A DNA stretch of 64,000 nucleotides from Pasteurella skyensis (GTDB taxonomy: Bacteria; Pseudomonadota; Gammaproteobacteria; Enterobacterales; Pasteurellaceae). The position numbers and the translations under genes are program-made. This document shows positions 1-64,000 of the stretch, piece by piece. The DNA lies in contig NZ_CP016180.1 in the NCBI RefSeq assembly GCF_013377295.1, positions 310,001 through 374,000 on the forward strand, read 5' to 3'. The notes beneath the pieces are model-generated. The model saw only the letters and a list, made by a program, of their open reading frames with translations, was not told where the DNA came from and did no database searches. Position 1 is the first letter of the stretch. Every line of letters begins with the position of its first letter.

Positions 1-215
1 CTCAGCAATCGTACTTTTATATTTGATAAGCTCAGTGATCGGTGCTGAGATATTGTAGCAATAGATTAGTTATCCGTTTCGGCTTTCTAAACTCGGTTAT
101 TGAGCCTGTCGAAATATCGAAGGGGAGAAACGTTCACTGAATTAAAATAGTGTAAAACACCTTACACTTCGATGGTTCGACAAGCTCACCAACCGCAGAC
201 TCAGTGAGCGGTGTT
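1..215. repeat. Family A palindromic repeats upstream of mpl
   Basis: The stretch before mpl holds several degenerate copies of palindromic family A. Cores of the GAGCCTGTCGAA type lie near 103-115 and the opposite orientation (TTCGACAAGCTCA) near 176-189, with paired GGTGTTGAGATATT-type tails. No coding region is seen. An uptake-signal core (ACAAGCGGT) follows at about 234. The same family recurs across the window. Confidence 0.7.
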
Positions 216-290
216 GAGATATTATAGCAAGAAACAAGCGGTTATATTTAGAACAAAATTTACAAGTTTTTATAAAATCAGGAATTTAAA

Positions 291-1652
291 ATGAAACAAC
301 AACATATTCATATTTTAGGTATTTGTGGCACTTTTATGGGAGGGATTGCAATTATCGCTCGTGAACTGGGCTATAAGGTTACTGGTTCAGATACCAACGT
401 TTATCCGCCGATGAGTACTTTTTTGGAGAAAAGTGGTATTGAGATTATTCCTAATTATGATGTGGCACAGCTTGATCCAAAGCCAGATATGGTGATTATC
501 GGTAATGCAATGCGTCGTGGCAATCCTTGCGTGGAATATGTGTTAAATAATCAATTGAATTTTACCTCTGCACCACAGTGGCTACACGATCATTTATTAA
601 AAGATCGTTGGGTGTTGGCAGTGTCAGGCACGCACGGTAAAACGACGACAACGGGAATGTTAGCGTGGATTTTAGATAAAAATGGTATTGATACAGGCTT
701 TTTAGTGGGGGGAATTGCAGGAAATTTTGGGATTTCAGCACGTTTAGGATCAAGCAAATTCTTTGTAATTGAAGCCGATGAATATGACAGTGCCTTTTTT
801 GATAAACGCTCTAAATTTGTACATTACAATCCAAAAACCTTAATCGTGAATAATTTAGAATTTGATCACGCTGATATTTTTGATGATTTGAAAGCGATTC
901 AGCGACAATTTCATCATATGGTACGAGCAATGCCACAAAATGGCGTGATTTTATCTCATAAAGAGGAACAAAATGTTCAGCAAATGTTGGATATGGGAAA
1001 CTACAGTGCATTGCAATTTGTGGGCAAAGAACAAGATTGGTATGCTGAACCATTGAACCAAGATTATTCGCATTTTGCGGTTTATCATAAGCAACAAAAA
1101 CAGGGCGAAGTGCAGTGGAACGTGGTGGGAAAACACAATATGCACAATGCGTTAATGGCGATTGCGAGTAGTCATCACGCAGGTGTTAGTGTGGTTGATG
1201 CTTGTAATGCGTTGGGATCTTTTGTGAATGCTAACCGTCGTTTGGAGGTAAAAGGACAAGTGAATGGTGTCACGGTTTATGATGATTTTGCCCATCACCC
1301 AACAGCGATCAAATCGACCATTGAGGCGTTGCGAGGAAAAGTGGGTAAAGAGCAACGTATTTTAGCGGTGTTAGAGCCACGTTCAAATACGATGAAAATG
1401 GGCGTGCATAAAGATGAGATCGCACCAGCATTGGCGAACGCTGACCAAGTTTTTATCTTACAACCTGATAATATTGATTGGAGCGTTGAGCAGATCACAA
1501 AAAACCTTACACAGTCCGCACAATGGAGTGCAGATTTAGATGAATTAGTACAGATGATTATTGCACAAACCAAGCCAACGGATCATATTTTAGTAATGAG
1601 TAATGGTGCTTTTGGTGGTATTCATAAGAAGCTATTGGAAGCGTTGGGATAA
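291..1652 (+). CDS. mpl: UDP-N-acetylmuramate:L-Ala-gamma-D-Glu-meso-DAP ligase
   Basis: Mpl is a cytoplasmic Mur ligase of murein recycling. It joins the salvaged tripeptide L-Ala-gamma-D-Glu-meso-DAP to UDP-MurNAc using ATP. The 453-residue length is normal. The N-terminus carries the nucleotide-sugar loop GICGTFMGG (residues 10-18), the central ATP loop SGTHGKTTTTG spans residues 112-122, and the Mur-ligase motif DDFAHHPTA lies near residue 330. The start follows AGGAATTTAAA. The gene stands alone and ends in a hairpin built from two inverted uptake-signal sequences. The identification is secure; MurC is the nearest paralogue but has a different N-terminus. Confidence 0.96.
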   Translation: MKQQHIHILGICGTFMGGIAIIARELGYKVTGSDTNVYPPMSTFLEKSGIEIIPNYDVAQLDPKPDMVIIGNAMRRGNPCVEYVLNNQLNFTSAPQWLHDHLLKDRWVLAVSGTHGKTTTTGMLAWILDKNGIDTGFLVGGIAGNFGISARLGSSKFFVIEADEYDSAFFDKRSKFVHYNPKTLIVNNLEFDHADIFDDLKAIQRQFHHMVRAMPQNGVILSHKEEQNVQQMLDMGNYSALQFVGKEQDWYAEPLNQDYSHFAVYHKQQKQGEVQWNVVGKHNMHNALMAIASSHHAGVSVVDACNALGSFVNANRRLEVKGQVNGVTVYDDFAHHPTAIKSTIEALRGKVGKEQRILAVLEPRSNTMKMGVHKDEIAPALANADQVFILQPDNIDWSVEQITKNLTQSAQWSADLDELVQMIIAQTKPTDHILVMSNGAFGGIHKKLLEALG

Positions 1653-1668
1653 CTTGTGGATTTTGATG

Positions 1669-1726
1669 TAAGCGGTAAGATAAAATCACTTTTTTGCAAA
1701 TTTTTTATTCAAAATCTTACCGCTTA
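1669..1726 (+). terminator. Inverted uptake-signal pair forming a terminator after mpl
   Basis: TAAGCGGTAAGAT at 1669-1681 pairs perfectly over 13 bp with ATCTTACCGCTTA at 1714-1726. The loop includes TTTTTTGCAAATTTTTT. Paired uptake signals in opposite orientation commonly serve as intrinsic terminators in Pasteurellaceae. It lies 17 bases after the mpl stop codon and also faces the convergent fic gene. Confidence 0.7.
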
Positions 1727-1844
1727 TTATTTTTCTAAATCTTTCTCCCAATTCCTTTAAATTTTTCTATAAAAGCAGAAATTTTCTGGAAGACTCTTTG
1801 TTTATTGGTTAAATGTTGCAGATTGAGTCTGTTTATTTTCTCAT

Positions 1845-2936
1845 TTAATATTTGATAAATAGATCAAATAAAGCGTAGTTGATATAAAAATTTTCTCGCC
1901 CAATTTTTTCTTTTTTCAATAATCCAATTCGGCATAATTCATCAAGGTAACGCTTTGCTGTTTTATCACTGACACCAAGATGATTTTGAATAAAGGCTAT
2001 TTTTGAATAAGGGTGCATAAATAATTGATTGAGCAAATCTTGGCTATAAATTTTCGGTAATTCACTGCGGAATTGATTTTTGAAATTTTGCATTAAAATT
2101 TTAATTTGTTTGACTAATTCAATGGTTGATTGAGCTGTTTCAATAATTGCATTAAGGATATATTGCACCCAATCTTCCCAGTTTTGAGAATCTCTAACTG
2201 CTTGTAAAAGAGTATAATAGTCTGATTTATTTTCAATAAGGTAGCGACTTAAATATAATATTGGAATATCTAATAAATTTTCCTTTACAAGATAAAGAAT
2301 ATTTAAAATTCGTCCAGTTCTGCCATTACCATCATAAAAAGGGTGAATACTTTCAAATTGATGGTGAATAATCGCCATTTTAGTTAAAGGATCAAGTTCA
2401 AAGCGATCTTCTGTATTGATAAATTCAATCAAATTTTCCATCAATAGGATAATATCATTTTTATGTTGTGGTGGCGTATAAACAGTTTTGCCTGTATAGG
2501 CGTTTTTTAATGCTGTTCCTGATATGGCACGTAGACCTGCATTATTATGCTCTAATTGTTCTTGAACCATCAAAAGTGTGTTGAGACGAATAATTTGTTC
2601 TTGTTTAATGAGATTAAATCCACTGTTTAACGCATAACTGTAGCGTTGTACTTCTTTAACCGCAGGATTGAATGTGGAAAATTCTGATAAATCTGCTTGG
2701 TAAAGTTCATCTTGCGTTGTAATAATATTTTCAATTTCACTACTGTGTTTAGCTTCTTGTAGAGAGAGTGTATTAATTAAAATAGTTTGATTAGGAATAG
2801 ACTGCACAACCCCTTTTAACTCTGCAAGAGAACGGTGTGCTATCGCAAGTTTTTTTAATATTGCTTTTGTTTCAATTTTCTCAAAAATTTCATCAAAGGG
2901 TAATGGTTTTACTGGACAATCAGGGGTTAAATTCAT
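1845..2936 (-). CDS. Fic family protein (AMP-transferase) with C-terminal winged helix
   Basis: Fic enzymes transfer AMP from ATP to hydroxyl side chains of target proteins. The active-site motif HPFYDGNGRTGR is intact at residues 198-209. An N-terminal inhibitory helix motif of the S-x-x-x-E-N type (SSEIEN, residues 65-70) suggests an autoinhibited class II Fic protein. The last 55 residues look like a winged helix (SKIAFIQNHLGVSDKTAKRY), so the protein may bind DNA. The start follows AGGAAAAGAT. Two inverted repeats lie just upstream and could be its own operator. The cellular target cannot be told from sequence. Confidence 0.9.
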   Translation of the reverse strand: MNLTPDCPVKPLPFDEIFEKIETKAILKKLAIAHRSLAELKGVVQSIPNQTILINTLSLQEAKHSSEIENIITTQDELYQADLSEFSTFNPAVKEVQRYSYALNSGFNLIKQEQIIRLNTLLMVQEQLEHNNAGLRAISGTALKNAYTGKTVYTPPQHKNDIILLMENLIEFINTEDRFELDPLTKMAIIHHQFESIHPFYDGNGRTGRILNILYLVKENLLDIPILYLSRYLIENKSDYYTLLQAVRDSQNWEDWVQYILNAIIETAQSTIELVKQIKILMQNFKNQFRSELPKIYSQDLLNQLFMHPYSKIAFIQNHLGVSDKTAKRYLDELCRIGLLKKEKIGRENFYINYALFDLFIKY

Positions 2937-2956
2937 ATCTTTTCCTAAAATTATAT

Positions 2957-3031
2957 ATTTCTTCCTATATTCTTACAATAACGGAAGGAAATCAACATTT
3001 TCTTCCGTTATTATATCTATAATGGAAGAAA
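2957..3031 (-). promoter_or_regulatory. Two inverted repeats in the fic promoter region
   Basis: Two imperfect palindromes lie directly upstream of the fic start. The first has CTTCC at 2961-2965 and GGAAG at 2983-2987. The second has TTCTTCCGTTAT at 3000-3011 and ATAATGGAAGAA at 3019-3030. Both share a CTTCC-(G)TTAT half-site, so the same dimeric regulator probably reads both. The winged-helix tail of the Fic protein is a candidate. This is inference from symmetry and position. Confidence 0.5.
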
Positions 3032-3034
3032 ATA

Positions 3035-3250
3035 TTATTTTTCCGCCGCTATTTTCGCTATAATTTTATTAATTTCACTATGCAAAGCGGTACTATTTTT
3101 GACTGTTTTTGCAATTTCTTTGTTAAACTCATCAATATTGAACGTTTTTTCGGTATTTTTTGCTTTAATATTTAATATAAGAATTAACTGTAAGGGCGAA
3201 TAACTTAACTTATAGGTGAGTATAATGCGATGAAATATAAAATATGGCAC
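3035..3250 (-). CDS. Doubtful small ORF or gene remnant between tRNA-Arg and fic
   Basis: An open frame of 71 codons would start at GTG inside the 3' end of tRNA-Arg and end 98 bases before fic. Its last 40 residues (KNTEKTFNIDEFNKEIAKTV, then a Lys/Ala/Ile-rich helix) look like real amphipathic protein, while the first 30 look like noise. I do not recognise the family. It may be the 3' remnant of a gene whose front was lost when DNA entered at the tRNA, or a small partner of fic. Confidence 0.2.
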   Translation of the reverse strand: MPYFIFHRIILTYKLSYSPLQLILILNIKAKNTEKTFNIDEFNKEIAKTVKNSTALHSEINKIIAKIAAEK

Positions 3251-3321
3251 GCCCTATTGGATTCGAACCAATGACCTACGGCTTAGAAGGCCGTTGCTCT
3301 ATCCAACTGAGCTAAGGGCGC
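3245..3321 (-). tRNA. tRNA-Arg (anticodon TCT)
   Basis: A complete cloverleaf can be read on the minus strand. The 7-bp acceptor stem starts GCGCCCT, the D-arm is AGCTCAGTTGGATAGAGC, the anticodon loop is CTTCTAA, the T-arm is GGTTCGAATCC, and the CCA end is encoded. Anticodon TCT reads AGA/AGG codons. It is 21 bases from tRNA-Pro on the same strand, so the two are probably cotranscribed. Confidence 0.95.
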
Positions 3322-3342
3322 ATTAAATAGGATGAAAGAAAG

Positions 3343-3419
3343 TGGTCGGCGAGATAGGATTCGAACCTACGACCCACTGGTCCCAAACCAGTTGCGCTAC
3401 CAAGCTGCGCTACTCGCCG
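3343..3419 (-). tRNA. tRNA-Pro (anticodon TGG)
   Basis: A complete cloverleaf is seen on the minus strand. The acceptor stem begins CGGCGAG, the anticodon loop is TTTGGGA with anticodon TGG, the T-arm is GGTTCGAATCC, and the CCA end is encoded. It is upstream of tRNA-Arg in the same transcript direction. Confidence 0.95.
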
Positions 3420-3583
3420 ACAATGTGCAACATTATAGTTTCTGATTAAAATCCGTCAATCCTTTTTTACTAATTTCCTTTTAGTCGCTTGATATTTATT
3501 CACTTTTGTATTTATTACTTATCAAATCATTACTTTTTTGAGAGAATAACAAAATAAAATAATATTAAAACAAGGAGCATTAA

Positions 3584-4441
3584 ATGTCAGCTCAAGTTAT
3601 TTCAGGAAAAATAGTTGCTTCACAAATTAAGCAGAAAATTGCTGAACAGGTGCATTATTATGTTAAGCAAGGCTATCGTTCACCTTGTCTTGCCGTTATT
3701 TTAGTCGGACTGGATCCTGCTTCACAGGTTTATGTGAAAAGTAAACGAAAAAGTTGTGAAGCGTTGGGTATTGTATCTAAATCTTATGATTTACCAGATT
3801 CAACATCAGAGCAGGCACTGCTGACTTTAATTTCACAGCTTAATGATGATAATACTGTTGATGGAATTTTAGTTCAGCTACCGTTGCCTAAGCATATTGA
3901 TACTACTAAAATTATTGAAGCTATTTTACCTACCAAAGACGTGGATGGTTTCCACCCTTATAATGTAGGACGTTTGTGTCAACGGATACCTACTTTACGC
4001 TCTTGTACCCCTTATGGTGTGATGAAATTACTTGAGTATACAGGGCAGGAAATTAGAGGTAAGCACGCCGTCATTGTTGGGGCGTCAAATATTGTGGGTC
4101 GTCCAATGGCATTAGAATTCTTATTGGCAGGCTGTACAACAACGGTAACCCATCGTTTTACTGCCAATTTAGAACAACATATAAGGCAAGCTGATATTTT
4201 AGTTGTGGCAGTAGGTAAACCTGAATTTATCTCTGGTGAGTGGATAAAAGAGGGGGCGATAGTGTTTGATGTAGGAATTAACCGTTTAGAGAATGGTAAA
4301 CTCGTTGGCGATATTGAGTTTGAAACAGCGCGGCAAAAAGCCAGTTTTATTACACCTGTACCTGGTGGCGTAGGCTTGATGACAGTGGCTATGTTAATGG
4401 AAAATACATTGTTGGCGTATAAAAATCATATTGCAGAGTAA
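3584..4441 (+). CDS. folD: Methylenetetrahydrofolate dehydrogenase / cyclohydrolase
   Basis: FolD interconverts 5,10-methylene-, 5,10-methenyl- and 10-formyl-tetrahydrofolate with NADP in the cytoplasm, supplying one-carbon units for purines and formyl-Met. The 285-residue length is typical. The catalytic-lysine region reads [14 protein letters not shown] (about residues 49-62), the Rossmann loop is [10 protein letters not shown], and the C-terminal signature is [10 protein letters not shown]. The start follows AAGGAGCATTAA. It is transcribed away from the tRNA pair and is followed by an uptake-signal copy and family A repeats. Confidence 0.97.
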
Positions 4442-4554
4442 AAATAAGGTAAGTATAAAAATCAAGCGGTATGATGTTGATAAAAATTTGCAAAAAGTTA
4501 ATTATATCGTACAAAGCAACCGAATGTTTTTTCAGCCTTAGTCTTCTCTCTACG

Positions 4555-4690
4555 AGAACATCAGTTGTTGAGTTCGGTTACTGAGCCTGTCGAAGTATCA
4601 GTATCGAAGCAATAGATGTTTACGCACATAACTAGATTCCTAATTCATTCCCTAACCCATCGACAAGCTCAGGGTTCGGGAATGGATAGT
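4555..4690. repeat. Family A palindromic repeats between folD and rsmC
   Basis: GGTTACTGAGCCTGTCGAAG at about 4576-4595 is followed by the opposite-facing ATCGACAAGCTCAGGGTTCG at about 4659-4678. The two cores form a convergent pair. A single uptake-signal copy (AAGCGGTATGAT...AAAATTTGCAAA) lies upstream at about 4465-4497. No gene is present between folD and rsmC. Confidence 0.65.
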
Positions 4691-4692
4691 CA

Positions 4693-5688
4693 TTAATTCC
4701 TTACTGAATACACCTTAAATTTATTCGTTTTAGCTAATATTTTATGTGAACCAAAGCTTTGATCCAATAAATCTTCATAAGGTAAGTGGCTATTTGCAAC
4801 AATACGTAATTCTCCACCTCGAGTGAGATGATTTTTAGCTTCTATAATTAAGTTTTCAACGGTTTTATAGGCAGTTTCTACACCATCGTGGAAAGGAGGA
4901 TTAGACACTATTAAATCGAAACGCTCTTCAATATGTGAAAAAACATTACTCGCAACCACTTTTCCTTCTAAGTTATTTTCACTCAGAGTACGCTCACTTG
5001 ATTCTAACGCCATTGCGTGAATATCTGACATTGTGAGCTTAATTTTAGGAAATAACTGTTTTAAGAATGCACCAATAACACCTGCACCGCAACCCAAATC
5101 TAAGGTTTTTCCTTTGATTCCGTCCGCTTTATGGAAAGTCGAAAGTAATAATTTTGTTCCCATATCTAAATCTGCTGAACTAAATACCGCAGGGAGTGTT
5201 GCAATGGTTAAATCAGCAAAAGGTAAGCGGTATGATTTCCAAAAGTTTTTACAATTAAAATCAGGCACTTGTGTTAATTCAAAGTGATATAATCCGCAAC
5301 GGCGAGCAGAGTCAATTTTGGCAATATGTCCAAAATCAGACAGCATTTTTTCGACTGAACGTACACCGCTACGATTTTCGCCAATAATTAACAGCTCTTG
5401 TCCTACTTGTGTTGTGGAGAGCCATTGTAATAATTGAAATTGACACTCTTGTTTGTTTTTTGTCCAGTAAAAAACGCCTAAATCGGCTTGCTGATTGCAT
5501 TTAATTCCAAATTCTACGCCTTTATTTTGGCTTACAAAATCAAAGTAGCTGCTAAATATTGCCACATTTTTTGCTTGTGATTTAATTTTTTGTGCAAATT
5601 GATCTTGCATATAGCCAAAAAGTAGTACATTTTTATTTTCAAATAATTCTAAATGGCGTGTTAATACTTCACTTTCAGACGATAACAT
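4693..5688 (-). CDS. rsmC: 16S rRNA (guanine-1207-N2)-methyltransferase
   Basis: RsmC methylates G1207 of 16S rRNA in the 30S subunit using S-adenosylmethionine. The protein has the family's two halves: a degenerate N-terminal methyltransferase-like domain and a catalytic C-terminal domain with LDLGCGAGVIGAFL and the NPPF catalytic motif near residue 263. The start is placed at the ATG after GAAAGGAATAAA, giving 331 residues. An upstream in-frame ATG at 5766 would add 26 unlikely residues. It is divergent from holD-rimI, a neighbourhood also found in enterobacteria. Confidence 0.93.
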   Translation of the reverse strand: MLSSESEVLTRHLELFENKNVLLFGYMQDQFAQKIKSQAKNVAIFSSYFDFVSQNKGVEFGIKCNQQADLGVFYWTKNKQECQFQLLQWLSTTQVGQELLIIGENRSGVRSVEKMLSDFGHIAKIDSARRCGLYHFELTQVPDFNCKNFWKSYRLPFADLTIATLPAVFSSADLDMGTKLLLSTFHKADGIKGKTLDLGCGAGVIGAFLKQLFPKIKLTMSDIHAMALESSERTLSENNLEGKVVASNVFSHIEERFDLIVSNPPFHDGVETAYKTVENLIIEAKNHLTRGGELRIVANSHLPYEDLLDQSFGSHKILAKTNKFKVYSVRN

Positions 5689-5787
5689 TTTATTCCTTTC
5701 TCTAATTTTGATAATTACGATAAATAATATTTCCCCATTGTACCGACTTTTGCTACCATTCCCCAATGATTTTTGTGAGGAATAACG

Positions 5788-6204
5788 ATGAATCGGCGAG
5801 ATTTATTATTAAATGAGATGAATATCACTCAATGGGTGCTAACAAAACCGCAAGTTTTGAAAGGCGATGCTCAGATTCGTTTATCGGAAGAGATTAAGTT
5901 AATTGTTGTGAGTGATGGTGATTATCAATCAACAGGATTATTTCAAGATATTTTGTATAGTTTACAACTATCAAAGCAGGATTATCAATGGGTCAGTTAT
6001 GAGCAGTCACTGCGTTTGAGTTTTGATCATCAACCTATTTTATGGATTATTCAAAATGAAAAACAAGCGGTCACATTAAGTGAAAAATTTGCAAATTTAA
6101 CGATTTGGAAAAATAATAGTTGGCAAGATCTTGCAACTTTAGCTTATAAACGCCAATTTTGGCAACAAATAGAACCACTTTGTCAACCAAAAGAAAATGT
6201 ATGA
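5788..6204 (+). CDS. holD: DNA polymerase III psi subunit
   Basis: HolD (psi) pairs with chi to link the clamp loader of the replicative polymerase to single-strand-binding protein. The family is small and poorly conserved. The N-terminal MNRRDLLLNEMNITQWVLTKP (21 residues) is typical of psi, and the 138-residue length fits. Position supports the call: it is divergent from rsmC and its stop codon overlaps the rimI start (ATGA), the conserved holD-rimI arrangement. Confidence 0.88.
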   Translation: MNRRDLLLNEMNITQWVLTKPQVLKGDAQIRLSEEIKLIVVSDGDYQSTGLFQDILYSLQLSKQDYQWVSYEQSLRLSFDHQPILWIIQNEKQAVTLSEKFANLTIWKNNSWQDLATLAYKRQFWQQIEPLCQPKENV

Positions 6205-6638
6205 TTACTGTTATTCAGCCTGAAGATTTTGATCTTTTATTTGAAATTGAACAAAAAGCACATTTAGTGCCTTGGTCAAAAGGGACGTTATTAAATAATC
6301 AGGGCGAGCGTTATCTAAACCTTAAATTAATAGAGAATGATCAAATTGTGGGTTTTGCTATTTGTTACAAAACATTAGATGAAGCCACTTTGTTTAATAT
6401 TGCAATTGATCCTATTTTTCAAGGTAAAGGATATGGCAAGCGGTTACTTGAAGAGTTAATTTTACAATTAAAACAACAAGGTATAGTGACTTTATGGCTT
6501 GAAGTAAGAGAAAGTAATCAAACAGCGATTCATTTATACCAAAGGTTAGATTTTGTAGAAGTTGATATTCGTAAAAATTATTATCCAACAGTAACGGGTA
6601 ACAAAGAAAATGCGGTAGTAATGGCATTATATTTGTAA
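6201..6638 (+). CDS. rimI: Ribosomal protein S18-alanine N-acetyltransferase
   Basis: RimI acetylates the N-terminal alanine of ribosomal protein S18 using acetyl-CoA. The 145-residue protein is a single GNAT domain with the acetyl-CoA loop QGKGYGKRL (about residues 73-81) and the following LWLEVRESNQTAIHLY strand-helix typical of RimI. The start is set at 6201, where ATGA overlaps the holD stop. A longer frame from 6159 would run inside holD. Translational coupling with holD is likely. Confidence 0.93.
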   Translation: MITVIQPEDFDLLFEIEQKAHLVPWSKGTLLNNQGERYLNLKLIENDQIVGFAICYKTLDEATLFNIAIDPIFQGKGYGKRLLEELILQLKQQGIVTLWLEVRESNQTAIHLYQRLDFVEVDIRKNYYPTVTGNKENAVVMALYL

Positions 6639-6654
6639 TTATTAAGGGGAAAAA

Positions 6655-7659
6655 ATGAAAAATAAAAATATGATATTAGGGCTATTATTGGTGGGAGTTA
6701 TTACGAGTATTGCTTATTTTTTATCTCAGAGTGAATTTTTTACACAAATCCACTTTTCGGCCTTAACCCTTGCAATTGTGATTGGAATTATTATTGGTAA
6801 CACACTGTTTTCTAAAATAGAACCTTATACAAATCAAGGTGTTATATTTTCTAAAGGGACATTGTTAAGAACAGGAATTATATTGTATGGTTTTAAAATT
6901 ACATTAGCAGATATTCATTCTGTTGGAGTCAATGCGATAGCAAGTGATGCAGTTATGTTAGTCACGACTTTTTTTATTACTCTTTGGATTGGCATTTATT
7001 TACTTAAAATGGATAAACAAACGGTACAACTAACAGCAACAGGTTGTAGTATTTGTGGCGCAGCGGCAATAATGGCAGCAGAACCCGTTGTAAAAGCAGA
7101 ATCTCACAAAGTTACTGTGGCGATTGCGGTTATTGTTATTTTTGGCACAATCAGTATGTTTCTATATCCAATAATGTATCCTTATTTGGCGAATTATTTA
7201 TCACAGCACCAATTTGGTATTTATATTGGTTCATCAGTACACGAAGTAGCGCAAGTGTATGCAGCTGGTGGAAATATTAATTCTGTGGTTGCTGATAATG
7301 CGGTCATTACTAAAATGATTCGAGTGATGATGTTAGCCCCATTTTTATTTGCATTATCTTATTTTTTAACTAAAGGTGATGCTAAAAATAAACTGATTAT
7401 TCCTTGGTTTGCGGTCTATTTTATCGGCATTGCGATTTTTAATTCTTTTGAATTATTAAATGAGCAAATTGTCAGTGTGTTAGTGACATTAGATAATATT
7501 TTATTGATGATGGCAATGTCTGCATTGGGTTTAACCACACGAATTGAGTCAGTAAAGCAAGCTGGTTTAAAACCCTTTATTTTAGGATCTTTAGTGTTAG
7601 TATGGCTTGTCGTTGGCGGATTTGTAGTAAATGTGGTTATGCAGGGTATATGGAGTTGA
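6655..7659 (+). CDS. YeiH family putative sulfate/sulfonate exporter (UPF0324)
   Basis: This 334-residue inner-membrane protein has about ten hydrophobic segments and matches the YeiH/UPF0324 family. The conserved pair TGCSICGAAAIMAAEPVV (about residues 128-145) and SVHEVAQVYAAG (about 195-206) mark it. Members are predicted anion exporters; the substrate is not established from sequence. The start follows AAGGGGAAAAA. It is only 16 bases after rimI, so it may be cotranscribed with holD-rimI. An uptake-signal copy lies just downstream. Confidence 0.85.
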   Translation: MKNKNMILGLLLVGVITSIAYFLSQSEFFTQIHFSALTLAIVIGIIIGNTLFSKIEPYTNQGVIFSKGTLLRTGIILYGFKITLADIHSVGVNAIASDAVMLVTTFFITLWIGIYLLKMDKQTVQLTATGCSICGAAAIMAAEPVVKAESHKVTVAIAVIVIFGTISMFLYPIMYPYLANYLSQHQFGIYIGSSVHEVAQVYAAGGNINSVVADNAVITKMIRVMMLAPFLFALSYFLTKGDAKNKLIIPWFAVYFIGIAIFNSFELLNEQIVSVLVTLDNILLMMAMSALGLTTRIESVKQAGLKPFILGSLVLVWLVVGGFVVNVVMQGIWS

Positions 7660-7792
7660 AAACTTTAGTATAAGCGGTAAGATGTTGATTAAAATTTGCA
7701 AATTTTTATCCAATTATGTTTACTTGCTCTCGTAGAGCAAATGCAATTTACCACTTTTTAGAAAAGAAAGACTAATGTTGTAGGAGAAGGTT

Positions 7793-8728
7793 ATGTTATT
7801 TAATTTACCTCAAAATGCGTTAATAATTATGGGATTAGTGGCCATTTTTCTACTTATCGCTTCTTTTATTACCACCAAGAAAATTAACCAAAATCCAGAG
7901 AAAGATTATACCGAGCTTAAGCAACGAGTAATTTCGTGGTGGTATATGATTGGTATTCTATTTATCTGTTTTAGTTTAGGTTTTACCACAACTATTATCT
8001 TATTTGCTGTGATTAGCTTCCTAGCATTAAAAGAATTTTTTTCCATTGTGCCATTAAGATTAATTGATCGCCGAGTCATATTTTGGGTCTATTTAACTAT
8101 TCCGATTCAATATTATTGGATTGCCACAAAATGGCACACAATGTCATTAATTTTTATTCCTGTTTATCTATTCTTATTTATTCCAATTCGCCTTGTGTTA
8201 CTCGGTGAAGTAAAGGGCTTTATTCGCTCCGTAGGGATATTACAATGGGGAGCAATGCTCACCATTTTCTGTATTGGTCATTTGGCAATGTTAGTCGGAT
8301 TACCAGCAACACATCCAAATGCAGGAGGATTAGGTTTAGTCTTATTTATTCTCTTATTAACACAGTTTAATGATGTAATGCAGTATGTGTGGGGAAAATC
8401 CTTTGGTAAGCATAAAATCATTCCTAAAGTCAGCCCGAATAAAACGTGGGAAGGTTTTTTAGGCGGGATATTATCGACCTCTATATTAGCCTCACTATTA
8501 GGAATGATATTAACCCCAATGCCAATTTGGTTAAGTTTTATCGCAGGGATTGTGATTGCTGTAGCAGGGTTCTTGGGCGATGTTGTGATGTCATCAGTTA
8601 AACGTGATTTATCAATTAAAGATTGCAGTACCTTAATTCCAGGTCACGGTGGTATTTTGGATAGAATGGATAGTTTAACCTTTTCAGCACCGTTGTTTTT
8701 TCATTTTTATTATTATTTATTTGTATAG
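7793..8728 (+). CDS. CdsA-family phosphatidate cytidylyltransferase (YnbB-like)
   Basis: The family makes CDP-diacylglycerol from CTP and phosphatidic acid in the inner membrane. This 311-residue protein has about eight membrane segments. It ends with the CDP-DAG synthase signature: SSVKRDLSIKDCSTLIPGHG then GILDRMDS, near residues 267-293. It differs from housekeeping CdsA at the N-terminus and resembles the second, YnbB-like, copy found in enterobacteria. It is followed by a PlsC-type acyltransferase, so the pair may form an accessory phospholipid module. The start follows TAGGAGAAGGTT. Confidence 0.88.
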   Translation: MLFNLPQNALIIMGLVAIFLLIASFITTKKINQNPEKDYTELKQRVISWWYMIGILFICFSLGFTTTIILFAVISFLALKEFFSIVPLRLIDRRVIFWVYLTIPIQYYWIATKWHTMSLIFIPVYLFLFIPIRLVLLGEVKGFIRSVGILQWGAMLTIFCIGHLAMLVGLPATHPNAGGLGLVLFILLLTQFNDVMQYVWGKSFGKHKIIPKVSPNKTWEGFLGGILSTSILASLLGMILTPMPIWLSFIAGIVIAVAGFLGDVVMSSVKRDLSIKDCSTLIPGHGGILDRMDSLTFSAPLFFHFYYYLFV

Positions 8729-8786
8729 GCGGGACGACCGCAGACTTTTATCTATTAATTTTAGGAGTTAATAATAATTATTATTC

Positions 8787-8890
8787 GTAGGGGAGGATTG
8801 AATGAGCGTAGCGAATGGAATATCCTCCCGAAAAATATAGATTTACGAGCGGGAGCATATACGCAAACAAGTTTGCTAATACTCCCCTAC
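8787..8890. repeat. Family B palindromic element (BIME-like)
   Basis: A 104-bp element starts GTAGGGGAG and ends CTCCCCTAC. It contains two hairpins, GGGAGGAT...ATCCTCCC and GGGAGCAT...ATACTCCC, in opposite orientation. The same element recurs at 39978, 44062, 44368 and 44674, and as a half copy at 28149. It lies between the CdsA-like and PlsC-like genes and may limit or stabilise their joint transcript. Confidence 0.85.
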
Positions 8891-8955
8891 GTTAATTAAT
8901 TTAACTAATTGATTTTTATTGTATTTTAAGTGTTGTTTTACTATGAGAGGTTAAG

Positions 8956-9600
8956 ATGACTAAAATTAATTTTAAACACTTACCAAAGGTTTTGTTTTTT
9001 GCCTTGATTGTAAAACCTGTTGTTTTATTTCTATTAGGGTTAAATATTCAAGGTAAACGTTCCTTACCTACCAAATCTGCGGTGATTGCCGCTAATCATA
9101 ATAGCCATTTAGATACACTGGTATTGATGAGTTTATTTCCTCTCTCTCAAATACATTTAGTCCGCCCTGTCGCAGCAGCGGATTATTTTTTAAAAAATCG
9201 CTATATGGCGTGGTTTGCGTTAAATTGCATTGGGATTATTCCCTTAGAGAGAAAAAGTCAGCAATATGATCAAATTTTTAAAGATTGTCATCAAGCACTG
9301 GATAACGGTGATATTTTGATTTTATTTCCTGAAGGCAGTCGTGGAGAACCTGAGAAAATAGGAACCATCAAGAAAGGACTATATTATTTATTGGAAGAGC
9401 GTCAGCATAATGTGGAAGTTTATCCTGTTATTCTAAGAGGGTTGGGAAATGCGTTACCACGAGGGGAAGCCTTATTTGTACCTTTTAATTGTGATGTAAT
9501 TATTGGCGAACCTTTACCTCCTCAAAATAGTAGTGAACAGTTTGTCACAATACTGTTTGAGAGATATAATCAACTTGCAGAGAATTGCTTAACTAAATAA
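8956..9600 (+). CDS. 1-acyl-sn-glycerol-3-phosphate acyltransferase family protein
   Basis: This is a 214-residue PlsC-type enzyme that would acylate lysophosphatidic acid or a related lipid at the inner membrane. The catalytic motif NHNSHLD is at residues 47-53, the substrate motif FPEGSRGEP lies near residue 121, and an N-terminal hydrophobic segment spans about residues 11-30. The start follows GAGAGGTTAAG. It is downstream of the CdsA-like gene and separated from it by a family B element. It is a likely second acyltransferase rather than the housekeeping PlsC, which cannot be verified here. Confidence 0.87.
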   Translation: MTKINFKHLPKVLFFALIVKPVVLFLLGLNIQGKRSLPTKSAVIAANHNSHLDTLVLMSLFPLSQIHLVRPVAAADYFLKNRYMAWFALNCIGIIPLERKSQQYDQIFKDCHQALDNGDILILFPEGSRGEPEKIGTIKKGLYYLLEERQHNVEVYPVILRGLGNALPRGEALFVPFNCDVIIGEPLPPQNSSEQFVTILFERYNQLAENCLTK

Positions 9601-9615
9601 AAAGATCAATCAAAT

Positions 9616-9669
9616 AAGCGGTATGATTTTGATGAAAATTTGCAAATTTTTTACTTTATCTCACCGCTT
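9616..9669 (+). terminator. Inverted uptake-signal pair
   Basis: AAGCGGTATGAT at 9616-9627 pairs imperfectly with ATCTCACCGCTT at 9658-9669, with AAAATTTGCAAATTTTTT in the loop. This is the same paired uptake-signal arrangement as after mpl and probably terminates the acyltransferase transcript. Confidence 0.55.
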
Positions 9670-9695
9670 GATTTCTATACGGATAAGGAAAAGAT

Positions 9696-10361
9696 ATGTC
9701 AAAAATAACGAAACAACAAATTTTAGATGCCGCTTTGTATCGCTGTGCAATTCGTGATTATGATCCGACCAAAAAAATTAGCGAAGAAGATTTTAACGTA
9801 ATTTTAGAGTTAGCACGTTTATCACCAAGCTCAGTAGGCTCAGAGCCGTGGAAGTTTTTAGTAATACAAAACCCTGAACTACGTCAAAAACTCAAACCAG
9901 TTAGCTGGGGAATGAAAACACAGCTTGATGATGCGAGTCATTTGGTATTTTTATTAGCCCATAAAAATATGCGTTATGATACCGATTTCTTCCGTCAAAA
10001 ATTGCAAAGTCGTGGTTTAAGTGGTGAGAAACTAGAACAAAAATTACAAGATTACAAACGCTTTCAACAAAGTGATATAGATATTTTAGACAGTGAACGC
10101 ACTTTATTTGATTGGGCGAGTAAACAAACGTATATTGCACTTGGCAATATGATGAACGGTGCAGCAATGATGGGCATTGACTCTTGTCCAGTTGAAGGAA
10201 TGAATTATAAAGCGGTGACTGATATTTTAGTGGAAGCAGGATTATTTAATCCAAATGAGTACGGTGTTTCTGTGGCAGTGACTTTTGGTTATCGAAGTGA
10301 TAAACCATTACCTGCAAAAAGCCGTAAAAAAATGGACGATATTGTGATTTGGGCTGAGTGA
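9696..10361 (+). CDS. NAD(P)H nitroreductase family flavoprotein
   Basis: This 221-residue protein belongs to the FMN-dependent nitroreductase family. The FMN-phosphate contact region reads CAIRDYDPTKKIS near residue 12, the LARLSPSSVGSEPWKF segment follows, and YIALGNMMNGAAMMGIDSCP lies near residue 146. It closely resembles the oxygen-insensitive nitroreductases annotated in Haemophilus. The physiological substrate is unknown; quinones or nitroaromatics are usual for the family. The start follows AAGGAAAAGAT. Confidence 0.9.
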   Translation: MSKITKQQILDAALYRCAIRDYDPTKKISEEDFNVILELARLSPSSVGSEPWKFLVIQNPELRQKLKPVSWGMKTQLDDASHLVFLLAHKNMRYDTDFFRQKLQSRGLSGEKLEQKLQDYKRFQQSDIDILDSERTLFDWASKQTYIALGNMMNGAAMMGIDSCPVEGMNYKAVTDILVEAGLFNPNEYGVSVAVTFGYRSDKPLPAKSRKKMDDIVIWAE

Positions 10362-10388
10362 TTTTAATGAAAAAAGAGAGGTGAACTT

Positions 10389-11138
10389 ATGTTATTTTTA
10401 GTGACAGGCGCAAGTGCAGGTTTTGGTGCAGAGATTAGTCGAGTATTGGTTTCAAAAGGGCATAGTGTTATTGGAACGGCAAGAAGAAAGGAAAAGTTGG
10501 TTCAATTACAAGAAGAGTTAGGAGATAAATTTTATCCACTGTGTTTTGATATTAGCTCAAAAGAATCTACAAAAAATGCAATAAACTCACTACCAGAACA
10601 TTTACAACATATTGATGTGTTAGTTAATAATGCTGGCTTAGGGCTGGGTTTAGAGCCTGCACATTCTGCCTCTTTTGAGGATTGGGAAAAAATGATTAAT
10701 ACCAATGTGTTGGGACTTTGCTATGTTACTCATTTAATTTTACCTAAAATGGTTGCTAGAAAATCGGGATTAGTTATTAATATGGGGTCGATTGCAGGCA
10801 CTTATCCGTATCCAGGTGGTAATGTGTATGGTGCAACGAAAGCATTTACTAGACAATTTAGTTTAAATTTACGTGCTGATTTGGCGGGTACAGGTGTACG
10901 AGTATGTAATATCGAACCGGGTTTATGTGGCGATACTGAATTTTCACATATACGCTTTAAAGGTGATACAGAAAAAGTGAATGCCCTGTATAATGATGTG
11001 GAATTTATCAAACCGATAGATATTGCCAATATTGTGTCTTGGGTAAGTGAACAGCCTCAGCACGTTAATATTAATGCTATTGAAGTAATGCCAACGGCAC
11101 AGTCGTTTTCTGCGTTGAATGTGGTTAAAACACAGTAA
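10389..11138 (+). CDS. ydfG: NADP-dependent 3-hydroxy acid / L-allo-threonine dehydrogenase (YdfG-like)
   Basis: This is a classical short-chain dehydrogenase of 249 residues. The nucleotide loop TGASAGFG is at residues 6-13, NNAG at about 80-83, and the catalytic YGATK follows the GNV segment. YdfG of E. coli has the same length and shares long stretches such as EDWEKMINTN, GGNVYGATKAF and ARTDL-type sequence with the RFKGD tail. YdfG oxidises serine and related 3-hydroxy acids with NADP. The gene is 27 bases after the nitroreductase gene and may share its transcript. Confidence 0.9.
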   Translation: MLFLVTGASAGFGAEISRVLVSKGHSVIGTARRKEKLVQLQEELGDKFYPLCFDISSKESTKNAINSLPEHLQHIDVLVNNAGLGLGLEPAHSASFEDWEKMINTNVLGLCYVTHLILPKMVARKSGLVINMGSIAGTYPYPGGNVYGATKAFTRQFSLNLRADLAGTGVRVCNIEPGLCGDTEFSHIRFKGDTEKVNALYNDVEFIKPIDIANIVSWVSEQPQHVNINAIEVMPTAQSFSALNVVKTQ

Positions 11139-11253
11139 CTAATAAGGATTTGCGTACTTAAAAAATAGAAATTATTGCTATGAGTTGGTAAGGTGATGTA
11201 TTATGTTATGATACAATATGTATTGAGAACGTAATTAAAGTTTAGGAAAGATA

Positions 11254-12468
11254 ATGATACCATTTTCACCACCAAGAATAGATCAACAAACAATAAATGA
11301 AGTAACCAAAGCACTACAATCAGGTTGGATTACAACAGGTCCAAAGACGAAGCTTTTTGAACAAAAACTGGCAGAATATTGTAGTGTATCCAATGTGTTG
11401 GCTGTAAATTCATGGACAACAGGAGCGGAGCTTTTACTTTATTGGTTTGGTGTAAAAGAAGGCGATGAGGTGATAGTACCTGTTTATACTTATTGTGCAA
11501 CGGCAAATATTGTAAGACATCGTGGCGCGACAGTTGTAATGGTCGATATTTCCACTGATTTTGGTATTGATGTATCAAAAATCGAAGAGCATATCACTGA
11601 AAAAACCAAAGCAATTATTCCTGTGGATGTTGGTGGACTACCTGTTCATTTTGATGACATTAAAGCGATTTTAAATAAAGAAAGTGTTAAAGCTAAATTT
11701 AAACCAGAAACGGATAATCAACGTAAATTAGGTCGAATTTTGTTACTTTCGGACTCTGCACATTCTTTTGGTGCAAAATATAAAGGAAAAGTAGTAGGTT
11801 CTGAAGTTGATTTTACGGTTTTCTCATTCCATGCAGTCAAAAATTTAACGACGGCAGAGGGGGGAGCTATCTGTATAAATCTACCTCAACTATTTGATAA
11901 TGGTGAAGTTTATAAAGAGCTAAATACCCTTTCATTACACGGACAAAATAAAGATGCGTTAGCAAAATATCAGATTGGAAATTGGGAATATGATGTTGTT
12001 GATGCAGGATTTAAGTGTAATATGACGGATATTCTGTCTGCTATTGGACTGGTAGAGTTTGAGCGCTATGAAACGGAAATGTTACCACGAAGAAAACAGA
12101 TATTTGCACAATACACTCAAGCATTAAGTGAATACGATTGGGCAGTCACTCCGCATTTTATTGATGAAGAAAGAGAAACATCCTATCATTTATATTTATT
12201 AAAATTGAAGGGTGTTAGCTTAGAGCAACGTAATGAAATTATTCAAGAAATTTTTAAACAAGATGTCTCTGTTAATGTTCATTATAAACCATTACCAATG
12301 TTATCGTATTATAATGGTTTAGGCTATAATATGGAAAAATACCCCGTTGCAAAATCAATCTGGGAAACAGAAATTTCATTACCTGTTTACTATGATTTAT
12401 CCGATGCAGATGTACAAAAAGTGATAGGTGCAGTGGTGAAATCAGTAGAAAAAGTAATGAAAATATAG
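11254..12468 (+). CDS. DegT/DnrJ/EryC1/StrS family PLP aminotransferase
   Basis: These enzymes aminate nucleotide-linked keto-sugars for lipopolysaccharide, capsule or antigen sugars. The 404-residue protein shows the start IPFSPPRID, the substrate motif GWITTGPKTKLFEQ, and the PLP lysine in FHAVKNLTTAEGGA (about residues 192-205). Neighbouring glycosyltransferases on the other strand fit a surface-sugar role. The exact sugar cannot be named; ArnB-, WecE- or FdtB-like activity are options. The start follows TAGGAAAGATA. Confidence 0.88.
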   Translation: MIPFSPPRIDQQTINEVTKALQSGWITTGPKTKLFEQKLAEYCSVSNVLAVNSWTTGAELLLYWFGVKEGDEVIVPVYTYCATANIVRHRGATVVMVDISTDFGIDVSKIEEHITEKTKAIIPVDVGGLPVHFDDIKAILNKESVKAKFKPETDNQRKLGRILLLSDSAHSFGAKYKGKVVGSEVDFTVFSFHAVKNLTTAEGGAICINLPQLFDNGEVYKELNTLSLHGQNKDALAKYQIGNWEYDVVDAGFKCNMTDILSAIGLVEFERYETEMLPRRKQIFAQYTQALSEYDWAVTPHFIDEERETSYHLYLLKLKGVSLEQRNEIIQEIFKQDVSVNVHYKPLPMLSYYNGLGYNMEKYPVAKSIWETEISLPVYYDLSDADVQKVIGAVVKSVEKVMKI

Positions 12469-12484
12469 TGTAGTATTTTCAAAT

Positions 12485-12520
12485 AAGGCTAAGTAGTTGT
12501 TGGATTACTTAGCCTTTATT
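12485..12520. terminator. Bidirectional terminator
   Basis: AAGGCTAAGTA (12485-12495) pairs perfectly over 11 bp with TACTTAGCCTT (12506-12516), followed by TTATTTTAT. It lies between the convergent aminotransferase and glycosyltransferase genes and probably ends both transcripts. Confidence 0.75.
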
Positions 12521-13555
12521 TTATGCTTGTTTTAGTAGTTTCTGATAGATATTATGATATTCCATTGCCATTCTTTTTGCAGAGAAGTCTTTTTCTGTTA
12601 AATATTGTTTGATATTTTCTCTTAACTCCACTAAGCGTTCAGGAGAGTTTAACAGCTGTTCTAGTATTGCTTGATAGGATTCAACTTTATTATCATAAAC
12701 TAAAAATCCTGTTTTTTCATTTTCGATAATCTCAGGAATACCACCAGTAGCGTGAGCGAGGGTAGGTAGATGGTATTGATAGCCTTCCAAAATAACAGTA
12801 GGTAATCCTTCTAAATGAGATGGCATTAGGTGGAGATCGATATTTTTTAAAATGCTACCAACATAGGGAGTAAAAGGAATAAAAATAATATTTGGATTAT
12901 TTTGAGCTTGTTCCTTTAATTTATTTTCTTGCTCAGCTGTACCTGAACCGACAATATAAAAAGTAATTTGTGGAAATAATTTTGCCAGCTCTATCGTTAA
13001 AGTGACATTTTTTACAGGTTGTAAATTTGCTATTTGCGCTATTGTCAGTGTTTTTTTATCAGAGAAATATTGCCTTTCAAACTCACTATCTTCTGGTAAT
13101 GTAGGTCTAGTACAGCAATAGATAGTTTCACAATTAGGGTTTAGTTGTTGAAGGTTTTTTGTCATTAATTGACTCACTCCAACGATATAATCTGCACTTT
13201 TATAAGAGGATGAAGAGAATTTTCTTCTAAATGAAGCACTAACTAAACGTGTAACAACAGTGGGCTTTTTAGAGATTTTCTTTAAGAAATGCGCAATATG
13301 TGCACCTCTTCCATCTTGAGAATGAATGATTAGGTTTTTTTTAGTGAGTACTAATTTAATAGCTTGCCATATTGTTACAGTATGGAGTTGTGGCATTTCT
13401 TCTTTTACTTTTTGAATCAGTTTTCCTGAACGCTTACCTAAAAAATAGATATCATAATTTGCAACAAGTTCAAGCATAAGTTGTTCTGTTTGGAATTCTC
13501 CACCACCAAACCCTTTTGCCATATTGATCATTAAAATAGATGCACGATTTGACAT
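12521..13555 (-). CDS. Glycosyltransferase family 4 protein
   Basis: This 344-residue GT-B fold enzyme probably adds a sugar to lipooligosaccharide from the cytoplasmic face. The N-terminal glycine-rich MAKGFGGGEFQTEQ resembles acceptor loops. The C-terminal donor site shows the family 4 E-x7-E motif in EGLPTVILEGYQ (about residues 245-256), then HATGGIPEII. It is the last gene of a minus-strand run from gmk through the YcjF-like and WaaE-like genes with gaps of about 10 bases, so it is probably in that operon. Donor and acceptor are unknown. Confidence 0.85.
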   Translation of the reverse strand: MSNRASILMINMAKGFGGGEFQTEQLMLELVANYDIYFLGKRSGKLIQKVKEEMPQLHTVTIWQAIKLVLTKKNLIIHSQDGRGAHIAHFLKKISKKPTVVTRLVSASFRRKFSSSSYKSADYIVGVSQLMTKNLQQLNPNCETIYCCTRPTLPEDSEFERQYFSDKKTLTIAQIANLQPVKNVTLTIELAKLFPQITFYIVGSGTAEQENKLKEQAQNNPNIIFIPFTPYVGSILKNIDLHLMPSHLEGLPTVILEGYQYHLPTLAHATGGIPEIIENEKTGFLVYDNKVESYQAILEQLLNSPERLVELRENIKQYLTEKDFSAKRMAMEYHNIYQKLLKQA

Positions 13556-13565
13556 AATTTTTACC

Positions 13566-14327
13566 TTATTTATTTATATTTCTTGCCCATAAATCAGCAT
13601 ATTTAGAAAAAACAGAAATTGAAGAGAGAATAGCGAGAGCAAACCCTTGCTTCCCATCTAAAAATCCACCTCGTAGCAAATACATCTTAATAAAACTGCC
13701 CAATGAATGCGTGATAGCTTGAAATAAAGACGCTTTTTTACCTGATTGCTCTCTTTGGTCTGCCCAAGCCTTAGCGTAACTTGCTGATTTAACCAAATAA
13801 TGATTAATATTTTTATAGGTATAATGAAGTAAATCACCCTTTAATTTGATGATGGTGGTGTTTTCAGGATAATGCACTTTCTCGTGTACTAATTCATCAC
13901 CATATTGTGCAAAATCAGTTTTGTATAAACGCACAACATAATCAGGATACCAACCACTGTGACGAATTTCACGTCCAAAAACTTCACTTAATCGTCCAAT
14001 TTTATAGACGGTATTGGGTTTGTCGTCTTTTACTGCTTGAATAATAGATTGTTTTAATTCAGGTGTGACTTGCTCATCGGCATCGATCCAAAACACATAA
14101 TCACTGGTTACATATTTTTGAGCAATTTGACGTTGTTTACCAAAACCCTGCCAATCTGTGTTTGTATAGAATTTTGCGCCATAATCAGAGGCTATTTGAG
14201 CGGTATTATCAGTACTACCAGAGTCTAAAATAATAATTTCATCTACCCAATCTTTGACAGTATCTAAACATTGAGCTAGATCTTGTTGTTCATTCTTAAC
14301 AATCATTGCAACGCTAATTGTAGGCAT
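13566..14327 (-). CDS. Glycosyltransferase family 2 (WaaE/LgtF type)
   Basis: This 253-residue GT-A enzyme starts [18 protein letters not shown], with the nucleotide-sugar region [10 protein letters not shown] and the metal-binding [12 protein letters not shown] (DxD type, about residues 80-91). It closely resembles WaaE/KdtX/LgtF, which put glucose on the first inner-core heptose of lipopolysaccharide. That assignment follows from family knowledge. It lies 10 bases upstream of the family 4 transferase in the same operon. Confidence 0.86.
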
Positions 14328-14336
14328 AATTTCTTC

Positions 14337-15377
14337 CTATTTTGATATAGTTTGTGACTCTTTTTGTGGTGTGGAACTAAAGAGAGTGGTTTTAATCGTA
14401 CTAAGCAGTTCTTGTCGAACTACTGATAATTTAGGTCGTTCATTGGGTTGTAATACCACAGGGCGACAAAACTCCATCGCTTTAATACCTAAGCGTGCCG
14501 AGATAAGTCCAATACCAATGCCTTGTGCCGCTCGCATAGATATTTTCGCAGTGAGATTCTGAGAGAAATAATCCATCCCAATGTCACTTGCAATTTCAGT
14601 CGCACCTGCAAAAACCATATTTGTAAGTACCATCTTAAACAGCTTTAAACGACTAAAATAACCTAATTCCATACCATAAACTTGCGTAATTTGATTAACA
14701 AGGGCAATGTTTCGCCACGCAACCATTAATACATCAATAATCGCAACAGGACTAACAGCAACAATGATGGCATTCTCACAAGCACTTTTACTTATAAGCT
14801 GTTTCACCTTGTTATCGAGAGGTTTTAGAATATCTTGATTAAACAGATAAAATATCTCTTCTGCATTATAGGCTTCATCCAGCTGATTTTGCCAATGGGT
14901 GGCTTTTTGTTCGGTAATTGGAAGTGTTTTTAAAATATTTTTGCAAAATTTTGTTGCAATGTGACCGCTTGTGGTAGAAGGAGTATTCAATAATAACTCG
15001 CTTTCCTGTTGATTTTTTTGATGTTTACGTAAATAAATTAATTTTTTCCATTCTGAAATAATTGCGCCCACTCCAGCTAAACTGATACAAAAGAAGCCTA
15101 CTGCAAACGCAAAATAAATCCATTGATGCTGTTGCCAAGTATCAAATAACCATTGAATACTTTGTGCGAAAACAGCAACAGTTAATAATAAAAAAGCACT
15201 TAGCAATAAACGCACCCAAAAACGAGAGGGTTTTAATCCTTGTTCAATAATAAGCTCAGCTTTAGTGTCTTCCACCCGCTCTTCTTCTATAGCTATGTTT
15301 TCTCCAATAAATTCTTTTTTAGGCTGAATTTCAGGCTCATCAGCGGGCGTTTCTGTACTAAAAATACGTTTTTCCAT
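14337..15377 (-). CDS. YcjF family inner-membrane protein (TIGR01620/DUF697, UPF0283)
   Basis: This 346-residue protein has an acidic, charged N-terminal tail, two membrane helices (about residues 60-110) and a C-terminal DUF697-like domain (about 195-320, with IIVAVSPVAIIDVLMVAWRN). It matches the UPF0283/YcjF family, whose function is not established; in enterobacteria it pairs with the ATPase YcjX. No ycjX is present here. The gene lies 10 bases after gmk and before the two glycosyltransferases. Confidence 0.85.
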   Translation of the reverse strand: MEKRIFSTETPADEPEIQPKKEFIGENIAIEEERVEDTKAELIIEQGLKPSRFWVRLLLSAFLLLTVAVFAQSIQWLFDTWQQHQWIYFAFAVGFFCISLAGVGAIISEWKKLIYLRKHQKNQQESELLLNTPSTTSGHIATKFCKNILKTLPITEQKATHWQNQLDEAYNAEEIFYLFNQDILKPLDNKVKQLISKSACENAIIVAVSPVAIIDVLMVAWRNIALVNQITQVYGMELGYFSRLKLFKMVLTNMVFAGATEIASDIGMDYFSQNLTAKISMRAAQGIGIGLISARLGIKAMEFCRPVVLQPNERPKLSVVRQELLSTIKTTLFSSTPQKESQTISK

Positions 15378-15387
15378 AGTTGCTATT

Positions 15388-16011
15388 TTATTGATTTAAT
15401 AAATTATGAATTAATGGCTGATGACGTAACGATTGAGATTGTTGTTTGAGTCTTTCAGCGATTAAAATACTTTTAAGCTCATTCAGTGCCGTTTCAAAAT
15501 GCTGATTTACAATAATATAATCAAATTCGTTATAGTGACTAATTTCAGATACTGCTTTCTCCATACGTTTAGCAATTACTTCTTGAGAGTCTTGTCCTCT
15601 GCCAATTAAACGTTTTTCTAACTCCTCTTTTGAGGGAGGGAGAATAAAAATCGTTTTAGCCGTCGGAATTTTTTGTCTGATCTGTTTTGCACCTTGCCAA
15701 TCAATATCTAAAAATACATCAATGCCTTGTTGAAGGTTTTCTTCAATAACAGAAAAGGAGGTGCCATAATAGTGATCAAACACTTTTGCCCATTCTAAAA
15801 AATGTCCTTGTTCGATCAGTATTTGGAATTGTTCTTGAGTAGTAAAGTGATAATGTACTCCATCTTCCTCTTTAGGTCTTGGAGCACGAGTTGTATGTGA
15901 AATAGAAAGCTGAACTTCACTACGGGGTAAATCCGCGAGTAAAGCATTAATAAGTGAAGATTTTCCTGCACCACTTGGCGCAGAAATAATATACAGGTTG
16001 CCTAGGCTCAT
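15388..16011 (-). CDS. gmk: Guanylate kinase
   Basis: Gmk phosphorylates GMP (and dGMP) with ATP in the cytoplasm, a required step in GTP synthesis. The 207-residue protein begins [20 protein letters not shown], with the P-loop at residues 11-18. The GMP-binding strand [21 protein letters not shown] follows near residue 37. It is the first gene of a four-gene minus-strand run. A hairpin GACAGGGC-GCCCTGTC lies upstream at about 16053-16070. Confidence 0.97.
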
Positions 16012-16108
16012 AATAGTTTTTAAATAATATTGTTGTTATCAAATACCGCAAAGACAGGGCTGGCCCTGTCTCTACGAAATGGTGTGTATAATTAAAACGT
16101 GTTAATTA

Positions 16109-16573
16109 TTATTTTCTTGCTAATGGTGGCACAAAAGCTAAGCCTAAATCCCACGGTTGTTCAATCCACGTGTTTTGTGGAATATCGATAATATAATCAT
16201 CTACTAAAGGAGCGCCAGCAGGTTTAGCAAATACCGTCACAAAGCGTGCTTTTGGATACATTTCACGGATTTTACGAGCAGTATTACCTGTGTCAACTAA
16301 GTCATCAACCACAATGAACCCTTCGCCATCACCTTCTGCTGCGTGTAGCACTCGAAGTTGCTCACTTTGTTTAAAGTGCTCTTCATAACTTACGATACAG
16401 ACAGTCTCTACGTGTCTAAGCCCTAGCTCACGAGAAATAACTGCAGCAGGGAATAAACCTCCACGACTGACAGCGATAACACCTTTCCACTGTGAAGCAG
16501 GAAGTAGATTTTCTGCTAGTTTACGAGCGTGCATTTGGAACATATCCCAAGTGACTACATACTTTTCACTCAT
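16109..16573 (-). CDS. gpt: Xanthine-guanine phosphoribosyltransferase
   Basis: Gpt salvages xanthine and guanine by adding them to PRPP at the membrane-associated purine uptake step. The 154-residue protein carries the PRPP motif [14 protein letters not shown] (about residues 84-97) and the N-terminal [20 protein letters not shown] typical of the family. The start follows TAGGAGAAACT. It lies 97 bases upstream of gmk on the same strand; both act in guanine nucleotide supply. Confidence 0.96.
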
Positions 16574-16781
16574 AGTTTCTCCTAGATATAAAACAAGTAA
16601 TATTTAATTACTAAGGTTAAGATAAAATTGGTATAAGGATACCTGAAAGTGTAAAGTTTTTCTAGTGATGTTTTTTGATTTATAGCCAAAAATGAAGTTA
16701 AAGATAAGCCATATTTTGTGAATATTTGGTATTGGAAAGAGTCGTTTAATGATTTGGGATTTTAATTATACAACAATAAAT

Positions 16782-16811
16782 AAAAAAGCCATTAAGAAAA
16801 CTTAATGGCTT
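16782..16811 (-). terminator. Intrinsic terminator of eno
   Basis: Read on the minus strand, AAGCCATTAAG and CTTAATGGCTT form an 11-bp stem with a 4-base loop, followed by a TTTTTATT run. It lies 28 bases after the eno stop codon. Confidence 0.85.
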
Positions 16812-16838
16812 GTATTGATTTATCAGTTATACCTGAAA

Positions 16839-18591
<1,753 letters not shown>

Positions 18592-18645
18592 AAGCGGTAA
18601 GATAGTAATAAAAATTTGCAAATTCAGTATACCATCTGACCGCTT
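18592..18645 (-). terminator. Inverted uptake-signal pair after aspA
   Basis: AAGCGGTAAGAT (18592-18603) faces ATCTGACCGCTT (18634-18645) with AAAAATTTGCAAATT in the loop. It lies just after the aspA stop codon and probably ends that transcript. Confidence 0.6.
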
Positions 18646-18669
18646 ATAAGGATTTGTTAATAAAAGAGC

Positions 18670-20094
18670 TTACTCTTCATCGGTAAATTTTTTCGCTTTA
18701 TATTTTGGGCGCATTAAATTTTCAGGTGAAAGTAAATCATCAACCTCTGCTTCTGTGAGCAGACCTCTTTCAAGAATAACTTCTTTGACACTTTTACCTG
18801 TAGTTGCACAAATTTTTCCTACAATGTCTCCATTATGATGTCCAATAGATGGATTCAGATAGGTGACAATACCAATAGAATTAAGCACATAGTCTAAGCA
18901 AACTTGACGATTAACGGTAATACCATCAATACATTTATCACGTAAATTGACACAGGCATTTGCCAGTAAGCTGATAGATTCAAACATTGCTTGTCCAATA
19001 ACAGGTTCCATCACATTAAGTTGTAATTGTCCAGCTTCGGAGGCAAAGGTAACTGTCGTATCATTACCTATTACTTTAAAGCACACTTGATTCACCACTT
19101 CTGGTACCACAGGATTGACTTTTGCTGGCATAATCGATGAACCTGCTTGTAATTCAGGTAAATTAATCTCATTTAAACCTGCTCGAGGGCCTGATGAAAG
19201 TAAGCGTAAATCATTACACACTTTTGACAGTTTTACGGCTACACGTTTTAAGGCACTGTGTACCATTACATAAGCGCCACAATCAGAGGTTGCTTCAATC
19301 AGGTTTTCAGATAAAGAGCAAGGTAGCTGAGAGACGTCTGATAAATATTTAACCGCAAGTTCAGAATAACCTTCAGCGGTATTAACGCCAGTTCCAATGG
19401 CTGTGGCACCTAAGTTTACTTCAAGTAAGTATTTTGAAATACTTTTTAAATTACGAATTTCTTCATCAAGTAATACAGAAAATGCCTTAAATTCTTGTCC
19501 TAGCGTCATTGGAACGGCATCTTGCAATTGAGTGCGTCCCATTTTTAACACATCGGAAAACTCTTCAGACTTATTATCAAAGGCTTCTTGCAAGTAATAT
19601 ATTTTTTCAATCATTGCCATAATACTGTTATATACCGCAATTCTAAATCCTGTTGGATAGGCATCGTTAGTGGATTGACTTGCATTTACGTGATCCATTG
19701 GATCAAGATATTGGTACTCACCTTTGTTATGTCCTAATATTTCTAAAGCAAGGTTAGCAATCACTTCATTGGTATTCATATTAACCGATGTCCCTGCACC
19801 ACCTTGGTATACATCAGAAGGGAATTGATCTAAACAACGATTGTTAACCAAAATCTCATCGCAAGCTTGTACAATGGCTTTGGCAATTTTTTTAGGAATA
19901 ACACCTAACTCACCATTGGCTAAAGCAGTCGCTTTTTTAACCATTGCCATTCCTCGTACAAATTCAGGTACATCAGAAATCGTGGTGTTGGAAATATTAA
20001 AATTTTCAACTGCTCTTAAGGTGTGAATTCCCCAATAAACGTCATTAGGTACGTGACGTTCGCCCAGTAAATCAATTTCAATACGAGTATTCAT
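18670..20094 (-). CDS. aspA: Aspartate ammonia-lyase (aspartase)
   Basis: AspA deaminates L-aspartate to fumarate and ammonia, feeding fumarate respiration under anaerobic conditions. The 474-residue protein belongs to the fumarase/aspartase superfamily. It shows [11 protein letters not shown] at the N-terminus, the TxxDxxxT-type [11 protein letters not shown] segment and the catalytic loop [12 protein letters not shown]. It is longer than argininosuccinate lyase and lacks the fumarase C signature. It is monocistronic. Aspartase genes are usually under CRP and FNR control, but no convincing site was seen. Confidence 0.96.
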
Positions 20095-20300
20095 TTTTCT
20101 ATCCTCAGTTAAGTTGGTTACTTATTGCCCACCACTATTAGAGCATAAAAATATCAAATTGAAAGCCTATTTTTAGGTGAAAAACTACGATATTATTTGA
20201 TAATATCGATTAGATTTTTTTATCATAATACTACTTTTGTAAATTTTTATGATCAAGTGACCGCTTGTTGAGGCTATGTAATGGGAAAGAGAGAATAAAA

Positions 20301-20320
20301 AAGCACCATTACAGGTGCTT
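20301..20320 (-). terminator. Intrinsic terminator of grcA
   Basis: AAGCACC and GGTGCTT pair around a 6-base loop. On the minus strand the hairpin is followed by TTTTTTATT. It lies 21 bases after the grcA stop codon. Confidence 0.8.
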
Positions 20321-20341
20321 TTAAAAGAATTTATGGATAAA

Positions 20342-20725
20342 TTACAGACTTTCAGTGAAAGTACGTGTAATTACATCACGTTGCTGTTCTGGTGTTAAAG
20401 AGTTGAAACGCACAGCATAACCTGATACACGGATAGTTAACTGTGGGTATTTTTCAGGATTATTTACTGCATCTTCTAATGTTTCACGACGTAAAACATT
20501 CACGTTTAGGTGCTGACCACCTTCCACTTTAATGGTTGGAGCAACGTCCATTTCAACTTCACGGTATGCAATATCGCCTAACTCATTAAGAGCAACAATT
20601 TGATCTTCCGCATATTCACCTTTTGCGCATAAGCAACGAGCTTCATTTTTTTCTTCATCTAATAGCCAAAAAGAATTTAAAAGATTATTATTAGAAGATT
20701 CTGTAATTTGTACACCTTTAATCAT
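20342..20725 (-). CDS. grcA: Autonomous glycyl radical cofactor
   Basis: GrcA (YfiD) replaces the oxygen-damaged C-terminal glycyl-radical segment of pyruvate formate-lyase. The 127-residue protein ends in the radical-bearing [13 protein letters not shown] motif and is nearly identical in this part to known Pasteurellaceae GrcA. The start is set at the ATG after AGGAGTCTATCA (20725). An upstream in-frame ATG at 20749 would add 8 residues without a ribosome site. It is monocistronic with its own terminator. Confidence 0.95.
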
Positions 20726-20948
20726 TGATAGACTCCTATTTATTATCAAAAACCAGTATTATAAAAACTAAATATTATAAAAATATTTTAAATTTTAAAA
20801 TAACATTTGAATCATTCTACTGAATTTGACAGAGAATGCGAGAAAATTTAAGCATATTTTTGTAAATTTTCTTTGTATACTATATATACATTAGGTTAAT
20901 GTTAATAAAATACAAAATAAACAAACAAATTTAACAAAGGATTAACAT

Positions 20949-21620
20949 ATGAAAAGTTGGACAGATGTAATTGGCGAAGAAAAATCTCAACCTTATTTTC
21001 AACAAATTTTACAATTTGTAAAAAATGAGCGCTTAAAAGGTAAGGTAGTTTACCCTCCACAAAATGAAGTATTTAGTGCTTTTGCATTGACTGAGTTTAA
21101 AGATGTGAAAGTGGTTATTTTAGGTCAAGACCCTTATCACGGAATGAATCAGGCACACGGTTTAGCTTTTTCTGTTAAACCTAATATTGCACCACCACCT
21201 TCCTTAGTAAATATGTATAAAGAATTAGCACAGGATATCGATAGATTTCAAATTCCTCAACACGGCTATTTAGTAGATTGGGCAAAGCAAGGGGTATTTA
21301 TGCTAAATACCGTGTTAACCGTTGAACAAGGAAAAGCACATTCACACGCTAATATTGGCTGGGAAACCTTTACCGATAAAGTGATTAGTCAATTAAATAC
21401 ACAGAGAGAAAATTTAGTTTTTTTACTGTGGGGCAGTCACGCTCAACGTAAAGGACAGTTTATTGATCAAACTCGTCATTGCGTTTTAAAAGCACCGCAT
21501 CCCTCGCCTCTCTCGGCTTATAGAGGTTTCTTTGGCTGTCAGCACTTTTCGAAAGCCAATGAATATTTGAAGTCTCAAGGGATCGCAGAAATTAATTGGC
21601 AATTGCCGATAACACTGTAG
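20949..21620 (+). CDS. ung: Uracil-DNA glycosylase
   Basis: Ung removes uracil from DNA as the first step of base-excision repair. The 223-residue protein has the water-activating motif GQDPYHG (about residues 60-66), the LLWGSHAQ segment, and the DNA-intercalation loop [11 protein letters not shown] (about residues 184-194). All catalytic residues of family 1 are present. The start follows AAAGGATTAACAT. An AT-rich TATACTATATATACA region upstream (20878-20892) may be its promoter. Confidence 0.97.
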
Positions 21621-21634
21621 TGCTAAAAGCTTAT

Positions 21635-21700
21635 GCTTTGATACTTCGACAGGATCAGCAATTGTTATCTTTTGTTCTCTGAACCTGTCGGAGAGCTTTT
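21635..21700. repeat. Family A convergent palindromic pair after ung
   Basis: TACTTCGACAGGATCAGCAA near 21641 faces CTCTGAACCTGTCGGAGAG near 21676. The pair can fold into a long imperfect hairpin between the convergent ung and sixA genes and may serve as their shared terminator. Confidence 0.6.
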
Positions 21701-21758
21701 AGTATTCACAAAATAATTTTTAACATCAATGGTTAGAAGTATGTGCTTCCTCTAAGAT

Positions 21759-22262
21759 TTATGATGGCATTTTTGAGGTAACAAGGATTCCGTTTTGGCT
21801 ATCCCATTCCACTTCTGCAATAACGGCAGGGTAAAAGTGAACTTGAGATTGATGTTGAGTAAAAGCAGAAACCAGCTCATAAACCAATGGTAAATGGGAA
21901 ATGATTAACACATTACTTGCGCCATTGTGATGTAACATCTGTGTATAGTCTAATACTGTTGAAGTATTGCCATAAGGTGTTACACCTTCCCAGTTTTCAA
22001 CATTATGGAACAGGTTTTTTGCAAAATTTTCATTACAAGTGACCGCTTGCATTCCTTTTTGTACTTCTTGCCAAGTTTGTTGTGCTCGAATGAATGGGCT
22101 AACAATAACGTGATCAAGTTGTAAATTTTGCTTTAATAAGCGTTGAGCAAGCCATTCTCCTTGCTGTATTGCGGTTCTTTTTCCTTTTTCAGTTAAACTT
22201 CTTTGATGGTCAGTTGAGGCATTAAAAGCGGCTTCACCGTGTCGCATAATCCAAATATTCAT
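21759..22262 (-). CDS. sixA: Phosphohistidine phosphatase SixA
   Basis: SixA removes phosphate from histidine residues, for example on HPt domains or phosphocarrier proteins. The 167-residue protein is a small histidine-phosphatase-fold enzyme. Its N-terminal MNIWIMRHGEAAF holds the nucleophilic RHG at residues 7-9. The second conserved histidine is in VLIISHLPLVYEL. The start follows AAGGGGAAAAT. It is divergent from pykA. Confidence 0.9.
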   Translation of the reverse strand: MNIWIMRHGEAAFNASTDHQRSLTEKGKRTAIQQGEWLAQRLLKQNLQLDHVIVSPFIRAQQTWQEVQKGMQAVTCNENFAKNLFHNVENWEGVTPYGNTSTVLDYTQMLHHNGASNVLIISHLPLVYELVSAFTQHQSQVHFYPAVIAEVEWDSQNGILVTSKMPS

Positions 22263-22387
22263 ATTTTCCCCTTATTAGTTGTATAAAGTAATAAAAATTA
22301 CGTGTATAATGCCCTGAGTTTTTTGTGGTTGCAACTACGAAAAAAATTGAATTTCAAAATAAATTAAGTAAAGAATGGAGTAAATAA

Positions 22388-23830
22388 ATGTCTAGAAACA
22401 TCAGAAGAACCAAAATTGTTTGCACAATGGGTCCTGCGACTGAACGAGGTAATAATTTAGAAAAAATTATTCTAGCTGGTGCAAATATGGTTCGTATGAA
22501 TTTCTCACACGGTACACCAGAAGATCATATCGACCGTGCAAATAAAGTGCGTGAAATTGCAGAAAAGTTAGGTAAACACGTTGCGATTTTAGGTGATTTG
22601 CAAGGTCCTAAAATCCGAGTTTCAACCTTTAAAGAAGGTAAAGTTTTCTTAAATATTGGTGATAAGTTTATATTAGATGCAGAACTTCCAAAAGGGGAAG
22701 GTACAAAAGAAGCAGTTGGTTTAGATTACAAAAATTTACCAACAGATGTAGTACCAGGTGATATTCTTTTACTTGATGATGGTCGAGTACAACTAAAAGT
22801 GCTTTCAACAGAAAATGCACGGGTTCTTACCGAAGTTACTGTTGGTGGACCTCTTTCAAATAATAAAGGGATCAATAAGTTAGGTGGTGGTTTATCTGCA
22901 GATGCGTTAACAGAAAAAGATAAAGCAGATATCAAATTAGCAGCAAAAATTGGTGTTGATTACCTAGCCGTTTCTTTCCCTCGCTCAAGTGAAGACTTAA
23001 ATTATGCACGTCAATTAGCAAAAGAAGCGGGTTTAGAAGAAGTTAAAATTGTTGCGAAAGTAGAACGTGCAGAAACCGTCGCAACAGAAGAAGCAATGGA
23101 TGATATTATCAAAGCCTCTGATGTAATAATGGTTGCTCGTGGAGACTTAGGTGTAGAGATTGGTGATGCACAATTAGTTGGTGTTCAAAAACGCTTAATT
23201 AGTCGTTCACGTCGCTTAAACCGAGTGGTTATCACTGCAACGCAAATGATGGAATCAATGATCAACAGCCCAATGCCAACTCGAGCTGAAGTAATGGACG
23301 TTGCAAATGCGGTATTAGATGGTACAGATGCAGTAATGCTATCAGCAGAAACAGCAGCAGGTCAATATCCAACAGAAACCGTAAAAGCAATGGCAGAGGT
23401 TTGTTTAGGTGCAGAAAAAGTACCAAGTATCAATATTTCTCGTCACCGTTTAGATCGTAAATTTAAAGATGCAGAAGAAGCGACAGCAATGTCAGCAATG
23501 TATGCAGCCAACCATATGGAAGGTGTATCAGCGATTATCGCATTAACAAGCTCTGGTAATACCGCTCGTTTAATGAGTCGTATCAGTTCTGGCTTACCAA
23601 TTTTTGCACTTTCTCGCAATAAACACGCATTAAGTCGTTGTGCTTTATATCGTGGTGTTACACCTGTTTATTTTGATGAAGATAGCAGTACAATGAGTGG
23701 CGCTAAGCAAGCGATTCAATTACTTAAAGAATCAGGTAGTTTAATGAGTGGTGAAGTTGTGTTATTCACTCATGGCGATGAATTCAAATCAGGCACAACA
23801 AATACAGCACGTATTTTAACTGTAGAATAA
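22388..23830 (+). CDS. pykA: Pyruvate kinase
   Basis: Pyruvate kinase makes pyruvate and ATP from phosphoenolpyruvate in glycolysis. The 480-residue protein resembles the type II (PykA) enzyme. The N-terminus is [20 protein letters not shown], the catalytic barrel carries [12 protein letters not shown] (about residues 249-260) and [10 protein letters not shown], and a C-terminal regulatory domain follows. The start follows AATGGAGTAAATAA. It ends in a strong terminator before opsX. Confidence 0.96.
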
Positions 23831-23849
23831 TTTATCCATTTGGAATAAG

Positions 23850-23875
23850 ATCCACGTTTCGACGTGGATTTTTTA
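23850..23875 (+). terminator. Intrinsic terminator of pykA with UUCG loop
   Basis: ATCCACGT and ACGTGGAT form a perfect 8-bp stem closed by a TTCG tetraloop and followed by a T run. It lies 20 bases after the pykA stop and 13 bases before the opsX start. Confidence 0.92.
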
Positions 23876-23887
23876 TAGGTAAAAATA

Positions 23888-24919
23888 ATGAATAAACCTC
23901 TTTCTATCTGTGTGCTACGATTATCCGCAATTGGAGATGTATGTCATACTCTTGCTGCAGTACAAGCCATTCAAAGGCACTATCCAAATTGTAAAGTGAG
24001 CTGGATTATAGGAAAAACAGAAGCAAACCTAATTAAACACATTCCCAATGTTGAACTGATTTTATTTGATAAAAAAAGTGGCTGGAAGGGTATCGTTACA
24101 TTGTGGAAGCAATTAAGAACTAAGCACTATGATGTTTTATTAAATATGCAAACGGCTTTTAGAGCTTCAGTTTTGTCCCTAGGAATTAGAGCAAAACAAA
24201 AAATTGGATTTAATAAAGAGAGAGCAAGGGAAGCACAGTGGTTATTTACCAATACTCAAATAGAATCCACAACTTCTCTACACGTTTTAGATCATCAAAT
24301 GATGTTTGCTAAAGCCCTTGGTGTGACGGACTTAGTTCCTCATTGGAATCTTGCCCTTGAGCAATCAGATTTAATATTTGCATCACAATTTATTGATAAA
24401 AATACTCAAAATATTGTGATTGCACCGTGTTCTAGTAAGCCTGAAAAAGATTGGAGTGTCAAAAAATACAGTTATATTGCTGAATATTTAATCACTCAAG
24501 GAATGAATGTTATTATTGTAGGTTCTCCCTCTTCTTATGAAGTTGAAACTGCGTCTAAAATTCAAGAATTAGTGCCTAAATGTAACAATATTACAGGAAA
24601 AACTCAGTTAACACAGTTAGCGGCTATTATTTCACAATCGGATCTTGTGTTATCTTCTGATTCCGCTTCTGCTCATATTGCAACGACTCAAAATACCCCT
24701 GTTATTGGTTTATATGCCATTCATAATCCTAGAAGAACAGGACCTTATAATGATTTAGATAAGGTCGTTTCAGTTTATGATGAAGCCATTTTACAAAGCT
24801 ATGGGAAACCTTGGCAGGAACTCCCTTGGGCAACAAAAGCCAAAGGGGAAAATTTAATGGATAAGATTACCGCTACACAAGTCAAACAAAAATTGATTGA
24901 AACCTTAGATATAAAATGA
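23888..24919 (+). CDS. opsX: Lipopolysaccharide heptosyltransferase (OpsX type, GT family 9)
   Basis: OpsX adds the first heptose to phosphorylated Kdo of the lipooligosaccharide inner core at the cytoplasmic face of the inner membrane. The 343-residue protein starts [19 protein letters not shown], typical of family 9. In the C-terminal half it has the nucleotide-heptose site with [21 protein letters not shown]. It resembles the OpsX group rather than WaaF. Start spacing suggests expression separate from pykA, whose terminator intervenes. Confidence 0.88.
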
Positions 24920-24995
24920 ATATGAGATAAATAAAATACCGCTTAAAGTAAAGATAGCGGTACGATTTTTACTAAAATTAACAAAAATAAATAAA

Positions 24996-26120
24996 ATGAT
25001 GAATCCACTAGACCCCATTAGAAATCAAATAGATAGCATTGATCAGCAACTGATAGAACTTTTTTCACAGCGTTTAAAATGTGTGGAAAAAGTCGGTAAG
25101 ATTAAGTCTGAACACGGCATTCCTGTTTATGCCCCAGAGCGTGAAAAACAAATGATTCACGCTCGTCGTATTGAAGCGGAAAAACAAGGTGTTCCACCTG
25201 ATCTTATCGAAGATGTATTACGGCGAGTAATGCGTGAATCCTATGCTAACGAACATCACCACGGCTTTAAAACCGTTAACCCTCATATCAAAAAAATCGT
25301 CATTGTGGGAGGAAAAGGAAAGCTCGGAGGCTTATTCGCACGTTATTTTGGTTATTCTGGTTATCAAGTGGAAACCTTAGATAAAGAGGATTGGTCGAAT
25401 GCTCAAAATATTTTAAATAAAGCGAATGTTATTATTGTTTCCGTTCCAATTCAGGATACTCTTACTGCAATTGAAGCACTGCAACCATACCTAACAGACG
25501 ATATGATTCTCGCTGATCTTACTTCGGTAAAAGCAAAACCTCTTGCTAAAATGCTAGAAGTACACAAAGGTGCTGTAGTAGGTTTACATCCAATGTTTGG
25601 TAGTGATATTAGCAGTTTTGCAAAACAAGTCGTTGCCTGCTGTGAGGGTAGAATGAAAGAGTCTTACCAGTGGCTATTAGAACAAATACAGATTTGGGGA
25701 GCAAAGATAGAAACTATTAACGCAACAGAACACGATAATACAATGACCTATATCCAAGCCTTACGCCATTTTTCAACCTTTATGGCAGGTTTACACCTAT
25801 CAAAACAGCCCGTGAATTTGTCTCAATTACTCAATTTATCTTCACCGATTTACCGTTTAGAACTAGCAATGATTGGGCGATTATTTGCGCAAGATGCAGA
25901 GTTGTATGCAGATATTATTGCAGATAAACCTGAAAATTTAGCCGTAATCAAATCCCTTGAAAGCAGTTTTAAAGAAAGTATTGCCTACTTTGAAAAAGGC
26001 AATAAACAAGGATTTATCCAAGCTTTTGAAGCTGTTCACCAATGGTTTGGCGATTATTCAGAACAATTTTTAAAAGAAAGTAGCAATTTATTACAACAAG
26101 CAAATGATTACCGAAAGTAA
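24996..26120 (+). CDS. tyrA: Bifunctional chorismate mutase / prephenate dehydrogenase
   Basis: TyrA converts chorismate to prephenate and then to 4-hydroxyphenylpyruvate in tyrosine synthesis. The 374-residue protein has an AroQ-type mutase domain (residues 1-90, with [18 protein letters not shown]). A prephenate dehydrogenase domain follows, with the NAD loop [11 protein letters not shown] near residue 102 and LHPMFGSDI. The fused form is usual for gamma-proteobacteria. An inverted uptake-signal-like sequence lies just upstream at about 24937-24964. Confidence 0.96.
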
Positions 26121-26183
26121 TCATTCTAATAGCTAATACTTGTTGCAATTTAATTTAGAACACTTTATCTTGTTTCATAGTGG

Positions 26184-26210
26184 AACGCCTTAATTTTAGG
26201 CGTTTATCTT
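26184..26210 (+). terminator. Intrinsic terminator of tyrA
   Basis: AACGCCT and AGGCGTT pair around TAATTTT and are followed by TATCTTTTTCT. It lies about 64 bases after tyrA and 25 bases before trxA. Confidence 0.65.
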
Positions 26211-26234
26211 TTTCTCTCAATCAACAAAGGAAAA

Positions 26235-26561
26235 ATGATGAGTAATTTAATTCAAACCAGTGATGCTACATTTGAACAAGATGTTTTAAAATCACCAGTA
26301 CCAGTATTATTAGATTTTTGGGCTCCATGGTGTGGTCCTTGTCGTGCGATCGCCCCTGTTTTAGAAGAACTATTACAAGAATTTGACGGAAAATTAAAAA
26401 TTGCCAAAATGAATGTAGATGATAATCCATCAACACCAGTAAAATATGGTGTTCGTGGTATTCCATTTTTATTATTATTAAAAGACGGTGAAGTCGTTGC
26501 TCAACAAGTGGGAGCATTACCAAAAGCACAATTAATCAAATTTATTGAACAAGCACTTTAA
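26235..26561 (+). CDS. trxA: Thioredoxin
   Basis: TrxA is the cytoplasmic disulfide reductant for ribonucleotide reductase, PAPS reductase and methionine sulfoxide reductases. The 108-residue protein has the WAPWCGPC active site with cysteines at residues 33 and 36 and the cis-proline segment [10 protein letters not shown]. Two consecutive ATG codons follow AAAGGAAAA; the second gives the more usual length of 107. It is monocistronic between two terminators. Confidence 0.94.
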
Positions 26562-26575
26562 TAGATTTAACAGAA

Positions 26576-26604
26576 AAAGGTTGGTTATTTGCCAACCTTT
26601 TATA
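26576..26604. terminator. Terminator between trxA and the torD-like gene
   Basis: AAAGGTTGG and CCAACCTTT form a 9-bp stem around a 7-base loop. A T run follows on the plus strand and an A run precedes it, so the hairpin can work in both directions between the convergent genes. Confidence 0.85.
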
Positions 26605-26631
26605 TGTTATTGATTAAACTGAATATGTTAT

Positions 26632-27186
26632 CTATTCCGCTTCTTCAAGTTCATCTGCCATCGCACTTAATGCATCACGAGTAAGCTGTGCTAACGCTTT
26701 ATAAAAGCCATTATCAAAGGCTTCGACTTTCCCTAAAAATTTACTTGCACAAGGCAGTAAGAATTGTTGAAACAAGGTTTTTTGTGCGATAACAGAATTG
26801 AGATTATCCTCAATCCAAGAAGCAGAAAGTAGTAATAAACCGAAATGATCAGCATTATCTAAATTTGGCATTGCATACTGTTGGCGGAAAGCCACAAAGC
26901 TATTTACATCAATATCATAGCTGGATATAGCGGTATCCACATTGCCATTTTTTGCAAAAAGTGCGTCATAACTGACCGCTAATTCAGTAGAAATGGCTTT
27001 TGTTGCAATACAGTGTAAAGCGTGTTCCCCTTGACTATCAACGGATAATGCCCAGTTAGCACGTAAATTATCTTGTTTTAACCAATTAAATAAATCCGCT
27101 AAAATAGGATCAGAAGGATGTCGATAAAACAAATTACCGAATAAACGGCATAATAGTGAAAAATCGTTAATAGTTGTTTCGCTCAT
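26632..27186 (-). CDS. TorD/DmsD family cytoplasmic chaperone
   Basis: Members bind Tat signal peptides or apo forms of molybdoenzymes and assist cofactor loading. This 184-residue, all-helical protein has the family segments LLCRLFGNLFYRHPSDP and a C-terminal HFGLLLLSASWIEDN. The CPP/D motif region is less clear, so the subgroup (TorD, DmsD or YcdY) is open. No molybdoenzyme gene is adjacent. The gene is divergent from nfo with a 54-base gap. Confidence 0.82.
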   Translation of the reverse strand: MSETTINDFSLLCRLFGNLFYRHPSDPILADLFNWLKQDNLRANWALSVDSQGEHALHCIATKAISTELAVSYDALFAKNGNVDTAISSYDIDVNSFVAFRQQYAMPNLDNADHFGLLLLSASWIEDNLNSVIAQKTLFQQFLLPCASKFLGKVEAFDNGFYKALAQLTRDALSAMADELEEAE

Positions 27187-27240
27187 AGTGATACCCTAAA
27201 TAAAATCAAAAGAACATTATACACAACATAAGGACAGAAT

Positions 27241-28086
27241 ATGAAATATATTGGCGCACACGTCAGTGCCGCAGGTGGAGTAGAAAACGCAGTACTGAGA
27301 GCCGTTGAAATTGGCGCAAATGCCTTTGCACTTTTTACCAAGAATCAACGCCAATGGAAAGCTGCTCCTTTAAAAGAAAGCAACATCATAAAATTTAAAC
27401 AACTCTGTAAAGAACACCACTTTAGCGCAGATCAAATTTTACCTCACGATAGCTATTTAATTAATTTAGGCAACCCTGATCCTGAAAACCTTGCTAAATC
27501 AAGAGATGCCTTTATTGATGAAATGCAACGCTGTGAACAGTTAGGGATTAAATTACTTAATTTCCATCCTGGAAGCCATCTTAAGAAAATATCAGAAAAA
27601 GAGTGCTTAGCTCGTATTGCAGAGTCTCTAAACATTGCCATAGAAACCGTACCAAACGTAGTTGCCGTATTAGAAAACACCGCAGGGCAAGGCAGTAACT
27701 TAGGTTGGCATTTTGATCACCTTGCAGAAATTATTGAACAGGTTGAAGATAAAACTCGTGTAGGCGTTTGTCTTGATACCTGCCATACCTTCTCCGCAGG
27801 CTATGATATTTCCACCCTTGAAAAATGTGAGCAAGTATTTACTGATTTTGAAAAGAGCGTTGGTTTTCAATATTTACGAGGAATGCACCTTAATGGCTCT
27901 AAAACGCCACTAGGAAGTCGAGTCGATCGTCATCACACATTAAGAGAAGGTACAATGGGGACTGCTGTATTTGACTATATTATGAACGATGACCGTTTTA
28001 ATCAGATTCCTCTCGTGCTAGAAACCATCAATCCTGACATTTGGGCTGAGGAAATCACTTATTTACGTTCTTTAGAAAAGAAGTAA
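27241..28086 (+). CDS. nfo: Endonuclease IV
   Basis: Nfo cuts DNA at abasic sites and removes 3' blocking groups in base-excision repair. The 281-residue TIM-barrel protein begins [18 protein letters not shown]. It carries the metal-ligand signatures [36 protein letters not shown] and [17 protein letters not shown]. All three-zinc-site residues expected for the family are present. Uptake-signal and family B half elements lie downstream. Confidence 0.97.
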
Positions 28087-28148
28087 GCGGTACGATGTTT
28101 GTTATTTTTTGCAAAAAAATAGTGTAACTAATTGATATATAATATTAT

Positions 28149-28193
28149 GTAGGGAGCATTGAATCAGCGAAGTGAATGGAATATGCTCCCACA
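28149..28193. repeat. Family B half element
   Basis: GTAGGGAGCATTGAATCAGC is followed by a complementary arm ending ATGCTCCCAC. Only one of the two hairpins of a full family B element is present. It lies between nfo and the UmuD-like gene and may serve as a terminator for both. Confidence 0.7.
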
Positions 28194-28245
28194 ACGTACA
28201 GGGTAAAAATATTGTGGCAACACTAAATATTGCACAATATTTTTA

Positions 28246-28680
28246 CTACGCCACATACTTAGGTTGACGTGGTAAATTGTTACGTACTTGATGTACTACA
28301 TTGGTAATCACCCCTGCAATATTAAGTTCATTCCAATGCTGAATACGTAAATTAGGCTCTGCACTGTCTAATGAAAACAAAATTTTCTCTTGATTATCTT
28401 CATTAAAAAATTGATAGAATTTATATGATCCCTCTTTTTCTAACACAATAAAGTCATTCACTTGAAAACTATCCGTCTTTTCTACAATTAAAAGATCATC
28501 CAACTCAATACCCCACACCAATAAATTAGGGTTTTTAACCTGTATAAAAAACGTATCTGTTGGTCTTTTAATACAAAGTGAATTTAGATCTAATTTAATA
28601 GAATCTTCTGTATGTGTATCACGAAATAATGGCATTGGTTGATAAGGCAACGCACGAGTAAGTTTTCTTAATTGAGCCAT
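28246..28680 (-). CDS. S24/UmuD-like protein lacking catalytic residues, SOS-controlled
   Basis: Over residues 42-140 the 144-residue protein follows the UmuD/LexA C-terminal fold: DTFFIQV, GIELDDLLIVEKT, NDFIVLEKEG and a final strand region AGVITNVVHQVR. The catalytic serine of UmuD (GDSM) is replaced by asparagine in NPNL (residues 50-53), and the catalytic lysine region (FTVKKL) reads YKFYQF, so self-cleavage seems impossible. The start is the ATG after AGGAGATGATT; an ATG six bases upstream abuts the ribosome site. A LexA box sits 13 bases before the start. No umuC is adjacent. Confidence 0.65.
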   Translation of the reverse strand: MAQLRKLTRALPYQPMPLFRDTHTEDSIKLDLNSLCIKRPTDTFFIQVKNPNLLVWGIELDDLLIVEKTDSFQVNDFIVLEKEGSYKFYQFFNEDNQEKILFSLDSAEPNLRIQHWNELNIAGVITNVVHQVRNNLPRQPKYVA

Positions 28681-28693
28681 AATCATCTCCTAA

Positions 28694-28709
28694 CTGTGTT
28701 TTTATACAG
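28694..28709 (-). promoter_or_regulatory. LexA (SOS) box
   Basis: CTG-N10-CAG with an AT-rich centre (CTGTATAAAAACACAG on the minus strand) matches the gamma-proteobacterial LexA operator. It lies 13 bases upstream of the UmuD-like start codon and would block transcription or initiation when LexA is bound. Confidence 0.75.
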
Positions 28710-28794
28710 TCATTTTACTGGTTAAAAACACAGTGTCAAGAAAAAAAGATCATTTTTTGATATTTAATCGATCTTGCTTTTATTATCCACTTCG

Positions 28795-29360
28795 ATATCT
28801 CCGTTCTCGGTTCCTGAACTTGGTTATTGAGCTTGTCGAAATATCGAAAGATGAGAGAACGTTCACAAAACGAGTTCTGTGCAAAAACACCTAATGCTTC
28901 GACAGGCTCAGCAACCGGTGTTTGGCTAGTTCTGTGATCGACATCTTTTGCTTCGATATTCTCGTTCTCGGCTTCTGAGCTCGGTTATTGAGCCTGCCGA
29001 AATATCGAAGGATGAGAACGCTTACCAAACGACTTCTGTGTAAAAACACCTAACATTTCGACAGGCTCAGTGAGCGGTGTTTAGGTAACTCAGTGACTAG
29101 TGTTTGGTTTTTCTGTTTGTATTCGCTTCGGCTCCCTGAGCTCGTCGAAGGGAAGAGAAGCGTGCACTCAACGAGTTCTGTGTAAAAACACCTAATGCTT
29201 CGACAGGCTCAGCAACCGGTGTTTGGTTTTTCTGTTTGTATTCGCTTCGGCTCCCTGAGCTTGTCGAAGGGAAGAGAAGCGTGCACTCAACGAGTTCTGT
29301 GTAAAAATACCTAACACTTCGATATTTCGACAGGCTCAATAACCGAACTTAGTGACCGGT
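28795..29360. repeat. Family A repeat cluster left of the GIY-YIG gene
   Basis: About 560 bases hold family A units: hairpins bounded by AACACC...GGTGTTT with the core CTTCGACAGGCTCAG, alternating with opposite-facing CTGAGC(C/T)TGTCGAAGG units. A 119-bp segment beginning near 29161 is repeated directly at 29280. No gene is present; the open frame across this block is a translation of the repeat. Confidence 0.85.
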
Positions 29361-29453
29361 GTTTTTGTATTTGGTGATTGATAATATTTAATGAACTATT
29401 CCAACAAAAAGAACTCATACTTTTCGGTAACTTAAATCTAAAATAGGAAAAAA

Positions 29454-29747
29454 ATGTCACATTATATGTATATACTTCGTTGTGCAGATGGTTCTTTTTA
29501 TACAGGAAGTACTCGAAATTTAGAAGCTAGAATATGGGAACATCAGAATGGAGAGGGTGCAAATTATACAAAAAAGCGTCTTCCTATTAAATTGGTTTAT
29601 TGTGAAGAGTATGATCGTATTGATGATGCTTTTTTCCGAGAAAAACAAGTGCAAGGTTGGAATAGACAAAAGAAAATAGCATTAATTAATGGAGAATTTG
29701 ATCAACTTCCGACATTATCGAAACAGAAGAGAACAGCTACTAAGTGA
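29454..29747 (+). CDS. GIY-YIG nuclease domain protein (COG2827 type)
   Basis: The 97-residue protein is a single GIY-YIG endonuclease domain. MYILRCADGSFYTGSTRNLE holds the diagnostic tyrosine pair, the catalytic arginine is in ARIWEHQ, and the metal-binding glutamate is in FFREKQVQGW. This small group has no settled function. The gene is embedded in family A repeats, which stop about 95 bases before it and resume immediately after its stop codon. The ribosome site is AGGAAAAAA. A role in spreading or copying the repeats is my inference. Confidence 0.9.
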   Translation: MSHYMYILRCADGSFYTGSTRNLEARIWEHQNGEGANYTKKRLPIKLVYCEEYDRIDDAFFREKQVQGWNRQKKIALINGEFDQLPTLSKQKRTATK

Positions 29748-29751
29748 ATTC

Positions 29752-29866
29752 AGTGCAAAAACACCTAATGCTTCGACAGGCTCAGCAACCGGTGTTTGGC
29801 TAGTTCTGTGATTGACATCTTTTGCCTCGATATTTCCGTTCTCGGTTACTGAGCCCGTCGAAGATA
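29752..29866. repeat. Family A repeats between the GIY-YIG gene and the IS110 element
   Basis: One complete hairpin unit (AAACACCTAATGCTTCGACAG to GGTGTTTGG) is followed by a second, opposite-facing unit that breaks off after CTGAGCCCGTCGAAG near 29866. The missing remainder of that unit resumes at about 31150 on the other side of the IS110 element. Confidence 0.75.
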
Positions 29867-29976
29867 CCATTAGAAATAGCAAGAAAATTTTTTATTTTTT
29901 AACATTAATAATGGTGCCTTATATTTTTAGAGAATATTTTATCCTCTAAAATCTGTATAACATTTATTGTTAATAA

Positions 29977-30960
29977 CTACATTGTCTTTTGGTGTAAACT
30001 TGCATCAAAAGGCATTTGATTTTTTAATACTGTTTGAGCAATGGCCACTAATTTACGCATTAAAGCCACGATAATCACTTTTTTATCCTTCCCTTTTGCC
30101 AGTAAATTATCAACAAAAGTCTTATAAATTCTATCTTTATAATTCCCAAAACTATAGGCAACCGCAGGCATAAATAAAATTTTACGAATATCCGTTTGTC
30201 CAATTTTTGATATTCTCGGTTTACCATTTATGCTACTGCCTGATTGATGGTGCATAGGAGTTAAGCCTGCATAAGCAGCTGCAGCTTTTCCATTTTTAAA
30301 ACGAGAGCCATCGCCAAGATAAGCCAGTAACCAAGCAACACTTTTTTTACCTAATCCTGGAATGCTTGATAATAATTTTGCATTTTGTTTGAGCATTGTA
30401 TCCGTTTTGATTGTTTCATCAATTTGTTTTTCAAAAGCTTTTATTTCTTCACGCAAGAAATTAGCCAAACGCTCTGCACTTGCAATACTTTCGCTATCTG
30501 ACATCATTTTAATCCGAGTACGTTCTTTTTGCTCAGCTTGTTTAAGATGTTCTAGCTGTCGTAATCTTAATAATAATGCACGTTGAGCCTTTGGTGGTGG
30601 TTGCCACGCTTGTGGTTGCTCTTTTGCCGCAAAACGAGCAATAAGCATTGCGTCTATCTTATCGGTCTTATTTCTAAGATTTTGTCCAATGCCATAAGCC
30701 TTGATACATTTAGGGTTAATCACGCTTACTTTTGCCTTTTTATCATAGAGAAAATAGGCTAATTCTTCCCAATAAATACCAGTTGCTTCCATTACAACGT
30801 GTAGATTTTGAGTATCTTTGTTAATCCATTTTAATAATGATTCAAACCCTTTTTTATCATTATCAAAAGTATTATGTAGGGCTTTTTTATTTTCTTTATA
30901 AATCGCTACATCAAACTTCTTGCAAGCAATATCAATACCAATGTAGAATGTGTTATTCAT
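29977..30960 (-). CDS. IS110 family transposase
   Basis: The 327-residue recombinase has the N-terminal RuvC-like DEDD domain: D10 in FYIGIDIA, E58 in VMEATGIYWEE, and D100 and D103 in KTDKIDAMLIARF. The C-terminal Tnp_20 domain has SSIPGLGKKSVAW and the catalytic serine in HQSGSSING (residues 238-246). All catalytic residues are intact, so the enzyme is probably active. IS110 enzymes use a bridge RNA from the element's non-coding end to choose target and donor DNA. The start follows TTGAGGAACAAAT. Confidence 0.96.
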   Translation of the reverse strand: MNNTFYIGIDIACKKFDVAIYKENKKALHNTFDNDKKGFESLLKWINKDTQNLHVVMEATGIYWEELAYFLYDKKAKVSVINPKCIKAYGIGQNLRNKTDKIDAMLIARFAAKEQPQAWQPPPKAQRALLLRLRQLEHLKQAEQKERTRIKMMSDSESIASAERLANFLREEIKAFEKQIDETIKTDTMLKQNAKLLSSIPGLGKKSVAWLLAYLGDGSRFKNGKAAAAYAGLTPMHHQSGSSINGKPRISKIGQTDIRKILFMPAVAYSFGNYKDRIYKTFVDNLLAKGKDKKVIIVALMRKLVAIAQTVLKNQMPFDASLHQKTM

Positions 30961-31140
30961 ATTTGTTCCTCAACCTTGTTTATACGAGCTAGCACTAATA
31001 GTGTTACTCAGGATACCATTCGGGATGAATATGGAGTTGAAGTAGGTTATATCTTCGACACAGGTTTTTAACCTAAGGATATTTACAAGCTCTACTTCAA
31101 CAGCCCTACTGTTATTTATAATAGTAGGGCTTTTTTATAA
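30961..31140 (-). ncRNA. Candidate IS110 bridge RNA region
   Basis: The 180 bases upstream of the transposase are rich in paired segments on the minus strand. AGCCCTACT/AGTAGGGCT is near the outer end, then GTTGAAGTAG/CTACTTCAAC encloses a large internal loop with an AGGTT/AACCT hairpin, then GAG...CACTA/TTAGTG...CTC. A stem with a large internal loop is the layout known for IS110 bridge RNAs, whose loops pair with target and donor. No homology search was possible. The outermost hairpin also has a T run on the plus strand and could act as a terminator in that direction. Confidence 0.45.
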
Positions 31141-31149
31141 TACAAGTAT

Positions 31150-31240
31150 AAGAGAACGTTCACTCAACGAATTCTGTGCGCAAACACCTAACACTTCGAC
31201 AAGCTCAGTGAACGGTATTTGGGTCGCTCATCAACCGGTA
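31150..31240. repeat. Family A repeat right of the IS110 element
   Basis: The sequence AGAACGTTCACTCAACGAATT followed by AAACACCTAACACTTCGACAA and GAACGGTATTTGG completes the family A pattern broken by the IS110 insertion. It runs up to about 75 bases before the helicase start. Confidence 0.7.
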
Positions 31241-31315
31241 TTTAACTATTTCACTATCTTTACCCCCAAAATACTGTATCATAGAAAACTATTTTTTAAT
31301 TTATGGAAAAACGCA

Positions 31316-32512
31316 TTGCAATTTAATCAACTCGGGTTATCAGAACCCATCTTAAAAGCCGTAACAGAACAAGGCTACCAAACCCCTACACCGATTCAAC
31401 AACAATCTATCCCAGCGATTCTGTCTGGCAAAGATGTAATGGCAGCGGCTCAAACAGGCACAGGAAAAACAGCTGGGTTTACCTTACCTATTTTAGAACT
31501 ACTGAGTAAAGGACAAAAAGTCAAATCGAATCAAGCGAGGGTGTTAATTTTAACGCCAACACGTGAACTTGCGGCTCAAATTGCCGAAAATGTCAGCCTT
31601 TATAGCCAATATTTACCGTTAAAATCAGCAGTGGTGTTTGGGGGCGTAAAAATTAACCCACAAATGCAAAAATTACGAGGCGGTGCCGATATCCTCGTGG
31701 CAACTCCTGGAAGATTACTCGATTTATACCAACAAAATGCGATTCGTTTTGATCATTTAGAAGTATTGGTATTAGACGAAGCAGACAGAATGTTAGATAT
31801 GGGATTTATCCACGATATCAAACGTATCATCAAATTACTGCCACCAAAACGTCAGAATTTATTATTTTCAGCGACTTTTTCCACTGAAATTAGAACCCTT
31901 GCAAAAGGACTGATTCATAACCCAATAGAAATCGCAGTCAGCCCTGAAAACACAACAGCAGAAAAAGTCAGCCAAGTGATTTATCCTGTAGATAAAAAAA
32001 GCAAAGCCGCCTTATTAATAAAATTGATTAAAGACAATAATTGGCAACAAGTGCTTGTTTTTACTCGTACTAAACACGGTGCAAATAAACTCACCAAACA
32101 GCTAGAAAAAGCCAATATTCCTGCTTCAGCCATTCACGGCAATAAAGGTCAAGGTGCAAGAACTCGTGCCTTAGCAGAATTTAAAGCAGGGGATATTCAA
32201 GTCTTAGTAGCAACAGATATTGCAGCCAGAGGCATTGATATTGACCTACTTCCCCACGTGATAAACTTTGATTTACCCAATGTGTCAGAAGACTACGTGC
32301 ACCGAATTGGACGTACAGGACGAGCAGGTTCATCAGGCAAAGCGATCTCATTAGTCTGTGCCGATGAATTGGATGATTTAAAAGGTATTGAACGTTTAAT
32401 TCAACAAGTATTACCAAGAGAAAGTGTCAAAGGTTTTGAACCTCAAGAAACCTTACCTATTACTGTATTAGATACTCGTCCAATTCGTAAAAGACCGAAG
32501 AAAAGAAAGTAA
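31316..32512 (+). CDS. rhlE: DEAD-box ATP-dependent RNA helicase, RhlE type
   Basis: This cytoplasmic RNA helicase has all DEAD-box motifs: Q-motif [57 protein letters not shown] and HRIGRTGR. It ends in a basic tail [11 protein letters not shown]. RhlE proteins act in ribosome assembly or RNA decay. There is no ATG start in the right place. A TTG at 31316 gives [16 protein letters not shown], matching the usual RhlE N-terminus (398 residues). A frame from GTG at 31208 would translate the family A repeat. The ribosome site is weak. Confidence 0.88.
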
Positions 32513-33178
32513 ATGAGTTCCGTGCGCAAACACCTAACACTTCGATATTTCGACAGGCTCAATAACCGAGCTCAGCAACCGGTGTTTGGGTAAGTTCAGT
32601 GATTGATGTCTCGCTTCGGCTCCCTGAGCCTGTCGAAGGGAAGAGAAGTGCTGACTAAGTGAGTTCTGTGCAAAAACACCTCACACTTCGATATTTCGAC
32701 AGGCTCAATAACCGAGCTCAGCAACCGGTGTTTGGGTAAGTTCAGTGATCGATGTCTCGCTTCGGCTCCCTGAACCTGTCGAAGGGAAGAGAAGCGTTTA
32801 CTAAACGAATTCCGTGCAAAAACACCTCACACTTCGATATTTCGACAGGCTCAATAACCGAGCTCAGCAACCGGTGTTTGGGTAAGTTCAGTGATCGATG
32901 TCTCGCTTCGGCTCCCTGAGCCTGTCGAAGGGAAGAGAAGCGTTTACTAAACGAATTCCGTGCAAAAACACCTAACACTTCGATATTTCGACAGGCTCAA
33001 TAACCGAGCTCAGTGACCGGTGTTTGGGTAAGTTCAGTGATCGATGTCTCGCTTCGGCTCCCTGTGCCTGTCGAAGGGAAGAGAAGCGTTCACTCAACGA
33101 ATTCCGTGCGAAAACACCTCACACTTCGATATTTCGACAGGCTCAATAATCGAGCTCAGCAACCAGTGTTTTGATATC
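32513..33178. repeat. 146-bp tandem array of family A units
   Basis: TTCGATATTTCGACAGGCTC recurs at 32541, 32687, 32833, 32979 and 33125, an exact period of 146 bases. Each unit contains two inverted hairpins: one with GACAGGCTCAATAACCGAGC, bounded by AACACC and GGTGTTT, and one with CGGCTCCCTGAGCCTGTCG. Copies differ by only a few bases, which points to recent expansion. It lies between rhlE and the adhesin gene and encodes nothing. Confidence 0.95.
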
Positions 33179-33564
33179 ACACAAAAAGATCGATATAAAG
33201 ATTGCAATAGGGATCACATAAACCAATCAAAATATAAATTAAAATTATACTTATTTTGTAGATTAACACTTGATACAAAATTATTGAATATTGACAGTGA
33301 TAGTAAATTTATTCGTGGTAATCGTATGCTAACAAACAAAGGAATAATTTAGTGAAAGCTAAATATAGGTTAGTAGGTTAAATGGAGTTTCCAGTAATAA
33401 ATTTGATTCTCACCTTGAGAACTAAAGTGAATATGCTTTAATATAGTTGCAATTAAATTGTAACTATTTGTAATACAAGTCCAAACTGCAACTAGAGTTG
33501 ATTTTAAATACCGTATTTAAAACTATCTATCTGTAATACTTATTTTTTTCAGAGGACTAGTATT
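33179..33564. other. Leader region of the adhesin gene
   Basis: These 386 bases follow the tandem array. The first 170 contain an open plus-strand frame (ending at 33352, final residues FIRGNRMLTNKGII) with protein-like composition but no start outside the repeat. It may be the tail of a gene cut by repeat expansion. The remainder is AT-rich and presumably holds the adhesin promoter. The ribosome site AGAGGACTAG is at 33551-33560. Confidence 0.4.
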
Positions 33565-36500
33565 ATGAATAACATCTATAAAGTTGTGTTTAACGCAGTA
33601 ACACAAACCTTCGTCGCCGTTAGCGAATTAGCCAAAGGCAGAACAAAAACGCAGGCATCAAAAACCAATAAACCCCAATTAAAACAAGCGGGTACATTCT
33701 TACCAAAATTTGCAAAAATTGCTTTGGCAATTTCAATGTTGTCTATATTTAGTTCACAGGCAATGGCTGTCACTGATGCAGAATTTAACGCATTAAAAGC
33801 AAGATTAGAAAAATTAGAGGGTATAAACAATACTGCTACAGGGAATAATGCTGGAGTAATCTTCGGAAAGAATAACAAAGCTACAGAAAATAGAGCAGTG
33901 GTTATCGGAGGACAAAATAACGTAGCAACATCGGTTGATTCTGTGGTTATCGGAGGAAAACATAACTCAGCAACAGGGCAACATTCTGTCGCTATGGGCG
34001 ATGTTTCATTAGCCTCTGGTAGGGCTTCTTTCGCAGGTGGTGGTTCACTTGCTAACTGGGCACAAATTGACGAAATTGCAAAAAATCTAGAGTCCAAAAC
34101 AATCGATGACTATGCAGATATTTTATCAACAGATGAGAAAGATAAAATAAACGCTGGCACTGCAACCACTGAAGAAAAAGCATTAATGAAAATCAAGATA
34201 GCAAAATCACAATCATTCTTAAATGTAGGTGCTGTTGCTTCTGGTGAGAGTGCATTTGCATTTGGAACAGCTGCGAGAGCAGAAGGGATACGGTCATTTG
34301 CTCTTGGTGAAAATAATAGAGCATTAGCAAATAATAGTGTGGCTTTGGGTGGCTCAGATAATACAGCTGAGGGAGCCCATTCTATAGCAATTGGTTCTGC
34401 TGGGATTGCCTCAGGATTTACTGCCATAACTTTAGGCTATGGTGCACAGGCTGAGGGCGTAGGATCATTGGCTACTGGTGGTGTGTATAATAGTCCATTA
34501 GATCAATTCGTTTTACGTAATGATTTTGATACCGTTAAAGCTAAATACAGCGAAGCCTTTACGCCAGAAGATATAACAGAAATCAATGCGATAACAGATA
34601 AAAAGTTACAAAAGAAAGCAATTTATAGAAAATTAGCGTCGTTTAAAGGAAAAAATGGTGGTAAAGCCTATACAGCAGGTTCAATGGCACTCGGAACAGG
34701 AACAGTTGCTGGTGTGAAAGGTGGAGACCAAGAGGCTGTGGCAATGGGTTACCGTGCTAAAGCTATTAAAGACAAAACCCTTGCTCTAGGTTTTGATGCT
34801 GTTGCAAATAATGCAAATTCAGTGGCATTAGGTCAAGGTGCAGAAACCAAAGCTTCCGACGATATTGCAGGGGCAACGGTAAGTGGTATTCAATATGGCA
34901 ACTTTGCAGGTACACCAAATGGCGTAGTGTCAATTGGTAAAGAAGGTGCTGAAAAACAGTTAGTGAATGTAGCTGCGGGTGCTGTGACAGCAACCTCAAC
35001 CGATGCTATTAACGGTTCGCAACTGTTTGCAACTAATACCGTATTAGGTAATGTCGCAAAATCAGTTAAAAACAACTTTGGTGGTAATGCAGCAATAGAT
35101 GAAAATGGCAATATTACTTTCACCGATATCGGTGGTACAGGTAAAGGCACGATTCACGAAGCCATTGGTGATGTAAAAACAGCCGCTGATGCAGCAAAAC
35201 TGAGATCGCTTCTAAATAAAATTAAACTAAATAACAAAGCGGATAAAAACGCGGGTAATTTAAGTGATACAGATATTGCCGCTTGGACAACTAAGTTAAA
35301 CACAGGCGCAGATTTAACCACGCCAACAGGCAAGTTAGTTACCGATACGCAAGTTAAAACAGCGTTAGATACTAAACTTGATTCCAATGCTATTACGAGT
35401 TCAGATCAATCTATCAGCATTGATACGACAACAACAGCAGGAAAAGTTGACTTAAAAGTCAATGTGGATAACTCAACTCTTGAAGTGGCAAATGGCAAAG
35501 TGTCAGTTAAAAATGGCGGTATTTCAACGGATAAACTAGCTAATGATGCGGTGACAGAAGCTAAGATTGCGGATGCGTTATTAACAGAGTTAAAAGCGAA
35601 ATCACGTGAAAAAGTTCAAGGCACATCAAAAGAGATCGTCGTCACTGCGAATAACGCCGATGAAAATGCGGATGGCAGAGTATTTACTGTTGCCTTAGCG
35701 GATGAAGTGAAAGCTAAATTAGATAATTTAGCGACTAACCCAAATACAACCTATCTTAATAGAGAAGGTTCAAACATTGGTGGCAACAAAGCAATCTTTG
35801 GAAAAAATGTGGGTAAATCTATCATCAGTGATGCTAATGGTACACAACTCGTTCAAGAGAAAGCGGTAAAAGCTTATGTTGATGCCGTTGACACTAAAGT
35901 GACAGATTTAGGTACTACGGTAACTAGTTTAGGTGATACATTAACTACTGAAATCACAAAAGTAGGCAAAACCTCGAAAGAAGAAGTGAAAGTGGTAGCT
36001 GATAGTGGAATTACTGTCGCAACCACGCCAGCAACGGATGAAAAAGGTGCTATCTTCACTTTAGATTTAGATGCAGCGAAAGTGAAAGACATCACTGGAA
36101 CCACTAACCTTGCAACAGAATACTTAAAAGTAGACGGTTCTAATATGGGTGGTGACGCCGCTAAATCTACCTTCGGTTCGGTAGTAGGTAAAGCTGTCAT
36201 TGATGATGAAAATGGCACTCAGCTTGTTCAAGAGAAAGCGGTTAAAACCTATGTTGATACAGCGATTGATAAAGTTGGAAAAGCCAAAGACGGTAAAGAC
36301 GGTTATATCGGCGTTGACGGCAAAGACGGCATAAATGGTGTTGGCATTGACGGAAAAGACGGTATTTCAGTTAAAGGTGCTAAAGGTGAAGTGGGTATCA
36401 ACGGAAACGATGGTATTTCTATTAAAGGCGAAGACGGCAAAGATGGCTCAATCGGCTTAAGTGGAAAAGACGGTATTACCGTTAAAGGAAAAGACGGTAA

Positions 36501-37167
36501 AGATGGCGTCACTATCAGAGGTGAAGATGGTGCGAATGGAACCAACGGAGTAATCGGACTTAATGGCCACGATGGTATTGACGGTCAAAATGGAAAAGCT
36601 GTTTCAGCCGACATCAAAGTGGTTAATGGTAGACCAGGCGTTGATGGAACAGATGGTTTAACACGCGTTGTTTACGAAGATAAAGCAGGCGTCACACATA
36701 CTGTTGCAACCTTTGATGATGGCTTAGTGTTTAAAGGTGATGTGGGTGAGAAAGTCACTCGTAAGCTCAATGACACCTTAAATATTAAAGGTGGCGTAAC
36801 AGCGGCAGATAAACTGACGGATAACAATATTGGTGTGGTTAACGATGGTGCGAATGGTTTAGCGGTTAAACTGGCAAAAGAATTAACAGGCTTAAATTCA
36901 ATCGTATTTGGTGCAGCGAAAGGAGATAATGTTGTTTCCATCTCTGCTGAAGGTGTGAATGCAGGTGGTAAGAGAATAACCAATGTAGGGGACGCCACAG
37001 CAGATACCGATGCAGTTAACTACAAACAGTTAAAAGCTATCGAAACAGCGGTTGTTAATGCAGGTGCAGGACTGAAATTCACAGGTAATACCGCAGATGA
37101 AGTTGCTGTTGCTGCAGGTAATACTTTAGTCGTTGAAGGACAAAAAGGAAGTTGCCACAATGGATGA
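33565..37167 (+). CDS. Trimeric autotransporter adhesin, N-terminal part (frameshifted)
   Basis: This is the passenger of a type Vc secreted adhesin. Residues 1-68 form an extended signal peptide (ESPR start MNNIYKVVFNAVTQTFVAVS, cleavage after SSQAMA). YadA-like head repeats follow (GNNAGVIFGKNN, AVVIGGQNN, SVAMGD), then stalk and neck modules (DAINGSQLFAT, DAVNYKQLK). A collagen-like Gly-x-y tract with GKDGKDG repeats spans residues 907-1015. The frame stops at 37165-37167 in VVEGQKGSCHNG, just where the next module begins in another frame. Removing one G near 37140 would restore LVVEDKKEVATMDDGL and fuse it to the downstream part. Confidence 0.9.
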   Translation: MNNIYKVVFNAVTQTFVAVSELAKGRTKTQASKTNKPQLKQAGTFLPKFAKIALAISMLSIFSSQAMAVTDAEFNALKARLEKLEGINNTATGNNAGVIFGKNNKATENRAVVIGGQNNVATSVDSVVIGGKHNSATGQHSVAMGDVSLASGRASFAGGGSLANWAQIDEIAKNLESKTIDDYADILSTDEKDKINAGTATTEEKALMKIKIAKSQSFLNVGAVASGESAFAFGTAARAEGIRSFALGENNRALANNSVALGGSDNTAEGAHSIAIGSAGIASGFTAITLGYGAQAEGVGSLATGGVYNSPLDQFVLRNDFDTVKAKYSEAFTPEDITEINAITDKKLQKKAIYRKLASFKGKNGGKAYTAGSMALGTGTVAGVKGGDQEAVAMGYRAKAIKDKTLALGFDAVANNANSVALGQGAETKASDDIAGATVSGIQYGNFAGTPNGVVSIGKEGAEKQLVNVAAGAVTATSTDAINGSQLFATNTVLGNVAKSVKNNFGGNAAIDENGNITFTDIGGTGKGTIHEAIGDVKTAADAAKLRSLLNKIKLNNKADKNAGNLSDTDIAAWTTKLNTGADLTTPTGKLVTDTQVKTALDTKLDSNAITSSDQSISIDTTTTAGKVDLKVNVDNSTLEVANGKVSVKNGGISTDKLANDAVTEAKIADALLTELKAKSREKVQGTSKEIVVTANNADENADGRVFTVALADEVKAKLDNLATNPNTTYLNREGSNIGGNKAIFGKNVGKSIISDANGTQLVQEKAVKAYVDAVDTKVTDLGTTVTSLGDTLTTEITKVGKTSKEEVKVVADSGITVATTPATDEKGAIFTLDLDAAKVKDITGTTNLATEYLKVDGSNMGGDAAKSTFGSVVGKAVIDDENGTQLVQEKAVKTYVDTAIDKVGKAKDGKDGYIGVDGKDGINGVGIDGKDGISVKGAKGEVGINGNDGISIKGEDGKDGSIGLSGKDGITVKGKDGKDGVTIRGEDGANGTNGVIGLNGHDGIDGQNGKAVSADIKVVNGRPGVDGTDGLTRVVYEDKAGVTHTVATFDDGLVFKGDVGEKVTRKLNDTLNIKGGVTAADKLTDNNIGVVNDGANGLAVKLAKELTGLNSIVFGAAKGDNVVSISAEGVNAGGKRITNVGDATADTDAVNYKQLKAIETAVVNAGAGLKFTGNTADEVAVAAGNTLVVEGQKGSCHNG

Positions 37168-38542
37168 TGGTTTAGTTTTTGTAGGTGATACGGGAACTAA
37201 AGGTATTAAACTAAATGACACCTTAAATATCAAAGGTGGTGTAACAGCGGCAAATAAACTGACTGATGGCAACATCGGAGTGGTAGCAAGTGCAGATGGT
37301 TTAGCACTTAAATTAGCGAAAGAGCTCACAGGTATTTCGTCAATTGCTAACACAGCAGGTGGTGGAAAACTTACATTGAGTGATACAGACCATAGCGTAT
37401 CAGTAAATGGAGGTAGAATTACCAATTTAGGCGATGCCACAGCAGATACCGATGCAGTTAACTACAAACAGTTAAAAGCACTGAACAGTGGTAAAGGTAT
37501 TGATGTCACTAAATGGCAAGAAGCAATATTACCAACCATTAGCTTCTTTAGTGGTAGCACGGGTACGGGAGCAAATTATAAACAGGGTAATACTGAAGAA
37601 AAATTTGACTTAAGTAAACTTGCCTTTGACTTTGGTGATGGCTTAAAAGTGGAGAAACAACAAAGCAAAGACGGTAAACAAATCGCCCATATCACGTTAG
37701 ATAAGGACGTATTGAAAAATGACCCTAACTTTAAAGGTGCGAAAGGTGATGACGGTGCCGCTGGTGCGGATGGCGCCGATGGTCAATCTGCTTATGAGAT
37801 TTGGAAAGCATTGCCAGGTAATGACGCTAAAACACAAGATGACTTCTTAGCTGCTTTAAAAGGTGCAAAAGGCGACAAGGGTGACAAAGGCGATGCAGGC
37901 AATGGAAATGGAGGCAATGGTGCTGAAATCAAGGTTGCTGTAACAGACGATGTTGTATTAGACAAGGATAATCTCTCAAAAGAGGAAGTCGTGAGCAACA
38001 ATGGTGCCTTAAGCATTAAAGTTGGTAAAAACCTTAACGCAAAAACGGTGATGAATGGTAATGATAAACAGCTGGTTATTTCCACCACACCGGAAATCAA
38101 AGTGGATAAAGTCACTGTGGGCAATATCACCTTAAACCAATCCGGTTTAACAGTGAAAGAGGGTACTGATGTCAATATTAATATGGGTGGAAACCAAATC
38201 CACAATATTAAAGCCGGTACTGCGCCAACAGATGCGGTGAATGTTTCACAGCTTAATGAGGTGAAAAACTCTGTGGTTAATGTGGCTAATAAACTAAATG
38301 ATGTCGAGAAAGGTGCGAATGAGGGTATCTCCAGTGCAATGGCTGCCGCTGGATTGCCTCAAGCTTCTTTACCAGTTCGTAGTATGGTTTCTGCAGCAGG
38401 ATCAACCTATAAAGGTGCCGTAGGTCTTGCAATAGGAGTTTCAACAGTTTCTGATAACGGAAGATGGATCATCAAAGGTTCGGTAAACTCGAACTCTAGT
38501 GGTGATGTTGGAGCAACCTTAGGTGCAGGTTACCAATGGTAA
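37133..38542 (+). CDS. Trimeric autotransporter adhesin, C-terminal part with YadA anchor
   Basis: This frame continues the adhesin after the frameshift; its nominal TTG start at 37133 is not a real gene start. It has a second copy of the DDGLVF...LNDTLNIKGGVTAA module and a second collagen-like tract, GAKGDDGAAGADGADGQS with the phage-fibre-like SAYEIWKALPGNDAKTQDDF. The C-terminal YadA membrane anchor begins GISSAMAAAGLPQASLP and ends GAGYQW with a terminal aromatic residue. Without fusion to the signal peptide it could not be exported. Confidence 0.88.
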   Translation: MKDKKEVATMDDGLVFVGDTGTKGIKLNDTLNIKGGVTAANKLTDGNIGVVASADGLALKLAKELTGISSIANTAGGGKLTLSDTDHSVSVNGGRITNLGDATADTDAVNYKQLKALNSGKGIDVTKWQEAILPTISFFSGSTGTGANYKQGNTEEKFDLSKLAFDFGDGLKVEKQQSKDGKQIAHITLDKDVLKNDPNFKGAKGDDGAAGADGADGQSAYEIWKALPGNDAKTQDDFLAALKGAKGDKGDKGDAGNGNGGNGAEIKVAVTDDVVLDKDNLSKEEVVSNNGALSIKVGKNLNAKTVMNGNDKQLVISTTPEIKVDKVTVGNITLNQSGLTVKEGTDVNINMGGNQIHNIKAGTAPTDAVNVSQLNEVKNSVVNVANKLNDVEKGANEGISSAMAAAGLPQASLPVRSMVSAAGSTYKGAVGLAIGVSTVSDNGRWIIKGSVNSNSSGDVGATLGAGYQW

Positions 38543-38564
38543 TACTTTAATAAGTAGCTGATAA

Positions 38565-38598
38565 AATGCCCTTTTCATTAAGAAAAGGGCATTTTTTT
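38565..38598 (+). terminator. Intrinsic terminator of the adhesin gene
   Basis: AATGCCCTTTTC and GAAAAGGGCATT form a perfect 12-bp stem with a 5-base loop, followed by TTTTTT. It lies 22 bases after the adhesin stop codon. Confidence 0.93.
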
Positions 38599-38664
38599 AT
38601 GGGGTATAGTATTTCAAATTTGATGTGTAAAAATATAGCGCATTAAATATAGAATAAAACAGTA

Positions 38665-38765
38665 ATCGCTCCCTGAGCTTGTCGAAGGGTTGCGTGTGAA
38701 ATACAAGAAAAAGCACTTACACTTCGACAGGCTCAGTGACCGTGCTTAGGTAGGTTCAGCAATTT
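38665..38765. repeat. Family A convergent pair
   Basis: GCTCCCTGAGCTTGTCGAAG near 38669 faces ACTTCGACAGGCTCAGTGAC near 38722. A degenerate uptake signal (GCAAATTTTTG...GGCCGCTTGTTTT) follows at 38810-38842. Confidence 0.7.
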
Positions 38766-38881
38766 AGTTTCAATTTTTAATACTAATCTCAATTTAATTT
38801 ACTATATTTGCAAATTTTTGATTAAATGTGGCCGCTTGTTTTAATGCTCTGGGATAGTTTAAACAGAACAAGGGGAAAATT

Positions 38882-39016
38882 ATGAAAAAACTAGCCCATC
38901 TACACAAATTTAAACAATGTTTCTTACATCTAAATTTACAAAAATGCGATAACACTCACAAAAATATAAAAATTATCTTTTTAGCTTTTAGATATACTGT
39001 AATAAGAAAAATATAG
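38882..39016 (+). CDS. Possible 44-residue small protein
   Basis: An ATG at 38882 follows the good ribosome site AAGGGGAAAATT and opens a 44-codon frame, MKKLAHLHKFKQCFLHLNLQ and then a basic, hydrophobic tail ending in VIRKI. I do not recognise it. It ends 55 bases before the ORF6N gene, and the first palindrome lies between them. It could be a leader peptide, a small protein or chance. Confidence 0.3.
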   Translation: MKKLAHLHKFKQCFLHLNLQKCDNTHKNIKIIFLAFRYTVIRKI

Positions 39017-39022
39017 CATAAC

Positions 39023-39047
39023 TTGAGATCACAATTTGTGATCTCAA
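39023..39047. promoter_or_regulatory. 25-bp palindrome upstream of the ORF6N gene
   Basis: TTGAGATCACAA and TTGTGATCTCAA form 12-bp perfect arms around a single T. It ends 24 bases before the ORF6N start codon. The inner 21 bases are identical to a palindrome inside the gene at 39264-39294. It is a plausible operator for autoregulation or a recombination site. Confidence 0.65.
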
Positions 39048-39071
39048 AATTTGAAAGGCGAGGATAATTTG

Positions 39072-39953
39072 ATGAATAAAATAACAGAACATTTTGATAT
39101 TAAATCAAAAATCTACACAATAAGAGCTAAACAAGTGATGTTAGATAGGGATTTAGCATTGCTTTATGGTGTTGAGACAAGAACATTTAATCAAGCTGTT
39201 AAGAGAAATATAAAAAGGTTTCCTTCTGATTTTATGTTTCAATTAAATGAACGGGAATTTGAAAATTGGAGATCACAATTTGTGATCTCCAATTCGGATA
39301 AAATGGGGCTACGATATATACCCTATGCTTTTACAGAGCAAGGTGTATCAATGCTTAGTGCTATTTTAAAGAGTGAGACGGCTATCAATATAAGCGTTAA
39401 AATTATTAGAGAATTTGTACAAATGCGTCAAACTATTTCTAATAATCAGTTATTGTTACAACAATTAGAAACGCTAGAAAAAAGACAAGTTACTTTTGAA
39501 ATTACAACAGACAATAAATTTAATCAACTTTTCAAAGCATTAGAAAGCAAAGATCACATTCAACAACAAGGCAGTTTCTTTAATGGTCAAATTTTTGATG
39601 CCCATAAATTTGTCTCAGATTTAATCAGAAAAGCACAGAAAAATATTGTATTAATTGATAATTATATTGATGATTCAACCTTAACCCTTTTTCAGAAAAA
39701 CCAAAATGTAAGCGTAACTATTTACACTCATTCAATCAGCAAAACCATAAAACTTGATTTAGAGAAATATAATCAACAATATAAAAAAATAGCGATTAAA
39801 CGCAATAAAAATTTTCACGATAGATTTTTAATTATTGATGATAAAGATATTTACCTGATTGGTGCCAGTTTAAAAGATTTAGGTAAAAAAGTGTTTGGTT
39901 TTTCGTTATTAAAAGATATTGATGTAAATTTTTATAAAAAAATGACCGCTTGA
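39072..39953 (+). CDS. ORF6N domain protein
   Basis: The N-terminal 100 residues form an ORF6N domain (IYTIRAKQVMLDRDLALLYG, FPSDFMFQLNEREFENWRSQ, YAFTEQGVSMLSAIL), a DNA-binding module common in phage and accessory genes. A coiled-coil-like linker (about residues 115-165) leads to a C-terminal domain of unknown type with KNFHDRFLIIDDKDIYLIGAS, which resembles the H-x-K-like or D-rich part of phospholipase D-fold restriction proteins, though the match is partial. The start is at 39072 after GAGGATAATTTG. A 31-bp palindrome lies within codons 65-75. It is not in any phage cluster here. Confidence 0.8.
   Translation: MNKITEHFDIKSKIYTIRAKQVMLDRDLALLYGVETRTFNQAVKRNIKRFPSDFMFQLNEREFENWRSQFVISNSDKMGLRYIPYAFTEQGVSMLSAILKSETAINISVKIIREFVQMRQTISNNQLLLQQLETLEKRQVTFEITTDNKFNQLFKALESKDHIQQQGSFFNGQIFDAHKFVSDLIRKAQKNIVLIDNYIDDSTLTLFQKNQNVSVTIYTHSISKTIKLDLEKYNQQYKKIAIKRNKNFHDRFLIIDDKDIYLIGASLKDLGKKVFGFSLLKDIDVNFYKKMTA
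39264..39294. repeat. 31-bp intragenic palindrome in the ORF6N gene
   Basis: AATTGGAGATCACAA and TTGTGATCTCCAATT form 15-bp perfect arms around a single T, entirely inside the coding sequence (encoding NWRSQFVISN). Its core GAGATCACAA/TTGTGATCTC is the same as the palindrome upstream of the gene. Confidence 0.9.
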
Positions 39954-39977
39954 AACATTAAAACTTATAAAAGTATT

Positions 39978-40082
39978 GTAGGGGAGTATTAGCAAATTTA
40001 TTTGCGTATATGCTCCCGTTAGTTAATCGAGAAATAAACGGGAGGATATTCCATTCGCTACGCTCATTCAATCCTCCCCTAC
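39978..40082. repeat. Family B element after hrpA
   Basis: A full family B element (GTAGGGGAG to CTCCCCTAC, two internal hairpins) lies 27 bases from the hrpA stop codon, between the convergent ORF6N and hrpA genes. Another copy lies before the hrpA start, so hrpA is bracketed. Confidence 0.88.
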
Positions 40083-40109
40083 GGTAGTAATTCAAATAAC
40101 GGTAAATTC

Positions 40110-43100
40110 CTAAAACTCCCTAATCAAATTCAAAATCCTTTTATCTGAAATCGGATACGGCGTACCTAACTGTTGGGCGAATAAACTCACTCTTAACTCC
40201 TCAATCATATAGCGAATTTCTAAAATTTCATTAGGAATGGCTTTTGATTTTGGTAACTTAGCAAGTAATTGTTGATAAGCATTTTGTACCTGTTCGACAC
40301 GTAACATTTTGGCACGATCTTGGTTTGGATCGATACCAAGTTTGTCTAAACGCTTCTCTATAGCGGTAAGATAACGTTGTAAATTTGCAAGTTTGGTATA
40401 CCCCATTTCCGTGACAAAATTTGGGTAAATTAAGTGGTTGATTTGGTTTTTAATGTCCGACATTGCAAACGCCATTGTGAAATCTAACTTACCTTTTAAG
40501 CGTTTGTTTAAATCAAAGGTTAAGGTTAAGATTTTTTCGACTTGTTGGGCAATATCTACCGTCATTTCATTGAGATTTTCACGAATATACGCTTTGAGTT
40601 TATCAAAATCATCTTCATTCCACGCAAATCCGCCAAAGTCTTCGATTAATTTATCCACCGCACAGGCAATACAATCATCAATTAAACTTAATACATTGCC
40701 AAAAGGCGTGAAATACAAACCAAGTTTAGCTTTATTTGGCAGTTTTTCGTGTAAATATTTAATCGGTGAAGGCACATTTAACAGTAACAAACGGCGTAAA
40801 CCTTGTTGCATTGCAACTTGTTGCTCGTATTCCGTTTCAAACAATTTAATCCCTACCGCATCTTTTTCATCAACAATAGCTGGATAGGCTTTGACGGTAA
40901 AATCTCGTTTCTTTTGCTCATAAAATTGTGGAAGTTGATCAAAATTCCAAATATGAATGCCACTTTGTTCAATACGATCATCCGCCACTGCAGAAAGGCT
41001 ACGTTGTACTTTATCTTTCAGCATAAATTTTAATTCATCTAAATTCATACTTTCGGCAATTTTTTTCCCTTTATCATTAATTACTCTAAAGGTTATTTTT
41101 AAGTGAGCAGGAAGTTGCTCTAAATTCCATAGTTCAGGATCAACACTCACGCCTGTCATTCGACGCAGTTCGTAGGTTAGACTTTCAAGCAAGGGCTTTT
41201 CAAAAGGCACGGCTTTTGCTAAAAATGCCTCTGTATAATTCGGTGCAGGCACGAAGTTACGGCGAGTGGCTTTGGGGAGTGATTTTATCAAGGCGATCAC
41301 AAGCTCACGGCGTAATCCCGGAATTTGCCAATCAAATCCTTGTGGTTCAATTTGGTTTAATAGTGGTAGAGGAATATGAACTGTCACACCATCTGCTTCT
41401 TTACCTATCTCAAATTGATAGCTTAATTTTAATTTGAGATTGCCTTGATGCCAAAAGTTAGGAAAATCTAATTCACTAACATTATTGGCATTTTCGTTGA
41501 TCAAAAAGGACTTTTCAAAATTCAGCAATTCAGGATCTTTTTTGCTGGCTTTTTTCCACCACGTATCAAAATGCTTGCTCGATACCACTTCTGTGCCGAT
41601 ACGCTGATCATAAAATTCAAACAAAGTTTCTTCATCTACCAAAATATCACGACGACGTGTTTTGTGTTCTAAATCTTCGACTTCTCGAATTAAGCGGTTA
41701 TTTTGTTTGAAGAATTTGTAATTATTCAGCCATTCACCTTCGACCAACGCAGAACGAATAAAAATTTCACGGCTAACAACAGGATCAATACCGCCAAAAT
41801 TGACATTACGTTTTGCCACAATCGGCAATCCATAAAGGGTGACTTTTTCAGCGGCAATTACTGCCCCTTTGGATTTTTCCCAATGAGGTTCGCTGTAATT
41901 GGATTTGATAAGGTGCAAGGCTAACGGCTCAATCCATTCTGGCTCGATTTTTGCGACCATTCGCCCCCATAATTTTGAGGTTTCTACCAATTCCGACGCC
42001 ATAATCCATTTTGGTTGCTTTTTGAATAGCGAGGAGCTTGGAAAGATTGAAAAATGGGAATTTCTCGCCCCCAAATAAGTCATTTTTTCAGGCTCTTTCA
42101 TACCGATGTGCGACAGTAAACCTGTCAATAAAGCGGTGTGAATTTGTACATAATTTGCAGGTTCGGTGTTGATTGGCATTTTTAATTCACGCACCGTTAA
42201 ACGCAGTTGATGATAAATATCTTGCCACTCACGGACACGCAAATAGTTTAAATAATTCTGACGACATAAACGTCTAAATTTATTTTGGGTTAATTCTTTC
42301 TGATTTTTACGGATAAAATGCCACAGGTTCACAAAAGAGAGAAAATCCGATTCTTTATCCGCAAAACGGCGATGTTTATCATCTGCCGATTGCTGTTTCT
42401 CTTGCGGGCGCTCTCTTGGATCTTGGATCGAAAGTGCAGAAACGATCATCATCACTTCGTGTAATGATCCATTTTGACTCGCCGCAATAACCATTCTTGC
42501 TAAACGAGGATCGATAGGTAACTGCGCGAGCTGACGACCGATAGGTGTAAGTTCACGCTTTTGCCCATATTTTGTTTGGCGGAATTGAAATGCTTGTAAT
42601 TCTTCTAATAATTTAATCCCGTCTTGGATATTGCGAGAATCTGGCGGATCGACAAAAGGAAATGCCCCAATATCGTCCAAGCCAAGCGAAGTCATTTGCA
42701 AAATAACCGCCGCTAAGTTGGTACGTAAAATTTCAGGATCAGTAAATTCAGGGCGAGAATTGAAATCGTCTTCGGAATATAGACGAATACAAATTCCGTC
42801 ACTAATACGCCCACAACGTCCTTTACGCTGATTGGCGGAGGCTTGTGAAATCGGCTCAATCGGTAAGCGTTGCACTTTGGTGCGATAGCTATAACGAGAA
42901 ATGCGAGCCGTTCCGGTATCAATCACATATTTAATATTCGGAATGGTTAAAGAAGTTTCCGCCACGTTGGTCGCTAAAATAATGCGGTTTAAATTACTTG
43001 GGTGAAAAATACGTTGCTGTTCGCTTGATGATAACCGTGCATAAAGGGGCAAAATTTCGGTTAGATGTAAATTCTGTTTTTCAAGTGCGTCAGCGGTATC

Positions 43101-44045
43101 ACGAATTTCACGCTCGCCGTTCATAAAGATCAAAATATCGCCACGCCCTTCCGCTTGCAATTCATCAACTGCATTCAGAATACCTTGTAGCTGATCTTGA
43201 TCCTCTTCTTCCAATACAGGGCGATAACGCACTTCCACAGGATAAGTTCTGCCTGACACCTCAATAATCGGTGCATTATTAAAGTGCTTAGAAAAACGCT
43301 CAACGTCAATGGTCGCAGAGGTAATAATCACTTTTAAATCAGGGCGTTTTTTTAGAATTTGTTTTAAATAACCTAAAATAAAATCATTATTCAGACTGCG
43401 TTCGTGGGCTTCATCAATAATTAACGTGTCGTATTGATTTAGGTAACGATCCGTTTGAATTTCCGCAAGCAGAATACCATCCGTCATTAATTTAATCAGT
43501 GAGTTATTACTCACTTGATCGTTAAAACGCACTTTATAACCAACAATATCGCCCATCTCCGTTTCTAACTCTTCGGCAACACGATTTGCCACTGAGCGTG
43601 CCGCAATTCGGCGAGGCTGAGTATGACCGATTAACCCTTTAACACCACGCCCTAATTCCAAACACATTTTTGGTAGCTGAGTTGTTTTCCCAGAGCCAGT
43701 TTCCCCTGCGATAACGACAACTTGATTTTCTTGAATGGTTTTTAGGATTTCATCACGACGACTGCTGACAGGCAAATCAGGATAGGTTATTTTCAGATTT
43801 TGTAATAGTGATTTTTTATGACTAAAAAAAGCCTGTGCTGTGGAAATTGCATTTTTTATCTCAGAAGTTACCGCTTGTTTGGTTTCTTCTTTATGAATAT
43901 TAGCTAAGCCACGAATACGACCACTTAAACGACGACTATCGCTAACCGTCATTTTTTGTAACTCTTTCATTAACGCTTTTTGTTCATCACTAAGCGGTCG
44001 GATTTTTTTGTTTTTTTGTAGATTTTTTTTTGAATTTGTTTTCAT
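40110..44045 (-). CDS. hrpA: ATP-dependent RNA helicase HrpA
   Basis: HrpA is a large DEAH-box helicase acting on mRNA and stalled ribosomes. The 1311-residue length is normal. Motifs seen are GETGSGKTTQLPKMCLELGR (motif I), IIDEAHERSLNNDF (DEAH), ITSATID, TNVAETSLTIPNI and QRKGRCGR. Winged-helix and ratchet domains and the long HrpA-specific C-terminal region (DUF3418) follow. The first 50 codons with the upstream region exist in two further tandem partial copies at 44175-44657. The start ATG at 44043-44045 matches those copies. Confidence 0.96.
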   Translation of the reverse strand: MKTNSKKNLQKNKKIRPLSDEQKALMKELQKMTVSDSRRLSGRIRGLANIHKEETKQAVTSEIKNAISTAQAFFSHKKSLLQNLKITYPDLPVSSRRDEILKTIQENQVVVIAGETGSGKTTQLPKMCLELGRGVKGLIGHTQPRRIAARSVANRVAEELETEMGDIVGYKVRFNDQVSNNSLIKLMTDGILLAEIQTDRYLNQYDTLIIDEAHERSLNNDFILGYLKQILKKRPDLKVIITSATIDVERFSKHFNNAPIIEVSGRTYPVEVRYRPVLEEEDQDQLQGILNAVDELQAEGRGDILIFMNGEREIRDTADALEKQNLHLTEILPLYARLSSSEQQRIFHPSNLNRIILATNVAETSLTIPNIKYVIDTGTARISRYSYRTKVQRLPIEPISQASANQRKGRCGRISDGICIRLYSEDDFNSRPEFTDPEILRTNLAAVILQMTSLGLDDIGAFPFVDPPDSRNIQDGIKLLEELQAFQFRQTKYGQKRELTPIGRQLAQLPIDPRLARMVIAASQNGSLHEVMMIVSALSIQDPRERPQEKQQSADDKHRRFADKESDFLSFVNLWHFIRKNQKELTQNKFRRLCRQNYLNYLRVREWQDIYHQLRLTVRELKMPINTEPANYVQIHTALLTGLLSHIGMKEPEKMTYLGARNSHFSIFPSSSLFKKQPKWIMASELVETSKLWGRMVAKIEPEWIEPLALHLIKSNYSEPHWEKSKGAVIAAEKVTLYGLPIVAKRNVNFGGIDPVVSREIFIRSALVEGEWLNNYKFFKQNNRLIREVEDLEHKTRRRDILVDEETLFEFYDQRIGTEVVSSKHFDTWWKKASKKDPELLNFEKSFLINENANNVSELDFPNFWHQGNLKLKLSYQFEIGKEADGVTVHIPLPLLNQIEPQGFDWQIPGLRRELVIALIKSLPKATRRNFVPAPNYTEAFLAKAVPFEKPLLESLTYELRRMTGVSVDPELWNLEQLPAHLKITFRVINDKGKKIAESMNLDELKFMLKDKVQRSLSAVADDRIEQSGIHIWNFDQLPQFYEQKKRDFTVKAYPAIVDEKDAVGIKLFETEYEQQVAMQQGLRRLLLLNVPSPIKYLHEKLPNKAKLGLYFTPFGNVLSLIDDCIACAVDKLIEDFGGFAWNEDDFDKLKAYIRENLNEMTVDIAQQVEKILTLTFDLNKRLKGKLDFTMAFAMSDIKNQINHLIYPNFVTEMGYTKLANLQRYLTAIEKRLDKLGIDPNQDRAKMLRVEQVQNAYQQLLAKLPKSKAIPNEILEIRYMIEELRVSLFAQQLGTPYPISDKRILNLIREF

Positions 44046-44061
44046 AGTTGTATCTATAATT

Positions 44062-44164
44062 GTAGGGGAGCATTAGCAACTTGTTGCGTATATGCTCCCG
44101 CTCCATAATTGATAAATTAACGGGAGGATATTCCATTCGCTACGCTCATTCAATCCTCCCCTAC
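44062..44164. repeat. Family B element, tandem copy 1
   Basis: GTAGGGGAGCATTAGCAACT through CTCCCCTAC with two internal hairpins. It is 17 bases upstream of the hrpA start and is the first of three copies spaced exactly 306 bases apart. Confidence 0.9.
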
Positions 44165-44174
44165 GGTTTATTTT

Positions 44175-44351
44175 TCACATAATATATTGGTAATTCACAA
44201 TATGGATATTAGCCAAGCCACGAATATGTCCCGCTAAGCGATGACTATCGCTAATCGTCATTTTTTGTAACTCTTCCATTAACGCTTTTTGTTCATCGCT
44301 AAGCGGTCGGATTTTTTTGTTTTTTTGCAGATTTTTTAAATTTGTTTTCAT
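44175..44351 (-). pseudogene. Partial hrpA copy 1 (58-codon ORF)
   Basis: The frame MKTNLKNLQKNKKIRPLSDE, then ...SDSHRLAGHIRGLANIH, repeats the first 50 residues of HrpA with a few changes. It then leaves hrpA homology and ends after IVNYQYIM, where the sequence becomes a diverged copy of the transposase 3' flank. It keeps the start codon and upstream sequence of hrpA, so it may be expressed. The copy carries substitutions (for example SHRLAGH for SRRLSGR), so the duplication is not brand new. Confidence 0.85.
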
Positions 44352-44367
44352 AGTTGTATCTATAATT

Positions 44368-44470
44368 GTAGGGGAGCATTAGCAACTTGTTGCGTATATG
44401 CTCCCGCTCCATAATTGATAAATTAACGGGAGGATATTCCATTCGCTACGCTCATTCAATCCTCCCCTAC
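44368..44470. repeat. Family B element, tandem copy 2
   Basis: Essentially identical to the copy at 44062 and 306 bases away from it. It separates the two partial hrpA copies. Confidence 0.9.
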
Positions 44471-44480
44471 GGTTTATTTT

Positions 44481-44657
44481 TCACATAATATATTGGTAAT
44501 TCACAATATGGATATTAGCCAAGCCACGAATACGCCCAGCCAAACGACGACTATCGCTAATCGTCATTTTTTGTAACTCTTTCATTAACGCTTTTTGTTC
44601 ATCGCTAAGCGGTCGGATTTTTTTGTTTTTTTGCAGATTTTTTAAATTTGTTTTCAT
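44481..44657 (-). pseudogene. Partial hrpA copy 2 (58-codon ORF)
   Basis: Second partial copy of the hrpA 5' end, 306 bases from the first, with the same length, stop codon and tail IVNYQYIM. It is closer to true hrpA (SDSRRLAGRIRGLANIH) than copy 1. The two copies were therefore not made in one identical step, or copy 1 has drifted more. Confidence 0.85.
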
Positions 44658-44673
44658 AGTTGTATCTATAATT

Positions 44674-44776
44674 GTAGGGGAGCATTAGCAACTTGTTGCG
44701 TATATGCTCCCGCTCCATAATTGATAAAATAACGGGAGGATATTCCATTCGCTACGCTCATTCAATCCTCCCCTAC
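44674..44776. repeat. Family B element, tandem copy 3, next to the RAYT gene
   Basis: Third tandem family B element. It ends 30 bases from the stop codon of the REP-associated transposase. The sequence between this element and that stop is a diverged version of the sequence following copies 1 and 2, so the repeated 306-bp unit includes the transposase 3' flank. Confidence 0.9.
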
Positions 44777-44806
44777 AGTCTGTTTTTTATATAATCCATT
44801 GGTAAT

Positions 44807-45307
44807 TTATTCTTTTACATATAATTTATCTTTTTTCCAATTATATGGATTATGTTCTATGTAAGTTGCAATTTGATGATATGACACCTCATTACGAATA
44901 ATATGTTCGTAAAAACTACGTTGCCATAATTTTTTATTAAATGGTTGCCAATTATTCTTTTTTACATTTTTAATGTATTCATTTGTGGTCATAATTTTAA
45001 ACCATTGAACGATAGAAATGATATTATTATCAGTTCTATCATTTGGGCTATCAATATGTAAAATAAAATGAATATGGTTGGGCATAATAATAAAATCTAA
45101 ACAAAAAATATCTTTAAACTTAGTTTCTATATTTTGATACCATTTTTTAATCATATTCCCAGCGTCATTTAAAATAATATCATTATCAATAATGCGACCT
45201 AATAAACATTTTTGCTCATTTATACAGATCGTAACAAAATATAAGCCATTTTTACTATAATCATAACTCTGTAATCTAATGGCTTTACGTTGTGGATAGG
45301 TATTCAA
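44807..45307 (-). CDS. REP-associated tyrosine transposase (RAYT, Y1 family)
   Basis: The 166-residue single-domain Y1 transposase has RLQSYDYSKNGLYFVTICIN at residues 11-30, the HUH motif IMPNHIHFIL (H78, H80), and the catalytic tyrosine Y149 in ATYIEHNPYNW. RAYTs cut and join single-stranded palindromic REP sequences. The start is set at TTG 45307, which follows GGAG by 7 bases and lies just past the stop of the upstream DUF441 gene. The longer frame to 45484 only shadows that gene. It stands next to three family B elements, its probable substrate. Confidence 0.9.
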   Translation of the reverse strand: MNTYPQRKAIRLQSYDYSKNGLYFVTICINEQKCLLGRIIDNDIILNDAGNMIKKWYQNIETKFKDIFCLDFIIMPNHIHFILHIDSPNDRTDNNIISIVQWFKIMTTNEYIKNVKKNNWQPFNKKLWQRSFYEHIIRNEVSYHQIATYIEHNPYNWKKDKLYVKE

Positions 45308-45324
45308 AAAATTTCTCCACAATA

Positions 45325-45777
45325 TCAACCTTTCCCAATAACCAAAGACAAAATCCCTGCTGCAATTAAAGGTCCCACAGGAATACCACCAAAGAATGCT
45401 ACGCCCAATACTGTGCCAACCATCAATCCCGTAATCAGTGGTGGATTGTTTGTCATTAGAGGAATACCACGTCCACCCAGCCACGCTACAATAATACCCA
45501 CAACGATAGCAGCAACCATTTTTAAATTTAAAAATTCATTAAGTGGGGGTAATGCAATTCTGCCTGAAACTAAGGGTGCTAACACGCCAATAGTTAAAAT
45601 AATAATACCTATTTTTAATCCATACTTATCGGTATAAGGAATATACTTAGAAAGTAGTGTTTGCTGCATAATCAATAAAATAGCAGCAGAAATAGTTACG
45701 GGGCTGTTGTGACTAAACAAGCCTAAAAAAATTAATATTGCTAAAAGAAGTGCGACTGCATTGAGTTGTAGGGACAT
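45325..45777 (-). CDS. DUF441 / UPF0756 membrane protein (YeaL-like)
   Basis: The 150-residue protein has four hydrophobic segments and the family motifs [20 protein letters not shown] and GRGIPLM...[10 protein letters not shown], then [11 protein letters not shown]. It matches E. coli YeaL in length and pattern. Function is unknown. It lies directly downstream of grpE but behind a terminator-like hairpin, and its stop is 17 bases before the RAYT start. Confidence 0.9.
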
Positions 45778-45800
45778 TTCAAATCCTTTGCAAAAGATAA

Positions 45801-45827
45801 AGCCCCCTTTTTGATATTAAGGGGGCT
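45801..45827 (-). terminator. Hairpin after grpE
   Basis: AGCCCCCTT and AAGGGGGCT form a GC-rich 9-bp stem with a 9-base loop. On the minus strand it is followed by TATCTTTTG, a weak T run. It lies between grpE and the DUF441 gene and may end grpE transcription only partly. Confidence 0.7.
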
Positions 45828-45841
45828 AAAAATAACAAAAT

Positions 45842-46477
45842 TTAAGGGGCAACCATTACCATTGCGTCACGAATAACACGGTCGTTTAATTTATACCCTT
45901 TTTGTAACACAACACTAATATGGTTGGACTCAATACCTTCTGCATCTTTTTGTGAAATAGCTTGGTGCATTTCAGGATTAAAAGCTTCGCCGATTTCACC
46001 AAACACTTGTATTCCGTGACGGCTTAATACAGCAGTTAATTCTTTATGAGTGAGTTCAACACCTTCAATTAAAGGCTTAATGGTTTCATCCACCCCCTCT
46101 AAGGTTTCTAATGCACGTTCTAAATTATCTACCACATTTAATAATTCTTTTGAGAATTTTTCTAGTGCAAATTTATGGGCTTTTTCTACATCTTGCTCGG
46201 CACGACGACGTGTATTTTCATTTTCAGCTTTAGCTCGTAATAAAATATCCTTTTCACGATTATCTGCTTCTGCGATATAGGTTTCCAGTTCAGCAATACG
46301 TGCTTGTGCAATGGCTAATTCATCATTGTCAGAAGTTTGCTCACCTTGAGTTTCTATAGTTTCTTCTTTTTGTGGGCTTTCTTGTTGTAATTCCTCTTGT
46401 TGTCCCGCTTCTTCTTGTAACTCTGTTGGGATCTCAATTTCTTGTTCAGGTTGATTACTTTCAGTTTTGTTGGTCAT
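45842..46477 (-). CDS. grpE: Nucleotide exchange factor GrpE
   Basis: GrpE releases ADP from DnaK in the cytoplasmic Hsp70 cycle. The 211-residue protein has a long acidic, Gln/Glu-rich N-terminal tail (residues 1-55), a coiled-coil helix ([20 protein letters not shown]) and the C-terminal beta domain with [10 protein letters not shown] and [17 protein letters not shown]. The tail is longer than in E. coli. The start follows AAAGGATATAAA. dnaK is not in the window. Confidence 0.95.
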
Positions 46478-46635
46478 TTTATATCCTTTAGATTAAAGTA
46501 AAGTTAAACATACACAGGCAATATAATAACAGATTTAGATAATTCAAGACAAAACTTAAAATTTAATCTATTTTATTCTTTTTTTATTGACACAAATTCC
46601 TAATATCTTTAGAATTGCCCCTCCCAATAAAGCAA

Positions 46636-46655
46636 TCAATTATCATTATCATTTA
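46636..46655 (+). promoter_or_regulatory. Fur-like box upstream of mntH
   Basis: TCAATTATCATTATCATTTA contains consecutive ATTATC/CATTATC hexamers, the reverse reading of GATAAT repeats that make up Fur boxes. It lies 18 bases before the mntH start and overlaps the leader. Metal-dependent repression of mntH would fit. MntR boxes differ, so Fur is the better guess. Confidence 0.55.
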
Positions 46656-46672
46656 CGGAGGTGTAAATAAAA

Positions 46673-48031
46673 ATGAATAAAAATGAAAATTTTAATTTAA
46701 GTCTTGAAGAGATCAATAATACGGTCTCGATTCCACAGCGAAAAAAAGGGTTTTTTGCTAATCTTATGGCATTCTCAGGTCCAGGTGCATTAGTTGCCGT
46801 TGGTTATATGGATCCAGGTAATTGGATTACATCCATCCAAGGGGGATCTGTTTATGGTTATCTATTACTCTCAGTTATCTTACTGTCAAGTTTAATCGCA
46901 ATGTTGTTACAAGCAATGTGTGCAAAATTAGGTATTGTTACAGGTATGGATTTAGCTCAAGCCACTAAATCAATGGTTGGGCCTAAAATGGCAAAAGTAT
47001 TGTGGGTAACCACCGAGCTTGCAATTATGGCAACCGAAATAGCCGAAGTAATTGGTTCAGCGGTTGCGTTGAATTTATTATTTGATATTCCATTATTAAT
47101 GGGGGTATTAATTACTATTGCGGATGTGTTCTTATTGTTAGTACTAATGCGATTTGGATTTAGAAAAATTGAAGCGTTCGTATTCGTGTTAATAATGACA
47201 ATTTTTGCTATTTTTGCTTATGAAGTAGCTTTGGCTCAACCTGATTTAGCGGCAACACTAAATGGTTTTATGCCAAAAACGAGCATTTTTACTGAACACG
47301 TTGCAGGGCAAGATTCAGCACTTGTTATCGGATTAGGTATTGTGGGTGCAACAGTTATGCCGCACAACTTATACTTACACTCATCAATTGTACAAACCAG
47401 ACAATATGATAGAAATGATCCAGCCGATCTTAAACACGCTGTGAAATTTGCAACTATTGATTCAAATATTCAATTAGGCTTCTCTTTCATTATTAACTGT
47501 TTGCTATTATTACTTGGTGCTTCATTATTCTTTGGTAATGACCCAGAGGAATTAGGGAAATTTACTCAGTTATACGATGCATTGAAAAACCCTGAAATCG
47601 TTGGACCAATTGCAAGTGGTACATTAGCATCATTATTTGCTGTGGCATTATTAGCCTCAGGTCAAAATGCAACTATTACAGGTACATTAACTGGACAAAT
47701 CGTAATGGAAGGTTTCATTAACTTACGTATTCCATTGTGGTTACGTCGTGTTGTAACACGTTTACTTGCAGTATTGCCAGTGGTTATTTGTATTATGATT
47801 TGGGGTGATCGTGGTGATGTTGTTGAATCATTACTTATCTATTCTCAAGTTTTCTTATGTGTTGCATTACCAATATCAATGATTCCATTAATTAAGATGA
47901 CTTCTTGTAAGAAAACAATGGGAGAATTTGTAAACTCGAAAATTGTGACTGTTTTAGGTGTAATTTCTACAACGGTATTAGTAATCTTAAATATGCAGTT
48001 AATTTACGAAACATTAGCAACATTATTCTAA
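46673..48031 (+). CDS. mntH: Nramp family divalent metal (Mn2+/Fe2+) transporter
   Basis: MntH imports manganese and other divalent metals with protons across the inner membrane. The 452-residue protein has 11 predicted membrane helices, the metal-site motif GYMDPGNWITS in helix 1 (about residues 43-53) and the helix 6 motif ATVMPHNLYLHSS (about 222-234). It ends cleanly after the last helix. The start follows CGGAGGTGTAAATAAAA. A Fur-like box overlaps the leader. Confidence 0.93.
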   Translation: MNKNENFNLSLEEINNTVSIPQRKKGFFANLMAFSGPGALVAVGYMDPGNWITSIQGGSVYGYLLLSVILLSSLIAMLLQAMCAKLGIVTGMDLAQATKSMVGPKMAKVLWVTTELAIMATEIAEVIGSAVALNLLFDIPLLMGVLITIADVFLLLVLMRFGFRKIEAFVFVLIMTIFAIFAYEVALAQPDLAATLNGFMPKTSIFTEHVAGQDSALVIGLGIVGATVMPHNLYLHSSIVQTRQYDRNDPADLKHAVKFATIDSNIQLGFSFIINCLLLLLGASLFFGNDPEELGKFTQLYDALKNPEIVGPIASGTLASLFAVALLASGQNATITGTLTGQIVMEGFINLRIPLWLRRVVTRLLAVLPVVICIMIWGDRGDVVESLLIYSQVFLCVALPISMIPLIKMTSCKKTMGEFVNSKIVTVLGVISTTVLVILNMQLIYETLATLF

Positions 48032-48150
48032 AAAGACTATAAATTTACTCATAAACAATCACTGGCAACCTAAAATTGCTGGTGATTTTTTTTATGGACT
48101 TTGATACATTAGGGTTATATTAATTTTTAAACTATGTAAGCGAGTATAAA

Positions 48151-49034
48151 ATGAGAAAGGAACATAACTTTCAGCATATTGCAATTGTTGGGCAACCACG
48201 TCGTAATGCTGCTTTAGAAACACATTTGGCAGTATATAACTGGCTTAAAGACCGCAATTATACCGTTTCTATTGAAACAAGTGTTGCAACACAATTGAAT
48301 TTACCCTCTGCTTTAACCCTTGAAGAGATTGGACAACAAGCCGATTTAGTTATTGTGATTGGGGGGATGGTAATATGCTGGGTGTGGCTCGTGAATTAGC
48401 AAAATATCAAGTACCTCTTGTTGGTATTAATCGAGGCAATTTTGGTTTTCTCACGGATATTACACCACAATCTGCCTTCGAACAGCTTTATAGTTGCTTA
48501 GAGCAAGATGAGTTTATTATTGAAGAACGTTTTTTATTGGAAGCACATATTGAACGTAATGGTAAAATTATTAACAGTAATAATGCGTTAAATGAAGTCG
48601 TTATTCATCCCGCTCAAATTGTAAAAACAATGGAATTTGAAGTGTGTATTGATGGAAAATTCGCTTTTTCACAACGTTCTGATGGAATGATTATTGCCAC
48701 CCCAACAGGCTCTACCGCTTATTCCCTCTCTGTTGGAGGGCCTATTCTTACACCAAATATGGATGCAATGGCATTAGTACCTATGTATCCCCATACTCTT
48801 TCAGCTCGTCCTTTAGTCATCGACGGTGATAGTGAAGTATCGTTACGTTTTACTGAAAATAACTTAGATGAATTACAAGTAAGTTGTGATAGCCAAGTTT
48901 ATTTACCTTTTACTCGTGATGATAGAATTATAGTACGTAAAAGCGGTGACCGCCTTCACTTACTGCATCTCAATGATTACAACTATTTTTCTGTATTAGG
49001 CTCTAAATTGGGCTGGTTGAATAAATTGTTTTAA
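48151..49034 (+). pseudogene. nadK: NAD kinase, interrupted by a one-base deletion
   Basis: NadK phosphorylates NAD to NADP and is essential in most bacteria. The reading frame breaks at the catalytic GGDG motif. The sequence reads ATTGGGGGGATGGTAATATG, giving IGGMVICW; one more G in the run would read [18 protein letters not shown] and join the parts 48151-48399 and 48375-49034 into a normal 294-residue enzyme. The downstream half keeps [11 protein letters not shown] and [16 protein letters not shown] lost G in a homopolymer suggests a sequencing error, or a very recent or phase-variable change. Confidence 0.9.
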
Positions 49035-49040
49035 ATGTAT

Positions 49041-49092
49041 AGCGGTACGATGATCGTAAAAATTTGCAAATTTTTGATCTAATGATACCGCT
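49041..49092 (+). terminator. Inverted uptake-signal pair after nadK
   Basis: AGCGGTACGAT (49041-49051) faces ATGATACCGCT (49082-49092) with AAAAATTTGCAAATTTTT between. It has the same form as the pairs after mpl and aspA and probably ends the nadK transcript. Confidence 0.6.
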
Positions 49093-49122
49093 TGTTGAAA
49101 ATAGTCAGGGGCAATGTAGTAA

Positions 49123-50588
<1,466 letters not shown>

Positions 50589-50652
50589 TTTAAAATATAG
50601 CGGTTACATTAATGTAAAAATTTGCAAAAAAGTGTGTAAGGAATGTTTACTA

Positions 50653-51423
50653 TTACATTAATACAAAAGCATTCCAGCTTGCTTTTAGTGATAACAGTAA
50701 TAATATAACGAGAATGATTTTTTTAAAAAGCGTAACAGATATTTTGTGACGGATGTTAATACCAATCAATAGCGCAATTATCGATAACAGCGTGATAATG
50801 GGGAGAGCCCATAATTCTTTTGTAGTGAGTTGATTAAATACGTCTTCTAATAAAATAAACTGTACAATTTTTGCCAATAAAAAGCAGAGATTACTGGTTT
50901 TAATAATTTCATTTTTATCATTACTATTGGCTAATAAATACATCATCAATATTGAGGACATTGCATTAGTGGCACCTCCAATCACACCCGCTAAGCCACC
51001 AAAAAGTATCATTTTGAGTGAGCTATTTAATAACGTATTATGGGATAAATGGGGGTGTTTTTGATTCTCAAAAAAGGCATAAAAAACATAGAATAATGTT
51101 GCTAATGAAAGCAATAGATATAACCAGCTTATCGGTAGCGCTTTGAGGAGTAATACACCAATCACACAACCAATAATACTACTCAAAATTAATAGCCAAA
51201 ATTTTTGAATTAAAAAAGTGAGACTCGTTTCTTTTGGAGTGTTTCTAGAAGGAAGCAGCACCATTACATTAATGATGATATTCGGTAAAATAACGAGGGC
51301 AATGGCAACAGGTAATGGAAAGATAATAGCAATAGATATTGTTGAAATCATTGGAAACCCAAGTCCCGTAATGCCGTGTAGCATCGCTCCAAATAATAAC
51401 AGTCCAATGACGAGTATTTCCAT
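50653..51423 (-). CDS. TauE/SafE family sulfite exporter-like membrane protein
   Basis: This 256-residue inner-membrane protein has about eight hydrophobic helices and the duplicated TauE/SafE pattern. The first half has GITGLGFPMISTISIAIIFP and the second half GGLAGVIGGATNAMSSILMMYL. Members are predicted exporters of sulfite, sulfoacetate or other small anions; the substrate here is unknown. It is convergent with the broken GH1 gene. A YeiH-type exporter at 6.7 kb is unrelated in sequence. Confidence 0.85.
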   Translation of the reverse strand: MEILVIGLLLFGAMLHGITGLGFPMISTISIAIIFPLPVAIALVILPNIIINVMVLLPSRNTPKETSLTFLIQKFWLLILSSIIGCVIGVLLLKALPISWLYLLLSLATLFYVFYAFFENQKHPHLSHNTLLNSSLKMILFGGLAGVIGGATNAMSSILMMYLLANSNDKNEIIKTSNLCFLLAKIVQFILLEDVFNQLTTKELWALPIITLLSIIALLIGINIRHKISVTLFKKIILVILLLLSLKASWNAFVLM

Positions 51424-51546
51424 AGAATAAATTACCTTGTATCTGGATAAATAAGCGCAATTATCCTTAAATGTAGCAGAAAATGTGTAAAAAATTTTAA
51501 ATTTATCTTACCGCTATTTTGTTGAAAGGTGACAAGTGTGTATTAA

Positions 51547-51568
51547 AAATGTGTAGTACTTCACATTT
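51547..51568. promoter_or_regulatory. Near-consensus CRP site upstream of dhaM
   Basis: AAATGTG-T-AGTACT-T-CACATTT matches the 22-bp CRP consensus (AAATGTGA-N6-TCACATTT) with a single departure, TGTGT for TGTGA in one half. The flanking A and T runs extend the symmetry. Its centre is about 112 bases before the dhaM start codon, in the only intergenic region before that gene. Confidence 0.7.
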
Positions 51569-51669
51569 TTATATTTCTTTGTTTGATAAAAAATGCGTAG
51601 CAATATAAATTTAAGCGAATATTTTGTTTTATTTTTAGCATTACATCAGGTAGTAGGTAGGAGGTGTAA

Positions 51670-52077
51670 ATGATTAGTTTTGTTATTGTTTCTCATAGCC
51701 AAAAATTAGCTGAGGGAGTCGTTGAATTGGCCTCTCAGGTAAAAGCGGAAACGTGTAAAATTGTGGCAGCAGCAGGAGTTAATAATCCTGAGAACCCAAT
51801 TGGTACTGATGCAATCAAAATAATGCAAGCAGTAGAGGAGGTTTTTTCACCTGATGGTACAATTATTTTTGTAGACTTAGGTAGTGCCATTTTAAGTGCA
51901 GAAACAGCCTTAGATCTCTTATCTTCTACTATGGCGAAAAAAGTGAAAATTTGTTATGCCCCTTTAGTGGAAGGTACACTGAGTGCAGTGGTTGCCGCAT
52001 CAGCAGGTGATAGTATGGAGGCAGTACTTGCAGAAGCTAATAGTGCCGCTGATGTAAAATTGAGTATGTCCATATAA
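51670..52077 (+). CDS. dhaM: Single-domain DhaM-type PTS EIIA protein
   Basis: DhaM passes phosphate from the PTS to ADP bound on DhaL for dihydroxyacetone phosphorylation. This 135-residue protein is only the EIIA-mannose-like domain. The phospho-accepting histidine is H9 in FVIVSHSQKLAEGV, followed by DLGSAILSAETALDLL and APLVEGTLSAVVAAS. The start follows GTAGGAGGTGTAA. dhaK and dhaL, normally in the same operon, are not in the window. It may be an orphan or serve genes elsewhere. A CRP-type site upstream suggests catabolite control. Confidence 0.9.
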   Translation: MISFVIVSHSQKLAEGVVELASQVKAETCKIVAAAGVNNPENPIGTDAIKIMQAVEEVFSPDGTIIFVDLGSAILSAETALDLLSSTMAKKVKICYAPLVEGTLSAVVAASAGDSMEAVLAEANSAADVKLSMSI

Positions 52078-52434
52078 CCTATCTCATTGATTAAATAATT
52101 GCATCTATTGCCTTAAGAAATAGCAATATTTTAAGGTAATAGGTGTTTTTTTGTGTGTTTAATTTTTGGTAGTTATATTGATAATTATTTTTGAATAAAC
52201 AAGCGGTAAGATCTTGATAAAAATTTGCAAAAATCACTTGATTTTTTTAAGTTATTAATCTTAAAAGAGAAGTTAAAATTGTTGCAATTTCAAGGTGAAT
52301 TTTACTTTTTTTATGCTAATATTATCTCCATTAGTTTAAAGCACTATAATGATATTTTGAATCATAATATTAACTAACATTATGATTTTATTTAGTAATT
52401 TTATAAAAGTAGAAATTAGAAAGGAAATAATTAT
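52078..52434. other. Intergenic region before nrdA
   Basis: No gene is seen in these 357 bases. A complete extended uptake signal (ACAAGCGGTAAGAT...AAAAATTTGCAAA) lies at 52200-52232. The right half is very AT-rich and should hold the nrdA promoter. Repeats of the ATAATATTAACTAACATTAT type lie at about 52366-52387, but no confident NrdR box was identified. Confidence 0.5.
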
Positions 52435-54705
52435 ATGACAAACACGTTAATGGTAACTAAACGTGATGGTAAAAAAGAAGCGATTGATTTAGATAAAATT
52501 CATCGTGTGATTACGTGGGCTTCTGAAGGATTAGAAAATGTCTCTGTTTCTCAAGTTGAATTGAGAGCGCATATTCAGTTTTATGAAGGTATTAGAACGT
52601 CAGATATTCATGAAACAATCATAAAATCTGCTGCGGATTTAATTAGCAAAGAGAGTCCTGATTATCAATATTTAGCGGCTCGTTTAGCCGTATTTCATTT
52701 ACGTAAAAAAGCCTATGGGCATTTTGATCCTCCTCGTTTGTATGAGCACGTTAAAAAATTAGTACGTATAGAAAAATATGATAAAGCGCTGTTAACGGAT
52801 TATTCTCGTGAAGAGTGGGATGAAATGGACGGTTACCTCGATCATTGGCGTGATATGACTTTTTCTTATGCGGCAGTCAAGCAACTTGAAGGCAAATACT
52901 TAGTTCAAAATCGAGTGACGGGTGAAATTTATGAATCCGCACAGTTTTTATATATTTTAGTGGCGGCGTGTTTATTTGCTCACTATCCAAAAGAGGTACG
53001 TTTAAGCTATGTGAAACGTTTTTATGATGCCACTTCTACTTTCAAAATTTCATTGCCAACACCAATTATGTCAGGAGTACGAACGCCAACTCGTCAGTTT
53101 AGTTCGTGCGTGTTGATTGAGTGTGCTGATAGCTTAGATTCTATCAATGCTACCTCTTCGGCAATTGTGAAATATGTTTCACAGCGTGCAGGTATTGGTA
53201 TTAATGCGGGTGCCATTCGTGCATTGGGAAGTTCAATTCGTGGTGGAGAGGCATTTCATACAGGCTGTATTCCATTTTATAAACATTTTCAAACTGCTGT
53301 TAAATCTTGTTCGCAAGGCGGTGTGCGTGGCGGTGCTGCAACCGTTTATTATCCATTTTGGCATTTAGAAGTTGAAAGCTTATTGGTGCTGAAAAATAAT
53401 CGAGGCGTTGAAGATAACCGTGTACGCCACTTAGATTATGGTGTGCAATTGAACAAAACAATGTATCAACGCTTAATCAAGGGGGGCAATATTACCTTAT
53501 TTAGCCCTTCTGATGTAGAGGGTTTATATGAAGCATTCTTTGCAGATCAAGCTAAATTTGAAGAGTTATATACTAAATATGAACAAGATCCAACGATTCG
53601 TAAACGCTCAATTAAGGCAGTGGAACTGTTTTCACTATTAATGCAAGAGCGTGCTTCGACAGGACGTATCTATATTCAAAATGTTGATCATTGTAATACT
53701 CACTCACCTTTTGATCCGACAGTAGCGCCTGTTCGTCAATCTAATTTATGTTTAGAAATTGCATTACCAACGAAGCCATTAGCACATTTTCATGATGAGG
53801 AGGGTGAAATTGCACTATGTACACTTTCTGCGTTTAATTTAGGAAAAATTGAACATTTAGATGAGTTGGAGGATTTAGCCGATCTTGCTGTACGATCATT
53901 AGATGCACTGTTAGATTATCAAGATTATCCAGTGATCGCTGCTCGTAATAGCTCGTTAGATCGCCGTCCATTGGGTATTGGAGTAATCAATTATGCTTAT
54001 TATTTGGCTAAAAATGGTGTGTGCTATTCAAATGGTAGCGGTAATGATTTAACCCATCGTACGTTTGAAGCTATTCAATACTATTTATTAAAAGCCTCAA
54101 TGAATTTAGCAAAAGAGCAAGGTGCTTGTAAAAAATTCAATGAAACCACTTATGCTCAAGGTATTTTACCTATTGATACCTATAAGAAAACCATTGATAA
54201 ATTAACCCAAGAGCCGTTACATTATGATTGGGAGACGTTACGTAAAGAGATTCAAGAGTTTGGTTTACGTAATTCAACGTTAACGGCACTGATGCCTTCT
54301 GAAACCTCATCTCAGATTTCAAATGCAACGAATGGTATTGAGCTTCCTCGTGGTTATGTGAGTGTAAAAGCCTCAAAAGACGGTATCTTAAAGCAAGTAG
54401 TACCTGATTATGAAAATTTAAGTTTAAATTATGAACTGTTATGGGATATGCCAAATAATGATGGCTATCTACAGTTAGTGGGTATTATGCAAAAATTTGT
54501 GGATCAAGCTATTTCAGCGAATACAAACTATGACCCACAAAAATTTACTGATGGGAAAGTCCCAATGAAACAGTTATTAGCAGATTTGCTAACAGCCTAT
54601 AAATACGGACTAAAAACATTGTATTATCAAAATACTCGTGATGGTGCTGATGATCAACAAAATGATCTTGACGATGGTTGTGCTGGTGGAGCCTGTAAGA
54701 TTTAA
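52435..54705 (+). CDS. nrdA: Ribonucleoside-diphosphate reductase 1, alpha subunit
   Basis: NrdA is the catalytic subunit of aerobic class Ia ribonucleotide reductase, making dNDPs. The 756-residue protein has an N-terminal ATP cone (MVTKRDGKKEAIDLDKIHRV), the first active-site cysteine in TRQFSSCVLIE, the radical-site motif NLCLEIALPT, and the C-terminal redox cysteines in GCAGGACKI. The start follows AAGGAAATAATTAT. Unusually, no nrdB follows. A terminator ends the transcript and the next gene is on the opposite strand. The beta subunit must be encoded elsewhere. Confidence 0.97.
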   Translation: MTNTLMVTKRDGKKEAIDLDKIHRVITWASEGLENVSVSQVELRAHIQFYEGIRTSDIHETIIKSAADLISKESPDYQYLAARLAVFHLRKKAYGHFDPPRLYEHVKKLVRIEKYDKALLTDYSREEWDEMDGYLDHWRDMTFSYAAVKQLEGKYLVQNRVTGEIYESAQFLYILVAACLFAHYPKEVRLSYVKRFYDATSTFKISLPTPIMSGVRTPTRQFSSCVLIECADSLDSINATSSAIVKYVSQRAGIGINAGAIRALGSSIRGGEAFHTGCIPFYKHFQTAVKSCSQGGVRGGAATVYYPFWHLEVESLLVLKNNRGVEDNRVRHLDYGVQLNKTMYQRLIKGGNITLFSPSDVEGLYEAFFADQAKFEELYTKYEQDPTIRKRSIKAVELFSLLMQERASTGRIYIQNVDHCNTHSPFDPTVAPVRQSNLCLEIALPTKPLAHFHDEEGEIALCTLSAFNLGKIEHLDELEDLADLAVRSLDALLDYQDYPVIAARNSSLDRRPLGIGVINYAYYLAKNGVCYSNGSGNDLTHRTFEAIQYYLLKASMNLAKEQGACKKFNETTYAQGILPIDTYKKTIDKLTQEPLHYDWETLRKEIQEFGLRNSTLTALMPSETSSQISNATNGIELPRGYVSVKASKDGILKQVVPDYENLSLNYELLWDMPNNDGYLQLVGIMQKFVDQAISANTNYDPQKFTDGKVPMKQLLADLLTAYKYGLKTLYYQNTRDGADDQQNDLDDGCAGGACKI

Positions 54706-54768
54706 TGTTATTCAGTAACACAAACTAGGCGGTACGATGTAGTACAAAATTTACAAATTATTTAGAAT

Positions 54769-54808
54769 AATGCAGCAGATATTTTAGTCGATATTTGCTG
54801 CATTTTTT
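54769..54808 (+). terminator. Intrinsic terminator of nrdA
   Basis: AATGCAGCA and TGCTGCATT pair with extra A/T pairs inside and a T run follows. It lies 64 bases after the nrdA stop codon. A degenerate uptake signal (GGCGGTACGAT...AAAATTTACAAA) lies just before it. Confidence 0.85.
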
Positions 54809-54914
54809 TATTTTTTAAATACACTTTATGGGGCATATGTTAATAACACTATCTCACTGATATGCTCCTATTATCAAAGTAAAATTTGGTTCTATAGAAT
54901 AGCCCGATAAGGAT

Positions 54915-54937
54915 AGTGGGTAAGAATCTTACCCACT
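54915..54937. terminator. Hairpin after the polyol operon
   Basis: AGTGGGTAAGA and TCTTACCCACT are 11-bp perfect arms around a single A. It lies 34 bases past the end of the ribitol dehydrogenase gene, the last gene of the operon. The T run is poor in both directions, so it may protect the 3' end rather than terminate strongly. Confidence 0.55.
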
Positions 54938-54970
54938 TGTTTATAGTGATGGATTTTGTGATGATACAGA

Positions 54971-55702
54971 TTATAGGTCAACAGTATTAGGTAAAATAAC
55001 CAAATCTCGTATAACCACACCTGGAGAACGTGTAAGCATAAATAGGACAGCTTCAGCAACTTCTCGTGGCTGCATTAATGACCCATTAGCTAATGCTTCT
55101 TCCATTTTTTCTTTAGGCCAATCATCAAGTAAAGCTGTAACCACAGGACCAGGTAATACCGCTCCCATACGAATACCATATTGTGATACTTGTCGACGAG
55201 TACTGTGTAAAAATGCTTGTATTGCAAATTTTGACGCAGTATATATTGGTTCCCAGACAACTGGTACGACACCAGCGACAGAACTAGTAAATATAATATC
55301 GCCTTTATGTCGCTCTATCATAGCTGGAAGCACTGCCTGTACACATCGAAAGGTGGTATTAATATTTAGGTTTAGCATACGATCCCATTCGTCTGGATTT
55401 CCCTCTGCTGCGGCTCCTCCTATATAGGCGCCTACGTTTGCATGAAAAGCATCCAAAGGGCCACCTACTAATTCTTCAATTTTTGGTAACATAGTAGATA
55501 CTTTAGGTCCATCAAACAAATCAATGGCAAGTGGAAATGCATTATCACCTAAATCATCACAAATTTTTTGTAGTTGCTCTTTAGCTCTATCAATTAGAAC
55601 TACTTTTGCACCTTCTTCAATTAAAATTGTTGCACAAGCTAAACCAATACCAGATGCGGCACCTGTGATTGCAACATTTTTTCCTTGCATACTATTTGAC
55701 AT
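54971..55702 (-). CDS. rbtD: Ribitol 2-dehydrogenase
   Basis: RbtD oxidises ribitol to D-ribulose with NAD. The 243-residue short-chain dehydrogenase has [10 protein letters not shown] (residues 13-22) and the catalytic [11 protein letters not shown]. Very long stretches match Klebsiella Rbt[65 protein letters not shown]. The start follows CAGAGGAGAAATATT. It is the last gene of the polyol operon, 33 bases after the FGGY kinase that could phosphorylate its product. Confidence 0.9.
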
Positions 55703-55735
55703 AATATTTCTCCTCTGCTTATATTGATAGGTAAC

Positions 55736-57328
55736 TTATTTATCTAACGTTTTTATTGCAGTCTCTTCAATCGCTAAACCATTTTTAAATCTTTTTAAAA
55801 ACAGATTGAAGCCTGCAACGTCTGATGGATTTGCTTGTATAGTGGATTGTTTTGATTTCACAAATACATACTCTGCTAAAAATGAAGCTAAGGTCTCATT
55901 TGCTTTTTTCTCTGACATATAGGCAGATAAAATAGCAATTCCCCAAGCACCACCTTCACTGGCATTTTCCATAACAGAAACAGGAGTATTAAAAGCTGCA
56001 GCCATAAGTTTTTGCGCAACTTTTTTTGTTTTAAATATACCACCGTGTCCTGTAATTTTATCTAAATGTACTTGCTCTTCATCAAACAATATATCCAAAC
56101 CAATTCTTGTAGTTGCGAATGTTGAAAATAAATGAGTTCGAATAAAATTGCTTAATGTGAATTTACTATCAGGTAAACGTGTAAAGAGGGGTCTTCCTTC
56201 ATCAAATGGTAGAATATTCTCTCCTGATAAAAAACAATATGACAATAAACCGCCACAATCTGGATCAGCATTTAATGAAGATTCAAACAATATATTAAAT
56301 AATGTTGAATCATCAATCTGTTCACCTCTAAGTTGGCAAAATTCTTTAAATAGTCCTACCCAAGCATTTAAATCTGATGTGCAATTATTAGCATGAGCCA
56401 TGGCAACGAGATCTCCTGTAGGAGTGGTAACCATATCTATTTCGGGATGTACTCGTTTTAACTCTTTTTCAAGGACTATCATAGCAAAAATAGATGTTCC
56501 AGCTGATATATTACCGGTTCTTGGTGCAACACTATTGGTTGCAACCATTCCTGTACCAGCATCACCTTCAGGTGGACACATCGGTATACCTGATTTAAGA
56601 TGCCCTGTTATATCTAGTAATTTCGCACCATTTTCTGTTAATACGCCAGCGGGGCTACCCGCACACATTACTTTAGGCAGAATTTTTTCTAGTTCCCATG
56701 TTAATGACTGTTTTTTTACAAGCGTATTAAATTTCATAATCATCTCTGCATAGTAATTACCTTTCTGTGTGTCAATGGGAAACATTCCTGAGGCATCACC
56801 AATCCCCAAACTCTTTTCACCTGTTAGCATCCAATGAATATAACCAGAAAGCGTAGTGAGATAATCAATTTCTTTAATATGCGGCTCTTCATTGAGCATA
56901 GCTTGATAAAGGTGGGCAATACTCCAGCGTTGTGGAATATTGTAATTAAAAAGTTCGGTTAATGTTTCTGCTGCTTGTAGTGTTATCGTATTTCTCCACG
57001 TTCTAAATGGTACTAATAACTCATTATTTTTATCAAAGACCATATAACCATGCATCATTGCACTAATACCAATTGATTTTAGTGTTTCAATATAAATACC
57101 ATATTTATTAAAGACTTGCATAGTAAGATCTTTATATGCGCTTTGTATTCCTAACCAGATATTTTCTAAAGAATATGTCCAAACTCCATCTATTAGCTGA
57201 TTTTCCCAACTAAAGCTTCCTGTTGCTATAGGTTTATACTGCTCATCAATTAAAACAGCTTTAATTCGAGTGGAACCCAATTCAATACCTAGAACAGCTT
57301 TTCCTGTTGTAATGGTTATTTTGCTCAT
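55736..57328 (-). CDS. FGGY family carbohydrate kinase (530 residues), probable pentulose kinase
   Basis: The protein has the FGGY sugar-kinase fold: the phosphate loop [19 protein letters not shown] at residues 12-30, [35 protein letters not shown] and the C-terminal [13 protein letters not shown]. It belongs to a divergent FGGY group often labelled xylulokinase-like. Its position between the LyxK-like kinase and rbtD suggests it phosphorylates a ketopentose, for example D-ribulose from ribitol. That substrate is inference; it does not closely resemble Klebsiella RbtK as I recall it. Confidence 0.82.
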
Positions 57329-57343
57329 TTTATTTTTCCTATA

Positions 57344-58834
57344 TTATTTTTGTAACTTTTGAGCAATGTCAGCGAGTGAATTGCCAATGATTTTATATTT
57401 TTCAAATCGTTTTTGAATAATTCTATGTCTATCTATATTGGGTGTGTAATGTGTATATGAGGGTTGGAAATCATTCAGTAGTTGTTCTATGGATTTTTCT
57501 GGTTGATTACCGACAATGGCGCAGAAAGCCGCTGAGCTACAACCCGGTTGTTGTAATTCAATAGTTTCAATAGGTATATTGATTGCATCACAAAATAGTT
57601 GCATCCAATATTTGGAATTAGAAGGACCACCTGTAAAACGAACTTTTGTTATAGCAGGTTCTAAATTAATAATACGCTCATGATGTATTAAATACGATAA
57701 GACAACACCTTCATAAATAGCTTTGAGCAAGTGTTCTTTTTTATGATGTGCTTGTATACCATAAAATTGACCATGTAAATCTAAAGAGATATTAGATCCA
57801 TATAAGTATGGGAAGAAGAATAAATTGTCGTCATTATCCTCTTCTAGGTTATTTAACCATGTTTCAATCACAGAGAATACATTATTGTTTTTCTCCATAA
57901 AATTATCAATAAACCATTGTAAATTACTGGCGGAAGTCGGGGAGCCTTCGTGTACAAAAAACATATTATTTAGAGCATAATTTCCCCAAATATATGGATA
58001 TTCATTATCAACAATTTTATTTTTGATGCGAGTAGTGATTGCCCAAGTGCCAGCAATTACATTTAATATTTCTTCATTAGTAACACCTGCAATTACAGCT
58101 CCACCGACAACATCGAAAAAACCTCCATACAATGGAGTACCTTCTGCTAACCCAGTTAATTGAGCTGCTTCAGCTGTGACTGTACCAGCCTGTTCAAATG
58201 ATGAAATAATAGGCGGAAAAAAAGATATTGCATCTTTTAATCCAAATAGTGCAAGCATATTCTTATCATAAGCATTTTGAACGATATTATAAGCATTGCT
58301 TCCTGAAATATTGGTAATTTCAGCATATTTTTTGCCAGATAATTTAAAACGAATATAATCATGTCCCATCAATACAGTATCAATTTTTTGATAATTTTCA
58401 GGTTCATTTTCTTTAATCCAAGCTAATAAAGACACAGGGTGAGCAGTCCAAAGTTGTTGTCTTCCAAGTTGGTATGTTTGTTTATCAATACCTTTTTTAA
58501 ACCATTTTTTGACAATTGATGTGGCACGAGTGTCACTAGAAATAATGCCTTTTCGTACTGGTTTCCCCTCTACATCGATGGGGTATAAACCTTTTCCATG
58601 TGCAGAAAAACCAATACCTTTAATTTCAGTATTTTTGACACCTGATTTATTAATACAATTTTGTATGCACCAGCAAACACTATCCCAAAAATTGTGCAAG
58701 TCATGCTCTACCCATCCTGGATGTGGTCTCAAGATATCATTATTCTTTTCTGAAACTACAATTTCTTTACCATCTGAGGTGTAAAGCCCAACTTTAGTTA
58801 TGGTGCCACCAATGTCTATACCTAAATAGTACAT
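57344..58834 (-). CDS. LyxK-like FGGY carbohydrate kinase (L-xylulose kinase type)
   Basis: The 496-residue kinase begins YYLGIDIGGTITKVGLYTSD and shares the LyxK landmarks GIGFSAHGKGLYPID, LWTAHPVSLLAWIKE, GTPLYGGFFDVVGGA, NVIAGTWAITT and FFFPYLYGSN with E. coli L-xylulose kinase. The substrate is probably L-xylulose, or another ketose such as an erythrulose produced by the dehydrogenase encoded just upstream. It is separated from the next kinase gene by 15 bases. Confidence 0.82.
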   Translation of the reverse strand: MYYLGIDIGGTITKVGLYTSDGKEIVVSEKNNDILRPHPGWVEHDLHNFWDSVCWCIQNCINKSGVKNTEIKGIGFSAHGKGLYPIDVEGKPVRKGIISSDTRATSIVKKWFKKGIDKQTYQLGRQQLWTAHPVSLLAWIKENEPENYQKIDTVLMGHDYIRFKLSGKKYAEITNISGSNAYNIVQNAYDKNMLALFGLKDAISFFPPIISSFEQAGTVTAEAAQLTGLAEGTPLYGGFFDVVGGAVIAGVTNEEILNVIAGTWAITTRIKNKIVDNEYPYIWGNYALNNMFFVHEGSPTSASNLQWFIDNFMEKNNNVFSVIETWLNNLEEDNDDNLFFFPYLYGSNISLDLHGQFYGIQAHHKKEHLLKAIYEGVVLSYLIHHERIINLEPAITKVRFTGGPSNSKYWMQLFCDAINIPIETIELQQPGCSSAAFCAIVGNQPEKSIEQLLNDFQPSYTHYTPNIDRHRIIQKRFEKYKIIGNSLADIAQKLQK

Positions 58835-58886
58835 TTATTTCTCCATTACCTTTAATTATATAATATATGCTTTATTTAATAATTAA

Positions 58887-58919
58887 ATCAGTAGGTTAAG
58901 ATAAACTCAACCTACTGAT
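58887..58919 (-). promoter_or_regulatory. Intra-operon hairpin between dehydrogenase and kinase genes
   Basis: ATCAGTAGGTT and AACCTACTGAT form an 11-bp perfect stem with an 11-base loop just past the dehydrogenase stop codon. It has no good T run, so it may stabilise the upstream mRNA or reduce read-through into the kinases. Confidence 0.6.
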
Positions 58920-58926
58920 ATAAGTA

Positions 58927-60006
58927 TTATGGATTTAACAATACTTTGATTGATTCAAGTTTCTCCGCCATTTTAAAGGCATCTTCATAATCATCTAAAG
59001 AATATTGATGTGTGATTATCCCTTTTGATGTGACTAGCCCTCGATCAAACAGGTCAATAGCAACATCATAAGCATAAGGTCCTAAATGAGCCCCCATTAT
59101 ATCTAGCTCTTTTCGATCACCAATGACAGACCAATCAACAGTTGTTTCATGACTAAATACACTAAATTCTACAAAACGACCTAATTTTCTGATCATTTCT
59201 AAACCTTGAGTTACTGCTTTAGGATTACCTGTTGCCTCAATATAAACATCGCACCCATAACCGCCTGTTAAATCTTTAACTATTTTTTGTACATTATCTG
59301 TTGCAGGATTTAACGTTAAATCTGCACCAAATTGTTTAGCAAGTTTAAGCCGCTCATTATCCATATCAATAACAATAAACTTCTTAGGTGTTAGTAAGGG
59401 TACTAATTGAGCCATACATAAACCAAGTGGTCCAGCACCTGCAAGGACAACAACATCTGCCCAGTCTATTTTTGCTCGACGAACAACGTGTATAGCACAA
59501 GCCATTGGTTCTAGTAATGCAGCATCTTCAAATGACAGAGTTTTAGGAATTTTATGAACATAATCATGGGCATAAAACTTCATATATTCTGCCATACCAC
59601 CATCAGCGACATCTTTTTGGAAACCTCGAATATTATGAACTTCACACATCCAATATTTACCACTACGGCAAAAGCGGCATTTTCTACAAGGAACAATTTG
59701 TTCAGAGACGACATAATCACCAATTTCAACATTATGTAGCTCAGCAGCCCCCTCACCAAGAGCTTCAACCACTCCCCAGTATTCATGTCCTGGGATTACT
59801 GGTGTTTTAACCCAGCTGTCTTCTAAGTTACCATTTCCCCAAAACATCGGTGCTCCCGCACATGCTTTAACATCTCCAGCACAGATTCCACAAGATTTAA
59901 CTTTAACTAAAATCTCTCCAGGTCCAATTTTTGGTTTTGGAATGTTGTTTTCTAAGCGATAATCACCAGGACCGTAACACACAACACCTTTCATTGTTTC
60001 TGACAT
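58927..60006 (-). CDS. Zinc-dependent polyol dehydrogenase, EltD-like (erythritol/L-threitol type)
   Basis: The 359-residue medium-chain dehydrogenase has the catalytic zinc ligands in CGICAGDVK and VIPGHEYWG, a structural zinc cluster CRKCRFCRSGKYWMC, and the Rossmann loop AGAGPLGLC. Its overall pattern (GAPMFWGN, VVSEQIVPC, TGGYGCDVYIEATG, DRKELDIMGAHLGPY) follows the erythritol/L-threitol dehydrogenase EltD described in mycobacteria more than sorbitol dehydrogenase. It therefore probably oxidises a tetritol or pentitol to a ketose for the LyxK-like kinase. Exact specificity is open. Confidence 0.83.
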   Translation of the reverse strand: MSETMKGVVCYGPGDYRLENNIPKPKIGPGEILVKVKSCGICAGDVKACAGAPMFWGNGNLEDSWVKTPVIPGHEYWGVVEALGEGAAELHNVEIGDYVVSEQIVPCRKCRFCRSGKYWMCEVHNIRGFQKDVADGGMAEYMKFYAHDYVHKIPKTLSFEDAALLEPMACAIHVVRRAKIDWADVVVLAGAGPLGLCMAQLVPLLTPKKFIVIDMDNERLKLAKQFGADLTLNPATDNVQKIVKDLTGGYGCDVYIEATGNPKAVTQGLEMIRKLGRFVEFSVFSHETTVDWSVIGDRKELDIMGAHLGPYAYDVAIDLFDRGLVTSKGIITHQYSLDDYEDAFKMAEKLESIKVLLNP

Positions 60007-60041
60007 TTTACTACTCCCATCGTATAGTTAAGGAATATAGG

Positions 60042-61031
60042 TTAGTTTTTACTTTGTTTTTGAAAAACACTAATTAATACAGCGCCTAAAATAATTCCTC
60101 CTTTAATAATATTCTGAGGATAAGGAGGGACTCCCCAAATATTTAGACCAGTATTAAGTACACCTAATATACATGCTCCAATTAGCGTTCCAATTATGGA
60201 GCCACGTCCTCCCATAATACTGGTTCCTCCCAATACAACAGCTGCAATTGCATCTAGCTCAAACCCGACGCCTGAAGCTGGTTGTCCAGATGACACTCTA
60301 GATGTTGAAATGATACCTGCTATAGCTGCTGTAAATCCGCAATAACTGTAAACAAAGAAATGAATCCATTTTGTACGGATACCAGATAGAATTGCAGCAT
60401 CTTCATTACCGCCAACTGAATAAATATAACGCCCTAATCTCAATTGATTTAATAAAATATAGCTAAGTAAAAACACCGCTAACATAATCCACGCAGGTAT
60501 TGGAATATTTAGAAAGGATGAACGACCTAAGGCAGAAAACATTCTTGCCATTGGCATAGGATAACCACCAGTATAAGTTAATGATACACCTCTAATTGCG
60601 GTCATTACGGCAAGTGTGACAATAATTGCAGGCAATTTAAATCGTGCTACAAAGAATCCATTAAATGCTCCACAAATGACCCCCACCAGAATTGCTCCAA
60701 ACCAACCAAGTAATAATGCTGTTATTATAGATGTATCACCTGCATTAACTCCTGGTGTAAAATGGATAACTATACTTGCTAAAATAGTTCCAGCAAAAGC
60801 CATTACTGCTCCTACAGATAAGTCAATTCCTCCAGTTAATATAACAAAAGTCATACCTGCGGCGATGATGGCATTAACAGACACTTGTCTAGATATATTG
60901 ACAAATGTTTGCCAAGCAAAGAAGTTATCAATAAGAAATGACATTATAGTGATCAGTAAAATGAGCCCTACAAGTGGAATAAATTCTGAGCGTTTATTAA
61001 GTGAATGTAGCATAGATGGTTTATTTTCCAT
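60042..61031 (-). CDS. Sugar ABC transporter permease (RbsC family)
   Basis: This 329-residue inner-membrane permease has about ten helices and the RbsC/XylH signature GGIDLSVGAVMAFAGTILAS near residue 66, with AVVLGGTSIMGGRGSIIGTL in the second half. It forms the channel for the carbohydrate bound by the periplasmic protein encoded at 62.6-63.5 kb. Its start codon overlaps the stop of the ATPase gene (TAATG), so translation is coupled. The ribosome site is AGGAGGAAAATA. Confidence 0.93.
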   Translation of the reverse strand: MENKPSMLHSLNKRSEFIPLVGLILLITIMSFLIDNFFAWQTFVNISRQVSVNAIIAAGMTFVILTGGIDLSVGAVMAFAGTILASIVIHFTPGVNAGDTSIITALLLGWFGAILVGVICGAFNGFFVARFKLPAIIVTLAVMTAIRGVSLTYTGGYPMPMARMFSALGRSSFLNIPIPAWIMLAVFLLSYILLNQLRLGRYIYSVGGNEDAAILSGIRTKWIHFFVYSYCGFTAAIAGIISTSRVSSGQPASGVGFELDAIAAVVLGGTSIMGGRGSIIGTLIGACILGVLNTGLNIWGVPPYPQNIIKGGIILGAVLISVFQKQSKN

Positions 61032-62515
61032 TATTTTCCTCCTGTTGAATACTGCATGATAGTTTCGGGATTAATATCATCTCCGACTAAATTTGCTGTA
61101 ATCTTACCTTCTCGCATAACAAAGACACGATCACTTATACCAACTATTTCAGGAAGATCTGAAGAGATAACTACAACAGATATTCCAGAATTAGCTAATG
61201 TTTGAATAGTATTATAAATTTCAAGCTTTGCACCAACATCAATACCACGTGTAGGTTCGTCAAAGAAAAGTAATCTGGAACGTGTTAATAACCATCTAGC
61301 AATAATTACTTTTTGTTGATTACCACCACTAAGTTCACTAACAATTTTATTTATGGAAGGTGTTTTTATGCTTAATTGTTTAACATATTCTAAACTTTTT
61401 TCTTCCATTTTCTTTCTTGACACAAAATAACTTTTGTTCAGTAATGATTTTAATGAAGAAATAGTGATATTATCTTTAACACTAGAATTTAAAAATAGAC
61501 CATGTTTCTTTCTGTCTTCTGATAAATAACCAACACCTTGTGCTAAAGCTTCAGCAGGATGAGTGAAATTAATCAATTCTCCATCTAAGTAAACATCTTT
61601 GTATTTGTAAGGATAGGCACCGACAATAGCTTTACACATTTCAGTACGACCAGAACCAACAAGCCCTGCAATACCTACAATTTCTCCAATATGAAATTTA
61701 AAAGAATTTTCATTACCATTTATATCAATAAGTTTTTTGACATCTAATGCAATAGGATTTTGTGTTAAATCTTGAGTACGTTTTGGTGGATAAGAGTGTT
61801 CCAAAGAACGCCCAACCATATGAGTAATAATTTCATCTTCACTGATATTTGCTGTAGGAAATGTACCGATATACTCTCCATCTCTCAAGCAGGAAATACA
61901 GTCTGAGATTTCAAAAACCTCCTCCAAATGATGAGAAATATAAAAGCAGCCAATATTTTTTTCTTTTAATTTTCTCATTACAGAGAGTAATTTACCTGCT
62001 TCTGTAGGAGTTAAGGTCGCTGTAGGTTCATCTAATACCAAATATTTACAATCAAAAGCGAGTGCTTTAGCGATCTCTACAAATTGTTGTTCAGCAACAC
62101 TAAGATGAGTTATAGGAACATTCAGCGGAATACTGACATTGATATTATTTAGCGTTTGTTGAGCTATTTCTTGCATTTTTCGTTTATTTAAAATGCCTCC
62201 AATAGTCATTTCTCGACCTAAGAAAATATTTTCAACAGCGTTGAGGTAAGGAATTAAACTAAATTCTTGGAAAATAATATTTATGCCGAGTTTTTGTGCA
62301 TCTCGGGTTCCTTGAGGAGTGACAATTTTTCCATCAATTAAAATATTTCCTTCTGATGCTTTATAAACACCATTTAATACTTTCATTAATGTTGATTTTC
62401 CAGCACCATTTTCTCCAACTATGGCATGTATCTCACCAGGTTTTAGGGTTAAAGAAACATTACTTAAAGCTGTTACTCCAGGAAAACATTTTGTAATATT
62501 TTTCATTTCTAACAT
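61031..62515 (-). CDS. Sugar ABC transporter ATP-binding protein (RbsA/MglA family)
   Basis: The 494-residue protein carries two ABC domains. The first has Walker A GENGAGKSTLMK and LVLDEPTATLT. The second has a degenerate Walker A GLVGSGRTEMCK, the signature LSGGNQQKVIIARWLL and LLFFDEPTRGIDVGAK. This double-domain form is typical of RbsA/MglA/XylG importers. The start is placed at 62515 (MLEMKNITKCFPG) after AAAGGTTTTATTT. An upstream frame to 62542 adds 9 residues without support. Confidence 0.93.
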   Translation of the reverse strand: MLEMKNITKCFPGVTALSNVSLTLKPGEIHAIVGENGAGKSTLMKVLNGVYKASEGNILIDGKIVTPQGTRDAQKLGINIIFQEFSLIPYLNAVENIFLGREMTIGGILNKRKMQEIAQQTLNNINVSIPLNVPITHLSVAEQQFVEIAKALAFDCKYLVLDEPTATLTPTEAGKLLSVMRKLKEKNIGCFYISHHLEEVFEISDCISCLRDGEYIGTFPTANISEDEIITHMVGRSLEHSYPPKRTQDLTQNPIALDVKKLIDINGNENSFKFHIGEIVGIAGLVGSGRTEMCKAIVGAYPYKYKDVYLDGELINFTHPAEALAQGVGYLSEDRKKHGLFLNSSVKDNITISSLKSLLNKSYFVSRKKMEEKSLEYVKQLSIKTPSINKIVSELSGGNQQKVIIARWLLTRSRLLFFDEPTRGIDVGAKLEIYNTIQTLANSGISVVVISSDLPEIVGISDRVFVMREGKITANLVGDDINPETIMQYSTGGK

Positions 62516-62548
62516 AAATAAAACCTTTCTGAATGATGACATTTAAGG

Positions 62549-62579
62549 AAGTGCCAAGCTTACTGAATTCTTGGCACTT
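62549..62579 (-). promoter_or_regulatory. Intercistronic hairpin after the binding-protein gene
   Basis: AAGTGCCAAG and CTTGGCACTT form a 10-bp perfect stem between the binding-protein gene and the ATPase gene. Such hairpins commonly protect the abundant upstream mRNA and let only part of transcription through, keeping binding protein in excess over membrane components. Confidence 0.7.
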
Positions 62580-62605
62580 ATGTTAAAAAATATTAAATAA
62601 TATAA

Positions 62606-63505
62606 CTACCAAGAAAATCCTTTTGCGTTAGTTTTATCAATTAATTTTACATCAACAGGGATTGCTTTAGGTACGTTAGCTCCCCAATGTTTAGCTAAAG
62701 CCATAGCAAACCCAATTCTTAATTGATCTCTAGGATATTGTGCCGCAGTCGCTTTAAATGGACTACCTTCCAATATTGCAGAAATTGCTTCAGACGCTCC
62801 ATCAACACTAGTTAATACGATATTTTTACCAGAACCTTCGATAGCTGCTAAAGAGCCCATAGCTCCACCGTCATTAACACTGAAAATACCAGCTAAATTA
62901 GGATGTGCTTGAATCATATTCTCAGTAACACCCATTGCAACCGTTCTATCTTGTTTACCATTTTGAATATCTACTAATTTAATTGCAGGGTATTTTGCTA
63001 GTGCATCTTTACAACCTCTAACACGTTCTAAAATTGGTACAACAGGAATACCATCCAAAATTGCGACTTCACCTTTCCCTTTTATTTCTTTAGAAAGTGC
63101 CTCACAGGCAAGTACACCTGCATCATAGTTTTTTGAACCTACAAAAGAATCTATTGGTCCTGCAGCTTGAGCATCTACAGATACAACAGTAACATTTTTT
63201 GCTTTTGCAAATTCAACTGCATTTTTAACACCTTCAGAATCAGTTGGATTAAGAATTAAGATATCAATATCTTTACTCACTAAATCTTCAACATCATTAT
63301 TCTGTTTTACGATATCGTGGGCAGCATCAGTGATGAATAATTGACCACCAACAGAATCAACAGCTTCTGCTAGTGCTTCTTTCATTACGACAAAATATTC
63401 ATTATTCATTTCTTGAAAAGATACGCCTACTTTAAGAGGCTTGGCAACTGAAGCAACACTGAAGAAACTCGCTGCAACAAGGGTAGATAGTACTAATTTT
63501 TTCAT
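62606..63505 (-). CDS. Sugar ABC transporter periplasmic binding protein (RbsB family)
   Basis: The 299-residue protein starts with a clear signal peptide (MKKLVLSTLVAASFFSVASVA, 21 residues) and continues with the two-lobe type I periplasmic fold: VGVSFQEMNNEYFVVMKEAL, ILNPTDSEGVKNAVEFA, GIFSVNDGGAMGSLAA. It is RbsB-like but the ligand is not evident. From the operon it is expected to bind a pentitol or tetritol. It is the first gene of the operon, facing the divergent AraC-type regulator, and follows GAGGAGAACTAT. Confidence 0.92.
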   Translation of the reverse strand: MKKLVLSTLVAASFFSVASVAKPLKVGVSFQEMNNEYFVVMKEALAEAVDSVGGQLFITDAAHDIVKQNNDVEDLVSKDIDILILNPTDSEGVKNAVEFAKAKNVTVVSVDAQAAGPIDSFVGSKNYDAGVLACEALSKEIKGKGEVAILDGIPVVPILERVRGCKDALAKYPAIKLVDIQNGKQDRTVAMGVTENMIQAHPNLAGIFSVNDGGAMGSLAAIEGSGKNIVLTSVDGASEAISAILEGSPFKATAAQYPRDQLRIGFAMALAKHWGANVPKAIPVDVKLIDKTNAKGFSW

Positions 63506-63545
63506 AATAGTTCTCCTCTATGATTTTTACCATAATAGCTATGAT

Positions 63546-63567
63546 GTGTTCTATGATTGTTGAACAC
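63546..63567 (-). promoter_or_regulatory. Inverted repeat near the polyol operon promoter
   Basis: GTGTTC-N10-GAACAC lies 40 bases upstream of the binding-protein start. The symmetry suggests a regulator site in or just below the promoter. The regulator is not identified. Confidence 0.4.
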
Positions 63568-63612
63568 GAATTCATTATTAATAAATATTTTTATTTTTTA
63601 AAGTCTAATTTA

Positions 63613-63647
63613 GGACATTATATGTATTTAATTGTCCTTTTATGTCC
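63613..63647. promoter_or_regulatory. GGACA/TGTCC repeats between operon and regulator
   Basis: GGACA at 63613-63617 faces TGTCC at 63633-63637 and again at 63643-63647, the last two as a direct repeat of TGTCC spaced 10 bases (one helical turn). Direct half-sites at one-turn spacing are typical AraC-family operators. The position is about 110-140 bases upstream of the operon and 53-87 bases before the regulator start. Confidence 0.45.
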
Positions 63648-63699
63648 AGTATATTAAAATTATAAATGTATAATAGATATCAAATGATAGGGAGGAAAT

Positions 63700-64000
63700 A
63701 TGTTTGATTTTAATGATTTTTTAAAGTTACCTCCAAAAAAATTAATGAGGGAAGAGGTTTTCAGAAAGTACCCTAATTCGCCTATTATAATAGAGTGGTG
63801 GAAAACACACCCAGTTTATGAGTTACATAAACATATTGATTTTAAAGAGTTTGCTATTATTCGCCATGGGTTTTGTATTCATCATCATCGAGGTCTATTT
63901 GATTTATTGACATTAGGCGATGTTGCTTTTATTGGGAATTCAACTCCTCATGGGTATGTGTGTACCCATGAAATGTCATTGTTTAATATTGTATTTCATG
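63700..64000 (+). CDS. AraC-family transcriptional regulator, N-terminal part (cut by window end)
   Basis: An ATG after GGGAGGAAAT opens a frame that runs off the window (100 codons seen). It begins MFDFNDFLKLPPKKLMREEV and shows an N-terminal cupin sensor domain: ELHKHIDFKEFAIIRHGFCI, then LLTLGDVAFIGNSTPHGYV. This pattern is typical of RhaS/RhaR-like AraC regulators; the helix-turn-helix half lies beyond the window. It is divergent from the polyol operon and is its likely activator. The call from the cupin half is good; the effector is unknown. Confidence 0.8.
   Translation, partial: MFDFNDFLKLPPKKLMREEVFRKYPNSPIIIEWWKTHPVYELHKHIDFKEFAIIRHGFCIHHHRGLFDLLTLGDVAFIGNSTPHGYVCTHEMSLFNIVFH

What the first reader, a model, noticed from the sequence alone, without database searches (positions are those of the whole stretch)
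29867..31149. IS110 element inserted in a palindromic repeat, with a candidate bridge RNA
A family A unit stops at GTCGAAG near 29866 and resumes near 31150, so the element entered a repeat. All IS110 catalytic residues are intact. The 180 bases upstream of the transposase fold into several stems, one with a large internal loop, as expected for the bridge RNA that programs IS110 target choice. Targeting of REP palindromes is known for IS621. Here the loop may be programmed against family A.
Basis: partly seen in the sequence, partly recalled or inferred. Interest (0 to 1): 0.6.

Follow-up and report, generated by a model that had tools for sequence, protein, structure and literature searches.

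The report
REP-seeking IS110 with bridge RNA
This is a small jumping gene whose own guide RNA appears to steer it into a repeat scattered about 140 times through its host genome; the other half of the same guide matches a different, abundant jumping gene, so it looks like a programmable guide with two separate addresses.

Summary
A 1283-bp IS110-group element (29864-31146, transposase on the minus strand) sits in a family A palindromic repeat. The host genome has five near-identical copies. Joining the flanks of this copy restores an ordinary repeat unit, with only a CTT core shared.

The left end encodes an IS621-like bridge RNA. A covariance model built only from 16 distant relatives finds it at E=7e-10, its only match in the window. 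All four copies with readable right target sides have this sequence (one by a G-U pair).

The left guide is not programmed for family A (3/9 matches, against a median of 7/9 in relatives). It matches 12/12 a site in an IS256-type transposase gene present in 22 copies. The fifth element copy borders exactly that site, with a family A half-site on its other side. So the two half-guides read two different repeat families. The RNA and family membership are secure. How the odd copy arose, and whether half a guide is enough, is inference. No transcription or activity was tested.

The parts
29864..31146 (-). IS110-group element, 1283 bp with one copy of the CTT core (31144-31146 at LE; the second core copy is 29861-29863)
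   Evidence: flank comparison of five genome copies, joined flanks equal to uninterrupted repeat units
29977..30960 (-). DEDD transposase/recombinase, 327 aa, catalytic D10 E58 D100 D103 and SGSS serine intact
   Evidence: Pfam DEDD_Tnp_IS110 1e-27 and Transposase_20 1e-21; NCBIfam 'IS110 family RNA-guided transposase' 227 bits, cut-off 140; IS621 8wt6 E=1e-65
30961..31143 (-). left non-coding end (LE, 183 nt), encodes the predicted bridge RNA
   Evidence: longer than the RE (113 nt), as in the IS110 group; fold z=-4.1
30974..31102 (-). [quoted passage not shown]
   Evidence: covariance model from 16 relatives without the query: 43.8 bits, E=7.1e-10, the only match in the window; covariation on hits
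31103..31130 (-). 5' stem-loop of the bridge RNA
31092..31101 (-). target-loop outer stem, 5' arm GUUGAAGUAG (3' arm 31036-31045)
31075..31086 (-). left target guide GUAAAUAUCCUU; identical over 12 nt to a site in an IS256-type transposase gene, poor match to family A
31062..31074 (-). inner hairpin of the target loop AGGUUAAAAACCU
31053..31060 (-). right target guide UGUCGAAG, exact complement of the family A core CTTCGACA
31012..31020 (-). left donor guide AAUGGUAUC, identical to the right end of the element (..AATGGTAT-CTT)
30975..30985 (-). right donor guide GUAUAAACAAG, discontinuous complement of the left end CTTGTATTAT
30990..31006 (-). inner hairpin of the donor loop
29864..29976 (-). 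right non-coding end (RE, 113 nt; most relatives about 20 nt)
29877..29882 (-). candidate -35 box TTGCTA in RE, 17 bp from candidate -10 TATTAT in LE (31137-31142) across the circle junction
   Evidence: 9/12 consensus matches only in the joined circle, 8/12 best in the integrated form; weak
29837..29863 (-). right half of the interrupted family A unit (CTT-CGACGGGCTCAGTAACCGAGAACG), right target
31147..31158 (-). left target side of the interrupted family A unit (CGTTCTCTTATA)

Best explanation
The element is an IS110-group insertion sequence that works like IS621. It excises as a circle and joins its ends at a CTT core; a promoter across that junction makes a roughly 170-nt bridge RNA from the left end. 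The RNA's donor loop pairs with the element's own ends. Its target loop pairs with DNA at a CTT core, and recombination inserts the element without a target duplication. The right target guide (UGUCGAAG) reads the host's family A palindrome, and this long right guide is what takes the element into these repeats. The left target guide (GUAAAUAUCCU) reads a site inside an abundant IS256-type transposase gene. So one loop carries two addresses, and the fifth copy records use of the left one. Shown here: anatomy, boundaries, guide matches, RNA conservation. Inferred: transcription, circle formation, the order of events at the fifth copy, and that pairing of one half is enough in vivo.
For: Protein family and intact active site. 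Five copies; four with both flanks readable lie at the same base of family A units, with scarless joined flanks for the window copy. RNA found by a model that never saw it, E=7e-10. In relatives 22 consensus pairs, 13 with compensatory changes; on the model hits 22 of 22 pairs with two-sided changes, 0 of 500 shuffles as good, though that alignment leans to the model. Right guide complementary 8/8 to CTTCGACA in three copies and with one G-U in the window copy. In relatives the same slot follows the target: GUAG with CTAC in most, GACAG with CTGTC (L032), GGGGUCAG with CTGACCCC (L098). Left guide matches own target in 21 elements, 134 matches against 67 +/- 6.5 in permutations, 0 of 20000. Query left guide equals the IS256-type site 12/12; that site is in 22 genome places, and copy L004 abuts it exactly at the CTT.
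Against: At the family A sites used, the left guide pairs no better than at unused ones (3-4 of 7 with wobble at four sites and 2 at the L004 half-site, against 2-6). IS621 itself tolerates few mismatches, so insertion on a half match is unusual for the type. The preference for the CTCTYATM sub-class (4 of 5 sides, 11 of 74 empty sites; Fisher p=0.004) is not explained by the left guide. The junction promoter is weak. No RNA data.
Confidence: 0.9

Rival explanations
1. The left guide match to the IS256-type gene is chance. The guide is a decayed or older family A (or other repeat) guide, and copy L004 reached the IS256-type gene by an unrelated rearrangement.
For: A 12-mer can occur by chance in a 2.2-Mb AT-rich genome. 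Two of 20 relatives (L029, L034) also have a left guide matching only 3/9 of their own flank. The L004 locus is clearly rearranged.
Against: The match is not just somewhere in the genome: it lies exactly at the CTT where copy L004 ends (9 bases outside the core, about 4e-6 per flank by simple 4^-9 reckoning). The L004 junction is base-perfect on both sides.
Confidence: 0.15
2. Copy L004 arose in one guided step (pseudo-excision): the complex paired the right junction of a family A copy (donor guide and right target guide match) with an IS256-type site (left guide match), giving REP-left / element / IS256-right.
For: Three of the four half-guides match the two partners; both L004 junctions are exact at CTT; the guide spells the missing reciprocal product ISx-left/CTT/REP-right.
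Against: The reciprocal junction AAATATCCTTCGACA is absent within one mismatch from the genome. The IS256 left terminal repeat lies upstream of the repeat array, so more than one event occurred. Sister genomes are not syntenic there.
Confidence: 0.35
3. Copy L004 arose by ordinary insertion into the IS256-type gene guided by the left guide alone, followed by homologous recombination with a copy in family A.
For: Near-identical copies are good substrates for homologous recombination; explains both exact junctions.
Against: Needs insertion with no right-guide pairing beyond the core; intermediate not seen.
Confidence: 0.45
4. Site choice is made by the protein recognising the palindrome's shape, not by RNA.
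For: Some non-IS110 elements target REPs (PMC1525189).
Against: Exact guide complementarity, guide-target co-change among relatives, and published RNA-guided mechanism of the same protein family.
Confidence: 0.03

Closest known systems
IS621 of E. coli (PDB 8wt6; PMC11208160, PMC11208158)
   Same: IS110 group, left-end bridge RNA with 5' stem-loop, target loop and donor loop, CT(T) core, circle-junction promoter candidate, insertion into REP palindromes
   Different: Transposase diverged (225 bits, E=1e-65); target loop has a long 8-nt right guide for CTTCGACA instead of 4-7 nt; left guide reads another mobile element, not the REP; 113-nt right end
ISCro4 (PDB 9t56)
   Same: same recombinase family by sequence (E=2e-63)
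   Different: target and RNA not compared here
ISPpu9, ISPpu10, ISPa11 (REP-associated IS110-family elements; PMC1525189)
   Same: all copies in REP sequences
   Different: other hosts and other REP sequences; guides not compared here
ISEc21 seekRNA system (PMC11187229)
   Same: IS110 family, non-coding RNA upstream of tnp carries matches to both target strands; natural re-targeting known in the wider group
   Different: different target; no split address seen in the passages read

Membership tests
IS110 group (IS621-like) bridge-RNA insertion sequences | DEDD RuvC-like domain plus Transposase_20 domain with catalytic serine | tested here: met
IS110 group (IS621-like) bridge-RNA insertion sequences | left non-coding end longer than right end, RNA upstream of tnp (IS1111 has it downstream) | tested here: met
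   LE 183 nt, RE 113 nt; RNA model match at 30974-31102
IS110 group (IS621-like) bridge-RNA insertion sequences | bridge RNA fold: 5' stem-loop and two loops with internal guides | tested here: met
IS110 group (IS621-like) bridge-RNA insertion sequences | donor guides match the element's own ends | tested here: met
   LDG 9 nt identical to RE end; RDG discontinuous match to LE
IS110 group (IS621-like) bridge-RNA insertion sequences | both target guides match the sites used | tested here: inconclusive
   right guide 8/8 at family A; left guide 3/9 at family A but 9/9 at the IS256-type site bordering copy L004
IS110 group (IS621-like) bridge-RNA insertion sequences | scarless insertion at a CT core | tested here: met
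   joined flanks
IS110 group (IS621-like) bridge-RNA insertion sequences | promoter formed at the circle junction, RNA expressed | tested here: inconclusive
   9/12 consensus only across the junction; expression not testable
IS1111 group | bridge RNA downstream of tnp | tested here: not met
   RNA lies upstream of tnp
IS1111 group | subterminal inverted repeats of 7-17 bp | not tested
   not examined separately
REP-targeting IS | most copies in REP-like palindromic repeats | tested here: met
   4 of 5 copies on both sides, fifth on one side

The most novel reading that the evidence does not exclude
A split-address bridge RNA: the two halves of one target loop are programmed for two different repeat families of the same genome (the REP palindrome and an IS256-type transposase gene), and a match to either half is enough to start recombination. 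The loop also spells the reciprocal junction of the odd fifth copy. This suggests that bridge RNAs change address one half at a time, and that such a loop can splice two repeat families together, driving rearrangements.
Probability: 0.35. Interest if true: 0.7.

Novelty: new member of a known kind. Interest (0 to 1): 0.45.

Why it matters
It gives a natural test of how bridge RNAs are reprogrammed. Relatives show guides and targets changing together, and this element shows one half changed apart from the other. If the long right guide alone suffices, the specificity rules drawn from IS621 (both halves needed, few mismatches) do not hold across the family, which also bears on the use of these recombinases as DNA-editing tools.

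Tried and rejected
Rfam has no family for this RNA: only a sub-threshold NsiR1 match to the 5' hairpin, rejected as a terminator-like look-alike, and only two tRNAs in the window at gathering scores. No close relative in plasmids (protein search) or phages (DNA search). Left-guide pairing as the reason for choice among family A sites: tested and not supported. A full target AAATATCCTTCGACA: no copy within one mismatch in the host genome and no exact copy in 140 genomes of the family. Synteny of the L004 locus in three sister species: upstream regions unrelated, no ancestral state readable. Only one Y1-type (RAYT-like) transposase gene in the genome; whether it spreads family A is open. No structure prediction was run because a solved homologue exists.

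Full report
Observation. The transposase gene is 29977-30960 on the minus strand. Reading in its sense, the left end begins with CTTGTATTATAAAAAAGCCC and the right end is ...CTAATGGTAT followed by CTT. The genome copies share these ends. Joining the flanks of the window copy gives GTGAACGTTCTCTTATACTTCGACGGGCTCAGTAACCGAGAACGG, matching uninterrupted units elsewhere apart from scattered substitutions. Insertion is therefore scarless apart from the CTT.

Protein. Pfam and NCBIfam place the 327-aa protein in the IS110 family. The nearest solved structures are IS621 (8wt6, E=1e-65) and ISCro4 (9t56, E=2e-63). The active-site residues known from IS621 (D11, E60, D102, D105, S241) have counterparts at D10, E58, D100, D103 and the SGSS serine.

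RNA. The left end folds with z=-4.1 into a 5' stem-loop, a target loop and a donor loop, the order described for IS621. As an independent test, 16 relatives at about 40% protein identity were aligned without the query. Their consensus has 22 pairs, 13 of them with compensatory changes. The model built from them finds window 30974-31102 minus at 43.8 bits, E=7e-10, and nothing else in the window. It also finds the elements of a second genus of the family (G069), of a sister species (G112) and others. E-values from this short calibration are rough. On the aligned hits all 22 pairs have two-sided changes and no shuffle does as well, with the caveat that this alignment was fitted to the model.

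Donor guides. AAUGGUAUC (31012-31020) is identical to the right end of the element. GUAUAAACAAG (30975-30985) is a discontinuous complement of the left end, the pattern reported for IS621. The bases following the right target guide (AU) could pair with donor positions 6-7 (AT), as the published handshake guides do (inference).

Right target guide. UGUCGAAG (31053-31060) is the exact complement of CTTCGACA. It lies where relatives carry GUAG, and their targets read CTAC. Among relatives with another right target, L032 has GACAG for CTGTC and L098 has GGGGUCAG for CTGACCCC; L034 and L102 do not match well. Long right guides are reported for some IS110 elements.

Left target guide. In 21 elements the left guide slot matches its own flank with 134 of 189 bases, against 67 +/- 6.5 in permutations, 0 of 20000 as high (an earlier slot-free test gave 159 against 139 +/- 3.4, 0 of 20000). 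The median is 7/9. The query is an outlier: 3/9 at its family A sites. Its left guide slot with the core (GTAAATATCCTT) instead equals a site in the transposase gene of an IS256-type element, called ISx here (NCBIfam IS256_Zn_var, 330 bits). That site, AAATATCCTTTTAAA, occurs 22 times in this genome; the degenerate pattern that covers it occurs 0-6 times in each of the other family genomes.

The fifth copy. L004 has a family A half-site on its left (..CACCTAACA-CTT) and, on its right, CTTTTAAACATCG: the IS256-type gene cut at exactly that CTT. The intact gene reads GTAAATATC before the CTT, the query's left guide. A terminal repeat of the IS256-type element lies upstream of the repeat array at this locus, so the region has seen more than one event. 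Two histories fit: guided insertion into the IS256-type gene followed by recombination with a family A copy, or one guided pseudo-excision step that used the IS256-type site in place of the true left junction. Sister genomes do not resolve this. The composite site that would satisfy both guides was not found.

Choice among family A sites. About 140 cores match at up to one mismatch. Four of the five family A sides of the element are of the CTCTYATM type, against 11 of 74 listed empty perfect sites (p=0.004). Left-guide pairing does not separate used from unused sites, so this preference is unexplained.

Copies and age. The four complete copies differ by at most two bases from the window copy and none of the differences lies in the RNA, so the present guide was carried by a recent burst. 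The copy at 1.498-1.501 Mb is broken by a 2-kb insert inside the target-loop stem and should make no working RNA (inference).

Wider pattern. The flanks of the relatives are often palindromic: median longest arm 8 bp in the 70 bases before the left end, against 5 in random windows of the same loci, with 95th percentile 8. The clade as a whole thus tends to choose host palindromes. REP targeting by IS110 elements is established (PMC1525189, PMC11208160).

Verdict. This is a new member of the IS110/IS621 kind, with a well-supported bridge RNA whose right guide is programmed for family A. The unusual part is the left guide, which points to a second repeat family that one copy has touched. Function is inferred from sequence only.

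Noticed in passing
window 44849-45166 (-) and 43892-44917: The only Y1-type (RAYT-like) transposase gene of the genome lies beside a 306-bp tandem repeat carrying another palindromic family (CGGGAGGATATTCCATTCGC...), with single copies at 8786-8897 and 40002-40085. It may spread that family rather than family A.
   Followed up: partly
window 32510-33239: Family A units in a 146-bp tandem array of about five copies just downstream of the element.
   Followed up: no
L104:430-2430 (G000 1498.1-1500.1 kb): A 2-kb insert carrying the IS256-type element splits the fifth IS110 copy within the target-loop stem of its bridge RNA.
   Followed up: partly
G000, 22-23 places: IS256 family 'variant Zn-binding' element with about 23 copies, terminal repeats TTGGCATAGTAGACAAAAT.
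   Followed up: partly
L099, L101, L098: Relatives with near-perfect natural guide-target pairs, e.g. L099 left guide TGACCGGCCCCT identical to its flank and L098 right guide GGGGUCAG for CTGACCCC: good material for a guide-target table.
   Followed up: partly
window 29864-29976: Right end of 113 nt where relatives have about 20 nt; contains a hairpin TTTTAGAGGATAAAATATTCTCTAAAAA that may end tnp transcription.
   Followed up: no
window 33898-37479: Repeats typical of a large trimeric autotransporter-like surface protein gene.
   Followed up: no
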